From Ignavibacteriota bacterium (lineage in GTDB: Bacteria; Bacteroidota; Ignavibacteria; UBA10030; BY39), in NCBI GenBank assembly GCA_003327435.1, contig QOQV01000006.1, positions 110,065 through 174,064 on the forward strand: DNA of 64,000 bases, read 5' to 3'. The notes under the pieces were generated by a model. The model was not told the origin of the DNA. It did not search any database and saw only the letters and a list, made by a program, of their open reading frames with translations. The position numbers were made by a program, and so were the translations under genes. Of this stretch, positions 1 through 64,000 are shown one piece after another (positions within the stretch are counted from its first letter, which is position 1; each line of letters opens with the position of its first letter).

Positions 1-1
1 T

Positions 2-253
2 GAAGAAAAAGTTACTCCCAAAATCTTGAAAATCGATCCTTCTGTAAGAGATAGACAGATTGAAAAACTTAGATCTTTAAAGGAAAATAGAGATAATACA
101 AAAGTAAGAAAATGCCTGGATGAAATTAGACAAGCTGCGAAAAGTAATGAGAATTTAATTCCATTGATACTAAATGCGGTTGAAGCATATGCAACAGTTG
201 GTGAAATATCGGATGCTTTGAGAGATGTGTGGGGAGAATATAAAGAGTTTTGA
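2..253 (+). CDS. Methylmalonyl-CoA mutase large subunit/family, C-terminal fragment (gene begins upstream of the window)
   Basis: Frame is open to the window edge ([32 protein letters not shown]...); C-terminal pattern ...[30 protein letters not shown] is typical of MCM catalytic subunits. The listed TTG start at 26 is internal. Confidence 0.8.
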
Positions 254-255
254 TT

Positions 256-1797
256 ATGAAAGATGAAGAAAAAATAATTGTATTAGATTTTGGCTCACAA
301 TATACTCAACTTATAGCTCGTAGAATTCGTGAAATTGGGGTATATTCAGAGATTTACCCTTTTAATCTAAGTATTGCAAGAATTAGTGAACTTAAACCTA
401 AGGGTATCATATTATCAGGAGGTCCATCAAATGTCTATCGTTTAGATTCACCTTTACCAGAAAAAGAAATTTTTAATCTCAATATCCCGATACTTGGTAT
501 CTGTTATGGCCTGCAGTTAATATGTTATATGATGGGTGGGATTGTAGAACCAACTAGTACAAGGGAATTTGGAAAAGCAGAAATGAATATTTTAGATACT
601 TCAACGATTTTCTCTGGATTAAATAATCAAATTACTGTATGGATGAGTCACTCGGATGTTGTAACAAAACTTCCAGAGGGATTCAAAAAAATAGCCTCAA
701 CCGAATATTCTGAATATTGTGCGATTGCTAATACAGATAAATCTATCTATGGTTTACAATTTCATCCAGAAGTAGTCCATACACATCGGGGATTAGATAT
801 TTTTAAAAATTTCATATTTAAAATATGTCAATGTGAAGGAAAATGGAATCCAAAATATTTCATAGAGAACAAAATTAACGAAATAAGAGAACTTGTACAG
901 GGTAAAAAAGTAATCTGTGCATTGAGCGGTGGAGTTGATTCTTCAGTTCTCGCATTTCTAATGCAGAAAGCAATTGGTAAAAACCTTTATTGTTTCCACA
1001 TCGATAATGGCTTAATGCGTGAGGGCGAAAGTGAGAGTATTGTTAAAAGATTTAGAGAAGAATTTAAGTTTCAACTTGATTATATCGATGGATCAGAGTT
1101 ATTTCTCAGACGGCTTGTAGGAATTACAGATCCAGAGATGAAGAGAAAAATTATAGGAAGTACATTTATTGAGATATTCGAAAAAGAAGCAATGAAATTG
1201 GGTAATGTTGATTATCTTGCACAGGGGACACTTTATCCTGATGTTATTGAATCAAGTTCGCATAAAAGAGTTTCAGCAAAAATAAAAACACATCATAATG
1301 TTGGTGGCTTACCTGAAAAAATGCATTTAAAACTAATTGAACCGTTCAGGGAACTTTTTAAGGATGAAGTTAGAAAAATTGGTGCTGAACTGAATATACC
1401 ACCGGATATCCTGAATCGTCATCCATTTCCAGGACCCGGACTTGCTGTAAGAATAATCGGTGAAATAACAGATAATAAATTGAATATGCTTCGTCAGGCT
1501 GATTCAATTTTTATATCTGAAATTAAAAAAGCTGGAATATATGATGAGATCTGGCAAGCATTTGCGGTTCTTCTTCCAGTTCAAACTGTAGGTGTAATGG
1601 GAGATGAAAGAACCTATGAAAATGTTGTTGCCCTCCGTGCGGTTACAAGTATCGACGGGATGACAGCTGATTGGTATAAAATTCCAATGGATGTGTTGGA
1701 GAAAATTTCAAATCGGATAATTAATGAAGTAAGAGGCATAAATCGTGTTGTTTATGATGTAAGCTCTAAACCACCAGCCACAATTGAATGGGAATAA
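256..1797 (+). CDS. guaA: GMP synthase (glutamine-hydrolysing)
   Basis: [55 protein letters not shown]-terminal [12 protein letters not shown] at 256 preferred over TTG at 250. Confidence 0.97.
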
Positions 1798-1814
1798 ATT
1801 GAATATTCGGCTTT

Positions 1815-2648
1815 ATGAAAAAATATCTGAGATTTATAAAAATTGAACACACACTTTTTTCGTTACCATTGATTTATGCTGGTGTTCTTCTGGCAACAGA
1901 AAAAACTCCTGATATAGAATTGTTAATTTTAGTTTTAACTGCTGCTGTCGGTGCTCGTATCGTTGCTATGTCGCTCAATAGAATAATAGATGTAAAAATA
2001 GATCAAAAAAATATTCGCACAAGCTCAAGAGAATTACCCGCTGGGAGAATGAAATTTCTTGAAGCGATTGTCGTAACACTACTTGGTTTAACTGTTTATG
2101 CAATCTCTGCATATTTAATCTCAAAATTTTGTTTTTATCTATCACCAATTCCATTGGTCATTTTTTTGATATACCCTTATCTTAAACGGTTCACCAGGTT
2201 CGCCCATTTTGGAGTCGGACTTGGATTGTCTATGGCGCCCTTAGGTGGTTGGTTTGCTGTAAAGGGTAGTTTTGAAGACCTACATTTAGGAATCTTATTA
2301 CCCATCTTTACTATTTTCTGGGCTACTGGTTTTGATATAATATATTCCACACTTGACGAAGAATTTGATAGGAAAGAAGGCCTTTATTCATTACCTTCCA
2401 CAATCGGGACTTTAAAAGCATTAAAAGTTTCCGCTATATTACATTTCCTGGCATTTGTAATGTTGATAATTATTTATATTGTTTTATTGAGGAATATATC
2501 GTCCTTACCTTTTTTGATTTTCAGCGGGTATTTATTATATCTTGAACAAAAAAAAGCTTCGGATGTTGAACTTGCATTTTTCAAAATTAATGCTATAATT
2601 GGTTTTGTGGTTTTTTTAATGGTTTTTATGAAAGGTATTAAATTATGA
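1815..2648 (+). CDS. mqnP: UbiA-family prenyltransferase, probably menaquinone (MqnP-like)
   Basis: Polytopic; NRIIDVKIDQKNIRTSSRELPAGRM and DEEFDRKEGLYSLP Asp-rich motifs; within a futalosine-pathway cluster. Confidence 0.85.
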   Translation: MKKYLRFIKIEHTLFSLPLIYAGVLLATEKTPDIELLILVLTAAVGARIVAMSLNRIIDVKIDQKNIRTSSRELPAGRMKFLEAIVVTLLGLTVYAISAYLISKFCFYLSPIPLVIFLIYPYLKRFTRFAHFGVGLGLSMAPLGGWFAVKGSFEDLHLGILLPIFTIFWATGFDIIYSTLDEEFDRKEGLYSLPSTIGTLKALKVSAILHFLAFVMLIIIYIVLLRNISSLPFLIFSGYLLYLEQKKASDVELAFFKINAIIGFVVFLMVFMKGIKL

Positions 2649-3196
2649 AAATTGCTGTTGGAATTACAGGCTCGTCAGGAATTGTTTATGCACTTGAATT
2701 TCTTAAAAAGTGCCCTGCCGAAAAATATCTGGTTATATCTAAATGGGGAAAAGCTGTGCTAAAGGACGAGTGTGGTATTAATACGAATGAATTGAATAAG
2801 TTTGTAAAGAAACAATTTTCAAATGACGACCTGACTGCTCCACTTGCTTCAGGGACTAATAGTATAGATGCTACCGTTATAATACCCTGCACTACTTCAA
2901 CAATTGGTAAGATAGCATCTGGAATTGGAGATTCTTTACTTACACGGATGGCACAGGTTGCATTAAAAGAAAAAAGGAAACTTATACTTTGCATTAGAGA
3001 AACACCACTTTCTACTATCACACTTGAACAATGTGCTAAATTATCTCGTGATGGAGTGTTAATTATGCCAATCTCGCCACCGTTGTACTTCAAACCTAAT
3101 TCTGTTGATGAATATATCGAGGCATTTGTGAATAAATTAAATGGTGTTCTGGGATTATCCGAAACAAAAGGTTGGAGGTCTGAAGAGCTTGAATGA
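2645..3196 (+). CDS. ubiX: UbiX-family flavin prenyltransferase
   Basis: MKIAVGITGSSGIVYALEFL, IIPCTTSTIGKIASGIGDSLLTR, RKLILCIRETPLS; ATGA overlap with upstream gene. Confidence 0.9.
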   Translation: MKIAVGITGSSGIVYALEFLKKCPAEKYLVISKWGKAVLKDECGINTNELNKFVKKQFSNDDLTAPLASGTNSIDATVIIPCTTSTIGKIASGIGDSLLTRMAQVALKEKRKLILCIRETPLSTITLEQCAKLSRDGVLIMPISPPLYFKPNSVDEYIEAFVNKLNGVLGLSETKGWRSEELE

Positions 3197-5016
3197 AAAA
3201 TAATTTTACTGCTTTAAGAGAATTTCTAATTCATCTTGAATCAATTGGTGAACTTAAGCGCATAAAAGTTGAAGTTGATCCAGTATTGGAAACTACTGAG
3301 ATTGCGATTCGTGCAATGGCTGAAAATAAACCGGCTCTGCTTTTCGAAAATCCAAAGAATGCAAAATATCCACTTGCTATGAACATTTTAGCAAGTGAAA
3401 AAAGAATCGAATATGCACTTGGTTTTCATCCGGAAGAATTAGGTGAGAAATTAATAAATTTTTTTGATCAGATTTTTCCAGTGAAATTAAGTAAGCTGGC
3501 AAGCAATACATTTATTCTAAAGAGGTTCTTTTCCTCAATTCCTAAAATTAAAAATGGGGTCGCTCAGCAAATTGTAGAAAGTCCAAAACTTACCGAGTTA
3601 CCAATTCAGAAATGCTGGCCTGAAGATGGTGGTAGATTTATCACACTCGGTCAGGTTTTTACATATGATCCGATTACAAACAAAAGAAATGTCGGAGTAT
3701 ATCGCATACAGGTTTTTGATGAAGCAACAACCGGGATGCACTGGCAAATTCAAAAGGGTGGAGGTTTTCATTTTTATCAGGCACAAAAATTAAATCGACC
3801 ACTGGAATTGGCTGTTGTTTTGGGGACTGATCCGGCTCTTCTACTTGCAAGTGTTGCGGCACTTCCTGAAGGGATTGACGAAGTTATGTTTGCTGGATTT
3901 CTAAGAAGTAAAAGAGTAGAGATGACTCGTGCTAAATCAATTTCAATTAATGTACCTGCAAATGCAGAGTTTGTTCTTGAAGGTAAGGTTATTCCCGGAG
4001 AATCCAGATTAGAAGGTCCGTTTGGAGATCATTTTGGTCATTATTCTGCTGCTGCTAATTTTCCGGTTTTTCATATATCAACGATCACGCATCGGAAAAA
4101 TCCGATCTATCCAGGTACAATTGTGGGTAAACCACCTATGGAGGACAAATATCTTGGTGATGCAACACAACAAATTCTTGGTCCTCTAATTCGATTGATG
4201 CATCCTGAAATTAAAAGTATGTGGGCATATTATGAAGCTGGATTCCATAATCTTTTAGTTTTGTCAATTGAAGAAAGATACCAGAAAGAAGCTGTGAAAA
4301 CAGCCCTATCAGTAATTGGTGAAGGTCAGCTTTCTTTAACAAAATGTGTAATTACTGTTTCACATGATGTTAATCCAAAAGATTGGAATGCTGTATTAGG
4401 TGAAATAAAAAACAATTTTGATCCTCACTATGATTTTATAATGATTCCGAAAGTCCCTCTCGATACACTGGATTTTACAAGCTATAAAATGAATTTAGGA
4501 AGTAAAATGATTCTTGATGCATGCAAAAAGAGCGAAAGAAATTCTATCCCTTCTACTATAAACAATTCTTCCTCAAATGAACAACTAAAGCAGACAATTT
4601 ATCAGCTCGATAATAGAATTATGGATATGAATATAGTTAATGAATGTTTATTGATTGTAAAGATTAATTCAAATATTTTTGATCCTGGAAATCAAGATTC
4701 TAATGATAACGCTGGAAGAGAAATTCTACGGAAACTTTTACAAAACAACAATTTATCCAGTTTAAAGCTCATTGCTGTTACAAGTGAGGATGTAGACATT
4801 CATAACAGAGAAAGTTATATCTGGGGAATCTTTACAAGATTTGATTGTGAGAGAGATGTGCTTTTTAAAGAACAAAAACTTGTTGGAATTACGCCAGTAT
4901 ATTTTGGCCCAATGGGTATAGATGCTACCTGGAAAAGAGGTTATCCTTCTCCCTTAATGATGGATGAAAGAATTAAGAAATTAGTTGATGAAAAATGGGA
5001 AACTTATTGGAAATGA
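3193..5016 (+). CDS. UbiD-family decarboxylase, menaquinone pathway (MqnL-type)
   Basis: LREFLIHLESIGELKRI, LEGPFGDHFGHYS, KDWNAVLGEI; downstream of ubiX. Confidence 0.88.
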   Translation: MKNNFTALREFLIHLESIGELKRIKVEVDPVLETTEIAIRAMAENKPALLFENPKNAKYPLAMNILASEKRIEYALGFHPEELGEKLINFFDQIFPVKLSKLASNTFILKRFFSSIPKIKNGVAQQIVESPKLTELPIQKCWPEDGGRFITLGQVFTYDPITNKRNVGVYRIQVFDEATTGMHWQIQKGGGFHFYQAQKLNRPLELAVVLGTDPALLLASVAALPEGIDEVMFAGFLRSKRVEMTRAKSISINVPANAEFVLEGKVIPGESRLEGPFGDHFGHYSAAANFPVFHISTITHRKNPIYPGTIVGKPPMEDKYLGDATQQILGPLIRLMHPEIKSMWAYYEAGFHNLLVLSIEERYQKEAVKTALSVIGEGQLSLTKCVITVSHDVNPKDWNAVLGEIKNNFDPHYDFIMIPKVPLDTLDFTSYKMNLGSKMILDACKKSERNSIPSTINNSSSNEQLKQTIYQLDNRIMDMNIVNECLLIVKINSNIFDPGNQDSNDNAGREILRKLLQNNNLSSLKLIAVTSEDVDIHNRESYIWGIFTRFDCERDVLFKEQKLVGITPVYFGPMGIDATWKRGYPSPLMMDERIKKLVDEKWETYWK

Positions 5017-5048
5017 ATTTAATTTTGAAATTAAAATGAAAGTTATTT

Positions 5049-6896
5049 ATGGAAATCCTTTTTAGAGATAAATCTTTAATTCCAATCTGGAATAAATTAC
5101 TGAATGGCGAGAGATTAACTTTTGATGATGGCCTTGCACTTTTCAGGACAAATGACCTGATATCACTTGGTAAGATGGCTAATTGGTTCAGTTATCAGAA
5201 AAGTGGTGATGCGGTTTATTTTGTTCTAAATCGCAAGATTGAACATACAAATATATGTGTATTGTCCTGTAAATTTTGCGATTTTGCTAAAAAGAAAGGT
5301 GAACCAGGTGCATATGAGATGACTACCGAAGAAATTCTTTCCAAATTATCATCTGGTATCAGGGAAGTACACATCACCGGAGCAATGCCACCGGACTGGA
5401 AATGGGAAAGGTATCTTGATATAGTTCAATCTATTAATGATAAGTTTCCAGAGATTGATATAAAAGCATATACAGCTGTCGAGATAGATTTTTTTCATAA
5501 GAAATTTAAAAAGTCGATCGAGGAAATACTAATTGAGTTGAAGAATGCTGGTTTGAAAACAATGCCTGGAGGTGGTGCTGAAATATTTTCAGAGAGAGTT
5601 CGCCGACTTTTATTTAATCAAAAAATTGGTGAAAAATCCTGGCTGGAAATCCATAAAACTGCACATCGACTTGGTATACCAAGTAATGCAACTATGCTTT
5701 ATGGACATATAGAAACTCTTGAGGAAAGAGTAAAACACCTTATCAAGTTGAGAGAAGCTCAGGATGAAACTGGAGGTTTCTTAACTTTTATACCACTTGC
5801 ATTCCAACCTGGTGATACAGGTATTAAACCAAAAAATAATTTTACTTCCGCAATCGATGACCTGAAAACAATTGCAGTAAGTAGATTGATGTTGGATAAT
5901 TTCCCACATATAAAAGCGTATTGGGTCATGTTAACTGAAGAAGTTGCAGCAATCGCCTTAAATTTTGGAGCAGATGATATTGATGGTACGGTCGGTGAAG
6001 AGCACATCGCACACGATGCGGGTGCTATATCCCCAATGAAATTAGCTCAGGACCGTATAATCAAGATTATAAAAGAAGCAGGTAAGATTGCTGTGGAAAG
6101 AGATGTGTTCTATAATCCTCTTAAAATCTATGGAAGGAATATTATTGGTAAAATCCCATATTTAAATTCCATTCCTATTTATCATAATCTTAAAATTGAT
6201 TCATATTTTACTTTACCACTTTTCCCACACCGACTTGGTGAGATGATGAGCAATGGATATATAGATGCTGGTTTAATTTCTCTTGTTGACTATCTTAATA
6301 ATAAAGAAAAATTAAATTTATCAAGGTGGTGCCTATCGAGTCGAGAAAAAGTACAAAGTGTTTTACTTTTCTCAAAATATAAATTGGAAGAACTGGAAAA
6401 TAAAAAAATAGGCATCACAGACGAAACCTCAACATCAGTTAAACTTTTGAAAGTAATTCTTGAAAAAAAATATAAAATTAATGCTTTATTTGAAGAATTC
6501 CATCAACCGAAAATTAGCTTTCAGGAATTTGATGCTGTGCTTCTTATTGGGGATAATGCATTAAATAAATATAAAGCTCAAAATCCGGAATTTAATTACA
6601 AATTCGATTTAGCTGAAGAGTGGTTTCAATGGCAAAATCTACCATTCGTTTTTGCAGTGTGGGTAGAAAGAAAGGATTTGCTGCCTAATTTGTCTGATGA
6701 TATTATAAAAACTGTTGAGTTGAACATTCAAAAAAATTTTGATGAATTATCAGCTATTGTAAAACAGTACAGGTTTGGTGTGAAATTGACAGATGAAGAA
6801 ATAATCGAATATTTGAAAGGTTTTAATTACAAAATCGGTGATGAAGAATTGTCTGCGATAAGAAAATTTGAAGAATTAATAAGGGAAACGAAATGA
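5049..6896 (+). CDS. Fusion: aminofutalosine synthase (MqnE, radical SAM) + chorismate dehydratase (MqnA)
   Basis: N-terminal half has CVLSCKFCDF (CX3CX2C) and GLKTMPGGGAEIF; C-terminal half has IIGKIPYLNSIPIYHNL...FPHRLGEMMSNGYIDAGLISLVDYL and WQNLPFVFAVWV, typical of MqnA. One uninterrupted frame of 615 aa. Confidence 0.92.
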   Translation: MEILFRDKSLIPIWNKLLNGERLTFDDGLALFRTNDLISLGKMANWFSYQKSGDAVYFVLNRKIEHTNICVLSCKFCDFAKKKGEPGAYEMTTEEILSKLSSGIREVHITGAMPPDWKWERYLDIVQSINDKFPEIDIKAYTAVEIDFFHKKFKKSIEEILIELKNAGLKTMPGGGAEIFSERVRRLLFNQKIGEKSWLEIHKTAHRLGIPSNATMLYGHIETLEERVKHLIKLREAQDETGGFLTFIPLAFQPGDTGIKPKNNFTSAIDDLKTIAVSRLMLDNFPHIKAYWVMLTEEVAAIALNFGADDIDGTVGEEHIAHDAGAISPMKLAQDRIIKIIKEAGKIAVERDVFYNPLKIYGRNIIGKIPYLNSIPIYHNLKIDSYFTLPLFPHRLGEMMSNGYIDAGLISLVDYLNNKEKLNLSRWCLSSREKVQSVLLFSKYKLEELENKKIGITDETSTSVKLLKVILEKKYKINALFEEFHQPKISFQEFDAVLLIGDNALNKYKAQNPEFNYKFDLAEEWFQWQNLPFVFAVWVERKDLLPNLSDDIIKTVELNIQKNFDELSAIVKQYRFGVKLTDEEIIEYLKGFNYKIGDEELSAIRKFEELIRETK

Positions 6897-7972
6897 ATTT
6901 TGAAGAGATTAAATATAAAGTTATAAATAACATTCGAATTAAACCTGAAGAAGGTCTCTTTTTGCTTCAGAAAGCACCTATATTAGAATTAGGTGAGTTA
7001 GCTGCATTTGTCCGTGAAGTAAAAAATCCTTCACCATATGTTACTTTTGTTGTAGATACAAATCCAAACTATACAAATATTTGTACAATAGATTGCATAT
7101 TCTGTGCATTTTATCGTCATCCTGGTGAAGAGGGTGAATATACATATTCTGTTGATGAATTGATCCAGAAATTTAGAGAATCAGCTGCAATGGGAGTCAC
7201 AACAATCCTGTTGCAGGGTGGTGTAAACCCAAATCTGAGCCTGGATTATTACATTGAATTAGTTAATCGTACAACGAAAGAATTACCCGATATCCATCCG
7301 CACTTTTTTTCTGTTTCGGAAATAGTGGGTATGGCTGAAGTTTCCAGATTGAGTATTGAAGAAGTTTTAAGGAAATTATGGGATGCCGGACTTAGAACTC
7401 TTCCTGGTGGAGGGGCTGAAATTTTATCAAATCGCATCAAGAAAAAAATATCTAATAAGAAGGAAACTGCTGACCAATGGCTGGATGTGATGCGAACCGC
7501 ACATAAAATTGGCTATAAATCTACGGCAACGATGATGTATGGTCATATTGAAAAAGATGAAGATATCATCGAACATCTGGAAAGTTTACGAAAGTTACAG
7601 GATGAAACAGGTGGCTTCACAGCTTTTATTCCCTGGTCATTTAAACCAGGTAATACTCCACTTGAAAAAATTATTCCACATTATGCATCCAGTACGAGAT
7701 ATTTGCAGATAATCGCGCTTTCGAGAATATATCTGGATAATTTTGCTCATATTCAAGCTTCCTGGTTTTCTGAAGGGAAAAAGATCGGTCAGATTGCCCT
7801 TCATTTTGGCGCTGATGACTTCGGTGGAACTTTGCTTGAGGAAAATGTCCACGCTGCAGCAAATTATGTCAGCAAAACAAATACAGATGAAGTTATCAAC
7901 CTGATAAAAGAGGCAGGTTTTATACCAGCGCAGAGAACTACTCTATATCAGATAATTAAAATTTTCGAGTAA
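6893..7972 (+). CDS. mqnC: Cyclic dehypoxanthinyl futalosine synthase
   Basis: Radical SAM CTIDCIFCAFYR, TILLQGGVNPNLSLDYY, LRTLPGGGAEIL, adjacent to MqnE/MqnA. Confidence 0.92.
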   Translation: MNFEEIKYKVINNIRIKPEEGLFLLQKAPILELGELAAFVREVKNPSPYVTFVVDTNPNYTNICTIDCIFCAFYRHPGEEGEYTYSVDELIQKFRESAAMGVTTILLQGGVNPNLSLDYYIELVNRTTKELPDIHPHFFSVSEIVGMAEVSRLSIEEVLRKLWDAGLRTLPGGGAEILSNRIKKKISNKKETADQWLDVMRTAHKIGYKSTATMMYGHIEKDEDIIEHLESLRKLQDETGGFTAFIPWSFKPGNTPLEKIIPHYASSTRYLQIIALSRIYLDNFAHIQASWFSEGKKIGQIALHFGADDFGGTLLEENVHAAANYVSKTNTDEVINLIKEAGFIPAQRTTLYQIIKIFE

Positions 7973-7984
7973 TTCACACTTTTT

Positions 7985-9361
7985 ATGATTAATTCAATTG
8001 AGTTTGAATTAAATCTTGACCCTTTTGAAGCTTTTCTTTCGTTTCCACAAAAAGAGGGATTGATTTTATTGGAAAGTTCTGGTTTTGATTCCTCAGATTT
8101 GAGAATATCATATCTTTTCTTTGAACCATTAAAAATTGTTTTTTTGCGGGATGAGAAATTGCATGAAATATGTAATGGTCGAGAAAAAGTTATCGAAGGT
8201 GATCCGCTGGATTATTTAAAATTTTTATTGACCAAAGAACATAATAGTTCCACAAATAAATTTTATGGGGGATTAGTCGGATATTTTAGTTACGACTTTG
8301 GAAGAAGATTCGAAAATATAAAAAGCAATAAAAAATCAATTACTAATTTACCAGAATTATTTTTTGGCTTATATACGAAATGTTTAATTTATAATCATAG
8401 AATAAACAAATGGGAATATAGAACCAGTCCTGCAAATGAAGAAAATCTAAATAAAAATTTGGAGGAATTAAACAGAAAGTTTTTAGTGAATAAGAAATTG
8501 GGTAGTACAATAAATAAATCTTTTCCAGTGATAAATTTAAAATCAAATTACACTTATGAAGAATATATAAAAAGTGTGATAAGGGCAAAATATTATATTA
8601 GAGAAGGGGATATTTATCAGGTTAATTTAACTCAACAGTTTTATGGAACTACTAATATTCCTGCAACTGAGATATATGGAAGAGTTCGAAAAGTTAATCC
8701 AGCACCATATTCAGCAATAATGTATTTAGGTAATAATCAGTATGTCCTATCCAGTTCTCCAGAGTTGTTTCTAAAAGTTGATGATGGTTATGTCACCACA
8801 AAGCCGATAAAAGGTACGATAAGGAGAGGTGAAAATGCAGATAAGGATGAATTATTAAAAAAACAATTATTGAATAGTGAAAAAGATGCAGCAGAATTAA
8901 CAATGATAGTTGATCTTGAGAGAAATGATTTAAATCGTGTTTGTGAGACAGGTAGTGTTGATGTAAAATATTTAAAGAAGGTGGAAACCTTCGCAAGCGT
9001 CCATCATCTTGTTTCAGAGATTGTTGGTAAATTGAAAAATGATTGTGATGTATTTGATTTGATCAAAGCATCTTTTCCAGGCGGTTCAATAACAGGAGCA
9101 CCAAAAATTCGTGCAATGCAGATAATCGAAGAACTGGAACCCAACAATCGAGGTGTTTATACAGGTGCAATTGGTTATATAGGGTTTAATGACCATTCTG
9201 AATTTAATATCGCTATACGAACTATTAGTTATGATAATGGGCTGTTGTCCATAGGACTCGGCGGAGGAATAGTAGCCGATAGTGTACCGGAACTTGAATA
9301 CCAGGAAACTCTACAAAAAGGTAAATCAATTTTTGAAGCATTAGGAGCAGTGTTGGAGTGA
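7985..9361 (+). CDS. pabB: Aminodeoxychorismate synthase component I (chorismate-binding family)
   Basis: AKYYIREGDIYQVNLTQ, KPIKGTIRRG, FPGGSITGAPKIRAM, GIVADSVPELEYQET; followed by PabC. Confidence 0.88.
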   Translation: MINSIEFELNLDPFEAFLSFPQKEGLILLESSGFDSSDLRISYLFFEPLKIVFLRDEKLHEICNGREKVIEGDPLDYLKFLLTKEHNSSTNKFYGGLVGYFSYDFGRRFENIKSNKKSITNLPELFFGLYTKCLIYNHRINKWEYRTSPANEENLNKNLEELNRKFLVNKKLGSTINKSFPVINLKSNYTYEEYIKSVIRAKYYIREGDIYQVNLTQQFYGTTNIPATEIYGRVRKVNPAPYSAIMYLGNNQYVLSSSPELFLKVDDGYVTTKPIKGTIRRGENADKDELLKKQLLNSEKDAAELTMIVDLERNDLNRVCETGSVDVKYLKKVETFASVHHLVSEIVGKLKNDCDVFDLIKASFPGGSITGAPKIRAMQIIEELEPNNRGVYTGAIGYIGFNDHSEFNIAIRTISYDNGLLSIGLGGGIVADSVPELEYQETLQKGKSIFEALGAVLE

Positions 9362-10158
9362 TTGCGTACTTGAACGGAAAATTTCTAAACAAATTAGAAA
9401 TTAAAATCTCACCTTTTAATGAAGCATTCTTATATGGCAAAGGTTTCTTCGAAACCTTACGAACACTAAACTCAAAACCTTTTCGCTTGGATGATCATAT
9501 CAAACGGTTAAATAATTCGCTTTCTTTCTTTGGATATAAAAATGTTGATCCAGATGAAATAAAATTCGCAATCACTGAGCTTATCAGAATTAATCAGCTC
9601 AGTTCGACAATTATTAGAATTACCGTGAGCAAAAATATTTTGGAAGAGGAACAAATATTGTTGATAAATATGGAAGAATATAAACCAACATTTTCAGAAT
9701 TTGTTTCTGTAACAATCTATCCTGAAAGACAGGCACATAATAATGAACTCAGGAAACACAAGTCTACAAATTATCTTTTAAATAAAATTGCTTATCAACA
9801 TGCTTTATCTAATGGTTATGATGAAGCATTATTTGTTGATAATTTTGATCATTTGTTAGAAGGTTCAAGAACAAATGTTTTTATGATCTCACAGGACACT
9901 GTTTATACTCCTTCTCTTAAATGTGGTTTATTACCTGGTATAACAAGGCAGATTGTTTTTGAAATTGCGGAAGAACTTGGAATAAAATATCAGGAAAAAG
10001 TTATTCACTTATCTGAATTAAAACAAAGTGATGAGATATTCTTGACAAATTCGATTAATGGTATTATAAAAGTTAAAAATATCGATGAAAAATACTTTGA
10101 TAATTTTAAAATTACAGATAAATTTCGTATGATTTATGAGGAAATGTTAAAAAGTTAA
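9358..10158 (+). CDS. pabC: Aminotransferase class IV, probable aminodeoxychorismate lyase
   Basis: YGKGFFETLRT, SNGYDEALFVDN, EGSRTNVFMI, GLLPGITRQ, DEIFLTNS; GTG start overlapping pabB stop (GTGA). Confidence 0.82.
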   Translation: MIAYLNGKFLNKLEIKISPFNEAFLYGKGFFETLRTLNSKPFRLDDHIKRLNNSLSFFGYKNVDPDEIKFAITELIRINQLSSTIIRITVSKNILEEEQILLINMEEYKPTFSEFVSVTIYPERQAHNNELRKHKSTNYLLNKIAYQHALSNGYDEALFVDNFDHLLEGSRTNVFMISQDTVYTPSLKCGLLPGITRQIVFEIAEELGIKYQEKVIHLSELKQSDEIFLTNSINGIIKVKNIDEKYFDNFKITDKFRMIYEEMLKS

Positions 10159-10178
10159 AATAAATAAGTGGATCGAAT

Positions 10179-10718
10179 ATGCCTATAATTTCAGAAACGG
10201 AACTAAGAGCTGAAAATGTTTTGAATACCGCAAAACAAATGATTGTTGCAGCCCGTACTGCACCAAAAGCTCGTGGTGTTGATAATTTGGAAATTGTAAT
10301 TGCTGATCATAAAGAGATAAAAATTATTGCTCAGAAAATGATGGAATTATCTCAAACTGATGAGGCATTTGCTTTTTTCTCGAGGGATGCAACTAACATC
10401 TTAAAGTGTGATTATTTGGTACTAATAGGTACACGAATTAAAAGCCTTGGATTAAAAGGATGTAATTTGTGTGGATTTAGTAATTGCGATGAGAAGGATA
10501 AAAATCCTGATGTTCCATGTGTGTTCAATACAAATGATCTGGGTATTGCGATTGGTTCTGCTGTAAGTGTTGCTTCAAATTTGAGGGTTGATAATAGGGT
10601 AATGTTTTCTGTGGGGAAGGCGGCACTTGAGCTTAAAATTTTGGGTGAAGATGTGAAGATAATTTTCGGAATCCCGTTAAGTATTTCGGCAAAAAATATA
10701 TTTTTTGATAGAAAATAA
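10179..10718 (+). CDS. DUF2148 ferredoxin-like domain protein
   Basis: Cys-rich LKGCNLCGFSNCDEKDKNPDVPCVFN, AARTAPKARGVDNLE. Confidence 0.8.
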   Translation: MPIISETELRAENVLNTAKQMIVAARTAPKARGVDNLEIVIADHKEIKIIAQKMMELSQTDEAFAFFSRDATNILKCDYLVLIGTRIKSLGLKGCNLCGFSNCDEKDKNPDVPCVFNTNDLGIAIGSAVSVASNLRVDNRVMFSVGKAALELKILGEDVKIIFGIPLSISAKNIFFDRK

Positions 10719-10731
10719 AAAGGAGAGAATT

Positions 10732-11235
10732 ATGAAACATACTACAAAATCAAACCTTGAAGCAGCTTTCGCTGGCGAGAGCCAGGCATATATGAAATAT
10801 ATCATATATGCTGAGAAAGCTGAAAGGGAAGGATTTCCCACAATGGCTAAATTATTTAAAGCGATAGCCTTTGCAGAAAAAGTTCATGCTACGAATCATT
10901 TTCGCCTACTGGAGAAGATTAAGACCACTGTAGAAAATCTGGAAAATGCAGCTGCTGGTGAAAATTATGAAGTTGAAGAAATGTATCCAGCCTTCGATGC
11001 AGTAGCAAAATTACAAAATGAGAAAGGTGCTGTTCAATCATTTCATTATGCTATTGAAGCTGAAAAGATCCATGAATCGATGTATAAGAAAGCAAAAGAA
11101 TTTATTAAGCAGGGAAAAGATATTGAGGCAAAAAATGTGTATGTTTGTCCTGTCTGTGGCCATACAGTAATTGATGAACTTCCCGATAAATGTCCAATTT
11201 GTGGTCTGGCAAAAGAAAAGTATGAAAAATTTTAG
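10732..11235 (+). CDS. rbr: Rubrerythrin
   Basis: NLEAAFAGESQAYMKY, EKVHATNHFRLLE, C-terminal rubredoxin VCPVCGHTVIDELPDKCPICG; ATG at 10732 with RBS aaaggagaga. Confidence 0.93.
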   Translation: MKHTTKSNLEAAFAGESQAYMKYIIYAEKAEREGFPTMAKLFKAIAFAEKVHATNHFRLLEKIKTTVENLENAAAGENYEVEEMYPAFDAVAKLQNEKGAVQSFHYAIEAEKIHESMYKKAKEFIKQGKDIEAKNVYVCPVCGHTVIDELPDKCPICGLAKEKYEKF

Positions 11236-12614
11236 TCACTAATTTTATATTCTTCACCTAATTTGGGAATAATTACTTTGGTATTTGGTAATTTTTCCTG
11301 AACCTTTGTTTGAATCCAAATCATTCCATCTGGTTCACCGTGAACCAGTATTAATATTTTTGGCTTTGTAATTTTCACCAGATTTATTAACTCTTCGCGA
11401 TTGGAATGAGAAGAAAATCTAAAGTAATCCACCTCGCACATTACTTTGATTTCTTCTGCTGATTCGGTTAGTTTTATAACCTCATTCTTCTTGGAATGTA
11501 ATATTTTAAATCCTGGAGAATCGGGATCCAGATAACCGACAAAAAATATTGCAAAGTTTTTTTGTTTTAACCATCTTTGAGCAAGTATAAATGAAGGGGT
11601 TCCATCGAAAACCATTCCACTTGGTGCAAGGACTATGCTTGGTACTTTAAAGTATTTATCATTCAATAAGTTCTCATAATCTAATTTTAATTGAGGTATT
11701 TCCTTTAACTTTAATTTATTGTTGGTTCTTCTTGAAGTGTACCGATGGGAATCATATATGTCAGAAATTTCGTTTCCGAGACCACCTGTGTAAATATCAA
11801 GCTCGGGAATTGATCCTTTCTTAATCAAATTATGAAGTAAAGCCAAAATTTCCTGTTGTTTTCCCAAAGCAAAGACAGGAATTAATATTGAACCTCCAGC
11901 ATCAACAATTTTGTTAATCGACTTAGCAAATCTTTTAATTTCATCGCTTCTTTTAGTGATGATTCCAGATGCAGCAGTTGTAGTTTCCATTATCATAGCA
12001 TCTATTGGTTTTTCAGGATATTCAGCACCAGCCATTATTGTTTGTTTGCTTGCACAGGTATCTCCAGTATAAAAAATTCGAATTGAACTTGTTTCTAATA
12101 AAATACCTGCTGAACCAAGTATATGACCTGAATCTAAAAATTTCAAATTTATTTGCTCGTTTCTTAGATGTCTATATCCAATTAATTCATTGTATTCGTT
12201 AAATTTTACAACATTAATGGTTTCAGTTAATAAATCGAGTTGTTCGTGTGTGTAATGAGGTAGAGGATCTCCATCGATAATTTCTTTATTTGATATATAC
12301 AAACTATTATGTAACATTACTTCTGCGATATCGCGCGATTGTGGTGTAGTATATATTTTTAAATGTGGATATCTCTGAATTAAATAAGGTAAAGAACCAA
12401 TGTGATCAATGTGCGAATGTGATATAATTACATAATCTGTATTTTGATTTTCGAGTAATTCAAAATTTGGTAGTGCTTCAAGTCCTTTTTTTTCGGGATG
12501 TAATCCAGCATCTAAGATAATACCAGTTCCATGAATATCCAGATAATAGCAATTTGAGCCAATTTCGTTTTCACCACCAATTAATCTGAAAGATATTTTC
12601 TCATTTTTAAACAT
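11232..12614 (-). CDS. MBL-fold / beta-CASP metallohydrolase, RNA-specificity (RMMBL) type
   Basis: SHSHIDHIGSLPYL, SGHILGSAGILLE, FYTGDT, ILVPVFALGKQQEIL-type motif, VHGEPDGM. Confidence 0.87.
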   Translation of the reverse strand: MFKNEKISFRLIGGENEIGSNCYYLDIHGTGIILDAGLHPEKKGLEALPNFELLENQNTDYVIISHSHIDHIGSLPYLIQRYPHLKIYTTPQSRDIAEVMLHNSLYISNKEIIDGDPLPHYTHEQLDLLTETINVVKFNEYNELIGYRHLRNEQINLKFLDSGHILGSAGILLETSSIRIFYTGDTCASKQTIMAGAEYPEKPIDAMIMETTTAASGIITKRSDEIKRFAKSINKIVDAGGSILIPVFALGKQQEILALLHNLIKKGSIPELDIYTGGLGNEISDIYDSHRYTSRRTNNKLKLKEIPQLKLDYENLLNDKYFKVPSIVLAPSGMVFDGTPSFILAQRWLKQKNFAIFFVGYLDPDSPGFKILHSKKNEVIKLTESAEEIKVMCEVDYFRFSSHSNREELINLVKITKPKILILVHGEPDGMIWIQTKVQEKLPNTKVIIPKLGEEYKISD

Positions 12615-12617
12615 CGA

Positions 12618-13454
12618 TTATATTAATTCGATGGATTTTGTTTCTGGAATTAGTCCTTTTTTGTAAGCTGTATTAAACAGCAATTCAAGAGCGCTTCTAC
12701 CTTCTTCACCCATATCGATGGTTAAACGACTAACATACATTTTAACGAATTTTTCACCGAGTTCACGATTTAAACCTCTTCCGTATTTTAAAGCATAATC
12801 GATTGCTTCTTCCATATGGTTGTAACCATACTCAATGCTTTTCATTAGGCTTGAAGATATTTTTTGAGCAAGTTCTTTACCAAGATCTTTTCTCACAACA
12901 TCCAATCCAAGTGGTAGTGGTAATCCATTAGAAAAATCTTTCCAGTATTCTCCAAAATCTAAAATCTTATTAAATCCGCTATCGGCATATGTTAGTTGTC
13001 CTTCGTGAATTATTAATCCAGCATCGAACTCACCAGTCGCAGTTCTCTCCATAATTTGATCAAATGGTATATCTTGATTATTTATTCCTTCAGTAAAAAT
13101 TTTAAACAGTAAGGTTGCTGTTGTAAACCTACCTGGTGTTGCAACAGTTTTATCTCGGAGTTCTTCTAATTTTTTGAATTTTTTAGATATTAAAACTGGA
13201 CCGTATCCTTCTCCCATACTCGCTCCTGTGCGCATTATCCAGTATTTATCACTGACATATGGGAAGATATGTGCACTTATTGCTGTGATTTCAAGTTCTC
13301 CTCTTAAGGCTCTCTCGTTTAAAGTTTGTATATCTTCGAGAATGTGTTCAACTTTGAAATTGTCAATTTTTATTTTTCCAGTTGCAAGTCCGTAAAACAT
13401 AAAGGCGTCATCGGGATCAGGACTATGACCAATTTTTAATATTTTATTATTCAT
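12618..13454 (-). CDS. mqnD: 1,4-dihydroxy-6-naphthoate synthase
   Basis: ILKIGHSPDPDDAFMFYGLATGKI, GYGPVLISKK, GLIIHEGQLTY, PLGLDVVRKDL; ATG at 13454 preferred. Confidence 0.92.
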   Translation of the reverse strand: MNNKILKIGHSPDPDDAFMFYGLATGKIKIDNFKVEHILEDIQTLNERALRGELEITAISAHIFPYVSDKYWIMRTGASMGEGYGPVLISKKFKKLEELRDKTVATPGRFTTATLLFKIFTEGINNQDIPFDQIMERTATGEFDAGLIIHEGQLTYADSGFNKILDFGEYWKDFSNGLPLPLGLDVVRKDLGKELAQKISSSLMKSIEYGYNHMEEAIDYALKYGRGLNRELGEKFVKMYVSRLTIDMGEEGRSALELLFNTAYKKGLIPETKSIELI

Positions 13455-13464
13455 TTTCACCTCA

Positions 13465-14202
13465 CTATTTTGTTCCAACATAAACTGTTACGATTCCAAA
13501 TGTTAATGTTTTGTGATAAACATCTCTGAAACCAATTTCTTCTAAAATGTTATTTAACTCTTTTCCTTCTGGGAATTGCATTACTGTATTGGGTAAGTAT
13601 GTATACGCAATTTTATTTTTGGATATAATTTTTCCTATCAATGGTAGTATTTTTTGAAAATAAAAAAAGTATAACTTTCTGAACAATAAATGTTTAGGCT
13701 TAGAAAACTCAAGTATAATAAACTTTCCATTTTTTGTAAGTACTCGATATATCTCAGCTAACCCTTTTTTTAAATTGTTAAAATTTCTTATTCCAAAGGC
13801 GACTATAGAAGCTTGAAAGGATTCATCGTTAAACGGTAAATTTTCTGCATCTGCTATTTTGAAAGCGATTTTATCTTCAAAATTTGCCTTTCTAATCTTA
13901 TTTCTTGCAATTTCTAACATATTTTCGGCGATATCAATGCCTATAACTGATTTACAACCGTATTTTGCGGCTACTATAGAAAAATCTCCAGTTCCACAAG
14001 CAACATCTAAAATCTTGTCTGGTACAGGCTGTCCTAAAAACTTTATTGCTTTCCTTCGCCAATAAAAATCCATCCCACCGCTTAAAAAGTGATTTAAAAA
14101 ATCATAAGTTCTTGCGATGGAATTAAATAGACTTGCTACCTGAGATGTCGAGTATTTCTTATCCAATGAATTGATAATACAATTTGATTTTAAGATAACC
14201 AA
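13465..14202 (-). CDS. menG: Demethylmenaquinone methyltransferase (UbiE/MenG)
   Basis: VASLFNSIARTYDFLNHFLSGGMDFYWRRKAIKFL, LDVACGTGDFSI, AFGIRNFNNLKKGLAEIYRVL, LTFGIVTVYVGTK. Exact start uncertain. Confidence 0.93.
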   Translation of the reverse strand: MVILKSNCIINSLDKKYSTSQVASLFNSIARTYDFLNHFLSGGMDFYWRRKAIKFLGQPVPDKILDVACGTGDFSIVAAKYGCKSVIGIDIAENMLEIARNKIRKANFEDKIAFKIADAENLPFNDESFQASIVAFGIRNFNNLKKGLAEIYRVLTKNGKFIILEFSKPKHLLFRKLYFFYFQKILPLIGKIISKNKIAYTYLPNTVMQFPEGKELNNILEEIGFRDVYHKTLTFGIVTVYVGTK

Positions 14203-14226
14203 AGATTTTTAAAAATACAAAAGGAT

Positions 14227-14255
14227 TTGATTTTAAGTGCTACTATTATTATAAT
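14227..14255 (+). promoter_or_regulatory. sigma70-type promoter upstream of DAHP synthase gene
   Basis: TTGATT (14227-14232), 17 nt spacer, TATAAT (14250-14255), about 30 nt before the ATG. Confidence 0.55.
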
Positions 14256-14285
14256 TATTGTGTTAAATAAAATATTAGGTTGTAT

Positions 14286-15302
14286 ATGATAATAGTGATG
14301 AAGAGATACGCTACTCAAGATGATATTCAAAATGTGATTGATAAAATCAGGGAAATGGGGTACGATTACCAGATTTCTTATGGTGGAGAAAATACTTTAA
14401 TCTTCGTAATTGGGAGTGAAAAAGAGCTTGGTAAAGAAAAGTTTATTTTTTTGAAGAATGTTGATAATGTTATTCAAGTTGCAAAACCTTATAAATTAGC
14501 CAGCAGGGAATTTAAGTCAGATAACACTATTATTGATGTGAATGGTATAAAAATTGGTGGTGAAGAGGTTCTTATAATTGCTGGACCCTGTTCTATCGAA
14601 AGTGAAGAGCAACTTATGTTATCGGCTGAGATTGTAAAAAATTCCGGAATAAAATTTTTAAGGGGTGGCGCATTTAAACCCAGAACAAGTCCATACTCTT
14701 TTCAGGGATTGGGTGAGAGTGGCTTGAGGTTGCTCGCAAAAGCCCGAGAAAAAACTGGTTTGAACATAGTAACAGAAGTAATGGATACATCTGAAGTGAA
14801 TTTAGTTGCTGAATATGCTGATATATTACAGGTAGGTGCAAGAAATATGCAGAACACAAAACTACTTCAGATGCTGGGTAAAATTAATAAACCGGTATTA
14901 TTAAAAAGGAGCTTCTCCGCTACTTTAAACGAGTTTTTGTTAAGTGCAGAATATATACTAAGTAGTGGGAACGAAAATGTAATTTTGTGTGAAAGGGGCA
15001 TAAGAACATTTGTAGAATATACACGCAACACACTTGATTTGAACATTGTACCAGCCATTAAACAAATTTCACATCTTCCTATCATCGTTGATCCAAGCCA
15101 TGGAACAGGTAAATCAGACTATGTGATACCGATGAGCAGAGCGGCGATTGCAGCCGGAGCTGACGGTTTGCTTGTAGAAATACATCCAAATCCGGCTAAT
15201 GCAAGTTCAGATGGTGAACAATCGCTAACTCCTGAAAGTCTAATAAGATTAATGAGTGAAGTAAAAGGTATAGCCAGCTCGGTAGGAAGAAAAATTTTAT
15301 AA
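14286..15302 (+). CDS. aroF: 3-deoxy-7-phosphoheptulonate synthase (AroA-I-beta type)
   Basis: N-terminal ferredoxin-like domain [60 protein letters not shown] at 14286 preferred over TTG at 14280. Confidence 0.95.
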
Positions 15303-15307
15303 GTGCG

Positions 15308-16027
15308 ATGATTCAATTAATTAATGTAACAAAAAAGTTTAATTCAATACTTGCTGTAGATAATTTATCTATTGAGGTGCCGGCAGGACAATTTATGGGC
15401 TTTCTTGGACCAAATGGGGCAGGTAAGACCACCACAATTAAAATGATGACTGGGCTTTACAATCCAACATCTGGTAAGATTATCATTAATGGATATGATG
15501 TGGTTAAACAACCAATAGAAGCAAAATTAAATATAGGTTATGTTCCTGACCAACCCTATCTGTATGATAAATTAACTGGTAGAGAGTACCTTTACTTCTG
15601 TGGAGGGTTATATAAGATACCACAAGAAGATTTAGATATAATGGTTGATGAGATTATTAAAATTTTTGAAATTGAGGAATGGATTGATAAACGAACAGAA
15701 AGCTATTCACAGGGTATGGCTCAAAGAGTGGTTTTCGCTGCTGCATTATTACATAATCCAAAAATCATTATTATAGATGAACCAATGGTTGGGCTTGATC
15801 CAAAAAGTGCAAATATTATTAAAAATATTTTAAAAGAAAAATGTAAGAACGGCAGTACTGTATTTATGTCAACTCATATTTTGTCTGTTGCAGAAGAATT
15901 GTGCCAGCGAATTGTTTTTATTAAAAAAGGGCGAATTGTATTTGACTACGCAATAGAAGAATTAATTGAACTCAAACGTATACATAATCGAAAACTCGAA
16001 GATTTGTACCTGGAATTAGTTGGATAA
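15308..16027 (+). CDS. ABC transporter ATP-binding protein
   Basis: GPNGAGKTTTIKMMTGL Walker A, YSQGMAQRV signature, IIIIDEPMVGLDP Walker B. Confidence 0.93.
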   Translation: MIQLINVTKKFNSILAVDNLSIEVPAGQFMGFLGPNGAGKTTTIKMMTGLYNPTSGKIIINGYDVVKQPIEAKLNIGYVPDQPYLYDKLTGREYLYFCGGLYKIPQEDLDIMVDEIIKIFEIEEWIDKRTESYSQGMAQRVVFAAALLHNPKIIIIDEPMVGLDPKSANIIKNILKEKCKNGSTVFMSTHILSVAEELCQRIVFIKKGRIVFDYAIEELIELKRIHNRKLEDLYLELVG

Positions 16028-17712
16028 TGTTTAAAGAATTAATCCATCTTATATCTTACAAACTTAAATCCAACTTGAAGCTTTCTCTTGATTTTAGCCT
16101 GCAGGGATTGATCAAAAATGTTGGCTCTCTTCTGCTTTATTCTATATTCATAATTGGTGCTTATCATTTTGCATATAATTCAATTCATTATTTAATGAAT
16201 CAAGCTCATATTGGATTATATCTTCTACATAAGTTTTTCTCTATTATGTTTTTTGTATTATTTCTAAGTGTTCACATTGGTAATGTTGTAGTTGCTTATT
16301 CAACTTTTTATAAGTCCAGAGAAGTCATGTATTTGTTCAGCCAACCGGTATCTTTTGCAAATATTTTTTTAATAAAGTTTTTAGATAATTTCTTTTATAG
16401 TTCAACTACACTTTTGTTGATTGGTATTGCAGTAATCTATGCATATGGAAATTATTTTTCCCTTCCATTTTATTTTTACATAATGGTTTTAGCTCTAATT
16501 TTCTTCCCATTTTTATTGATAGCTGCAGCAATGGCAGTGATTGTGTTGTTTATATTAATAAGGTTAGTTGATAAATATAAAGCTACTACAGTACTGATTG
16601 TGTTCATACTTTTGTATGTATTTATTTTACTTTTTTATTTTTATTTATCTAATCCCTTCGAATTAGTGGAAAACGCTTTAAATAATCCTCTCAGTGTAGA
16701 ATCGCTCTCCAGGTATGAGTCTTTTATTTTAAAATACTTACCAAATTATTGGGTATCGGAGTTCCTTTATTGGACAATAAAAGGTAATAAGATAATAAGT
16801 ACTTATTATGCAATAATTAATTTTTTGGTTGCAATTCTTATGTTGACTAGCATATATTACCTTGCAAAAATATTTTATCGAAAAAGTTTTTTAATTGTTC
16901 AGGGACTTAACTTATTTTCAGAGAAAGGGAAATATTCTAAAAATATTTTTCAGGTACCATTATTTTCTAATCGACAAACGGATGTAATTTTCAAAAAAGA
17001 GTATCTTCAATTTTTCAGAGAACCAAGCCAATGGATACAGTTATTGGTAATGTTGATATTTATGTTAATATTTTCTATTAGTGTAATGAACTATGAATAT
17101 AAAACCAATGATCCATTTTTAAAGACGGTTTCCTATATTTCCATTTTCATTTTTGTTGCTTTTTTAATTGCTTCACTCTCACTAAGATTTATTTTTCCTG
17201 CACTCAGTATCGAGTATAAAAATTTTTGGAAAATCAGGTCAGCACCTTTGAATTTAAACAAATTTTATAATGTAAAATTAATTTATTATGGATTGCCAAC
17301 AATCCTGCTTGCACTTATTTTGATAATATTTTCCCATTTACAATTTCTGAAGTATGAATTGTTGCCCAAGGTGTCTATAAGTTTAATTTTATTGACATCA
17401 TTGGTGCTTATCATTTTGAATTTTTCGGGTGGTGGTTATTTTTCAATTTTTTCCGAAAAAAGTCCTGTAAGAATTGCATCAACACAGGCGGCTTCACTTA
17501 TTTTTTTATTAAGTTTGATTTATATTGGTATAGTAACATTATTTTTGGCTGCGATAACTTACAAATACTTTGAAACATTGAAAATAAATAAAATATACGA
17601 AGCAAGAACGCCTTATGAATTGCTATTAGTAATTTTTTTAATTTCAGCTGTTCTCGTTGTCTCAGCATATTTTGTTGGAATAAAAACACTTAAAGAACGA
17701 GATTTTTTGTAA
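16027..17712 (+). CDS. ABC exporter membrane (permease) subunit
   Basis: 561 aa, many TM segments, directly follows the ATPase gene. Confidence 0.75.
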   Translation: MFKELIHLISYKLKSNLKLSLDFSLQGLIKNVGSLLLYSIFIIGAYHFAYNSIHYLMNQAHIGLYLLHKFFSIMFFVLFLSVHIGNVVVAYSTFYKSREVMYLFSQPVSFANIFLIKFLDNFFYSSTTLLLIGIAVIYAYGNYFSLPFYFYIMVLALIFFPFLLIAAAMAVIVLFILIRLVDKYKATTVLIVFILLYVFILLFYFYLSNPFELVENALNNPLSVESLSRYESFILKYLPNYWVSEFLYWTIKGNKIISTYYAIINFLVAILMLTSIYYLAKIFYRKSFLIVQGLNLFSEKGKYSKNIFQVPLFSNRQTDVIFKKEYLQFFREPSQWIQLLVMLIFMLIFSISVMNYEYKTNDPFLKTVSYISIFIFVAFLIASLSLRFIFPALSIEYKNFWKIRSAPLNLNKFYNVKLIYYGLPTILLALILIIFSHLQFLKYELLPKVSISLILLTSLVLIILNFSGGGYFSIFSEKSPVRIASTQAASLIFLLSLIYIGIVTLFLAAITYKYFETLKINKIYEARTPYELLLVIFLISAVLVVSAYFVGIKTLKERDFL

Positions 17713-17771
17713 TTCAATCACATTTTGATTAAATTACTCCAGCAATTAAAGGAGAGAAATTCAAGTTTTTT

Positions 17772-19730
17772 ATGACGGTAAAAGGATATACATTATTTGT
17801 AATTTTGGTTCTATCCCTATCGGGCATTGCACAAACAATTCAGTTTAATAATGAAGCTGAGAAATATTTTTCAGAGGCAATTGAAAAATATAAAAATGCA
17901 AAATATGATAGCTCGCTAATATTCTTTCAGAAAATAGCCAAAATGCCATTAAACCATCGTTCTACAGCTGCATTGATAATGTTATCTAAAAATTACTACA
18001 AGTTGCAAAATTATAATGAATCAATAGAAACCGCTAAAAAGTTTCTGACACAATTTCCGCAAAGCAATTATGTTGATGATGCATATTTCACGATTGGATG
18101 TTCACAATATAAATTGGGAGATTATACAAACTCATTTTATTCATTACTTAATTCTATAATGATAACAAAAGATAGAAAGCTGTATAACAATACATTAAAT
18201 CTTTTACAGATTATATCAAAAGAGAATTTACCAGAAGAGACCTTAAATCAAATTGCTCATAAAAATGAAAATAAAGAAATTTATGATTTGATAATCGCAC
18301 TTTATTCCAAAAAGTTATATGATTATGGAAGTGTAAAGCAATCAAGAAATTTATTGCGAAAAGTAATTGAACATCCAATTTCTGATAAGTATAGATCCTT
18401 CGTTGGAGAAGTTTGGAAAATTCTTCAAAAAAAATACCCATTGAAAATAGGTGTTTTGGTTCCATTAATGGGTAATTATTCGGATTCACCTTTCAGTGAA
18501 GTTGGTAATGATGTTCTTGCTGGTATACAGATAGCAACGGAAAAGTTTAATGCGAACAAGGATAATGACTACGAAATCGTGCTTGATGTTAGAGATACTG
18601 AACGTATGCCGTCCCGTGCTGTTAGCGAATTAAATGATTTGATTAAGCAAAATGAAAGAATTTTGTGTGTAATTGGGCCTATATTTAGCAACGAAGCATT
18701 GGTATGTGCTGAGGTCGCTCAAAAAAATAGAATTTTAATGATAACCCCAACAGCTACCTCAAATGGAATTGCTTCAATAGGAGATTATGTTTTTCAGGCT
18801 AATCCTGATTACAGGAATAGAGGTAAAGCACTTGCACGTATTGCCGTAGACCATTTAAAACTCGTTAATCTGGCTGTTATTTCTCCCAATGAATCATCTT
18901 CTAAAAGTGTGGTTGAAAATTTTATAAACGAAGCAACACAACTTGGTGCGAACATTGTTGCGACTGAATATTATGAAAAGGGAGCTCAGGATTTAAGTGA
19001 GCAATTCCTTAATTTGCGGAAAGTTTCAACTAATCTTGAACCTGTAGTTTCATTTTCTAATAAGGTTAACACATTGGCTAAAATGAAATTGCTTCGTGCG
19101 GGTATTGATAGTGAACTTCTGGATTCTTTAATCGATACTGGCGGCGTTATCGGTGTAAATAGATTATTTGGGAAAAAAGGGCGTGCGATTGCTGATTCAA
19201 TCGGTTTGGTGTATTATTATCCAAATAATTACTCGGATTCCGTTTATTTTGAGATAAATTCAATACATGGAATCCTTTTTCCTATAAGTTCATCAGAAGA
19301 AATTGGTATTATTGCGCCTCAATTAAGTTATTTCAACATCAAAACTCAAATACTTGGAACAAGCGAGTGGTATGATGAAAATGAATTAAAAAACAATAAG
19401 AATTACTTAGATAATCTAATCTTTATTTCAGAATTCTATATCGACGAAGAAGACGAAAATACAAAAAGTTTTATTGAAAATTATAAATCTAGATTTAAGA
19501 ATTTACCCACAAAAAATTCTTATTACGGATATGATATAATGAATTTAATAACTAATCTAATAAAACAGGGAAACATAAATCAAGAACTCCTAAAGAAGCG
19601 CTTATCAGAAGTGCGTGACTTTTCTACATTACACTCAAAGATTACCTTTGGTAGTGATAGGGTAAATTCACAATTTAATATTTTAAAGCTCTCCAATGGA
19701 AAAATAAAAAAAATTGGCGATTTAAAATAA
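17772..19730 (+). CDS. Secreted TPR + periplasmic-binding-protein type I domain protein (LpoA/LppC-like architecture)
   Basis: Signal peptide; TPR-like repeats (aa ~25-130); KIGVLVPLMGNYSDSPFSEVGNDVLAGIQIATEKFN...CVIGPIFSNEALVCAEVAQ...MITPTATS PBP1 fold. Confidence 0.8.
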   Translation: MTVKGYTLFVILVLSLSGIAQTIQFNNEAEKYFSEAIEKYKNAKYDSSLIFFQKIAKMPLNHRSTAALIMLSKNYYKLQNYNESIETAKKFLTQFPQSNYVDDAYFTIGCSQYKLGDYTNSFYSLLNSIMITKDRKLYNNTLNLLQIISKENLPEETLNQIAHKNENKEIYDLIIALYSKKLYDYGSVKQSRNLLRKVIEHPISDKYRSFVGEVWKILQKKYPLKIGVLVPLMGNYSDSPFSEVGNDVLAGIQIATEKFNANKDNDYEIVLDVRDTERMPSRAVSELNDLIKQNERILCVIGPIFSNEALVCAEVAQKNRILMITPTATSNGIASIGDYVFQANPDYRNRGKALARIAVDHLKLVNLAVISPNESSSKSVVENFINEATQLGANIVATEYYEKGAQDLSEQFLNLRKVSTNLEPVVSFSNKVNTLAKMKLLRAGIDSELLDSLIDTGGVIGVNRLFGKKGRAIADSIGLVYYYPNNYSDSVYFEINSIHGILFPISSSEEIGIIAPQLSYFNIKTQILGTSEWYDENELKNNKNYLDNLIFISEFYIDEEDENTKSFIENYKSRFKNLPTKNSYYGYDIMNLITNLIKQGNINQELLKKRLSEVRDFSTLHSKITFGSDRVNSQFNILKLSNGKIKKIGDLK

Positions 19731-19749
19731 TAAATTCTGGAGGCAGAAT

Positions 19750-20481
19750 ATGAAGAAATTCAATGATAAGTTATCGGAGGATTTATTACAATATCATTCT
19801 AAAATTAAGGAATGGCCAGCTGATGAAAGGCCAAGGGAAAAATTAATAAAATATGGTACCGATTCCCTAACAAATGCAGAATTGTTAGCGATAATGTTGA
19901 GAAGCGGCTCAGGAAAAATAACGGCTGTTGATCTTGCCAAGAAGATGTTATCAGATTTTGGATCCTTAAATTCATTATTATCTAAATCAATTAATGAATT
20001 AAAAAATTATAAAGGAGTTGGGACAACCAAAGCTGTAACACTCCTTGCAGCATTTGAACTTGCAAAAAGGATTTCGACAGAGGTATCAGATAAAAAGCTA
20101 AAAATCTCTTCACCAAAAGATGTTTATACGCGTTATGGACCTTTTTTGAAGGATCTAAAACAGGAAGTTTTTAAAGTCCTCTTATTAAGCACTTCAAATG
20201 AATTGCTTAAAGATGTGGAAATTACAAAAGGTACATTAAACGCCTCTCTTGTGCATCCAAGAGAAGTTTTCAGGAACGCAATTATTGAAGCAGCTGCGGC
20301 TATTATCTTATTGCATAACCACCCAAGTGGTAATCCACAGCCCAGCCAGGAGGATATCCAAATAACAAAACAACTTTTACAGGCAAGCAGGATTGTAGAA
20401 ATTACAATACATGATCATATTATTATAGCTGGAAATACTTTTTTTAGCTTTGCTGAGAATGGGATGTTAAAAGAGAAATAA
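19750..20481 (+). CDS. radC: RadC family (JAB/JAMM domain) protein
   Basis: ADERPREKLIKYGTDSLTNAELLAIMLRSG, VHPREVFRNAIIEAAAAIILLHNHPSGNPQPSQED. Confidence 0.93.
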   Translation: MKKFNDKLSEDLLQYHSKIKEWPADERPREKLIKYGTDSLTNAELLAIMLRSGSGKITAVDLAKKMLSDFGSLNSLLSKSINELKNYKGVGTTKAVTLLAAFELAKRISTEVSDKKLKISSPKDVYTRYGPFLKDLKQEVFKVLLLSTSNELLKDVEITKGTLNASLVHPREVFRNAIIEAAAAIILLHNHPSGNPQPSQEDIQITKQLLQASRIVEITIHDHIIIAGNTFFSFAENGMLKEK

Positions 20482-20498
20482 TTACTTAGGTGCAAAAC

Positions 20499-20527
20499 TT
20501 GACAAATTAAATTTATTTTCTTATAAT
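20499..20527 (+). promoter_or_regulatory. Perfect-consensus sigma70-type promoter
   Basis: TTGACA (20499-20504), 17 nt spacer, TATAAT (20522-20527), about 57 nt before ATG 20584; RBS taggagga. Confidence 0.75.
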
Positions 20528-20583
20528 AAAGTAAAGTTTTACAAAATAATGTTGAAATCTAAATTAAATATTAGGAGGATAGT

Positions 20584-20841
20584 ATGGTAAAAAGAAGCGG
20601 TATCTTAATTGCTACTGCAATATCAGCTTCATTGTTCTTAAGTGCCTGTACAAGCAGGCCTTCAGAAGAAGAACTCAGGCAGCTGAATGATTTAAAAGCT
20701 GAAGTTTCGGCATTAGAAAAACAGGTACCTGACAAAGAAAAGGAAAAAGCCAAACTTGAGAAAGAAGTTGCTGAAAAAAACGGCAAACTTCAGGAATGTC
20801 AGGACGATCAAGCTGCAGTAAGAAAAGCTTTAGGTCAATAA
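20584..20841 (+). CDS. Small coiled-coil lipoprotein
   Basis: Signal peptide with lipobox LSAC; mature part nearly all charged heptad-type helix. Confidence 0.8.
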   Translation: MVKRSGILIATAISASLFLSACTSRPSEEELRQLNDLKAEVSALEKQVPDKEKEKAKLEKEVAEKNGKLQECQDDQAAVRKALGQ

Positions 20842-20862
20842 TTAAGGAAAGGAGAAGGGACA

Positions 20863-21609
20863 ATGAAGACAAAATTATTTTTAACAATTTTAATAACAAT
20901 GTTACTTGTTCTTGATGTGCAAATCCTTTTTGCACAAGAAATGACAAAAGAACAATGGCAACAGGAAATGAGTCAATATACCGCAAAGCGAAATGACCTT
21001 AAAGCAAAATTGGACAAGCTAAATTCGGATATCAAAAATCTCCAGGATCAATCAAAAAAACTGGATGCCGATGTCGCAACTTGCCATGATAATTTGTTGA
21101 AATTATTGGGTGTAACACAAGCTGAATATGACGCATTTATCGATGAACTCACCCGTTATGAAAATAGAACTAATGAATTAATGCGGCTTTCTGACGAAGA
21201 GCTCTTAAAATATCGTGATGAAGTTATGAATATGGACAAGAGAGTAACTGAAATGGCAAAACACAATATTGCCATGATTCCAAGAATAAAGAGCCGAATA
21301 GAAAAATTGCAAGCCAACATTGCGAGCTTAAAGAAAACTCTGGAAAAAGAAAAAACCTATACTGTTGGTACCTGGGCAAAGGACAGAGATTGTCTATGGA
21401 ATATCGCTAAGAAAAAAGATATTTATAACAATGCCTGGTTATGGCCAAAGATTTGGCAGGGTAATAAGGATAAAATTAAAAATCCAGATATAATTAAACC
21501 CAAATGGGTATTGAAGATTCCAACAGGTGCTGAATTAACAAAAGAAGAAAAAGCTGCTGCAAATTCATATTACAGAAAGAAGAAAGAAGCTGCAGAACCA
21601 ACACAATAA
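20863..21609 (+). CDS. Secreted coiled-coil protein with C-terminal LysM-like domain
   Basis: Signal peptide (LDVQILFAQE), long coiled coil, then GTWAKDRDCLWNIAKKKDIYNNAWLWPKIWQGNKDKIKNPDIIKPKWVLKIP. Confidence 0.8.
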   Translation: MKTKLFLTILITMLLVLDVQILFAQEMTKEQWQQEMSQYTAKRNDLKAKLDKLNSDIKNLQDQSKKLDADVATCHDNLLKLLGVTQAEYDAFIDELTRYENRTNELMRLSDEELLKYRDEVMNMDKRVTEMAKHNIAMIPRIKSRIEKLQANIASLKKTLEKEKTYTVGTWAKDRDCLWNIAKKKDIYNNAWLWPKIWQGNKDKIKNPDIIKPKWVLKIPTGAELTKEEKAAANSYYRKKKEAAEPTQ

Positions 21610-21653
21610 TTGATTTGAAAAAAATTAGTATTAATTTTTACATTCAAAATTTT

Positions 21654-21686
21654 AAAAGCCCTTTTCCCTGGTGGAAAGGGCTTTTT
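21654..21686. terminator. Intrinsic terminator-like hairpin
   Basis: AAAAGCCCTTTTCC-CTGG(T)-GGAAAGGGCTTTTT stem with T tract, between the LysM gene and phoH. Confidence 0.75.
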
Positions 21687-21720
21687 ATGTTTTTTAATAA
21701 ATGAAAGGGTAATATTATAG

Positions 21721-22737
21721 TTGGCTGATAAAAAAATAAAAACCGATGGTGTTGATATGCTCCGTTTATTGGGGCTGAACGACGCTAATTTACAAATTAT
21801 TGAAAACAGATTTGATGCTGACATTATTGTTAGGGGAGACACGATAATACTCAGAGGTGAAACACATCAGATAGAACAATTAGAGAAGATATTTAAAGAA
21901 TTAATTTACATTTTAAGTAAAAATGGAACTCTCACAACAAACGATGTTGAAACAGTAATTGATCTTGTAATGGTTAATGGAGAAGCAGCTCTACCCAAAT
22001 CAATAACTCAGCAATATAGTGAGAGCGAGCTTGATAACGCTGTATTGTTTACAAGAAATGGTATTATCAAAGCCAGAACTCCAGGGCAACGAGAGTATAT
22101 AAAGCAGATCAGAAAAAACGATATCGTATTTGCAATTGGTCCTGCTGGTACTGGAAAAACTTATTTAGCTGTCGCTATGGCTGTGGCTGCATTGAAGAAT
22201 AGAGAAATAATGAAAATCGTACTTGCTCGACCTGCAGTTGAAGCTGGTGAAAGCTTGGGTTTTTTACCGGGCGATATGAAGGAAAAAGTTGATCCTTACT
22301 TGCGTCCGCTATATGATGCCTTGGATGATATGATTCCACCAGAAAAATTAAAAAATTATATTGAAAAGCGGGTAATAGAGGTTGTTCCGCTTGCATATAT
22401 GAGGGGGCGAACATTGAATAATTCTTTTGTAATTTTAGATGAAGCACAAAATGCTACAAGTATGCAGATGAAGATGTTTTTAACTCGACTTGGTATGAAC
22501 TCTAAAGCAATAATCACAGGTGATATTACACAAATAGATTTACCAGCAAAAACTGTATCTGGTTTGGTACAGATACAGGAAATTTTAAAGCAAATTGAGG
22601 GAGTTGCATTTTGTTATTTTGATCGTAATGATGTTGTCAGACATAAGCTGGTAAAAGATATTATTGATGCTTATGACAAATATACAGCTAATGGGAAATC
22701 AGGTACTTCCAACGAACAGTCAACAAATGGAAATTAA
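21721..22737 (+). CDS. PhoH family protein
   Basis: GPAGTGKTYLAVAMAV, RPAVEAGESLGFLPGDMKEKVDPYLRPLYDAL, VILDEAQNATSMQMKMFLTRLG. TTG start. Confidence 0.93.
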   Translation: MADKKIKTDGVDMLRLLGLNDANLQIIENRFDADIIVRGDTIILRGETHQIEQLEKIFKELIYILSKNGTLTTNDVETVIDLVMVNGEAALPKSITQQYSESELDNAVLFTRNGIIKARTPGQREYIKQIRKNDIVFAIGPAGTGKTYLAVAMAVAALKNREIMKIVLARPAVEAGESLGFLPGDMKEKVDPYLRPLYDALDDMIPPEKLKNYIEKRVIEVVPLAYMRGRTLNNSFVILDEAQNATSMQMKMFLTRLGMNSKAIITGDITQIDLPAKTVSGLVQIQEILKQIEGVAFCYFDRNDVVRHKLVKDIIDAYDKYTANGKSGTSNEQSTNGN

Positions 22738-23486
22738 AGTTTTTTAGCTTCCTCCCATAACAAATCCATTTCTTCAAGGCTTGTGTTGTGAATATCCTTT
22801 CCTCTCTTTTTAAGTTGTTGCTCTATGTATTGAAATCTCTTGATAAATTTTTCTATTGTTTGTCGTAATGAGTTCTCTGGATTTACATTGATAAATCTTG
22901 AATAGTTTACAAGAGCAAAAAGTAAATCGCCGTATTCGCTTTCAACTTTTTCTTGATCACCAGATTCGATTGCTGAGTGTAATTCTCTTATTTCTTCTTC
23001 AACTTTTCTCCATGCATCTTCTTTTTTTTCCCAATCAAAACCAACTTTTGAAGCTTTATCTTGCAACCTATGTGCACGCAATAAAGCTGGAAGTTCTTTT
23101 GGGACACCTTCTAAAACAGAATTCCTTCCTTCGCCAAGTTTGGATTTTTCCCAATTTGAAATAACCTGTTTTGAATCATTTAGTTTAATGTTACCAAACA
23201 CATGCGGGTGTCGCCGAATGAGCTTTTCAGTGATTTCTTTAATCACATCTTCTAAGGTAAATTCATTAAACTGTTCAGCAATTGATGTATGAAATACGAC
23301 ATGTAAGAGTAAATCTCCGAGTTCTTGTTTTAGTGCTGATAAGTCGTTGTTATCTATTGCTTCGATTACTTCGTATGTTTCCTCAATTAAGCTATGTCTT
23401 ACAGAGATATGAGTTTGCTCTCTATCCCAAGGACATTCTTTGCGCAGTCGTCTTACTATTTCAACAAATTTATCAAATTCTTTCAA
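22734..23486 (-). CDS. mazG: Nucleoside triphosphate pyrophosphohydrolase MazG
   Basis: LRKECPWDREQTHISVRHSLIEETYEVIEAID, ELGDLLLHVVFHTSIAEQ, RRHPHVFG, YGDLLFALVNYSR. Confidence 0.93.
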   Translation of the reverse strand: MKEFDKFVEIVRRLRKECPWDREQTHISVRHSLIEETYEVIEAIDNNDLSALKQELGDLLLHVVFHTSIAEQFNEFTLEDVIKEITEKLIRRHPHVFGNIKLNDSKQVISNWEKSKLGEGRNSVLEGVPKELPALLRAHRLQDKASKVGFDWEKKEDAWRKVEEEIRELHSAIESGDQEKVESEYGDLLFALVNYSRFINVNPENSLRQTIEKFIKRFQYIEQQLKKRGKDIHNTSLEEMDLLWEEAKKL

Positions 23487-23555
23487 TTTAAATTTTCCAT
23501 TTTTGTTAAAAACATAATAAATTCTTGGTTTAAAATCAAAAATTAATCAAAAAAT

Positions 23556-23584
23556 TTGATTTTATATGACAGTTTATCTATATT
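23556..23584 (+). promoter_or_regulatory. sigma70-type promoter upstream of response regulator
   Basis: TTGATT-17-TATATT ending 24 nt before ATG 23609. Confidence 0.45.
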
Positions 23585-23608
23585 CAAATAAAAACGAACA
23601 TTTTGGCT

Positions 23609-23989
23609 ATGGAAACAGGCAGAAAAAGAAAAATTTTACTGGTTGATGATGAAGTCGGTTTTGCTGAAATTTTGAGGGAACTGCTAATTATGGAAGGATA
23701 CGAGGTAGTTTTGGTATATGATGGTCAGGAAGCTCTGGATAAATTAAATGAATATGTACCGGATTTGATAATTTCTGATATTTTAATGCCAAGAATTGGA
23801 GGAATCGAATTATATCAAAAAGTCAGACAGTTACCTGAATTCTCTCATACCCCATTTCTATTCATAAGTGGTTTTGAGGATGAAAAAATACTACGAGGCT
23901 TACATGATAAAGAGCTTTTTGGAATACTTACAAAACCAATCGATATGGATCAGGTTAATAAGATGATCAACAAGATTTTGCATGATTGA
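23609..23989 (+). CDS. Single-domain response regulator (receiver)
   Basis: ILLVDDEVGFAEILRELL, PDLIISDILMPRIGG, LTKPID. ATG 23609 preferred over TTG 23603. Confidence 0.9.
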   Translation: METGRKRKILLVDDEVGFAEILRELLIMEGYEVVLVYDGQEALDKLNEYVPDLIISDILMPRIGGIELYQKVRQLPEFSHTPFLFISGFEDEKILRGLHDKELFGILTKPIDMDQVNKMINKILHD

Positions 23990-25851
23990 TATCTTTAACA
24001 ATGCCTATTTCATTTTTCAATAGTCTTCGTTTTCGAATCTCATTTAGTTACATACTCCTTGTCTCAATAAGTATCGCAATTACAATTTGGGCAATAATTA
24101 ATTTCAACCGACTTGGCAATTCTGTTGATCAAATCATCAGGGAAAATTATTTGAATGTTATAGCAGCGGAAAATATTGTTCGTGCACTGGAAATAAAAGA
24201 TAATGCTCTCGCAGCGATTATTACAAATCCAAGTCAGAAAAATATTGAAGCATACAAACAATCAAAATTGGATTTTTTCCAATGGTTACAAAAGACCCAG
24301 GAAAGAGTTTATAAAACAGAACAAAGATCAATTCTGGATAGCATCTCAAATTTACATCAGAAATATGATGAAGAGGCTGAAAATCTGATGATGTTGGTTT
24401 TCGATCCCAAATTACAACAAATTGCCAAGGGCTATCACTTTAATGCGATCAGACCAATAAACGAGAAATTAAAAGAATTTTGCTTCACGTTAATTGATAT
24501 AAATCAAAAAGAGATGTTCGAAATGGATGCTCGCGCAAAGAAAATATCTGGTGAAGCCACATTTGCTGTATTGATTGCATCGCTCATTGCTGTTACTTTA
24601 AGTATTCTTGCAAGTATACAATTCACGCGCTCTATCGTTGAACCAGCAGAAAGATTAACTGAAACTGTTAGGAACATTGGCAGAGGTAGATTGGATTTGA
24701 AAACAGATATTTTGACCAACGATGAATTTGGTGAATTAAGTCGTGAATTTAATAAAATGACTGAGCGACTGAGAAGGTTTGAGGCAATGAATATTGAAAA
24801 AATACTTACAGAAAAACAAAAAGCTGAAACTATAGTTGAAAATATTTCCGATGGAATAATAGTATGTGACAAACAGAATCAAATACTATTAATTAATGAA
24901 GCCGCAAGAAAATTATTAAAAATTGAAGATAAGAATGTTGAGGGACTGAGTTGTGAAATAATAAATGATGATAGAATCCGTTCTATCATTCTGAACCCAA
25001 GATTAGATGACTACCAGAAGCAACCATATATCCTATTCAAAGATGGAGAGAAAGAGATTTATGTAAGACCTAGAGTTTCTGAAATACCCTTACCTGGTGG
25101 GGAAAAACTTGGTACGGTTTTGATTTTACAGGATGTAACTCAATTTAAATTGCTTGATAAAATGAAATCAGAATTTATGGCGACTGTTTCGCATGAATTT
25201 CGTACACCGCTAACTTCTATCAATATGTCGATAGATATTCTGCGTCAGGGTATAGTTGGTAAACTAACTCCAGAACAGGAGGAATTAGTACAAGCTGCAA
25301 AACAAGATTCCGAGCGTCTCACAAAACTTGTCAGGGAGTTGCTTGAATTATCAAAACTTGAATCAGGAAAAATTCAACTTAAAGAAGAGTTAATATCAAT
25401 TAATGATGTAATTGAAGATATTATAAAACCACTGTACTTACCCTTTAAAGAAAAAGGTGTAGAGCTAATTCTCAATCTGGATAAAACAATACCGAAATTT
25501 GTTGGAGATTTTCGACAGTTTAGCTGGGTGGTTAGCAATTTAGTTAATAATGCTCTACGCTATACTCCTGAGGGCGGTGTAGTTGAAATTCAATCTCACA
25601 CGAAAAATAATTATATATTTGTGAATGTTCGTGATACAGGAAAAGGGATACCTGTGGAGAATCTGGACAAAATTTTTGATAAATTTGTGCAATTAAAAGA
25701 GAGCATGGAGAGCACACCCGGAAGTGTTGGATTGGGTTTATCTATCGCAAAGGAAATTGTAGAAATGTATGGTGGAAATATTTGGGCAGAAAGTGAATTA
25801 GGAAGGGGTAGTGTTTTTACTTTTTCGATACCAATAGAGAGAAGGAAATAA
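23986..25851 (+). CDS. Sensor histidine kinase (4HB sensor, HAMP, PAS, HisKA, HATPase)
   Basis: MATVSHEFRTPLTSINMSIDIL H-box, VSNLVNNALRYTPEGG N-box, VRDTGKGIP, GSVGLGLSIAKEIVEMYGG. ATG at 24001 is an alternative start. Confidence 0.93.
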   Translation: MISLTMPISFFNSLRFRISFSYILLVSISIAITIWAIINFNRLGNSVDQIIRENYLNVIAAENIVRALEIKDNALAAIITNPSQKNIEAYKQSKLDFFQWLQKTQERVYKTEQRSILDSISNLHQKYDEEAENLMMLVFDPKLQQIAKGYHFNAIRPINEKLKEFCFTLIDINQKEMFEMDARAKKISGEATFAVLIASLIAVTLSILASIQFTRSIVEPAERLTETVRNIGRGRLDLKTDILTNDEFGELSREFNKMTERLRRFEAMNIEKILTEKQKAETIVENISDGIIVCDKQNQILLINEAARKLLKIEDKNVEGLSCEIINDDRIRSIILNPRLDDYQKQPYILFKDGEKEIYVRPRVSEIPLPGGEKLGTVLILQDVTQFKLLDKMKSEFMATVSHEFRTPLTSINMSIDILRQGIVGKLTPEQEELVQAAKQDSERLTKLVRELLELSKLESGKIQLKEELISINDVIEDIIKPLYLPFKEKGVELILNLDKTIPKFVGDFRQFSWVVSNLVNNALRYTPEGGVVEIQSHTKNNYIFVNVRDTGKGIPVENLDKIFDKFVQLKESMESTPGSVGLGLSIAKEIVEMYGGNIWAESELGRGSVFTFSIPIERRK

Positions 25852-25852
25852 A

Positions 25853-27178
25853 ATGGAACCTCGTGGTACAATAATCGTTGTTGATGACGAGCAAAATATT
25901 CTAAGAACCCTTAAAATATATCTCGAATCAGTAAATTTTTTAGTCGATGCATATTTGGACCCTGTTGAAGCAAGTGTAAAATTAAGTGAAAAAGAATATG
26001 ATATTGCTTTCTTTGATTTAAAAATGTCACCTATTGATGGAATGCAATTGTTAAAAGAATGCAAACAAAAATCTCCAAACACAACAGTTGTAATCATAAC
26101 TGCGCATGGTTCAATTCAGAGTGCTGTCGAAGCTATCAAAAATGGAGCTGAAGATTTTTTGCAAAAACCTTTCGATATGCAGGAGTTTCAACTATTTACT
26201 GAAAGAGTCTTCGAATATCATAAGTTAAAAAAAGAAGTCAGATATTTAAGACAGCAGATAGAAGAAACTAAGGAAGAGCAGCAGTTTATATCTCGTGATC
26301 CGGAAGTTTTACAGCTACTTGACATTGCTCGTCAAATCGCTGATTCAAATCTTAATGTGCTGATCGAAGGTGAAAGTGGTACCGGTAAAGAAATGCTTGC
26401 AAAGTTTATCCATAACTGTAGCAACAGGCGTAATAAACCATTTATAAAAGTTAGTTGTGCAGCATTTCCAGAGACACTCTTGGAAAGTGAATTATTTGGT
26501 CATGTAAAAGGGGCTTTTACAGGTGCAATGAAAGATAGAACTGGCAGATTTGAAGCAGCTGATGGTGGAACAATTTTGTTAGATGAGATCGGAGAATTAC
26601 CTCAAAATATTCAAGTAAAACTTCTTAGATTTTTACAAAGTAAAGAGTTTGAGCGACTCGGAGAAAATTTGACTCGTTGCGTTGATGTTCGTGTCATTGC
26701 TGCAACAAACAGGAATTTAACAGAAGCGTTACAATCAGGTGCAATCAGGGAAGATTTATATTATCGACTTAATGCAGTGAAGTTTAAACTTCCACCATTA
26801 AGGGAGAGGCCAGGAGATGTATTAATTTTAATACAATTTTTTATAAAAAAATACGGTGGCGGCAAACAGTATGATTTATCTGATGATGCACTAAAATTGC
26901 TAACAACATATCGTTGGCCGGGGAATATTCGTGAACTTGAAAATGTAATTGAAAGATGCCTGGTGTTTGCTAAAGATGGTGTAATTCGCTCAGAATATTT
27001 ACCGGATGAAATTAAGAACGCTGATTTAAGCATATCAAGTATTTTATCATTGGAGGAAATGGAAAAACTGCATATAAAAAAAGTTCTTGGGGTAGCAAAA
27101 GATTTGGATGAGGCAGCTAATCTTTTAGGGATTGATCCTACAACTTTATGGCGTAAAAGGAAAAAGTATAATTTATAA
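25853..27178 (+). CDS. Sigma54-dependent NtrC-family response regulator
   Basis: Receiver VVDDEQN...AFFDLKMSPIDG; AAA+ GESGTGKEMLAKFIH, GAFTGA, C-terminal Fis-type HTH. Confidence 0.95.
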   Translation: MEPRGTIIVVDDEQNILRTLKIYLESVNFLVDAYLDPVEASVKLSEKEYDIAFFDLKMSPIDGMQLLKECKQKSPNTTVVIITAHGSIQSAVEAIKNGAEDFLQKPFDMQEFQLFTERVFEYHKLKKEVRYLRQQIEETKEEQQFISRDPEVLQLLDIARQIADSNLNVLIEGESGTGKEMLAKFIHNCSNRRNKPFIKVSCAAFPETLLESELFGHVKGAFTGAMKDRTGRFEAADGGTILLDEIGELPQNIQVKLLRFLQSKEFERLGENLTRCVDVRVIAATNRNLTEALQSGAIREDLYYRLNAVKFKLPPLRERPGDVLILIQFFIKKYGGGKQYDLSDDALKLLTTYRWPGNIRELENVIERCLVFAKDGVIRSEYLPDEIKNADLSISSILSLEEMEKLHIKKVLGVAKDLDEAANLLGIDPTTLWRKRKKYNL

Positions 27179-27181
27179 TCA

Positions 27182-27271
27182 TTGCATTTTGCAAGATTCC
27201 ATAATTGATTGATTTTCAAAAAATTAAAAGGCATATCCTAAATATTTCTTTTATAACCTTGCAAATTGCAA
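27182..27271. promoter_or_regulatory. Paired palindromic sites TTGCA-N3-TGCAA (putative activator-binding sites)
   Basis: TTGCATTTTGCAA at 27182-27194 and TTGCAAATTGCAA at 27259-27271; centres 77 bp apart, in the intergenic region between the NtrC-type gene and the STAS gene. Confidence 0.5.
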
Positions 27272-27368
27272 TTAATAAGTTCTAATATGTTATTTTTTGA
27301 TTCATTTTTAAGTAAAATTTCTGGTATTATAATTGATAGTTTAATTTTAAAAAAAATCAGGATATTTT

Positions 27369-27725
27369 GTGAATTTGAAAATACGTACAGTTAATAATGG
27401 TCAAATTGGTATCATTGAATTAAAGAGTTCACTTATCAGTGAAGATATAATAAACGAACTCCGCGATGCTGTCGCAGATTTTATTGAACAGGGCAACAAA
27501 AAATTGATTATAGATTTATCGAAAGTGAACCTTATTAATAGTATTGGATTAGGTTCATTGATTTCGGCTTACACCACATTTACAAAAAGTGGTGGTGAAA
27601 TTATTCTAACCGGTGTTGGAAAATCTGTAAAGAATGTTTTTATTATAACAAAATTAACTGAAGTATTTGAGATATGTGATAAGATAGATGAAGCAATAAA
27701 AAAATTTTCATTAATAAAAGTATAA
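27369..27725 (+). CDS. STAS-domain anti-sigma-factor antagonist-like protein
   Basis: LIIDLSKVNLINSIGLGSLISAYTTFTKSGGEIILTGV. GTG start. Confidence 0.85.
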   Translation: MNLKIRTVNNGQIGIIELKSSLISEDIINELRDAVADFIEQGNKKLIIDLSKVNLINSIGLGSLISAYTTFTKSGGEIILTGVGKSVKNVFIITKLTEVFEICDKIDEAIKKFSLIKV

Positions 27726-27758
27726 ACAATAACAAAAACAATTAAAAGGAGATAAGAA

Positions 27759-28538
27759 ATGCAAAAAAATCTTTTTTCAACCGTTGTATTCATATTAGCA
27801 CTAATTATTGCGTTTGCGATATGGTGGTTTATTCTTGGTGATCCAGCGAATTTTAAAGATGGTGAAGGCCGACACCAGCCAATTAATTTACTCGGTACGA
27901 TTTTCGTAGGTGGGTATTTTGTACCGGTTTTGATTATGTTATCAATTTTGGTGATCACTTTTGTATTTGAAAGAATCTTTTCGCTTGGTAAAGCTAAAGG
28001 CAAAGGTAATATGGCAACTTTTATCCGTGATATTCAGAGACATCTTGATAGTGGTAAAATTGACGAAGCAATCAAAACATGTGATCGACAGAGAGGTTCT
28101 CTTGCAAATATCGTGAAAACTGGACTTGAAAGATACCAAGCAATTGCAAGAGAAGGTAAAGGTTGGGAAGCTGAGAAACAGATGGCAGAAGTACAAAGAT
28201 CAATTGAGGAAGCTACATCACTCGAATTACCAGTGTTAGAAAGAAATCTTATTGTATTATCTACAATTGCATCAATTGCTACTATGGTGGGTCTACTGGG
28301 TACAACTGTAGGAATGATCCGTGCATTTAGAGCGCTAGCACATGCTGGTGCACCCGACGCCATTCAGCTCTCAATAGGTATATCTGAGGCACTTGTTAAT
28401 ACAGCGTTTGGATTATTTGCTGCAATAACTGGAATTGTCGCTTACAACTTTTTTGTTAATAAAGTAGACACATTTACTTATATGATTGACGAAGCAGGTT
28501 ATAATATAGTCCAAACACTTATGACAAAATCTAAATAA
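27759..28538 (+). CDS. exbB: MotA/TolQ/ExbB proton-channel family protein
   Basis: ERNLIVLSTIASIATMVGLLGTTVGMIRAFRA, ISEALVNTAFGLFAAITGIVAYNFF. Confidence 0.92.
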   Translation: MQKNLFSTVVFILALIIAFAIWWFILGDPANFKDGEGRHQPINLLGTIFVGGYFVPVLIMLSILVITFVFERIFSLGKAKGKGNMATFIRDIQRHLDSGKIDEAIKTCDRQRGSLANIVKTGLERYQAIAREGKGWEAEKQMAEVQRSIEEATSLELPVLERNLIVLSTIASIATMVGLLGTTVGMIRAFRALAHAGAPDAIQLSIGISEALVNTAFGLFAAITGIVAYNFFVNKVDTFTYMIDEAGYNIVQTLMTKSK

Positions 28539-28556
28539 ACATTAGGAGAATTAATT

Positions 28557-29087
28557 ATGCCAAAGATAAAGAAAGGGCGTGTTTCAATTCGAATTGACAT
28601 GACTCCTTTCGTGGATATTGCGTTCCTCCTGTTAACTTTCTTTATGCTGACTACGCAATTTAAACCACCGGAAGAAGTTGTGATAGAATTGCCTTCTTCC
28701 CATTCTGAGTATAAATTACCAGAATCCGATGTTATGCTTATAACAATCACCAAAGATGATAGAATCTTTTTGGGATTAGATGCACAAACAACAAAATTAA
28801 GAGTATTGGGTGATGTTGTAAAACAGAATTGGGAATATTATTCTCCAGAAGTACGTAAACAATACGGAACTCCAGAAAATATGGCAAAGTTAGCTCCCAG
28901 TGTCCAGGTAACATTGAAAGATCTCCCGGATCTCTTGATAAAAGCCAGAATTACCAATCCAAAATTAAGGACTATCATAAAAGGCGATCAAGAGGCAAAT
29001 TATGGGCTAACTGAAGATATAATGGATATTCTGGAAAAGACGCAAATAACTCGTTTCAATTTAATAACCAATTTAGAACGGAATTAA
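28557..29087 (+). CDS. exbD: ExbD/TolR family biopolymer transporter
   Basis: RIDMTPFVDIAFLLLTFFMLTTQF. Confidence 0.92.
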   Translation: MPKIKKGRVSIRIDMTPFVDIAFLLLTFFMLTTQFKPPEEVVIELPSSHSEYKLPESDVMLITITKDDRIFLGLDAQTTKLRVLGDVVKQNWEYYSPEVRKQYGTPENMAKLAPSVQVTLKDLPDLLIKARITNPKLRTIIKGDQEANYGLTEDIMDILEKTQITRFNLITNLERN

Positions 29088-29098
29088 GGAGGATAGAT

Positions 29099-29599
29099 AT
29101 GGGTGCTGTAGACACTGCTGCTCCGCGTGGAGCTCAAAGAAAAAAAGGTAAAAAGAGACGGCAACCGCGTCGCCTCGGTATAAGAATCGATATGACTCCA
29201 ATGGTCGATATCGCATTCCTGTTGCTAACATTTTTTATGTTAACAACAACAATGAGTAAACCTCAAACTATGGAAATAAATCTTCCTCCGTCTAAAGATG
29301 TTAAAGTCGAAATAGCAGAAAGCAATTTAATGACCCTAAGAGTTAAAGGTGATGGTTCAATTTACTGGAATATGGGTATTGAAAGTCCAAAAAAGGTTGA
29401 ATTCAAAGACTTAAAAGCTCTGCTTAAAGAGAGAATCGAACAGAATCCGAAATTGACTGTATTACTAAAAATACATCGAGACGGAAAATATCACATGATG
29501 GTTGATATTATTGACGAGTTCAATGTAAGTGGCATCAGTCGTTTTAGCATTGCACCACTTACTGAAGCTGATCTCAAAGTACTTGCAAAGGTATCATAA
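29099..29599 (+). CDS. exbD: ExbD/TolR family biopolymer transporter (second copy)
   Basis: RIDMTPMVDIAFLLLTFFMLTTTMSKP. Confidence 0.92.
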   Translation: MGAVDTAAPRGAQRKKGKKRRQPRRLGIRIDMTPMVDIAFLLLTFFMLTTTMSKPQTMEINLPPSKDVKVEIAESNLMTLRVKGDGSIYWNMGIESPKKVEFKDLKALLKERIEQNPKLTVLLKIHRDGKYHMMVDIIDEFNVSGISRFSIAPLTEADLKVLAKVS

Positions 29600-29619
29600 A
29601 GGAAAGGAGTGGATGAAAA

Positions 29620-30351
29620 ATGGTAAAAGAAGCAACTGCAACATTACATTACGGATTTCAGGAACTTCGTAAGTTATACAATCGATATGCTGGTATTGCT
29701 TTGGCAATTGCTGTGTCACTTCACTTGAGTATTATTGGAATATATTATCTTATTGAATACCTTGGCGAAGAAGAAGAACCAGTATATACTATGCGTGTCA
29801 TTAAATTATCTGAATTAGGTCCACCACCTTCAATTACTAACACAGAAACTGCACCTCAATTGGCTATTTCTGCTCCAACTGCTAAGCCAACGATTGGTGT
29901 GCCAGTTCCAGTACCAGATGCTGAAGTCAGCCCTGAACAAACACTTGCCACACAAACTGAAATGAGTCAGCAAGCAAGTCCAATTGTTTCTGATCTTGGA
30001 GATTTGGGTGGCGGTGGAGTCCAAATCGAACAGGATATAAAAATTGAAGATGAAGGTCCACCACCAGATTTTGTACCAGTCGAAAAACAACCAGTTCCAG
30101 TAAAGCAAGTCACACCTGTTTATCCAGAACTTGCACAGCGTGCCCAAATGGAAGGAACTGTCTGGGTAAAAATCTGGGTCGATAAAGAAGGTAAGCCCAA
30201 AAAGGCAGTTGTCATTAAAAGTGATGCCGAAATATTTAATCAGGCAGCGATAGATGCTGCAATGCAATGGGTATTTACACCCGCAATTATGAATAATGGA
30301 CCTGTGGCTGTTTGGGTGGCAATACCATTTAAATTTAAACTTAAGAATTAA
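29620..30351 (+). CDS. tonB: TonB family energy transducer
   Basis: Single N-terminal TM, Pro-rich periplasmic region, C-terminal VTPVYPELAQRAQMEGTVWVKIWVDKEGKPKKAVVIKS...AAMQWVFTPAIMNNGPVAVWVAIPFKFKL. Confidence 0.93.
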   Translation: MVKEATATLHYGFQELRKLYNRYAGIALAIAVSLHLSIIGIYYLIEYLGEEEEPVYTMRVIKLSELGPPPSITNTETAPQLAISAPTAKPTIGVPVPVPDAEVSPEQTLATQTEMSQQASPIVSDLGDLGGGGVQIEQDIKIEDEGPPPDFVPVEKQPVPVKQVTPVYPELAQRAQMEGTVWVKIWVDKEGKPKKAVVIKSDAEIFNQAAIDAAMQWVFTPAIMNNGPVAVWVAIPFKFKLKN

Positions 30352-30368
30352 TCATACAACCGAAAATC

Positions 30369-30584
30369 ATGGCACTGCAAACACAAAAAATTTTAGATAC
30401 ATTTGGATATGTTGTTTCTGCAATAGTAATTTTAGTTGGATTAGCCATGATTTTCGGTTTTCTTCTAACACAAACACCCGAAAATTATAGAATTTTATTT
30501 GGTATCGTACTGCTTCTTTATGGAATTTATCGTTCTATAACTATTCGTATTAAACAAAAGAAAAATTTTCCCAATGAGGAATGA
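30369..30584 (+). CDS. Small two-TM membrane protein, unknown function
   Basis: 71 aa ORF in operon, two hydrophobic segments. Confidence 0.6.
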   Translation: MALQTQKILDTFGYVVSAIVILVGLAMIFGFLLTQTPENYRILFGIVLLLYGIYRSITIRIKQKKNFPNEE

Positions 30585-31500
30585 CTATTTCAAAATACTT
30601 TTTTTCTTTTTATTCTTGATTGGTTGTCAGAGTGGTGATGTAAAGGAATCCCCCACAAAAGGATATCTGGTTATATATGCTTCAGAAACAGTTGCTCCAC
30701 TGGCAAAAAGTCTTGCACAAAGATTTGAACATATCTACACAGAAGCTAAGATAGATGTAAGAATTACCTCAGCTCGTGAAGCAGTAATGTATCTATTAAG
30801 CGATAGTACTGAACTTATACTTCTCTCCAGAACATTGGATAAAGATGAAGAAGCAATTGTCAAGAAGCGAGAAATGAAAATATATAATTATGAGATTGCT
30901 AAAGGTGGATTTGGGATCATAGTTAATAAAGATAATCCTATTGAGCAAATAAGAATTTCTCAAATCGATAGTTTATTTAAGGGAAATATCAAGTTCTGGA
31001 AGGAATTAGGTTGGAAGAGTTCAAATTCAAAGATTTATATGTATTTTCCAGGAAGAAACTCCGATGTTTTCGATTATTTTTTAGAGCGGTTTGAAGTCCA
31101 GAAATTACCGGATAATTTATTTACTTTTTCGACAACAGATTCTACAATCCAATTCATATCTCAGAAAACTAATGCAATGGGATTTGTGGGTATAAATTAT
31201 TATGACACCGTGTATAATAATATAAAATTTCTGGATGTTGGTGATTCATCAGCATATAGTGATTCTCTGGGTGTGAGTGGAGAGTATTTTTCGCCTGCAC
31301 AAGCATATGTTTATAAAGAATTTTATCCTTTACGTTCAAATGTTTATATTTATACAAATATTAAAAGTGTTGGTTTAGCAAGTGGATTTGTATCTTTTGC
31401 CACAGGTGTTCAAGGTCAACAAGTGGTTTTGAATAACAAGTTGGTACCTTCCACAATGCCAGTTAGAATAATTCAACTAAACAGACAGGAGAAAAAATAA
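30574..31500 (+). CDS. PstS-like phosphate/solute-binding lipoprotein
   Basis: Lipobox LIGC; YASETVAPLAKSLAQRFEHIYTEAKIDV..., FGIIVNKDNPIEQIRISQIDSLFKGNIKFWKELG typical of PstS-like binding proteins. Confidence 0.82.
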   Translation: MRNDYFKILFFFLFLIGCQSGDVKESPTKGYLVIYASETVAPLAKSLAQRFEHIYTEAKIDVRITSAREAVMYLLSDSTELILLSRTLDKDEEAIVKKREMKIYNYEIAKGGFGIIVNKDNPIEQIRISQIDSLFKGNIKFWKELGWKSSNSKIYMYFPGRNSDVFDYFLERFEVQKLPDNLFTFSTTDSTIQFISQKTNAMGFVGINYYDTVYNNIKFLDVGDSSAYSDSLGVSGEYFSPAQAYVYKEFYPLRSNVYIYTNIKSVGLASGFVSFATGVQGQQVVLNNKLVPSTMPVRIIQLNRQEKK

Positions 31501-33125
31501 TGAAAAAAAATATTCATTTATTACTCACCTTACTTTTTTCGATAAGCACAATATTATGCTTAAATTTTGCATATTCACAAGATACATTCGAGCAAGGTAA
31601 GGAAGAATTAAAGAACGGTAATTATAAAAAAGCGGTGCAGCTTTTCAGAGATTCACAGAAAAAACACAAAAAGAATCCGGAGTTATACTTTTTAATGGGT
31701 GAAGCATTGCTCAAACAGGATTCTCTGGATGCAGCTCTGGTTGCATTTACACAAGCGCGCGAGCTTGATGAAAAAAATCCTGCTGTTTATATAAAAATAG
31801 GAGATATCTATGCAATGCAGGGTATTTCTCCTGCTGCAATTGAACAATATCAGAAAGCAATTGACATAAACACTGGACTTGTTGAGGCGCATATAAAATT
31901 AGCACAGACCTATAAAAAAATGCGTAAATGGAACGATGCGGCAAAAAGTTATTTGACTGCAATACAGCTGGATTCTACAAATGCAAGCTTATATGATGAA
32001 TTGGGAAATATATATTTTCTTGCTAAGCAATATGCCAACGCAGCAAAAATGTACAAACGCCTTACAGAATTATCACCGAATTCTTTTGATGCTCAGTATT
32101 TGTATATGAAATCTTTATTTGAAATAAAAAATTATGACGAGGTTGTAAAAGTTGCTGAGAAGGTACTGTCTTTGGATTCTACTAAATTTGATGTATTCAG
32201 AATAATGGCTTATGCTTATGTTGAGCTAAAAGATTATAAAAGTGCTGAATCTGCTTTCCTAAAATTAAAAAGGGAAACTGAATTAACTGCTGAAGATTAT
32301 TATAAGTATGGGAAAACACTCCAAGGACTTGATAAACAAATACAAGCAATTGAAGCTTATGAAACTGCACTTAAATTAGATTCAACATTCTCTGATGTAT
32401 ATTCAGAACTGGGTGCTCTTTATATGCGTCAAAAACGGTATAATGAATCAGCGGATATGTATGAAAAGAAAATTGGTGTTGACTCTACGTCTATTAGCGC
32501 ATATCTTAATGCTGCGGCTTCATATATTCAATTAAAGAATTATGAGCGTGCACGACAATTATTAAAAAAGGCGATAGAGTTAAGACCATCATATATAGGT
32601 TCACGACTTAGATTAGCACAAACCTATGCCTTAATGGATTCACTGGATCTTGCCAAGCAGGAATATGATGAAGTTCTTGCATTAATAGGAGATCAGAAGG
32701 AAAAATACAAAACCGAATTGCTTGAAGCTTATAATATGATTGCCTCTTTCTATTTTCAGAAACAAAAGTATGCAGCAGCTGCCGATTGGGCTCGCAAGGC
32801 AATATCATCAGGAGCAGATGATGCATCAATCCGTGTTCTTCTTGGACAATCCCTAATGCTGAATCGAAGTGATGATCCTGATGATAACAGAAAGAGAGAT
32901 GAAGAGGCTGTTAAACATTTCAGAAAAGCTATTGAATATGATGCTAAAAACATTCAAGCACACCTCTGGCTCGCAAATGGACTCTTGTATCTCAGAATTG
33001 AGGGGGAAGACGAGATTAATAAAAAACTTCAAGCAGAAGCAATCACTGAATTTAAAAAAGTATTACAACTTGATCCCAATAATGTGGATGCTAAAAAAGG
33101 ACTTGAAAGATTAGGAGCTAAATAA
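31500..33125 (+). CDS. Secreted tetratricopeptide repeat protein
   Basis: Signal peptide; at least ten TPR-like units (e.g. NPAVYIKIGDIYAMQGISPAAIEQYQKAIDI). Confidence 0.9.
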   Translation: MKKNIHLLLTLLFSISTILCLNFAYSQDTFEQGKEELKNGNYKKAVQLFRDSQKKHKKNPELYFLMGEALLKQDSLDAALVAFTQARELDEKNPAVYIKIGDIYAMQGISPAAIEQYQKAIDINTGLVEAHIKLAQTYKKMRKWNDAAKSYLTAIQLDSTNASLYDELGNIYFLAKQYANAAKMYKRLTELSPNSFDAQYLYMKSLFEIKNYDEVVKVAEKVLSLDSTKFDVFRIMAYAYVELKDYKSAESAFLKLKRETELTAEDYYKYGKTLQGLDKQIQAIEAYETALKLDSTFSDVYSELGALYMRQKRYNESADMYEKKIGVDSTSISAYLNAAASYIQLKNYERARQLLKKAIELRPSYIGSRLRLAQTYALMDSLDLAKQEYDEVLALIGDQKEKYKTELLEAYNMIASFYFQKQKYAAAADWARKAISSGADDASIRVLLGQSLMLNRSDDPDDNRKRDEEAVKHFRKAIEYDAKNIQAHLWLANGLLYLRIEGEDEINKKLQAEAITEFKKVLQLDPNNVDAKKGLERLGAK

Positions 33126-33131
33126 TATATT

Positions 33132-33662
33132 ATGGCAGTTAGCTTAAAGAAATTACCTGTTGGAAAGAGATGTCCAGATATTGTTAACGCAATCGTTGAA
33201 ATTCCCAAAGGTAGTAGAAATAAATATGAATACGATGTAACTCTTGACATTTTTAAACTTGATCGAGTCCTTTATTCGTCAATGCATTATCCAGCAGCTT
33301 ATGGCTTTATTCCAAGTACCCTCTACGAAGATGGTGATCCCGTAGATGTATTAATTATTATAGATCAACCCTTATCAACCGGCATATTACTTGAAGTAAA
33401 GCCAATTGGGATTTTAAGAATGTACGATGAGCAAGGTTCGGATGACAAAATTTTATCAATTGCTGTTCATGATCCTACATACAAGACAGTTACAGGTATA
33501 AATGATCTTCCAAATCATTTGCTTATAGAAATAGAACATTTTTTCACGAGTTATAAAAACCTTGAAGGAAAATCTGTAAAAAGTTTCGGTTGGGATTCTG
33601 CTCAAGCTGCAAAAAAAGCAATCTTAGATTCTGTAAAAAGATTTAAGAAAAATAAAAAATAA
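33132..33662 (+). CDS. ppa: Inorganic pyrophosphatase
   Basis: VEIPKGSRNKYEYD, LYSSMHYPAAYGFIPSTLYEDGDPVDVLII. Confidence 0.95.
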   Translation: MAVSLKKLPVGKRCPDIVNAIVEIPKGSRNKYEYDVTLDIFKLDRVLYSSMHYPAAYGFIPSTLYEDGDPVDVLIIIDQPLSTGILLEVKPIGILRMYDEQGSDDKILSIAVHDPTYKTVTGINDLPNHLLIEIEHFFTSYKNLEGKSVKSFGWDSAQAAKKAILDSVKRFKKNKK

Positions 33663-33664
33663 AT

Positions 33665-33736
33665 GCTGGTGTAGCTCAGTGGTAGAGCAGCGGTTTCGTA
33701 AACCGCAGGTCGTCGGTTCAAATCCGACCACCAGCT
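33665..33736 (+). tRNA. tRNA-Thr (anticodon CGT)
   Basis: Cloverleaf: GCTGGTG/CACCAGC acceptor, GCGGT-TTCGTAA-ACCGC anticodon arm, GTCGG-TTCAAAT-CCGAC T arm. Confidence 0.93.
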
Positions 33737-33794
33737 CTATCCTCAGTTTACCAATCTTATATACATCCTTTAAAATAATATATAGGAACCCTTA

Positions 33795-35525
33795 ATGAAA
33801 TATTTTTTGTATTTTTGCCTGTTTTTCTCATCGCTTTATGCTCAAAATAAACTTTATAATCATTACTTTGGTAACCTCCATTCCCATACATGGTACTCAG
33901 ATGGTAATAAGGATCAGGATACGAACACCTATAAACTACCTGTCGCTAAAGCAATTAATTATGGTAGAACAGTTGCTCTCAATTTGAATTACTTAGCTAT
34001 TACTGACCATAATCATAACGAAGGTTTGAATATGACCCTTCCAAGATGGCGTTCTGGTGTGAATGAAGCCGATACCGCCAATAAGGAGAATGTTTTTGTA
34101 GGTATTTTTGGACAGGAATGGGGTACGCTGGCAACTTATGGAGGTCATACACTGATTTTTAACACTGATAAGTTAATTGGATGGAATCCAGGTGTTTATG
34201 ATGTCTATGTTGCGAAAAATGATTATAATCGATTATGGAAAGTTGTCGACTCTCTTAACGCTTTCTGTTATCTCGCCCATCCTAACAATACAGACTTCGG
34301 TAATTTATTGTCTAAAAGTTATGATTCGAATATTGATAAAGTATTACAGGCAACTGCAATTAAAAGCGGACCTGCTTTTTCTACTAATACTACAATGACC
34401 GATCCTTCCTCTACAACATACGAATCCTATTACCATTCTTTGTTAAAATTGGGTTATCATATTGCTCCTACTGCTGATCAGGATAATCATTATACAAATT
34501 TTGGAATGAGTAATCAACAACGAAGTGTTGTACTGGCGAAAGCACTGACTAAAACAGATATTCTGACTGCACTTAAAAACCGAAATGTATATGCATCAGA
34601 AGATGTTAATGTAAAAGTTGATTTTGATATAAATGATTCTATAATGGGAAGTATCATAACATTGCTTACACCCTTTAATATAAGGGTAAAAGTTACTGAT
34701 GAAACACCTAATGATAACATTTCAAAAATAGAAATCAGATGTGGAATACCGGGATCTGGAACTAATTCCACAGTACTAACCTCTATCAGTAACTCGGATT
34801 CGTTATCTTATATTGTAAATCAACCGGTTAGTTCTACATATTATTATTATGTATTTGTTCAGCAAAATGATGGGCAAAGAGTTTGGACAGCACCAATCTG
34901 GGTGACTGTTAATGGTTATTTACCGGTTACATTTGGATCATTAATTGCAAATAAAATGGAAAATTCAAACTATGTTAAAATTGAGTGGTCTACCGTCAGT
35001 GAAATAAATAATCTTGGTTTTTATGTCCAGCGCAAAGGAGAATATGATACTGAATATTTATCCTTGAATGAGGATATTATTCCAGGTTCAAACACTACTC
35101 TTCAAAATCAATTTTATTATTTTATCGATACAACAATTATTAGCAATGGTAATTATTATTATCGTATCAAACAAGTTGATAACAATGGATTAGAATCATA
35201 TTCAAATCCAATACTCTTTAATTTTAATCCAACGGAAATGAAGGATTATGAATTAAAAATTTACAAATATGAATTAAAACAAAATTATCCTAATCCTTTT
35301 AATCCATCAACAAGAATAAATTATACAGTTCCTAAAAGTGGTTTTGTTCATTTGGCTGTTTATGATATTTATGGAAAACAAGTACAGTTAATTTATAGCG
35401 GATTTCAGACTCCAGGAGAATATTCATATGAATTTAACGCGATTGGACTTGCATCAGGAGTTTATTATTATAAATTAATAACAAATGATCATTATATGGT
35501 CAAAAAAATGTTGTTAATGAAATAA
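33795..35525 (+). CDS. Secreted PHP-domain (CehA/McbA-like) protein with T9SS C-terminal sorting domain
   Basis: NLHSHTWYSDG, LAITDHNHN; C-terminal NYPNPFNPSTRINYTVPKSGFVHLAVYDIYGKQV...GVYYYKL. Confidence 0.85.
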   Translation: MKYFLYFCLFFSSLYAQNKLYNHYFGNLHSHTWYSDGNKDQDTNTYKLPVAKAINYGRTVALNLNYLAITDHNHNEGLNMTLPRWRSGVNEADTANKENVFVGIFGQEWGTLATYGGHTLIFNTDKLIGWNPGVYDVYVAKNDYNRLWKVVDSLNAFCYLAHPNNTDFGNLLSKSYDSNIDKVLQATAIKSGPAFSTNTTMTDPSSTTYESYYHSLLKLGYHIAPTADQDNHYTNFGMSNQQRSVVLAKALTKTDILTALKNRNVYASEDVNVKVDFDINDSIMGSIITLLTPFNIRVKVTDETPNDNISKIEIRCGIPGSGTNSTVLTSISNSDSLSYIVNQPVSSTYYYYVFVQQNDGQRVWTAPIWVTVNGYLPVTFGSLIANKMENSNYVKIEWSTVSEINNLGFYVQRKGEYDTEYLSLNEDIIPGSNTTLQNQFYYFIDTTIISNGNYYYRIKQVDNNGLESYSNPILFNFNPTEMKDYELKIYKYELKQNYPNPFNPSTRINYTVPKSGFVHLAVYDIYGKQVQLIYSGFQTPGEYSYEFNAIGLASGVYYYKLITNDHYMVKKMLLMK

Positions 35526-35601
35526 TTCTTTAAAATTTTGCTTTATGCAAAAAAAATCATATATTTAACCATTAAAATTAATAATTTTTGGAGTTTTTAT
35601 A

Positions 35602-35823
35602 ATGAAAAACGGTATTCATCCGCCATATAAAAGATCAATTGTTACCTGTGTTTGTGGTAATACTTTTGAAACCAGGTCAACAGTTGGTAACATTAAACTT
35701 GAGATATGTTCTGCCTGTCATCCGTTCTTTACAGGTAAACAAAAACTAGTGGATTCAGCAGGAAGAGTTGAAAGATTTAATAAAAAATATAAGAAATCTA
35801 AAGAAGAAACTCCAACTGCTTAA
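35602..35823 (+). CDS. rpmE: 50S ribosomal protein L31 (zinc-binding type)
   Basis: [50 protein letters not shown]. Confidence 0.95.
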
Positions 35824-35849
35824 GGTGGAATATTAGAAATATTATTCAT

Positions 35850-35884
35850 AACGGAATGTAATTAAAACATTCCGTTTTTTTTTG
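35850..35884 (+). terminator. Rho-independent terminator after rpmE
   Basis: AACGGAATGT-aattaaa-ACATTCCGTT followed by T tract. Confidence 0.9.
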
Positions 35885-35894
35885 ATTTATTTCT

Positions 35895-37163
35895 ATGGGG
35901 AAAATTAATTACTACATATATGAAGATAAAAATTTTTCTAACTTTTATCCTCTGACTTACCTGAGACCTATCTATGATCTGAGATGTGGAGTGTTTTCTC
36001 TTAGAGAGAAGATTGAAAAATGCTTCAATATTAAAAAGATAAATTTGTTATCCCGCCCAATTTTAACAGATCTTTTGAGAGAAACATACCCAGAATTCAA
36101 CATTAATCAGTTTTCAGAAGGAAATTCTGTTTTTATAAACGGACGTTTAATCGCGAATCGGGATCTAATTAAACAGGTTTCGTTCAATTTTAAAAATGAT
36201 GTTGTATATAAAACTAATAACCAAGTAGTTATTGTTTGTATTACAGATAAAACTTTAAAATATTTTTTGACCAAATGGAAGCGTCAAGGTTTCCCATTGT
36301 TAGAAGATGAAGACTTTGTAAATTTTAAAGAAGCACAAATAAATGCCAATCTGGCATCATATCCCTGGGATTTGATTGTAAATATTGGAAGTGAAATTGA
36401 AAAAGATTTTGAGTTGTTGAAAAAGAAGTCTCAAATTAAAAAGATTAAACATTCAGATATTGTTAATCCTAAAAATGTAGTAATAGGAAAGCATACAAAA
36501 ATTAGTTCTAATGTAGTAATCGATGCGACTGATGGACCAGTTATTATCGGAAAGAATGTTTTAATAATGCCACAAAGTACTATTGTTGGTCCTGCTTTCA
36601 TTGGTGATCAAACTATAATTAAAATAGGGGCAAAGATTTATTCAGGTTGTTCAATTGGTGAAGTGTGTAAAGTCGGTGGTGAACTGGATTCAGTAATTAT
36701 TCAATCCCATTCGAACAAACAACACGATGGATATTTGGGTCATGCATATGTTGGTAGTTGGGCAAATTTTGGTGCTGGTACAAATAATAGTGATCTAAAA
36801 AATAATTACTCAAAAGTGAAGGCAGTCATAAATGGAGAATTAATTAATACAAACCTGCAACATTTTGGTATGTTGTTCGGCGACCACTCTAAAACTGGTA
36901 TTAATATGATGTTTGATACAGGAACCGTTGTAGGTATATGCTGTAATCTATATGGAGCAGGATTACCTCCACGCTACATTCCCTCATTTGTCAGAGGTAC
37001 ACCTGAAGGACCTCTGAAAACAAATTCCCTTGAAATGGTTATCGACACGGCAAGAATTGTCATGCAAAGAAGAAATAAAATTTTATCTGATTCTTTAATA
37101 AAATTACTTGGTGAAGTGTTTGAAAATACTAAAGAACAGAGAAACAAATTTAATATTTTATGA
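35895..37163 (+). CDS. GlmU-like sugar nucleotidyltransferase / hexapeptide acyltransferase ('alternative' bacteroidetes type)
   Basis: YYIYEDKNFSNFYPLTYLRPIYDLRCG..., left-handed beta-helix hexapeptide repeats, HAYVGSWANFGAGTNNSDLKNNYSKVK. Confidence 0.83.
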   Translation: MGKINYYIYEDKNFSNFYPLTYLRPIYDLRCGVFSLREKIEKCFNIKKINLLSRPILTDLLRETYPEFNINQFSEGNSVFINGRLIANRDLIKQVSFNFKNDVVYKTNNQVVIVCITDKTLKYFLTKWKRQGFPLLEDEDFVNFKEAQINANLASYPWDLIVNIGSEIEKDFELLKKKSQIKKIKHSDIVNPKNVVIGKHTKISSNVVIDATDGPVIIGKNVLIMPQSTIVGPAFIGDQTIIKIGAKIYSGCSIGEVCKVGGELDSVIIQSHSNKQHDGYLGHAYVGSWANFGAGTNNSDLKNNYSKVKAVINGELINTNLQHFGMLFGDHSKTGINMMFDTGTVVGICCNLYGAGLPPRYIPSFVRGTPEGPLKTNSLEMVIDTARIVMQRRNKILSDSLIKLLGEVFENTKEQRNKFNIL

Positions 37164-38521
37164 TCCAGAATCTGGAAAATCAGGAGAATATATATAGCGG
37201 TGCTCGTGGTTTAGCTATAAAAATATTGAATAGAATAGATAGAACGGATGCTTACCTGGACAAACTCCTTGACTATGAATTTAAACATAAAGAATTGTCT
37301 GATTTAGATAAAGGTTTGCTCAGTGAACTTGTACATGGTGTTGTTAGATGGAAAAATCGGTTGGATTGGGTATTAAATGGATTTTATCATGGTACTTTTA
37401 CAAAGGTGGAAACAAATTTAAAGAATGCATTGAGAGTTGCCGTATATCAGATTTTGTTCTTGGATAAAATACCACATTTTGCCGCTGTCAACGAAGCGGT
37501 AGAATTTGTAAAACGGGTAAATGGTGAGAAGGCAGCCAACTTAGTGAATGCAGTTCTTCGAAATATTATTCGTAATATTACAGAAATTAAATATCCAGAT
37601 CCTGACGTTGATCAGGTTCATTACTTAAGTGTATACTATTCACATCCACCATGGTTGGTTAAGCGATGGTTGTCGAGATATGGATTTGAGGAAACAAAAC
37701 AACTTCTTATAGCAAATAATCAAATTCCTGATATTAGTATTCGAATTAACAAGTTGAAAATTGAACCAGCAAGTTTCTTGAAGTTATTAGATGAGGTAAC
37801 TGTTCCTTATTCTGGTTCAAAGTATATTGACTATTTTATTCGTGTAAAGAATCTAAATAAATTAATTGAAAATAAATATTTTGAGAATGGTTACTTTTCA
37901 ATTCAGGATGAAAGCGCTGCGTTACCTTCAATTCTTCTGGATCCAAAGCCTGGAGAAACTATAATAGATTTGTGTGCCTCCCCGGGAGGGAAAAGCACCC
38001 ATATGGCTGAATTGATGCAAAATAAAGGTAAGATAATTGCTGTAGATAAGTATTCTCATAAATTGAATTTATTAAAGAAAAATTTTATTCGATTGGGTAT
38101 TGAAATTATTGAACCTGTAACTGGAGATGCCACAGATATTTCACTTGAACCCGCTGATAAAGTATTATTGGATGTACCTTGCTCTGGCCTTGGAGTGCTC
38201 AGAAAGAAACCCGATGTAAAATGGAAGCGAGACCTGAAGGATATTTTAAATTTATCAGAATATCAGCTTAGAATTTTATCTAATGCCGCTGGACTTGTAA
38301 AAACTGGTGGTGTTATTGTTTATAGTACATGTACAACTGAACCAGAAGAAAATATTGATGTTGTGAGAAAATTTTTAGAACAGAATGCAAACTTCAAACT
38401 TGAAAGTGCAGAAAATTTTGTAAATTCAGCTTTTTTAAATAGTTTCGGGTGTGTAGAAACAATTCCACATAAACACGATATTGACGGATCTTTTGCAGCT
38501 CGGCTTTTAAAAACAAGTTGA
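37160..38521 (+). CDS. rsmB: 16S rRNA (cytosine967-C5)-methyltransferase
   Basis: NusB-like N-terminus; IQDESAALPSILLDPKPGETIIDLCASPGGKSTHMAELM, LLDVPCSGLGVLRKKPDVKWKR. Confidence 0.93.
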   Translation: MIQNLENQENIYSGARGLAIKILNRIDRTDAYLDKLLDYEFKHKELSDLDKGLLSELVHGVVRWKNRLDWVLNGFYHGTFTKVETNLKNALRVAVYQILFLDKIPHFAAVNEAVEFVKRVNGEKAANLVNAVLRNIIRNITEIKYPDPDVDQVHYLSVYYSHPPWLVKRWLSRYGFEETKQLLIANNQIPDISIRINKLKIEPASFLKLLDEVTVPYSGSKYIDYFIRVKNLNKLIENKYFENGYFSIQDESAALPSILLDPKPGETIIDLCASPGGKSTHMAELMQNKGKIIAVDKYSHKLNLLKKNFIRLGIEIIEPVTGDATDISLEPADKVLLDVPCSGLGVLRKKPDVKWKRDLKDILNLSEYQLRILSNAAGLVKTGGVIVYSTCTTEPEENIDVVRKFLEQNANFKLESAENFVNSAFLNSFGCVETIPHKHDIDGSFAARLLKTS

Positions 38522-38533
38522 TATGGAGAAAAT

Positions 38534-39550
38534 ATGAAAAATCTAATTTGGGCTTTAGTACCAGCAAGTTTTATTTTAGGATTATTATTTTCATCTCGGT
38601 GTGAAAATTTCTATTTAATTAAGGATTATCAGATTTCAACTTTTTCAATTGTTGGTTACGATAGTGTGACTGGGGATCTGGGGGTTGCAGTGCAATCTAA
38701 ATTTCCGAATGTAAGGCCAATTGTTCCATGGGCTGAAGCTAATGTGGGCGCAATTGCAACTCAATCCCTTGCAAATACAAGCTATGGTCCCAAGGGCTTA
38801 GCATTATTAAAAAATGGTGCAACCGCAGAGGAAGCACTAAAAATTTTAATTGCGAATGATTCACTCAGAGATGAACGCCAGGTTGGTATTGTTGATGCAA
38901 AAGGGAATTCCGCAACCTGGACCGGAAAAAATTGTTTTGATTGGGCTGGAGGATATGTGGGCGAAAATATTGCTTTTAAGGGATTCGTGGTATCTGGAAA
39001 AAATTTTGCAGCGCAAGGTAACATTCTTGCGGGTAAACAAGTTGTTGATTCTATGGTTAGTGTTTATAAAAGAACAAATGGTTCACTCTCTGATAAACTT
39101 ATTGAAGCTTTAATTGCTGGTGGTAAAGCAGGCGGCGACCGCAGAGGCGAACAATCGGCAGCACTATTAATTGTTAGGAAAGGTGCCGGATATGGTGGTG
39201 AATTGGACAATTTTATAGACATCAGCGTTTATGATCACCCAAAACCGCTTGATGAGCTTAAACGCTTATACGAGCTTCATAAATTGTATTTCTTTAAATC
39301 AAAACCAGAAAATTTAATTAAGATTGATCATAATATTTGTCTGGAGCTTCAAAAAATTTTAAAAGATAGGGGATTTTATGATGGTGAAATTAATGGCATC
39401 TATGATGATTCAATGAAGAGAAAATTGAAAGAGTTTATGTGGTGGGAAAATTATGATGAGCGTGTTAGAGATGATGATAAAATTGATATTGAAGTGTTGA
39501 AAGATATAAGAAAAAATTACGAATTGTTCAAGAAACAAAACAAAAAATAG
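38534..39550 (+). CDS. DUF1028 protein with C-terminal peptidoglycan-binding-like segment
   Basis: TFSIVGYDSVTGDLGVAVQSKFPNV, GAIATQSLANTSYGPKGLALL, GGDRRGEQSAALLIVR; C-terminal LELQKILKDRGFYDGEINGIYDDSMKRKLKEF. Confidence 0.85.
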   Translation: MKNLIWALVPASFILGLLFSSRCENFYLIKDYQISTFSIVGYDSVTGDLGVAVQSKFPNVRPIVPWAEANVGAIATQSLANTSYGPKGLALLKNGATAEEALKILIANDSLRDERQVGIVDAKGNSATWTGKNCFDWAGGYVGENIAFKGFVVSGKNFAAQGNILAGKQVVDSMVSVYKRTNGSLSDKLIEALIAGGKAGGDRRGEQSAALLIVRKGAGYGGELDNFIDISVYDHPKPLDELKRLYELHKLYFFKSKPENLIKIDHNICLELQKILKDRGFYDGEINGIYDDSMKRKLKEFMWWENYDERVRDDDKIDIEVLKDIRKNYELFKKQNKK

Positions 39551-39560
39551 AGGAAAAGTT

Positions 39561-40796
39561 ATGGAATATATGAAAGCAGTAGTCAAAGAAAAACCCTACC
39601 CTGGAAAAGAATGGCATAAGGGTTTCAAATTGGTAAAAAGGGGTGTACCAGAAGTTAAAAAACCTGATGATGTAAAAATTAAAGTACTTGCAACCGCTAT
39701 CTGTGGGACAGATGTTGGTATTTACAATGCTAAGGATTCTCTTAAAGATTCAATGATGATTCTACAAAAAGATGATGTTATTGTTGGACACGAGTTTGCT
39801 GGAACGATTGCAGATGCAGGAACTTTAGCTAGGAAGCATATTCTAAATCTTTTGAAAGAATTTTATGGTAGGAATACTGTTGTTAGAAAATATCTTGGCA
39901 AAAAAAATCCTCAAAAACTAATTAATGATTCTGACTTTATTAAATTTCTTGAAAAATATTTTTATTTTACAGCTGAAATGCATATTACCTGCGGGAAATG
40001 TGTACAGTGTAAAGCAGGTGAGTATCATGTTTGTCAGAATACCATTATAAACGGAATTCATGGTGATGGCTCTTATGCAGAATATCTTGTTGTTCCTGCA
40101 CGCAATATAAGAATTTTTTTAAAGAGCGATATTCCACTGGAAGTTATTGCTTTTATGGATGCAATTGGAAATGCAACTCATACTGTTCAATCGGTGGATG
40201 TTAAGGGTAAATCAGTTGCAATATTGGGATGTGGAGTACAGGGACTTATGGCAACTGCTGTTGCAAAGTATATGGGTGCAAAAACAATTTTTGTAACAGA
40301 TGCATCACATGGAGAGTTTACACATGATAAACTTGAACAAACAAGATTTCGTTTAGCTCGACTTTATGGTGCAAAATATTGTTATGATGTATCAATTGAT
40401 CGTGAGCGCGAAATGTTCTATAAAAAAGTACTTGAGGAAACAAGAAACGCTGGTGTTGATGCCGTCTTTGAAATGTCCGGCAATTACAAAGCTTACGAAG
40501 ATGCATTTAAAGTTGTGCGTATGGGCGGGACAATATCGTTGCTTGGTATACCTGGTGGTCATATGGTTACTGATTTTGCAAAACATATAATCTTCCCAGG
40601 CATCACGATTAAAGGTATAATCGGTCGGAGAGTTTGGGAAACCTGGGATGTAATGACCGAAATATTGAAGAAAGGACTGGCTAAAAAATTTGTTAGGTCT
40701 GGCTTTATTACACATACTCTTCCTCTCGAACAGGTGGATCAGGGAATAAATGCCATTATGAAAGGTGATGCACTCAAAGTTATATTAAAACCATAA
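39561..40796 (+). CDS. tdh: Zinc-dependent alcohol dehydrogenase family, probable L-threonine 3-dehydrogenase
   Basis: ICGTDVGIYNA, VGHEFAG, HITCGKCVQCKAGEYHVCQNT, AILGCGVQGLMATAVAK; immediately upstream of kbl. Confidence 0.82.
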   Translation: MEYMKAVVKEKPYPGKEWHKGFKLVKRGVPEVKKPDDVKIKVLATAICGTDVGIYNAKDSLKDSMMILQKDDVIVGHEFAGTIADAGTLARKHILNLLKEFYGRNTVVRKYLGKKNPQKLINDSDFIKFLEKYFYFTAEMHITCGKCVQCKAGEYHVCQNTIINGIHGDGSYAEYLVVPARNIRIFLKSDIPLEVIAFMDAIGNATHTVQSVDVKGKSVAILGCGVQGLMATAVAKYMGAKTIFVTDASHGEFTHDKLEQTRFRLARLYGAKYCYDVSIDREREMFYKKVLEETRNAGVDAVFEMSGNYKAYEDAFKVVRMGGTISLLGIPGGHMVTDFAKHIIFPGITIKGIIGRRVWETWDVMTEILKKGLAKKFVRSGFITHTLPLEQVDQGINAIMKGDALKVILKP

Positions 40797-40826
40797 TTTA
40801 TTATAAAAATATAGAAAGGGTTTATT

Positions 40827-42041
40827 ATGAATTTTTTTAATATTATCAATGAAGAATTAAAAAGATTAGAAGAATCAAAAACTTATAAATATGAAGTACC
40901 ACTTCAAAGCCCTCAGGATGGAATTGTTAAGGTTAAAGGGCGAAAGTTAGTTATGTTAGCTTCGAATAATTATCTGGGATTGTCAAATCATCCAGCAATA
41001 AAAAAGGCAGCAATTGAAGGGATTAAAAAATACGGTTACGGAGTTGCTTCAGTCCGTTTTATCTGTGGTACACAGGATATTCACCTTGAATTGGAAAAAA
41101 AGATATCTAAATTTGTTGGAACTGAGGATACCATTTTGTTTTCTTCTTGCTTTGCTGCAAATGAGGGTTTTTTTGCATCACTCACAAACGAAAAATTAGG
41201 TTTCGAGAATTATAAGGATGTCCTATATAGCGATAGATTGAACCATGCAAGCATAATCGATGGTCAGAGATTATGCAAACCAGAAACAACAGATAAGAAA
41301 ATTTACAATCACGCCGATATGGATGATTTGGAGAAATTATTAGCTGAAGATAAAGATAAAAACTATAGATTTAAGATTATTGCGACCGACGGAGTTTTTA
41401 GTATGGAAGGGGATCTTGCTCCTCTGGACCGAATAGTAGAACTTGCAAAAAAATACAATGCCATTGTTTTCGTAGACGATTCACATGCAATCGGGGTTTG
41501 TGGTAAATCAGGTAGAGGAACACCGGAAGCTAAAGGTGTTTTTGGGAAAATAGATGTACTAACTGGAACTTTAGGTAAAGCTATCGGTGGTGCTGCTGGT
41601 GGATACATCAGTGGTAAAAAGGAATTAATTAGTTACCTCAGACAAAAATCAAGGCCGTATACATTTTCTAATTCACTCCCTCCTGCTATAATTTTTGGAG
41701 CTATGGCAGCTTTCGATCTCCTTATGAAAGATAAATCTATTGTTAAACGTCTTCACGAAAACACTGCATATTTCAGAAAACAAATCAAAAATCTTGGATT
41801 CAAGATACTTGAAGGTGAACATCCAATAGTTCCAATAATGCTTGGTGAAGCTGCTATTGCTCAGGATATGAGCAGAGCTTTACTAAAAGCTGGTGTATAC
41901 ATAAAAGGACTATGGTTCCCTGTGGTTCCTAAAGGCGAAGCTAGGTTAAGAGCACAGATCTCAGCTGCACTTACTAAAAAAGATATTGATAATGCTCTGG
42001 ATGCTTTTGAAAGCGTCGGTAAGAAGATGAAAGTAATTTAA
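40827..42041 (+). CDS. kbl: Glycine C-acetyltransferase / 2-amino-3-ketobutyrate CoA ligase
   Basis: [68 protein letters not shown]. Confidence 0.93.
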
Positions 42042-42221
42042 TTGTAATTGAAGGATCGAATGTTTAGAATAACGCAAATTTCCTTTTCATAGTTTATATA
42101 CACAATTTTAAACAAAATATTGATTAATTTTTAAAAAATATAATTGAAAAAAATATTTTTTAAAGTTTTCATAAACCAAGCTTATTCTATGAAGTAAGAA
42201 CATTATTTAGGAGAGAAAAAA

Positions 42222-42995
42222 ATGGGAACAAATTATGTGAATGAGGGAAATTTAAATAACCTGGTATACAGTAAACTGCGAAAAAATGTATATTTCATTG
42301 TCATTGTTTACACTATTATTGGTGGATTATGGATATATTTTTCTGATGAATTGGTAGAATCTCTATATGCTGATGTGCAAACTATTACAGAAATTCAAAC
42401 CTTTAAAGGATGGATATATGTTTTGATAACTGCTATTCTATTATTTTTTATGATTAATCGATTATATAATCAATTGAAAAACTATTATGAACAGGCATTA
42501 AAGAATCATACCAGTTTAAAATTAATATTTGATCATGTTGGAAGCATAATTTGGACTGTAGATAAAGAACTTCGATTTACGTCTTCATATGGTTCTGGAT
42601 TAAAGAAATTAAATTTAAAAATGAATGAAATAGTTGGAAAAACTTTGTATGAGTATTTCGGGGTTGAAAATGACGAATTTTTGCCTATTGCATCTCATTT
42701 GAAAGCATTTAAAGGAAGTTCTGTATTTTTTGAAATTGAATGGCAGGGTAACATATACCATTGCCATCTGGAACCTTTAAAAGAGCCTAATGGTGAAATC
42801 AGCAGTGTAATTGGTGTTGGAGTTGATATTACGGAGCGAAAAATAATAGAAGATAAGTTAAAAAATCAGCTCAATGAATTATTGCAATGGAAAAATGTAA
42901 TATTAAACAGGGAAGAAAAAATAATGGAACTAAAGAAAGAGGTTAATACACTTTTAATTGAGCAGGGTAAACCTATAAAATATTCGAATGTGTAA
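42222..42995 (+). CDS. Membrane PAS-domain protein without an evident output domain
   Basis: Two TM segments flanking IYFSDELVESLYADVQTI...; PAS/PAC core ending VIGVGVDITERKIIEDKL; terminal coiled coil EEKIMELKKEVNTLLIEQGKPIKYSNV. Confidence 0.8.
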   Translation: MGTNYVNEGNLNNLVYSKLRKNVYFIVIVYTIIGGLWIYFSDELVESLYADVQTITEIQTFKGWIYVLITAILLFFMINRLYNQLKNYYEQALKNHTSLKLIFDHVGSIIWTVDKELRFTSSYGSGLKKLNLKMNEIVGKTLYEYFGVENDEFLPIASHLKAFKGSSVFFEIEWQGNIYHCHLEPLKEPNGEISSVIGVGVDITERKIIEDKLKNQLNELLQWKNVILNREEKIMELKKEVNTLLIEQGKPIKYSNV

Positions 42996-43016
42996 GATGT
43001 ACAAATAATTAAATCC

Positions 43017-43045
43017 TTGACTTTAAGCGCTATTCTGCGTATATT
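43017..43045 (+). promoter_or_regulatory. sigma70-type promoter upstream of efp
   Basis: TTGACT-17-TATATT, about 52 nt before ATG 43098. Confidence 0.6.
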
Positions 43046-43097
43046 TTTTTATAATTAATATAATTTTGTTTAAAAAATAAGGTTTATATAGGTTTTT

Positions 43098-43664
43098 ATG
43101 GCTACAACTTCAGATTTTAGAAATGGTTTAACCATTCGAATGGATGGTGAAATTTGGACAATTGTTGAGTTTCAGCATGTTAACCCAGGCAACTGGCGTG
43201 CTTTTGTTAGAACAAAACTTAAAAATATTAAAAGTGGAAAAGTAATTGAAACTCGTTTCAGAGCTGGTGAAACAATAGATATTGTTAGAATCGAAAGAAA
43301 AGAATATCAGTTTTTATACCACGATGGAACATCACTCATATGTATGGATAAGGATACATATGATCAAATCTCAGTACAGGAAGATGTTGTTGGCGAAGGT
43401 AGCAAATATCTTAAAGATGGTGAGAATTTGGAAATTTTGTTCAATGGAAACGAAATAATTGGTGTAGAACTTCCAATAACTGTAGAATTAGAAGTAATAG
43501 AAACTGTACCAGGAGTCAAAGGTGATACAGCAACTGGTGGAACCAAACCCGCAAAAGTTGAAACAGGGGCTACTGTAAATGTTCCGCTATTCATAAATGA
43601 AGGAGATATTATTAAGGTAGATACCCGTACAGGTGAATACTTAGAAAGAGTAAAAACTAAATAA
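43098..43664 (+). CDS. efp: Elongation factor P
   Basis: TSDFRNGLTIRMDGEIWTIVEFQHVNPGNWRAFVRTKLKN, C-terminal GDIIKVDTRTGEYLERVK. Confidence 0.96.
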   Translation: MATTSDFRNGLTIRMDGEIWTIVEFQHVNPGNWRAFVRTKLKNIKSGKVIETRFRAGETIDIVRIERKEYQFLYHDGTSLICMDKDTYDQISVQEDVVGEGSKYLKDGENLEILFNGNEIIGVELPITVELEVIETVPGVKGDTATGGTKPAKVETGATVNVPLFINEGDIIKVDTRTGEYLERVKTK

Positions 43665-43682
43665 ATAACCATCTAAGGTGAT

Positions 43683-44168
43683 GTGATGGATTTAAATTAT
43701 TTGAAAAAATTAACAAAAATACTGGTTGAATCCGGTGTTTCAGAGATAGAGATAGAAGAAGAGGGATTAAAGGTTCGCATTGCTAAACATTCACAAAACA
43801 GTACCATAGTACAACCTCAAGTGGTGCAACCTCAAGTGATTCAACCTACTCAACCTCAGGTTGTTGAAAGACAGGTTCAAAATGTAGCTCAACCAGCTAT
43901 TGAAACAAAGGTGGAAGAAACAAAGAAATTTCATGAGGTTAGATCTCCGATTGTTGGAACATTTTATCGCGCACCTGCCCCAGATGCTGATCCTTATGTT
44001 GAAGTTGGAAAAATTGTCAATAAAGGCGATGTTTTATGCATAATCGAAGCAATGAAGTTAATGAATGAAATTGAATCAGATGTTTCAGGTCGCATTGTAA
44101 AAATCTTGGTTGAAAATGCACAACCAGTTGAATATAATCAGGTTCTTTTTTTAATTGAGCCAGCATAA
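43683..44168 (+). CDS. accB: Acetyl-CoA carboxylase biotin carboxyl carrier protein
   Basis: [22 protein letters not shown], biotinylation motif [10 protein letters not shown]. Confidence 0.95.
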
Positions 44169-44189
44169 TAATTAAATTCGGGAAATTCA

Positions 44190-45536
44190 TTGTTTAAGAA
44201 AATTCTTATAGCTAATAGAGGTGAAATTGCTTTAAGGATCATCCGTGTATGTCGTGAACTCGGAATTAAATCTGTTGCAGTTTATTCTGAAGCCGATAGG
44301 GAATCGCTCCATGTAAAATTTGCTGATGAAGCTGTTTGTATTGGTCCACCACCCAGCCGTGAAAGTTATTTGAACATTCCCAGAATAATTGCAGCTGCTG
44401 AAATTACCGGTGCAGAAGCAATCCATCCGGGTTATGGATTTTTAGCCGAGAATGCAAACTTTGCTGAAATTTGCACATCTTCGGGTTTAAAGTTCATAGG
44501 ACCGAGTGCCGATTCTATTAGTGCTATGGGAAACAAATCGCTTGCAAAGGAAACAATGAAAAAAGCCAATGTCCCGGTTATACCCGGTAGTGATGGTGTG
44601 GTAACAAAGCTTCAGGATGCAGTTGATATTTCAAGAGAAATAGGTTTTCCTGTTATAATCAAGGCAGTTGCAGGAGGTGGTGGTAAGGGAATGCGAATTG
44701 TAAGAGATGAAGCTGAACTTGAAAAGAATTTTATTATGGCTTCCACAGAAGCTGAAGCTGCTTTCGGAGATCCCGGTGTGTACATTGAAAAATATCTCGA
44801 ACAACCACATCATATAGAAATACAGGTATTTGGAGATAATTACGGAAATGTAGTTCATATGAATGAGCGTGATTGTTCAGTCCAGAGACGTCATCAAAAA
44901 TTGATTGAGGAATCTCCTTCGCCATTTATTAATGCTGAGGTTAGAAAGAAAATGGGAGAAGCTGCAATAAAAGGAGCTAAAAGTGTAAATTATCAGGGTG
45001 CCGGTACAATAGAGTTCCTCGTAGATAAAGAACATAACTTTTATTTTATGGAAATGAATACGCGAATTCAAGTTGAGCATCCGGTAACCGAACAAGTCAT
45101 TGGAAGAGATTTAATCAAACTACAAATTGAAATTGCAGCCGGGAAAAAGTTGGATCATAAGGTAAAAAATCCAGTTGGACACGCTATTGAATGCAGGATA
45201 AACGCAGAAGATCCGTCTAATAATTTTAGACCTTCACCTGGAGAAATTACTGGATTTCACCTTCCAGGAGGATATGGTGTAAGAATAGATACGCATTGTT
45301 ACGCAGGATATAGAATCCCGCCAAATTATGATTCTTTGATTGCAAAATTGATTGTTTACGCTCCAGATAGGAAAAGTGCTATTGATAAGATGGCAGCAGC
45401 GCTCGAAGAGTTTACAATTGAAGGTATTCATACAACTATACCATTTCATAAAAAAGTCATGAAAAACGAATTATTTAGAGCTGGAAAATACGATACATCT
45501 TTTTTAGATAATATCATTTTAACAAATAAGGAATGA
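44190..45536 (+). CDS. accC: Acetyl-CoA carboxylase biotin carboxylase
   Basis: [61 protein letters not shown] start. Confidence 0.96.
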
Positions 45537-45539
45537 AAT

Positions 45540-45920
45540 ATGAATTTCCCAGAAAATTTGAAGTACACAAAAGAACATGAGTGGATATCAGTTAATGGTG
45601 ATACAGGGGTGGTGGGTATCACTGACTTTGCTCAAAGCGAGCTCGGCGATGTCGTATTTGTTGAACTGCCTGAAGTTGGCAAAGTCCTTAAAGCGGGTGA
45701 TATCTTCGGGACAATTGAAGCCGTTAAAGCGGTATCAGACCTTTTTTCACCAGTATCGGGTACAGTTATCGAAGTTAACAAAGATCTCGAAAACCAACCG
45801 GAATTAATAAACAAAGAACCGTATAACGGCGGTTGGATGATTAAAATAAAATTATCTGACCCATCTGAACTTAATAATCTGTTGGATGTATCACTGTATA
45901 AAACATTAATCGGACAGTAG
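45540..45920 (+). CDS. gcvH: Glycine cleavage system H protein
   Basis: KYTKEHEWISV, GITDFAQSELGDVVFVELPEVG, ESVKA-type lipoylation motif (EAVKAVSD). Confidence 0.95.
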   Translation: MNFPENLKYTKEHEWISVNGDTGVVGITDFAQSELGDVVFVELPEVGKVLKAGDIFGTIEAVKAVSDLFSPVSGTVIEVNKDLENQPELINKEPYNGGWMIKIKLSDPSELNNLLDVSLYKTLIGQ

Positions 45921-45922
45921 AG

Positions 45923-47260
45923 ATGCCATATATTCCAAATACTGAAGAAGATCGCCAGGAAATGTTAAACTCCATTGGAGTAGCAAGTTTTAATGAACTT
46001 ATTAAAAATATTCCAGAAGAAATTATTCTGAAAGAAAAAATTGATATTCCAAAGAGTTTATCAGAATACGAAGTTGTTAAAGAACTGCAACATCTTGAAA
46101 AGCTAAATCATCCTACATCAGAATTGGTTTCATTTCTTGGTGCTGGTTCTTATGACCATTTTATTCCCTCTGCTATTAATGCAATAATAAGCCGTTCCGA
46201 ATTCTATACCGCATACACACCATATCAGGCGGAAGTAAGCCAGGGAACATTGCAGGCAATATATGAATATCAAACAATGATTTGTCAATTAACTGGAATG
46301 GACATTGCAAATGCCTCAATGTATGATGGAGGTTCAGCATTAGCCGAGGCTGCTCTACTGGCTGTTAATCACACAGGACGGAATGAAATAATCGTAGCTG
46401 GAAAAATTCACCCAAATTATTTACGAATCATAAAAACATATTGTGAAGGACAGGGAATTGTAGTAAACGAATTGGTCTCAAGTAGAGGTGCATTATTACC
46501 GGAGAAATTAGCTTTGAATATTTCCGACAAAGTTGCTGCAGTAATCGTTCAGCAACCAAATTTCTATGGCTGTCTCGAAGATGTTGATGAGTTGTCCAAT
46601 ATCACTCACCAGTCTGGTGCACTGTATATAGTAGCCGTTGATCCGATCTCACTCGGAATTTTATCTCCTCCAGGTGATTATGGTGCCGACATAGTTGTTG
46701 GAGAAGGTCAGGTGTTTGGAATTAGTCAAAATTTTGGAGGTCCGTATCTTGGTATTTTCGCAGCAAAAGAATTTTTGTTAAGAAGAATGCCCGGTAGAAT
46801 CTCGGGTATTACTATTGATACAGATGGACAAAGAGGTTTTGTTCTGACAGTTCAAACGCGAGAACAACATATAAGAAGGGAAAAAGCAACTTCAAATATC
46901 TGTACAAATCAGGGATTAATGATGCTCGCTGCAACAGTATATCTGGCATTAATGGGTAAGAAGGGAATTCAGGAAGTGGCTAATTTATGCGTTCAAAAAT
47001 CCCATTATCTTGCTAACGAAATTATAAAAATTCCAGGATTTCATCTAAAATATAAACGACCATTCTTCAAAGAATTTGTAATTCAAACTCCAAAACCAGA
47101 AAACGAAATTATACGAAATCTTGCTCAAAAAGGAATACTTGCAGGTGTAAATTTGCGAATGTTTGATCCTCAGGACGATGGAATTTTAATCGCAGTTACT
47201 GAGAAGAGAACTAAAAAAGAAATGGATGATTTCATTAACGAGTTAAAGGCAATAATTTAA
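45923..47260 (+). CDS. gcvPA: Glycine dehydrogenase (decarboxylating) subunit 1
   Basis: YIPNTEEDRQEMLNSIGV, AYTPYQAEVSQGTLQAIYEYQTMICQLTGMDIANASMYDGGSALAEA, QTREQHIRREKATSNICTNQ. Confidence 0.95.
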   Translation: MPYIPNTEEDRQEMLNSIGVASFNELIKNIPEEIILKEKIDIPKSLSEYEVVKELQHLEKLNHPTSELVSFLGAGSYDHFIPSAINAIISRSEFYTAYTPYQAEVSQGTLQAIYEYQTMICQLTGMDIANASMYDGGSALAEAALLAVNHTGRNEIIVAGKIHPNYLRIIKTYCEGQGIVVNELVSSRGALLPEKLALNISDKVAAVIVQQPNFYGCLEDVDELSNITHQSGALYIVAVDPISLGILSPPGDYGADIVVGEGQVFGISQNFGGPYLGIFAAKEFLLRRMPGRISGITIDTDGQRGFVLTVQTREQHIRREKATSNICTNQGLMMLAATVYLALMGKKGIQEVANLCVQKSHYLANEIIKIPGFHLKYKRPFFKEFVIQTPKPENEIIRNLAQKGILAGVNLRMFDPQDDGILIAVTEKRTKKEMDDFINELKAII

Positions 47261-47304
47261 AAATATTTTAAATTTGAGATATCAATAATTTTGAGGAGGC
47301 AAAT

Positions 47305-48843
47305 ATGCTATCTCAAGTTTTAAGCAGTGCGACATATGGAATTAATGCCCATATTGTTAAAGTTGAAACAAATATTGAAAAGGGACTTTACAGTTTCGTA
47401 GTTGTAGGATTACCTGATAATGCGGTGAAAGAGAGTCGGGAGCGCGTTATAGCTGCAATCAAGAACACTTTTACAAAAATACCAAATATGAAAATCACCG
47501 TCAATCTTGCACCTGCCGATATCAAGAAAGAAGGTTCTGCATATGATTTACCGATTGCAGTGGGTATTTTATCAGCTCTCGAAATAATTAAAAATGATTT
47601 GTTAAATGAATTCGTCATTTTAGGAGAACTTGCACTCGATGGCTCACTTCGTCCAGTTCATGGTGTTTTACCAATCGCTGTTGAAGTTAAAAAAAATAAT
47701 TTGAAGGGTATGATTTTACCTAAAGAAAATGCAAAAGAAGCTGCAATGGTTGAAGGCATCGATGTATATCCAATGAGTAGCTTAAGCGAAACTGTTGACT
47801 TTTTGAATGGTGAGTATGAAATCTTAAAACCCTTTAAAATAGATATGAATGAAGTTTTCTCACAGGAAAGACAATATTCAATTGATTTTTCAGATGTAAA
47901 AGGTCAGGAGAATGTTAAGAGAGCCTTAGAGGTTGCAGCTGCTGGGGCACATAACATAATTATGATAGGACCGCCTGGCTCTGGAAAAACAATGTTGGCA
48001 AAACGACTTCCAACAATATTGCCACCTATGACTTTCGAGGAGGCGATCGAAACAACAAAAATACATTCAGTTGCTGGAACATTGCCACCAAATTCTGCGC
48101 TTGTTGCTACAAGACCTTTCCGTGCACCTCATCATACAATTTCAGATAGCGCTCTCGTTGGAGGCGGAACGATACCACGACCGGGCGAGATCTCACTTGC
48201 ACATCATGGTGTGCTCTTTCTGGATGAATTACCAGAATTTGCTCGGAATGTACTTGAAGTTCTCCGACAACCCCTCGAAGACGCAAAAATTACAGTTAGC
48301 AGATCTAAAATGACTCTCGAGTTTCCAGCAAATTTTATGCTCGTATGTGCAATGAACCCCTGTCCTTGTGGTTTCTATACTGATCCTACAAAAGAATGTA
48401 CCTGCACCCAAATGCAAATCCAAAAATATATGGCAAAAATTTCTGGACCTTTACTCGATAGAATTGATTTACATATCGAAGTGCCGGCAGTAAAATATAA
48501 AGATTTATCAAGTAAAAGTCAGGGAGAATCTTCAGCGGCGATAAGAGAAAGAGTAATCGTCGCAAGAGAAATTCAGATGAGAAGATTCTCTGGTAGAAAA
48601 GGCTTGTTTTCTAATGCTGATATGCAATCTAAGGATATAAAAGAATTCTGCCAGATCGATTCTGCAGGAGAGGAACTTTTAAAAATGGCTATTACCAAAC
48701 TGGGTTTATCTGCCCGAGCTTACGATAGAATTCTTAAAGTATCACGAACGATAGCGGATTTAGCTAAATCCGAAGATATAAAACCAGAACACATAAGCGA
48801 AGCCATCCAATACCGTACACTCGATCGAAATTTATGGATGTGA
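47305..48843 (+). CDS. comM: YifB/ComM family Mg chelatase-like AAA ATPase
   Basis: MLSQVLSSATYGINAHIVKVETNIEKGLYSFVVVGLPDNAVKESRERV, GPPGSGKTMLAKRLPTILP, RPFRAPHHTISDSALVGGG. Confidence 0.95.
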   Translation: MLSQVLSSATYGINAHIVKVETNIEKGLYSFVVVGLPDNAVKESRERVIAAIKNTFTKIPNMKITVNLAPADIKKEGSAYDLPIAVGILSALEIIKNDLLNEFVILGELALDGSLRPVHGVLPIAVEVKKNNLKGMILPKENAKEAAMVEGIDVYPMSSLSETVDFLNGEYEILKPFKIDMNEVFSQERQYSIDFSDVKGQENVKRALEVAAAGAHNIIMIGPPGSGKTMLAKRLPTILPPMTFEEAIETTKIHSVAGTLPPNSALVATRPFRAPHHTISDSALVGGGTIPRPGEISLAHHGVLFLDELPEFARNVLEVLRQPLEDAKITVSRSKMTLEFPANFMLVCAMNPCPCGFYTDPTKECTCTQMQIQKYMAKISGPLLDRIDLHIEVPAVKYKDLSSKSQGESSAAIRERVIVAREIQMRRFSGRKGLFSNADMQSKDIKEFCQIDSAGEELLKMAITKLGLSARAYDRILKVSRTIADLAKSEDIKPEHISEAIQYRTLDRNLWM

Positions 48844-48884
48844 AGTAAGATTAATCAAAGAGATTTCTTCTTTTAAAAATCAAG

Positions 48885-48913
48885 TTGCTACAGTCACTTC
48901 ATTTTTCTATATT
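48885..48913 (+). promoter_or_regulatory. sigma70-type promoter upstream of methylmalonyl-CoA epimerase gene
   Basis: TTGCTA-17-TATATT, 27 nt before ATG 48940. Confidence 0.4.
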
Positions 48914-48939
48914 TAATTAAAAATTACAAGGATTAGTTT

Positions 48940-49344
48940 ATGATAAAAAATTTATCCCATATTGGTATTGCTGTTGAAAATCTAGAGAATTCAATCAATA
49001 TATTTAAAAATTTACTCAATCAATCCGATTATCATACTGAAAAAGTTGAATCGCAAAAAGTAAATCTCGCAATCTTCAAATTGCAGAACTTTAACCTTGA
49101 ATTGCTTGAACCAACATTGGATGATTCACCTATAAAAAAGTTCCTCGATAATAAAGGTGAAGGTATCCATCATATTTCCTTCGAAGTTGAAGATATTAAA
49201 AGTGAACTTGAACGATTGAAAAATAATGGTTTCAAGCTCATTAACGAGCAACCTGTTATGGGTGCAGAGGGTAAGTTAATTGCATTTGTCCATCCAAAAT
49301 CCACAAATGGCGTTTTGATTGAGTTGAGTCAGAAAGAAAAATGA
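48940..49344 (+). CDS. mce: Methylmalonyl-CoA epimerase
   Basis: LSHIGIAVENLENSINIFKNLL, GEGIHHISFEVEDI, FVHPKSTNGVLIELSQ. Confidence 0.92.
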   Translation: MIKNLSHIGIAVENLENSINIFKNLLNQSDYHTEKVESQKVNLAIFKLQNFNLELLEPTLDDSPIKKFLDNKGEGIHHISFEVEDIKSELERLKNNGFKLINEQPVMGAEGKLIAFVHPKSTNGVLIELSQKEK

Positions 49345-51221
49345 CCAACAAAAAAATCCAAAATACCATCTCTGATAAACTCAAAAACATTCCTAATAAA
49401 CCTGGAATTTATCAATTTAAAGATTCAGACGGGAAAATTTTATATATCGGGAAAGCAAAGAATTTACGCAATCGTGTACGACAATATTTTCAGAAATCAA
49501 AAAATCTGGGTCCAAAAACTTTATCAATGCTTGAAAAAGTCAGCGATTTTGAGACGATAGTAACTGATTCTGAAGTTGAAGCATTAATCCTGGAAGCAAA
49601 CTTAATAAAAGAATATAAACCTAAATACAATATTTTTTTAAGAGATGATAAAAGTTATCCATACATCGTAATTACAAACGAACCATATCCAAGAATTTTT
49701 GTAACCCGAAGGATCGTCAGGGATGGAGCTAAATATTTTGGACCATTTACAGATGTTAAGCATTTGCGAGCATCCTTAAAAATGATACGGGATATTTTTA
49801 AAGTACGCTCCTGTAATTATCACATTGATGAAGAAACGATAAAAAAGAAAAAAATTAGAGTATGTTTGGATTATCATATCAAGAAATGTGAAGGTCCGTG
49901 TGAGGGACTTGTTACCAGAGAACATTATAATAAAATGATTGGGGAGGTTGCCCAAATTTTAAGAGGTAAATCTACATCTTTATTAAATGATTTAGAAAAG
50001 CAAATGAATGATTTGTCTGAAAGAATGGAATTTGAAGAAGCGGCAAAAATAAGAGATAAGATTCGAGCAATTCAAAATTATACTGAAAAACAAAAAGTAG
50101 TTGATAGTGAACTGATTGACAGAGATATTTTTGCTGTTGCTGTCGAAAATCGAATTGCTTGTGGTGTTGTGTTCAAAATTCGAGATGGAAAATTAATAGG
50201 TCGTCAAAGTTATTACCTCAGTGGAAGTATCAATTTTGAGGAGAAAGAAATAATATCTCAACTTGTAAGAAATTATTATCTCGAAGCTGATTATTTTCCC
50301 AAAGAAATCTTTTTACCCTGTGAAATTGACGATAAAGAGACAATCGAAAAATGGGTTTCCGAAAAAAGAAATGAAAGAGTTTGTATCTATATTCCCAAAA
50401 TCGGCGATAAAGCCAAATTGGTAGCTATGTGTCAGATGAATGCGCGCTATTTGCTGGATGAAATAAAAATTCAAAAGCTAAAGAGCAAACAGAAGATTGC
50501 TTTTCCAATAAAAGCGCTTCAGGAAGATTTAAAGTTGGAAAGTTTGCCCCAGCGTATTGAGTGTTTCGATATTTCAAATCTTCAGGGAACGGATACCGTA
50601 GCATCTCTGGTGGTATTCGAAAATGGAAAACCAAAAAAGAGCGAATATAGGATGTTTAAGATTAAAACAGTACCCGGACCCGATGATTATGCAAGTATCC
50701 GTGAGGTAGTTTATAGGAGGTACAGCCGTTTATTAGAAGAGGATAAACAACTTCCCGACCTCATAATTGTAGATGGTGGTAAGGGACAGCTATCGAGTGC
50801 TGTATCTATATTAAAAAATCTTCAGGAAGTTGCAAATGCAAAGGATATCAATAAAATTCCTATAATTGGTTTAGCTAAACGACTTGAAGAGATTTACACT
50901 CCGAACTCAAACGAACCCATTGTTTTACCACGAACTTCTTCAAGTCTGAAATTACTACAAAGAATAAGAGATGAAGCACACAGATTTGCTATTGAGTACC
51001 ATCGTAAGTTGAGGAATAAGAGAACTCTAAGAACTGAGCTCGATTTGATACAGGGTATAGGAAAGAAAAGAGCCAAAGAGTTATTGGAAGTCTTCGGCTC
51101 AGTTCAGGGAGTAAAGTTTGCGACTTATGAACAATTGGTAGAAATTGTGGGAGAAAAGATTGCTAACCGTATAAAAGAACACTTTGCAATCGAATTAGAG
51201 GCAAATAATAATGTAGATTAA
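49341..51221 (+). CDS. uvrC: Excinuclease ABC subunit C
   Basis: IPNKPGIYQFKDSDGKILYIGKAKNLRNRVRQYF, IECFDISNLQGTDTVASLVVFENGKPKKSEYR, LIIVDGGKGQLSSA, C-terminal HhH. Confidence 0.96.
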   Translation: MTNKKIQNTISDKLKNIPNKPGIYQFKDSDGKILYIGKAKNLRNRVRQYFQKSKNLGPKTLSMLEKVSDFETIVTDSEVEALILEANLIKEYKPKYNIFLRDDKSYPYIVITNEPYPRIFVTRRIVRDGAKYFGPFTDVKHLRASLKMIRDIFKVRSCNYHIDEETIKKKKIRVCLDYHIKKCEGPCEGLVTREHYNKMIGEVAQILRGKSTSLLNDLEKQMNDLSERMEFEEAAKIRDKIRAIQNYTEKQKVVDSELIDRDIFAVAVENRIACGVVFKIRDGKLIGRQSYYLSGSINFEEKEIISQLVRNYYLEADYFPKEIFLPCEIDDKETIEKWVSEKRNERVCIYIPKIGDKAKLVAMCQMNARYLLDEIKIQKLKSKQKIAFPIKALQEDLKLESLPQRIECFDISNLQGTDTVASLVVFENGKPKKSEYRMFKIKTVPGPDDYASIREVVYRRYSRLLEEDKQLPDLIIVDGGKGQLSSAVSILKNLQEVANAKDINKIPIIGLAKRLEEIYTPNSNEPIVLPRTSSSLKLLQRIRDEAHRFAIEYHRKLRNKRTLRTELDLIQGIGKKRAKELLEVFGSVQGVKFATYEQLVEIVGEKIANRIKEHFAIELEANNNVD

Positions 51222-51589
51222 TCCCGCTTTCTCATTCTATTTCTATTCTCTTCCATAATTTTTTCATATTTTTTAAATTGCTCTTTTGTCAATACATTTT
51301 TAATTTCGTTATCCTGTTCCTTCATATTTTTTTTCATTATTTCCATCATTTCCTGTCGGCTTTTGGTTTGATTTCTCAAACTATCTACCTTTTTTGAGTA
51401 TTTCAGCAAGATTTCATTAACTTTGGGAATTTGTTTATTCTCCAGCTTTAAGTCAACTTTTAACCTTTCGGTTAAAAATTTCGCTCTTTCTTCTGCATTT
51501 GGCATTCCTTGTTGCATTTGAGATATTGCAAAATTGTATCCCGAAATAAGAATCATTACAAATAAAAATAGATTTTTTAATTTAAGCAT
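51218..51589 (-). CDS. Small secreted helical protein (Spy/CpxP-like)
   Basis: Signal peptide; RLKVDLKLENKQIPKVNEILLKYSKKVDSLRNQ...LTKEQFKKYEKIMEENRNRM pattern. Confidence 0.65.
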   Translation of the reverse strand: MLKLKNLFLFVMILISGYNFAISQMQQGMPNAEERAKFLTERLKVDLKLENKQIPKVNEILLKYSKKVDSLRNQTKSRQEMMEIMKKNMKEQDNEIKNVLTKEQFKKYEKIMEENRNRMRKRD

Positions 51590-51650
51590 ATTACACCTTT
51601 TTTGATTAATTAATAAATTTTACTGAACATATTGAATATATGTTAATTTT

Positions 51651-51678
51651 TTGAAATTTTCTAAAAAAATGTTATAAT
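51651..51678 (+). promoter_or_regulatory. sigma70-type promoter upstream of parvulin gene cluster
   Basis: TTGAAA-16-TATAAT. Confidence 0.45.
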
Positions 51679-51734
51679 AAAATACTTTAAATAGCCAGAA
51701 ATTGCATATCCAATTCAAAAGAAAGGAAATATTT

Positions 51735-53741
51735 ATGTACAAATCTCATCTAATTATACTTAGCATATTATTTTTGTTTTTAATAGGTTGCAGCCCTAAG
51801 TATAGCGAGTTAGTAGTTGCAAAAATCGGCGATAATCAGCTAAAACTTGGAGAATACGAAAAATTTTATATAAAAAACACCGGAAGCTATGATATAGCGA
51901 AAAATTCTTCAAGAAAAGAACGGGAAGATTTTTTGGAGTTGCTTGTTAAGTATAGATTGAAGTTGCAGGATGCGTACGATAAAAATTTGCTTTCTGATCC
52001 GGAAATTATTGAGGAATTGAAAGATTACCGTGCAAGTCTGGCATCAACATATTTGCTTGATAAGGATCTTGTGGAACCTTCTTTGAAAAAAATTTATAAT
52101 AGAATGAAAGAAGAAATTCGTGCAAGTCATATCTTAATCCGTGTAGACCAGAATGCTTCTCCAGAAGATACGCTCAAAGCATATACAAAAGCGATGGAGT
52201 TAATTGAGAGAATTAATAAAGGAGAAGATTTTGGAAATTTGGCTTATGAATATTCTGAGGATCCATCTGCAAAACAGAATAGAGGTGATATTTATTATTT
52301 TACAACCGGACAACTAATACCTCAGTTTGAGGATGCAGTTTATGAAATGAAAGTTGGTGAAGTTACACAAAAGCCAATAAGAACTTCATTTGGTTATCAT
52401 GTGGTTAAGGTTACAGATAGGGGTCCCGCAAAAGGTTCCGTGCGAGTTAGGCACATTATGGTTCGTTTTAATTCATCCCAACCTGATTCAGCGGATTCTG
52501 CGGCAGCATATGGTCGCATTATGGCGATACAGGAAAGCTTGAAGCTCGGAGCAGATTTTGCTCAACTTGCGAAAAAACATTCAGAAGATGGCGGCAGTGC
52601 AACAAATGGTGGCGATTTAGGATTCTTCCAAAGAAGAAGATGGATACAATCATTCGACGAAGCAGCATTCAAACTTAAGCCAGGAGAGATATCACCAATT
52701 GTAAGAACCCCATATGGATTTCATATAATTAAATGCGATAGTATAAAACCAGTACCAAGTTATGAAGAACTGAAACCCGAAATACAAAGGACTTTTCAAT
52801 CGCAGCGTTATAATGATGCATACAACGCATATATCGAAAATTTAAAGAAGAAAATTGGATATACATTTTATGAGAATGTATTCGAAAATTTTGTATCATT
52901 ACTTGATTCAACTGACACAACAACAGATAGTTCCTGGGATAGTAGTGTAACTGAAGATGTTAGGAATGCTATTATTCTGCAGGTTGGCACACGCAATGTT
53001 GATGTTGATTATGTGATAAAAACTCTAAGCACCCGCCCGGATTTTCGAGATATTTATCTTAAAAAATCAGAATTGCTTAAGCGAGTGAGTAAAATTGGTG
53101 AGATCGTTTTGCTCGAGGAAGCTTCAAAGGATTTAGAAAAGCAATATCCTGAATTCCTGAATTTAATGAAAGAGTATCAGGATGGTGTAGTGCTGTATAA
53201 GGCTGAACAAATGGAGGTGTGGGATAAGCTATCGATAAACGACTCAAGTATGAGGGAATTTTTCAATAATAATCGCGAAAAATTTATGCATCCCGATAGA
53301 GTTAATTATAGTGAAATATATGTTATGTCCGATACATTAGCAGAAAAAATATATAATGAGTTAATAAATGGAGCCAATTTTGAAGAGCTGGCTGAAAAGT
53401 ATAATGAAGAACCAGAATTGAAGCAAAATAAAGGAGCACATGGTTTCGTCTCAGTTGATGAATCCGAACTTGCAGAAATTGCCTGGGAAATGGAAATTGA
53501 CCAAATATCAAAACCAATCTATACCCAAGAAGGTGGATATTCGATAATAAAAGTTAATGCCAAAGAAGAAAGTAGAGAGAAATCGTTTGAGGAAGCTGGA
53601 ATAGAACTCTCTAACGCTTTTCAGGAATATGAACAAAAACGTCTTGAAGGTGAATGGCTTGAAAGAATCAAACAAAAATATCCTGTGCAGAAATTCCCAG
53701 ATGTATTAGAAAAAGCATTTTTAGAACCACCTTCAAAATGA
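51735..53741 (+). CDS. Multi-parvulin-domain peptidyl-prolyl isomerase lipoprotein
   Basis: Lipobox LIGC; parvulin modules around IRASHILIRV...GDIYYFTTGQL, VRVRHIMVRF...GGDLGFFQRRRW, and a third VNYSEIYVMS...KGAHGFVSV. ATG 51735 (MYKSHLI) with RBS gaaaggaaat preferred over 51702. Confidence 0.88.
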   Translation: MYKSHLIILSILFLFLIGCSPKYSELVVAKIGDNQLKLGEYEKFYIKNTGSYDIAKNSSRKEREDFLELLVKYRLKLQDAYDKNLLSDPEIIEELKDYRASLASTYLLDKDLVEPSLKKIYNRMKEEIRASHILIRVDQNASPEDTLKAYTKAMELIERINKGEDFGNLAYEYSEDPSAKQNRGDIYYFTTGQLIPQFEDAVYEMKVGEVTQKPIRTSFGYHVVKVTDRGPAKGSVRVRHIMVRFNSSQPDSADSAAAYGRIMAIQESLKLGADFAQLAKKHSEDGGSATNGGDLGFFQRRRWIQSFDEAAFKLKPGEISPIVRTPYGFHIIKCDSIKPVPSYEELKPEIQRTFQSQRYNDAYNAYIENLKKKIGYTFYENVFENFVSLLDSTDTTTDSSWDSSVTEDVRNAIILQVGTRNVDVDYVIKTLSTRPDFRDIYLKKSELLKRVSKIGEIVLLEEASKDLEKQYPEFLNLMKEYQDGVVLYKAEQMEVWDKLSINDSSMREFFNNNREKFMHPDRVNYSEIYVMSDTLAEKIYNELINGANFEELAEKYNEEPELKQNKGAHGFVSVDESELAEIAWEMEIDQISKPIYTQEGGYSIIKVNAKEESREKSFEEAGIELSNAFQEYEQKRLEGEWLERIKQKYPVQKFPDVLEKAFLEPPSK

Positions 53742-54559
53742 AAAAAGTATTTATAATTATATTACTCCTATATATTAGTGGTTGTCAAAAACACGAAGTC
53801 CCTGAAAATTATGTCGCAAGAGTCGGCGATTCGTATTTAACAACTAAAGATATTGAAGAGTATTTGAATCAAGTAAAAGATACCTCGGATTTACAGTATA
53901 AATTATTTTTAAAAAAATGGATAGAAAATGAGGTTTTATTCCTTGAAGCTGAAGGGAAAGATGTTGATAAATCGAAAAAAATTACTAAACAACTTGAAGA
54001 TATAAAGAAACAGTTGACTATTAGTGAATACTTAGAAACCGAAATTTATTCAAAAAATGTAAATGTAAATGATGAGGAAATAGATAACTATTATTCTGCT
54101 CACAAAGACGAATTTGTTTTGAGTGAAGATGCAGTAAAGATAAATATAGTTACATTTATTGACCGCAAAGCGGCAAACGATTTTAGAGCTGAAATATTAA
54201 GAAGCGATGATTGGAATGGTACATTAAATAAATTTCTGTCAGATAGCATTGAAAATAAACTAATTGGTTCGGTTACCTCCAATCAACTATATACTCAACT
54301 TACTTTGTACCCTGCTGGTTTATGGAAAATTGCAAATAATCTTCAAAATAATGAAGTTAGCTTTCCTGTAAAAATCGATAATTTATTTTATATTGTTCAA
54401 CTAATCGAAAAATATCCAAAAGATTCAATCGCTCCAATTAATCTTGTAAAGGATGAAATTAAAAATCGTTTGATTATCGATAAGCGTAAAAAGATTTATC
54501 AAGAGTTGATTAGTTCATTGCTAAAGAAATATCAAGTAGAGATAAAATTGAATGAGTAA
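53738..54559 (+). CDS. SurA/PpiD-like chaperone lipoprotein with degenerate parvulin region
   Basis: Lipobox ISGC; VARVGDSYLTTKDIEEYL, NDEEIDNYYSAHKDEFVLSEDAVKINIVTF; no conserved GGDLG motif. Confidence 0.72.
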   Translation: MKKVFIIILLLYISGCQKHEVPENYVARVGDSYLTTKDIEEYLNQVKDTSDLQYKLFLKKWIENEVLFLEAEGKDVDKSKKITKQLEDIKKQLTISEYLETEIYSKNVNVNDEEIDNYYSAHKDEFVLSEDAVKINIVTFIDRKAANDFRAEILRSDDWNGTLNKFLSDSIENKLIGSVTSNQLYTQLTLYPAGLWKIANNLQNNEVSFPVKIDNLFYIVQLIEKYPKDSIAPINLVKDEIKNRLIIDKRKKIYQELISSLLKKYQVEIKLNE

Positions 54560-55841
54560 AATTAAATTTAAAATCTTATGTTTGACATTTTTCTTTGTGT
54601 TTCAAGGTGTTTTATTATTTGCACAGGTTAAAATATTGGATCGAATAGTTGCAGTTGTAGGCAATGATATAATTATGGAGTCGGATCTGCAACAACAGGT
54701 AGAATTTTTTATTCTAAATACCAAGATTGATCCTAATACACCAAATCTTAGAAATCAAGTGTTAGATGCTTTGATAAATGAAAGATTGATTGTTGCCAAA
54801 GCTATTGAAGATACCAATGTTAATGTTACTGATGAGGAAGTATCTCAACAATTGGAACAGTTGATTCAACAAAATATTCAGCAGATAGGCTCAGAACAGA
54901 AACTTGAGGAAATATATGGAATGCCAATTAGTAGAATGCGCCGTGAGTTTCGTGATGAAATGAAAAAAAAGCTCCTAGCCGAAAGGATAAAGCAGTTTAA
55001 ATTCGGGAATGTTTCTGTTTCAAGGCGAGAGATTGAAGAATTTTACGAAACATATCGGGATAGTCTCCCAGAGGTAGAAGAAGAAGTAGAATTATACCAT
55101 ATCTTAAAATTTCCAAAGAAAAATCAGGAAATATTAAATGAAGTTAAAATTAAAGCAAAATTAATTCTTGATAGTATCAGATGTTGTGGGGATTTTGCAG
55201 ATTTTGCAAGAAGGTATTCTCAGGATCCGAACACAGCTATTGATGGAGGAGATTTAGGTGTAACCCGAAGAGGCACACTTGTTAAAGAGTATGAGGAAGC
55301 AGCCTTTGCATTAAACGAGGGACAGATATCTGAACCGATCGAATCCCCATTCGGTATTCACATAATACAATTAGTTGAACGAAGAGGTGAAAATATTCAC
55401 ACCAGACATATATTATTAAAAGTTGAAAGTGATTCCCTTTCTGATCAGTTAGTGATTGATTTTCTTAGCAAGATTTCAGATAGCGTAAAAAATGGTGGAA
55501 ATTTTGCAGAATTTGCAAAAAAATATTCTGAAGATCAAGAATCTGCTTCAATTGGTGGATACATCGGATTGGTTCCCCTATCTCAACTCAGCGATGATAT
55601 GCAAGATTTAATAAATGACCTTAACGAAGGTGAAATAAGTCAACCAGTTCGTGTATCTTCTGGTGGTTCTTATGGATTTCAAATTATTTATTTAAAAAAA
55701 CGCATACCGGCGCATAAGATTTCTTTAAGTACCGATTGGAAACGACTCGAGTTGTATGCTACCAATTATAAGCGCAACAAACTTTATCAGCAGTGGTTGG
55801 AAGAATTAAGGAATGAAATTTACTGGGATATTAGATTATAA
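54552..55841 (+). CDS. surA: SurA-like periplasmic peptidyl-prolyl isomerase
   Basis: ILDRIVAVVGNDIIMESDLQQQV, DFADFARRYSQDPNTAIDGGDLGVTRRGTLVKEYEEAAFAL, second parvulin IHTRHILLKV...GGYIGLVPL. Confidence 0.9.
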   Translation: MSKIKFKILCLTFFFVFQGVLLFAQVKILDRIVAVVGNDIIMESDLQQQVEFFILNTKIDPNTPNLRNQVLDALINERLIVAKAIEDTNVNVTDEEVSQQLEQLIQQNIQQIGSEQKLEEIYGMPISRMRREFRDEMKKKLLAERIKQFKFGNVSVSRREIEEFYETYRDSLPEVEEEVELYHILKFPKKNQEILNEVKIKAKLILDSIRCCGDFADFARRYSQDPNTAIDGGDLGVTRRGTLVKEYEEAAFALNEGQISEPIESPFGIHIIQLVERRGENIHTRHILLKVESDSLSDQLVIDFLSKISDSVKNGGNFAEFAKKYSEDQESASIGGYIGLVPLSQLSDDMQDLINDLNEGEISQPVRVSSGGSYGFQIIYLKKRIPAHKISLSTDWKRLELYATNYKRNKLYQQWLEELRNEIYWDIRL

Positions 55842-55858
55842 ATTAATAAGGATTAAAA

Positions 55859-56857
55859 GTGAAAATCGATCTAAAAAAAATAAATGATGTTGAAGCTGTT
55901 GAACTATTGAATAAAAGTTATCAGGACATCAGAAAAGAAATTGCAAAAGTCATTATTGGCCAGAATGAAATCATAGAGCAATTGATTATCTCACTGTTAT
56001 CCAGAGGACATTGTTTGCTTGTAGGTGTACCTGGTTTAGCAAAAACATTATTAATAAAAACATTGGCACAGGTTCTGGATTTAAAGTTCAATCGTATCCA
56101 ATTTACACCTGATTTAATGCCGAGCGATATAACTGGTACGGAGATAATCGAAGAAAATGTTACTACTGGTGAAAAAACCTTTAAATTTGTTAGAGGTCCT
56201 GTTTTTGCCAATATAGTACTTGCAGACGAAATTAATCGTACTCCACCCAAAACTCAGGCAGCATTACTAGAAGCAATGCAAGAGCATCATGTCACCGCTG
56301 CAGGTCAGAAATATATTCTGGATGAGCCATTCTTTGTACTTGCAACTCAAAATCCAATTGAACAGGAAGGTACATATCCGCTTCCAGAAGCACAACTTGA
56401 TCGTTTTATGTTTAACCTTTGGCTTGATTATCCCTCAAGAGCAGAAGAAATAGAAATTGTAAAATCTACTACAAGTTCATACGCAACTACACTCAACCAA
56501 ATTTTAAATGCAGAGGAAATTATATTTTTCCAGGATTTGGTACGCAGAGTTCCGGTAGCTGATAATGTTATAGAATTTGCTGTTGATCTTGTAGGCAGAA
56601 CCAGGCCCAATGGAGCTTCAACACCTGATTTTATCAAAAATTGGTTAAGCTGGGGTGCAGGTCCAAGAGCGTCCCAATACCTTATTTTAGGTGCTAAAAC
56701 TAAAGCAATTTTGGATGGTAGAAAAACTCCGGATATTGATGATGTGAGAAAAATGGCAGGACCAGTTTTACGCCATCGTATAGTCACCAATTTTAATGCA
56801 GAAGCTGATGGTGTAAACTCGATACAAATTATTGAAAAATTATTAAGTACTATTTGA
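55859..56857 (+). CDS. MoxR family AAA ATPase
   Basis: GHCLLVGVPGLAKTLLIKTLA, FTPDLMPSDITGTEI, ADEINRTPPKTQAALLEAMQEHHVTAAG, ATQNPIEQEGTYPLPEAQLDRFM. GTG start. Confidence 0.95.
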   Translation: MKIDLKKINDVEAVELLNKSYQDIRKEIAKVIIGQNEIIEQLIISLLSRGHCLLVGVPGLAKTLLIKTLAQVLDLKFNRIQFTPDLMPSDITGTEIIEENVTTGEKTFKFVRGPVFANIVLADEINRTPPKTQAALLEAMQEHHVTAAGQKYILDEPFFVLATQNPIEQEGTYPLPEAQLDRFMFNLWLDYPSRAEEIEIVKSTTSSYATTLNQILNAEEIIFFQDLVRRVPVADNVIEFAVDLVGRTRPNGASTPDFIKNWLSWGAGPRASQYLILGAKTKAILDGRKTPDIDDVRKMAGPVLRHRIVTNFNAEADGVNSIQIIEKLLSTI

Positions 56858-58914
56858 AAATGACAAAACGATTTTTAATAATTTTCTTTTTTTATTTTCT
56901 GCTTTCACAGGATTCTTTCCCTGATCAACCCAAAAAATTCTGGGTATATTTCAAAGATAAGGGAATTTCTGAGAAAGTTAATTTTAATAAAGGGTCCGCT
57001 GAATATTCAAAGGCAATCAGTCAGCTTACGGAACGAGCTATACAAAGACGATTGAAAGTACTTCCACCTGAAAATGTAGTTGATTATGCAGATTTACCTA
57101 TAAATGAATTATATATTCAGAAAATTCAGTCGATTGGTGGTATTCTTCAGCAAAAAATTAAATGGTTAAATGCTGCAACATTTTATTTAAATGATGAACA
57201 ACTTAAGCATATAAAAGATTTTGAATTTGTAAAATCAATTGAACCTGTAAAACAGCTTGTAGGAAAATTACCTGAACCAGATTTCCAGAAATTTGAAAAG
57301 CTGAGTTCATTCGATTCTTCAGATTATGGATTATCCTACGCACAGTATTCTGTAGTGAAAATACCAGAAGTACATAAACTTGGTGTAACTGGAGATAGTG
57401 TTATAGTTGGTATGCTTGATACCGGTTTCAGATGGAGGAAGCATGAATCATTGATGAATACAAAAGTTCTGGCAGAGTGGGATTTTATTAATAATGATGA
57501 TACAACTGCAAATCAAGCTAACGATCCTTCTGGTCAGGATTCGCATGGTACCTTGACTATGTCGATACTTGGGTCATTTTACCCAAATAAGATAATTGGA
57601 CCTGCATATAATGCTTATTTCCTTCTGGCAAAAACTGAATATGTTCCAACTGAAACACGCATCGAAGAAGATTGGTGGGCAGCAGGTATTGAATGGTTAG
57701 AAAACCATGGTGCTGATGTTGTAAGCAGTTCACTTGGTTATAATATTTTTGATGATGGAACAGGATATAGATGGGAAGATGGCAGTTTTGATGGTAAGAC
57801 CGCTGTTACAACGCGTGCTGCAGTTCGCGCTGCACGGCTCGGTGTGGTTGTGGTAACAGCAATGGGAAACGAAGGTAATGGAAACGGAATAAAGGGCACA
57901 TTACTCTGTCCTGCAGATGCTGATAGTATTATTTCCGTTGGTGCAATAACAATACCTGGAACACTTGCATATTTTAGTTCGACAGGTCCTACAAATGATG
58001 GTAGAATAAAACCAGATGTAGTTGCTCCAGGAGTTAGCATATACAGTGCTGTTACACCCGGCCCATCGTCATATGGTTATTCACAGGGAACCTCTGCCTC
58101 TACACCAATAACAGCAGGAGTGATTGCTCTACTGCTTTCAGCACGGCCTGATTTAACACCAATTCAGATACGTTCAATTCTTCGTAATACATCAGATAGG
58201 GTGGAAATTGCTCGGTTTCCTGAACATCCCAACAATTTTGTTGGTTGGGGTAGGATTAATGCACTTAAAGCGTTGTTTTATCCATCTGTTCATAAAGTTA
58301 ATAACTCATATTATATCGCAACATTTTTAGGTAGTGTAAATGGTATTAAACCTGAATCTGTTAAATTGATTTACACCGTAAATAATTATAATTTTGATAC
58401 TCTGTATATGCATCGGTATTATGGGAAATCAGGTACTACAAATGGAGCTTACCGTACAGTACTAGATGGCTTACCAAACGGTGCAATCGTAAAATTTTTT
58501 ATAGTAGCAATAGATTCGAATGGAATATTAATAAATCTTCCAGAAGATACTTCAAAAATGTTTTCTTTTATGGTTGGAATAAATGAAATTACATTGGATA
58601 CTACTATAAATCCTATCTTACCTGAAACCTTCACTTTGTATTATAATTATCCGAATCCTTTTCCAACTCCATTTAATCCAGGTACAACTGTAGTATTAGA
58701 AAGCCCTGTATTTACTACTGGTTCCATAATTGTTTACAATCTTTTAGGACAAAAAGTGAGAACACTTTACTCGGGCAATATCAATATTGGGAAAAATTAT
58801 TTTTATTGGGATGCAAAAAACGATCAAGGAAATGATCTTCCAGGTGGTGTGTATTTTCTAAAACTCCACACCGGAGCATATAGTTCTGATCTTAAAATGC
58901 TTTTGCTACGATAA
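56854..58914 (+). CDS. Secreted S8 (subtilisin) peptidase with T9SS-type C-terminal domain
   Basis: GMLDTGF (Asp), DSHGTLTMSILGS (His), GTSASTPITAGVIALLL (Ser); C-terminal YNYPNPF...FNPGTTVVL...GGVYFLKLHTG. Confidence 0.92.
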   Translation: MKMTKRFLIIFFFYFLLSQDSFPDQPKKFWVYFKDKGISEKVNFNKGSAEYSKAISQLTERAIQRRLKVLPPENVVDYADLPINELYIQKIQSIGGILQQKIKWLNAATFYLNDEQLKHIKDFEFVKSIEPVKQLVGKLPEPDFQKFEKLSSFDSSDYGLSYAQYSVVKIPEVHKLGVTGDSVIVGMLDTGFRWRKHESLMNTKVLAEWDFINNDDTTANQANDPSGQDSHGTLTMSILGSFYPNKIIGPAYNAYFLLAKTEYVPTETRIEEDWWAAGIEWLENHGADVVSSSLGYNIFDDGTGYRWEDGSFDGKTAVTTRAAVRAARLGVVVVTAMGNEGNGNGIKGTLLCPADADSIISVGAITIPGTLAYFSSTGPTNDGRIKPDVVAPGVSIYSAVTPGPSSYGYSQGTSASTPITAGVIALLLSARPDLTPIQIRSILRNTSDRVEIARFPEHPNNFVGWGRINALKALFYPSVHKVNNSYYIATFLGSVNGIKPESVKLIYTVNNYNFDTLYMHRYYGKSGTTNGAYRTVLDGLPNGAIVKFFIVAIDSNGILINLPEDTSKMFSFMVGINEITLDTTINPILPETFTLYYNYPNPFPTPFNPGTTVVLESPVFTTGSIIVYNLLGQKVRTLYSGNINIGKNYFYWDAKNDQGNDLPGGVYFLKLHTGAYSSDLKMLLLR

Positions 58915-58917
58915 TTT

Positions 58918-61089
58918 ATGGTGAATGGATTTGTTTATATTACACTACAAGGAAAGTGGTTTCTTTTCTTTTTGCTTTCAGTTCTTTTTATTTTGCTCAC
59001 TTATTTTTTTTATAAATATACTATACCCCCAATAACTTTCTATAAGAAATTAATTTTATCGTTATTAAGAAGTATTGCACTCGTATTGTTAATATTATTG
59101 CTTTACGAACCAATTTTGAGTGTCGTCAAATTTTTAAAGGAGAGACCAAAAATTGGTGTAGTAATTGACAATACCCAAAGTTTGTTGGTTTCTGCAACCT
59201 CCAGAAACCAAATTCAAAAACTCAAAGAATTTTTTAAAACTAAAAAGCTTGAAGAAAAATTCCCGGAAATCTCTTTCGATTATTATTCTTTTAAGAATCA
59301 AGGAGTTAAATACAATAAATTTTCGTTTGATTCGCTAAATTTTGATGGTGAGCTTACAAATATATCGTCAGCACTACATACAGTTAAAAATGAAAATTAT
59401 AGCTCATTGGTTTTAATCACTGATGGCAATTTTAACTCAGGAAGAAATCCAATTTACGAAGTTGAGGAATTAAATATACCGATTTTCGTAATTGGAGTTG
59501 GGGATACAGTACAACAAAGAGATATAATGATATCAAAAGTACAGACAAATAATATTGTTTATGCTGGTAGCAAAGTACCGGTGGAAGTGACTCTAAAATG
59601 GTTTGGTTTTGAGGGTGAAAATGCTGAATTGATATTTTCAGAAGATAAAAAAATAATTTCTCGTACAATAATTAGATTAGATGAAGGTGAAATTGAGAAA
59701 CGTATAATACTAAATTATGATGCAATCAATGTTGGAATTAATAAATTAAATTTGAGTGTTTCAGTTTTAAAAGACGAATTGACTGAAAAGAATAATTATA
59801 AAGATTTTTATATCGAAGTTTTAAAAAGCAAATTAAAGGTGTTAATAATCGCCGGTGCTCCTTCTTCAGATGTATCAATAGTGTTTAATACGCTTTCTGA
59901 AAACTTTAATTATAGTGTAATGAGCTTTATTCAGAAAAATTCTGATGAGTTTTATCCATTTTATAAAAATGGTAAATATGAAATTAAATTTAGTGATGCT
60001 ATTATTGATACAAGTGATTGTATTGTATTAGTAAATTATCCAACCCAGATTACTAAAATTAACACAATAACAAAAATCTTTAGTAAAATTCAGGAGAAAA
60101 AAATACCTGTTTTCATAGTTTTAGGTAAGAATGTAGATTATTCCAAATTGCAAAATTTGGATCCAATTTTACCATTCAACTGGCAATCAGCTAATTCAAG
60201 AGAAATGTTTGTCTTTCCAGCATTAAATGAAAAAGTTGCAAGCTCAATTTTATTGACTAAAGATCTCACAAAGGAATCTTATCAACAGCTTCCTCCGATA
60301 TATAAACATTCAACACAATATCGCGCAAAACCTGAGTCTTATGTGATTGCATATGTGAAAGACCTTAGTGTTCAACTAAATGAACCAATATTTATCAACA
60401 GAAATGTGAATCGTCAAAAAAGTTTTGCGATCTTAGGTTATGGTATATGGAGATGGAAATTACTTACACAGGGATCAATTAACGAAAAATTCCTTTATAA
60501 CTTTTTGACTAATATAATTAATTGGTTAACGGTTATTGAAGATAAACAAAAAATTCGTGTTACGCCAGTCAAACAAAACTTTACAACTGCCGATCCAATT
60601 GAATTCACAGCAGAGATATATAATGAACAATATCAACCTATTGATGATGCAAATTTGAAAGTTTTTATAAAATCTAAGGATATTAATTATGAACTATTAA
60701 TGAACGGTATTGGTAATGGGAGATATGAAGGTAGTATCGATAATTTGAAAGCTGGGGATTATAGCTATTCTGCGAATGTGGAAGTCAATGGTGTAAATAT
60801 TGGTGAGGTAAAAGGTAGGTTTTCTGTTGGGAATATTAATATTGAGTACCTGGACACCCGTATGAATATTCATCTATTAAAGAAAATCGGATTGCAGTCT
60901 GGAGGAAAATATTTTGATGTGGATTTAATTGATAAATTAATCGATGAATTATCCAGTGTAAAAGTTCAAACCGCTGAACGGAAGATTGTTAATGAATATA
61001 AGCTTTGGACTGAAGAAGCAATTGCTGGGATTGTAATAATAATTTTTATTATTGAGTGGTTTATAAGAAAGAGAAATGGATTATTGTAA
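58918..61089 (+). CDS. VWA-like domain membrane protein
   Basis: N-terminal TM segments, IGVVIDNTQSLL, SSLVLITDGNFNSG; C-terminal TM and basic tail. Confidence 0.72.
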   Translation: MVNGFVYITLQGKWFLFFLLSVLFILLTYFFYKYTIPPITFYKKLILSLLRSIALVLLILLLYEPILSVVKFLKERPKIGVVIDNTQSLLVSATSRNQIQKLKEFFKTKKLEEKFPEISFDYYSFKNQGVKYNKFSFDSLNFDGELTNISSALHTVKNENYSSLVLITDGNFNSGRNPIYEVEELNIPIFVIGVGDTVQQRDIMISKVQTNNIVYAGSKVPVEVTLKWFGFEGENAELIFSEDKKIISRTIIRLDEGEIEKRIILNYDAINVGINKLNLSVSVLKDELTEKNNYKDFYIEVLKSKLKVLIIAGAPSSDVSIVFNTLSENFNYSVMSFIQKNSDEFYPFYKNGKYEIKFSDAIIDTSDCIVLVNYPTQITKINTITKIFSKIQEKKIPVFIVLGKNVDYSKLQNLDPILPFNWQSANSREMFVFPALNEKVASSILLTKDLTKESYQQLPPIYKHSTQYRAKPESYVIAYVKDLSVQLNEPIFINRNVNRQKSFAILGYGIWRWKLLTQGSINEKFLYNFLTNIINWLTVIEDKQKIRVTPVKQNFTTADPIEFTAEIYNEQYQPIDDANLKVFIKSKDINYELLMNGIGNGRYEGSIDNLKAGDYSYSANVEVNGVNIGEVKGRFSVGNINIEYLDTRMNIHLLKKIGLQSGGKYFDVDLIDKLIDELSSVKVQTAERKIVNEYKLWTEEAIAGIVIIIFIIEWFIRKRNGLL

Positions 61090-61117
61090 AAAGCCTCCGT
61101 TTAGTAACAGAGGCTTT
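61088..61117. terminator. Bidirectional terminator between convergent VWA-like gene and rpsT
   Basis: AAAAAGCCTC-c-GTT-tagt-AAC-a-GAGGCTTT hairpin. Confidence 0.85.
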
Positions 61118-61123
61118 ATGAAT

Positions 61124-61378
61124 TCATTGTAATTTATTGACGTATTTTGTCAGAGCGGATTTTTGATTTGCTGCTTTATTTTTATGTATTATACCTTTTG
61201 CAGCAATTTGATCGATAAGTTTAATAGTTTTTTTTAGGCGTTCAAGAGCTTTTGTCTTATCTTTTTCGTTTTTCACGCTTTTGATAGCTGTTTTCATTTT
61301 AGAAAGATAAGCTTTGTTTCTTAAACGTCTTTTTGCAGCTTGTCTGGCTTTTTTTAGCGCAGAGGCATGTCTAATCAT
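61124..61378 (-). CDS. rpsT: 30S ribosomal protein S20
   Basis: HASALKKARQAAKRRLRNKAYLSKMKTAIKSV...AAKGIIHKNKAANQKSALTKYV. Confidence 0.95.
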   Translation of the reverse strand: MIRHASALKKARQAAKRRLRNKAYLSKMKTAIKSVKNEKDKTKALERLKKTIKLIDQIAAKGIIHKNKAANQKSALTKYVNKLQ

Positions 61379-61450
61379 TCAATCTCCAATTTTTTTAAAT
61401 TACTTTATAATTTTTTTTAAAGATAGTTAAAAAAGCAAAAAAAAACAAAT

Positions 61451-61479
61451 TTGAATAATTGTAAGAATTTTATTATATT
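61451..61479 (+). promoter_or_regulatory. sigma70-type promoter of initiator tRNA
   Basis: TTGAAT-17-TATATT ending 15 nt before the tRNA 5' end. Confidence 0.6.
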
Positions 61480-61493
61480 TAAAACACATTGAT

Positions 61494-61566
61494 CGCGGGG
61501 TGGAGCAATTGGCAGCTCGTTGGGCTCATAACCCAAAGGTTGTAGGTTCAAGTCCTACCCCCGCTA
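61494..61566 (+). tRNA. Initiator tRNA-fMet (anticodon CAT)
   Basis: CGCGGGG...TTGGG-CTCATAA-CCCAA (three G:C pairs in the anticodon stem), T arm GTAGG-TTCAAGT-CCTAC, CCCCGCT + A73, unpaired 1-72. Confidence 0.93.
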
Positions 61567-61580
61567 CAAAAGAATGCTTT

Positions 61581-61612
61581 AGGGATTCTACTTTATTGTA
61601 GGATCCCTTTAT
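61581..61612 (+). terminator. Intrinsic terminator after tRNA-fMet
   Basis: AGGGATTCTAC-tttatt-GTAGGATCCCT followed by TTATTTTA. Confidence 0.8.
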
Positions 61613-61665
61613 TTTATATCGCCAGGTGGGATTTTGCATATTGAAAGGGTTTTATTATATTAAGT

Positions 61666-63114
61666 ATGGTCTTGTATGTGTTGAGAATCACACATTTGTG
61701 TGAATTATTTTGTATATTATATGATAAAAAACGGATTAAAAATTTGGTGAATCAAAAGATTATATATTACTCGGGTACAGGTGAATCTGGTTCGTCAATA
61801 AGGTTAAAAATTCACCGCACAGGCATTGAATTAAAAGAAGTTTACGATTATGAGGAATTATTAAAGGAACTAACATCTGAACAATATCAGATTTGTGTAA
61901 TTAGGTGTGAAAAAATTGATGATAAAATCATAGATCTAATCAGGAAGTTAAAAAAAGATAAACCAAACCTTGGAACTATCATAAGTGCAAATTCAGGTTT
62001 TGTTGAAGATGCAATTAAAGTTATTAAGTCAGGAGCTGATGATTATTTTGTTGGAAATCTGGCTGATCCACTTCTTATTGAGTCAATTGTTAGATATATA
62101 ACTGATTATGGAGGACGAAGTAATAATCATAATGTTAGCAAGGAAAAGTTTTCAGAAAATGAGTTAGTATTTTTAGGACAGAGTTCAGCTGCATCAGAAA
62201 TAAGATCAGCTATTAGTTTAATTGCAAAATCACAAACAACTGTTCTTTTAACGGGAGAGAGTGGAACAGGAAAAGAAGTTGTTGCTAGGAATATTCATTT
62301 ACAGAGTAATAGAGCTGATAAACCATTCGTTGCACTAAATTGTGCTACCTTACCTCGAGATGTTATAGAGAATGAACTATTCGGTCATGAAAGAGGTGCC
62401 TTTACAGGTGCTATACAGAAGAAGATGGGATGTTTTGAACTCGCACATGGTGGTACTATTCTTCTCGATGAAATTGGTGAGATGAGTATAGAAACACAAG
62501 CAAAATTGTTGAGAGTTATTGAAACTCAAAAATTTCGGCGTTTAGGTGGGAAAGAGGAAATAAATGTTGATGTAAGGATAATTGCTGCAACTAACAAGAA
62601 CATAGTAGAGGCACTTAAGACGAAAGAAATGAGAGAAGATCTGTATTATCGATTAAGTGTGATTGAGATATATATACCCCCCTTGCGAGAAAGGAGGGAA
62701 GATATTAATATTTTATTGGATTATTACCTAAAAGTATTTGCTAAAAAATACGAATTAAAGTATGTTCCTTCATTTGATGAAGAAGCTCTCGAGATATTGA
62801 ATAAATATGATTGGCCTGGTAATGTTAGAGAATTAAAGAATGTTGTTGAAAGAGCCATTGTGATATGCCCTCATAAACAAATCTCACCAAAATACTTTCC
62901 ACAGAGGATTCAACAATCCGTAAAGGTTGATAAATACATTAATATTCCAATCGGTACATCAACAAATGATGCAGAAGAAATAATGATACTCAAGACCTTA
63001 GAGTCTACAGGACATAACAAGAGTAAAGCTGCTAAAATACTGGGATGGAGTAGAAAGACACTGTATAACAAATTGTCAGCTATCCAAAATAAAAAAGATA
63101 GAAATAGTAATTAA
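61666..63114 (+). CDS. Sigma54-dependent activator with degenerate receiver-like N-terminus
   Basis: GESGTGKEVVARNIH, ERGAFTGAIQKK, GGTILLDEIGEMS, C-terminal Fis HTH (NKSKAAKILGWSRKTLYNKL). True start may be GTG 61747. Confidence 0.9.
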   Translation: MVLYVLRITHLCELFCILYDKKRIKNLVNQKIIYYSGTGESGSSIRLKIHRTGIELKEVYDYEELLKELTSEQYQICVIRCEKIDDKIIDLIRKLKKDKPNLGTIISANSGFVEDAIKVIKSGADDYFVGNLADPLLIESIVRYITDYGGRSNNHNVSKEKFSENELVFLGQSSAASEIRSAISLIAKSQTTVLLTGESGTGKEVVARNIHLQSNRADKPFVALNCATLPRDVIENELFGHERGAFTGAIQKKMGCFELAHGGTILLDEIGEMSIETQAKLLRVIETQKFRRLGGKEEINVDVRIIAATNKNIVEALKTKEMREDLYYRLSVIEIYIPPLRERREDINILLDYYLKVFAKKYELKYVPSFDEEALEILNKYDWPGNVRELKNVVERAIVICPHKQISPKYFPQRIQQSVKVDKYINIPIGTSTNDAEEIMILKTLESTGHNKSKAAKILGWSRKTLYNKLSAIQNKKDRNSN

Positions 63115-64000
63115 TTCGCCTTTAATATTATTTTGCCAGATGAGGATGTTTTTAACCAATATCCAATACCAGGTCTAATTGAGTCTGAAACTACATAACC
63201 TGAATTTTGATACCAAAAATCTGAGGCGATAATACCAGGGGGTATAGTTATTACATCTTGTACCGATATGGGTTTGCTGATTGAACCTATAAAGTTCCAT
63301 CCTTCTAAAACATCAATTGTATCGCTTAATATTAGTTCACCACTAATTAAAAGTTTATGTATATATGGAAATTTTACAAAATAAGCGTTACCGTTTTCTA
63401 AGTTCGTTACAATACTATAACCTGAAGAATTATAGAAAAAAAAATTCGATATAGCTGTCGGAAAAATTGTTTTTGCATTATTATCTGTAACTTTTACTGG
63501 TAATGAAATTATATTCCATCCCTGAGATAAACTAACTTCAATGGCATTGGAAGTATATACTCCGAAATTGAATATTGTACCTTCTGAAAGTGTATCTACT
63601 CTCACGGTGTAATACGGTGTAACTCTGGATGGAAAAGTTGTTTGCCATCCTGATTTCAGAGTAAGTGAGATAGTATATATACCAGGTGATATTGAATCGA
63701 ATAAATAATTACCGGTTTGATCAGAAATGCTTTTAAACGATTTACCTTCTCCATCAAGTTTAATTTCCCAACCAGATAAAAATGGCTCACCGTTATTCAA
63801 TGCTCCATTATTATTTGAATCAAAGAATATACTACCTTTAATTTTTTTTAGGGGAATTTGTGGAGTTAAGTTTACTACATTTTTTACAATTTGTAGCATC
63901 ATATCCCTTCTTGGTACAACTTTACCATTAACTGTTGCAGGTAGGTAAGCTTCACCTATGTTCCAGAGTATTACCCCACCGATGGTTGAATCTTTTACAA
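63111..64000 (-). CDS. Large surface/secreted protein, C-terminal part with SdrD/Cna-B-like domain (5' end beyond the window)
   Basis: KIKGSIFFDSNNNGALNNGEPFLSGWEIKLDGEGKSFKSISDQTGNYLFDSISPGIYTISLTLKSGW; frame stays open to 64000 (VKDSTIGGVILWNIGEAYLPATVNGKVVPRRDMM...), so ATG 63902 is not the real start. Confidence 0.75.
   Translation of the reverse strand, partial: VKDSTIGGVILWNIGEAYLPATVNGKVVPRRDMMLQIVKNVVNLTPQIPLKKIKGSIFFDSNNNGALNNGEPFLSGWEIKLDGEGKSFKSISDQTGNYLFDSISPGIYTISLTLKSGWQTTFPSRVTPYYTVRVDTLSEGTIFNFGVYTSNAIEVSLSQGWNIISLPVKVTDNNAKTIFPTAISNFFFYNSSGYSIVTNLENGNAYFVKFPYIHKLLISGELILSDTIDVLEGWNFIGSISKPISVQDVITIPPGIIASDFWYQNSGYVVSDSIRPGIGYWLKTSSSGKIILKAN

Follow-up and report, generated by a model that had tools for sequence, protein, structure and literature searches.

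Within the window (the whole stretch of 64,000 nucleotides analysed here), positions 5049-6896 of the forward strand hold an mqnE-mqnA fusion gene, a single frame that begins with ATG, runs without internal stop through 615 open codons and encodes a protein of 615 amino acids with matches to both TIGR03700 and PF02621. The aminofutalosine synthase (MqnE) module spans residues 1 to about 360 (5049-6128) and the chorismate dehydratase (MqnA) module residues 362 to about 612 (6132-6893), with no linker between them. The boundary falls at residue 361/362, close to nucleotide 6130, and the joint is devoid of any in-frame ATG, the in-frame GTG codons being those at 6093 and 6105. The preliminary description of this DNA had announced MqnE and MqnA in one 615-residue frame with a boundary near 6130, and both points are borne out by the single open reading frame and the two profile matches. 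Its statement that the modules are complete holds as well, and each module carries the key residues of its family.

The N-terminal assignment is based on the profile, the cluster cysteines and the fold. Residues 14-357 match TIGR03700, the MqnE model, with 468.5 bits for a curated cut-off of 434.55, and over the N-terminal 360 residues or so this model outscores the related models for MqnC and CofH. The closest solved relative by sequence is the MqnE structure 6xi9, and the CX3CX2C motif of radical-SAM enzymes is formed by C70, C74 and C77 (about nucleotides 5256-5279), which are invariant in 36 aligned sequences.

In the C-terminal module, the PF02621 match covers residues 366-612 and scores 163 bits (cut-off 26), and the closest solved relative by sequence is the chorismate dehydratase SCO4506. 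The deposited variants of SCO4506 are mutated at Asn (7an6 and 7an7), at Ser (7an8) or at Tyr (7an9), and the window protein retains the whole trio as Asn373 (nucleotide 6165), Ser437 (6357) and Tyr588 (6810); the preliminary description had asked whether MqnA active-site residues were missing on an alignment, and these three are in place. Among 39 aligned fused sequences, the Asn and the Ser are each found in 39 and the Tyr in 35, the other four having Phe at the Tyr position. In a tree of the PF02621 family, the fused domains group inside the MqnA sequences (support 99/96), and MqnD forms a separate clade (100/100).

Genes flanking the fusion encode further proteins of menaquinone biosynthesis. 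Upstream, on the same strand, lie a UbiA-type, MqnP-like prenyltransferase (1815-2648; over the cut-off of TIGR01475 and under the MqnP cut-offs), a UbiX-type flavin prenyltransferase (2645-3196; TIGR00421, over cut-off) and a UbiD-type menaquinone biosynthesis decarboxylase (3193-5016; TIGR03701, 510.3 bits, over cut-off). Immediately downstream, mqnC (6893-7972; TIGR03699, 475.7 bits, over cut-off) overlaps the stop of the fusion by 4 nucleotides. On the reverse strand are found mqnD (12618-13481; PF02621, 258 bits), which falls in the MqnD clade and has Pro at the position of the MqnA Ser, and a gene for a UbiE/MenG-type methyltransferase (13465-14202; TIGR01934, over cut-off). This company of mqnC, mqnD and genes of the UbiA, UbiX, UbiD and UbiE types places the fusion gene in the futalosine pathway. 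We also considered MqnD as the identity of the C-terminal half and rejected it, because a separate mqnD is present at 12618-13481, because the motif differs (GKIPYLNSIP in the fusion, HSPDPDDAF in MqnD) and because the tree groups the half with MqnA.

More than 80 genomes from a single, largely uncultured bacterial lineage keep the fused MqnE-MqnA protein. The order to which the window belongs was represented by 98 genomes, 70 of which (counted by eye) have an essentially complete match to the MqnA domain, at E <= 1.8e-56. These matches sit in frames of 526-718 amino acids in 69 of the 70 genomes, and in the last one (G462) in a frame of 372 amino acids that is apparently ended by a contig edge. 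In an even sample of the class, three families (f14, f59 and f60) have frames of 626-728 amino acids, and the members read in each are arranged as MqnE then MqnA; families f9 and f61 of the same class encode an unfused MqnA of 273-374 amino acids, and elsewhere in the phylum the sampled genomes have PF02621 frames of 244-392 amino acids. Among 80 loci drawn from genome records, 31 carry both modules in one frame, nearly all of them in metagenome-assembled genomes (MAGs) named Ignavibacteria, Bacteroidota/Bacteroidetes or similar. Frame length alone is insufficient for calling an MqnE-MqnA fusion, since the long frames of family f12 proved to be MqnA-MqnC.

A base error at the boundary, arising in sequencing or assembly, might make two genes look like one frame, and the frames of the MqnA part are indeed broken in two relatives (L063 and G434). 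However, an identical, intact joint of constant length recurs in dozens of independently assembled genomes: of the 23 fused proteins in which the spacing between the conserved ERD motif of MqnE and the PYLN motif of MqnA is measurable, 21 have 17 residues and the other two, which are sisters, have 20. Because of this conservation an artefact is rejected, its probability being practically negligible. The gene at 5049-6896 is a genuine, old and conserved fusion that combines known enzymes for two consecutive steps, and not a new kind of enzyme. No description of an MqnE-MqnA fusion was found in the open-licence papers to which the literature search was limited.

In a tree of the MqnE domain, the fused forms make up a single branch (98/93), in which the sole unfused row is L063, whose frame is interrupted midway through the MqnA domain and whose sister L117 is intact. 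The fused forms are still one clade (98/96) when f14, f59 and f60 are added, and the MqnA-family tree likewise unites the fused domains (99/96). The co-occurrence of MqnE and MqnA on single proteins, proposed beforehand as a check, is found in the order and in further families of the class, with the fused forms as one clade in both trees. Both trees are consistent with a single origin of the fusion, which would be their simplest reading. The nearest unfused sequences in the MqnE tree belong to loci of Chloroflexota, Latescibacterota and Acidobacteriota that carry mqnE, mqnA and mqnC one after another, sometimes overlapping. The MqnA tree recovers the same unfused neighbourhood, with L083 adjoining the fused clade at a weaker support (93/70). 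At L065, the start of mqnA lies within the final codons of mqnE (ATGACAATTAG). An mqnEAC operon has been reported for some Firmicutes (PMC4746308). As judged from these trees and loci, adjacent or overlapping mqnE-mqnA-mqnC genes are the likely precursor of the fusion, and a frameshift or the loss of a stop between mqnE and mqnA in such an operon would yield a join without linker.

Another join was encountered in the same class. In four genomes of family f12 (G487, G128, G492 and G483), MqnA is joined to MqnC, with MqnA first, in frames of 689-738 amino acids whose MqnC half retains the cluster motif (L196, 1653-3680, reverse strand; L197, 2152-4365, forward; L198, 2167-4164, forward; L199, 1817-3958, reverse). 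The sole other TIGR03700 match of these genomes is a weak one to a divergent MqnE-like protein, and the two copies read (L196, 3897-4973; L198, 920-2143) are without CX3CX2C. An MqnA-MqnC-like frame of 588 amino acids was also seen in a MAG named Proteobacteria bacterium (L086, 2168-3934, forward strand); its radical-SAM half gives no match to the Radical_SAM Pfam model and by eye is without the cluster cysteines, which are retained by the mqnE product encoded just before it. Since both MqnE-MqnA and MqnA-MqnC joins are found, the mqnA of the E-A-C order has been joined to either of its neighbours.

The genome of the window encodes, besides the fusion and mqnD, a third PF02621 protein of 265 amino acids (C15:112442-113158; locus G000:C15:112370-113164, L003, L125). 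The preliminary description had named an additional stand-alone mqnA in the same genome as a finding that would speak against its reading; a further PF02621 protein does exist, but it is probably not MqnA, as the Asn is absent, the clade is separate and the gene is located behind rplS. This paralogue is found in the window genome and most of the order, and in nearly all loci read (also L126-L144) it is directly downstream of trmD-rplS. One might suppose that the rplS-adjacent protein supplies the chorismate dehydratase and that the MqnA part of the fusion is left as a relic or serves in regulation or binding, a supposition to which the wide presence of the paralogue in the order lends some weight, as does the fact that its best relative in the PDB is also MqnA. 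On the contrary, the paralogue has Tyr, Phe or Ser in place of the MqnA Asn in 21 of 21 rows (with V, T, A or S at the Ser position), and the fused domain holds both Asn and Ser in every one of its 39 rows. Moreover, the paralogue forms a clade of its own (100/100), nearly always behind trmD-rplS, and it persists in three genomes (G097, G120 and G240) for which the search with PF02621 gave no mqnD and no fusion. The supposition is therefore very improbable. By its residues, clade and location, the rplS-linked paralogue is probably not a chorismate dehydratase and probably acts outside the futalosine pathway; it therefore does not undermine the reading of the fused domain as MqnA.

Following the steps assigned to the fusion, aminofutalosine has to be cleaved, and no MTAN or futalosine hydrolase over cut-off was found in the 98 genomes of the order, the window genome included. 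The only two PF01048 proteins of the window genome both resemble purine nucleoside phosphorylases. A nucleoside hydrolase (PF01156) was considered as a replacement, and none is present in the window genome. The genome and order thus have no recognised aminofutalosine-cleaving gene, which weighs against the claim of a complete pathway. MTAN is present in the fused family f14, so its absence elsewhere does not go hand in hand with the fusion.

Between the fusion and mqnC, families f2 and f4 encode a protein of about 270-353 amino acids with a conserved N-terminal region and a C-terminal TIR-like domain (PF10137) (L039, 7861-8691; same place in L040, L043-L048, L051, L055 and L079). No PF10137 match was obtained in the window genome, f3 or f56, and one f5 genome gave weak C-terminal matches only. 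As a general missing nucleosidase this protein is ruled out by its patchy matches and by its presence in three genomes devoid of the fusion (G097, G240 and G416).

The product that MqnA forms from chorismate, 3-[(1-carboxyvinyl)oxy]benzoate, serves as the substrate of MqnE. The family assignments agree with the earlier suggestion that consecutive steps of the pathway have been joined, and also that the order of the domains, with MqnE N-terminal and MqnA C-terminal, is opposite to that of the reactions. From what is established for the separate MqnA and MqnE enzymes, we infer that the C-terminal domain would form this enol ether by dehydrating chorismate and that the N-terminal radical-SAM domain would link it to the 5'-deoxyadenosyl moiety of SAM, yielding aminofutalosine with loss of CO2. 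The fusion protein is thus very probably bifunctional and catalyses both of the first two steps of the futalosine (Mqn) pathway, an alternative route to menaquinone (vitamin K2), a conclusion in which we have high confidence and which draws on the frame, the families, the key residues, the gene context, the single clade and the constant length of the joint.

A structure model of the fusion built from 36 aligned sequences reached a mean pLDDT of 88.9 and a pTM of 0.89, and Foldseek aligned one part of it with the MqnE of Pedobacter heparinus (6xig/6xi9) and the other with MqnA structures. The constant joint length and the pTM fit a fixed arrangement of the two domains, and the advantage of the fusion may reside in this arrangement together with a 1:1 supply of both activities. 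The protein might even pass the enol-ether product of MqnA straight to the radical-SAM site, providing a channelled entry to the pathway with fixed geometry throughout the lineage; we regard this as rather unlikely. Alternatively, the same two activities may be present with no coupling function, two adjacent genes having been joined neutrally and the harmless product retained. Separate enzymes run both steps in most bacteria and the adjacency of the mqnEAC genes makes joining easy, yet there is no clear reversion inside the fused clade and the length of the joint is constant, both of which suggest constraint and do not prove it. We give such a neutral join slightly less than an even chance.

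At the genomic level, the fusion argues strongly that MqnA and MqnE act together in these uncultured bacteria, and, as one expressible protein, it lets one test whether chorismate dehydration and a radical-SAM reaction are coupled. Within the class it serves as a clean clade marker. In metagenomes, where best-hit annotation may label it MqnE alone and overlook MqnA, it also marks the futalosine route.

Among known systems, CofGH is a bifunctional FO synthase. Both CofGH (NF006687) and the present protein fuse a radical-SAM domain of the CofH/MqnC/MqnE type with a pathway partner, but CofGH consists of two radical-SAM domains, whereas here a radical-SAM domain is combined with a dehydratase. 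Compared with MqnE (TIGR03700; P. heparinus 6xi9 and 6xig), the profile, the invariant cysteines and the fold are alike, and the fusion differs in bearing a second enzyme on its C terminus. Similarly, PF02621, the Asn/Ser/Tyr residues and the fold are shared with MqnA (SCO4506, 7ahr; Deinococcus radiodurans, 6o9a), except that the fused domain lacks a separate start codon and is the C-terminal part of a longer protein. Finally, the mqnEAC operon of some Firmicutes (PMC4746308) and the present loci from Chloroflexota, Latescibacterota and Acidobacteriota contain the identical genes in the identical order, but as separate adjacent or overlapping genes, whereas here mqnE and mqnA form one frame.
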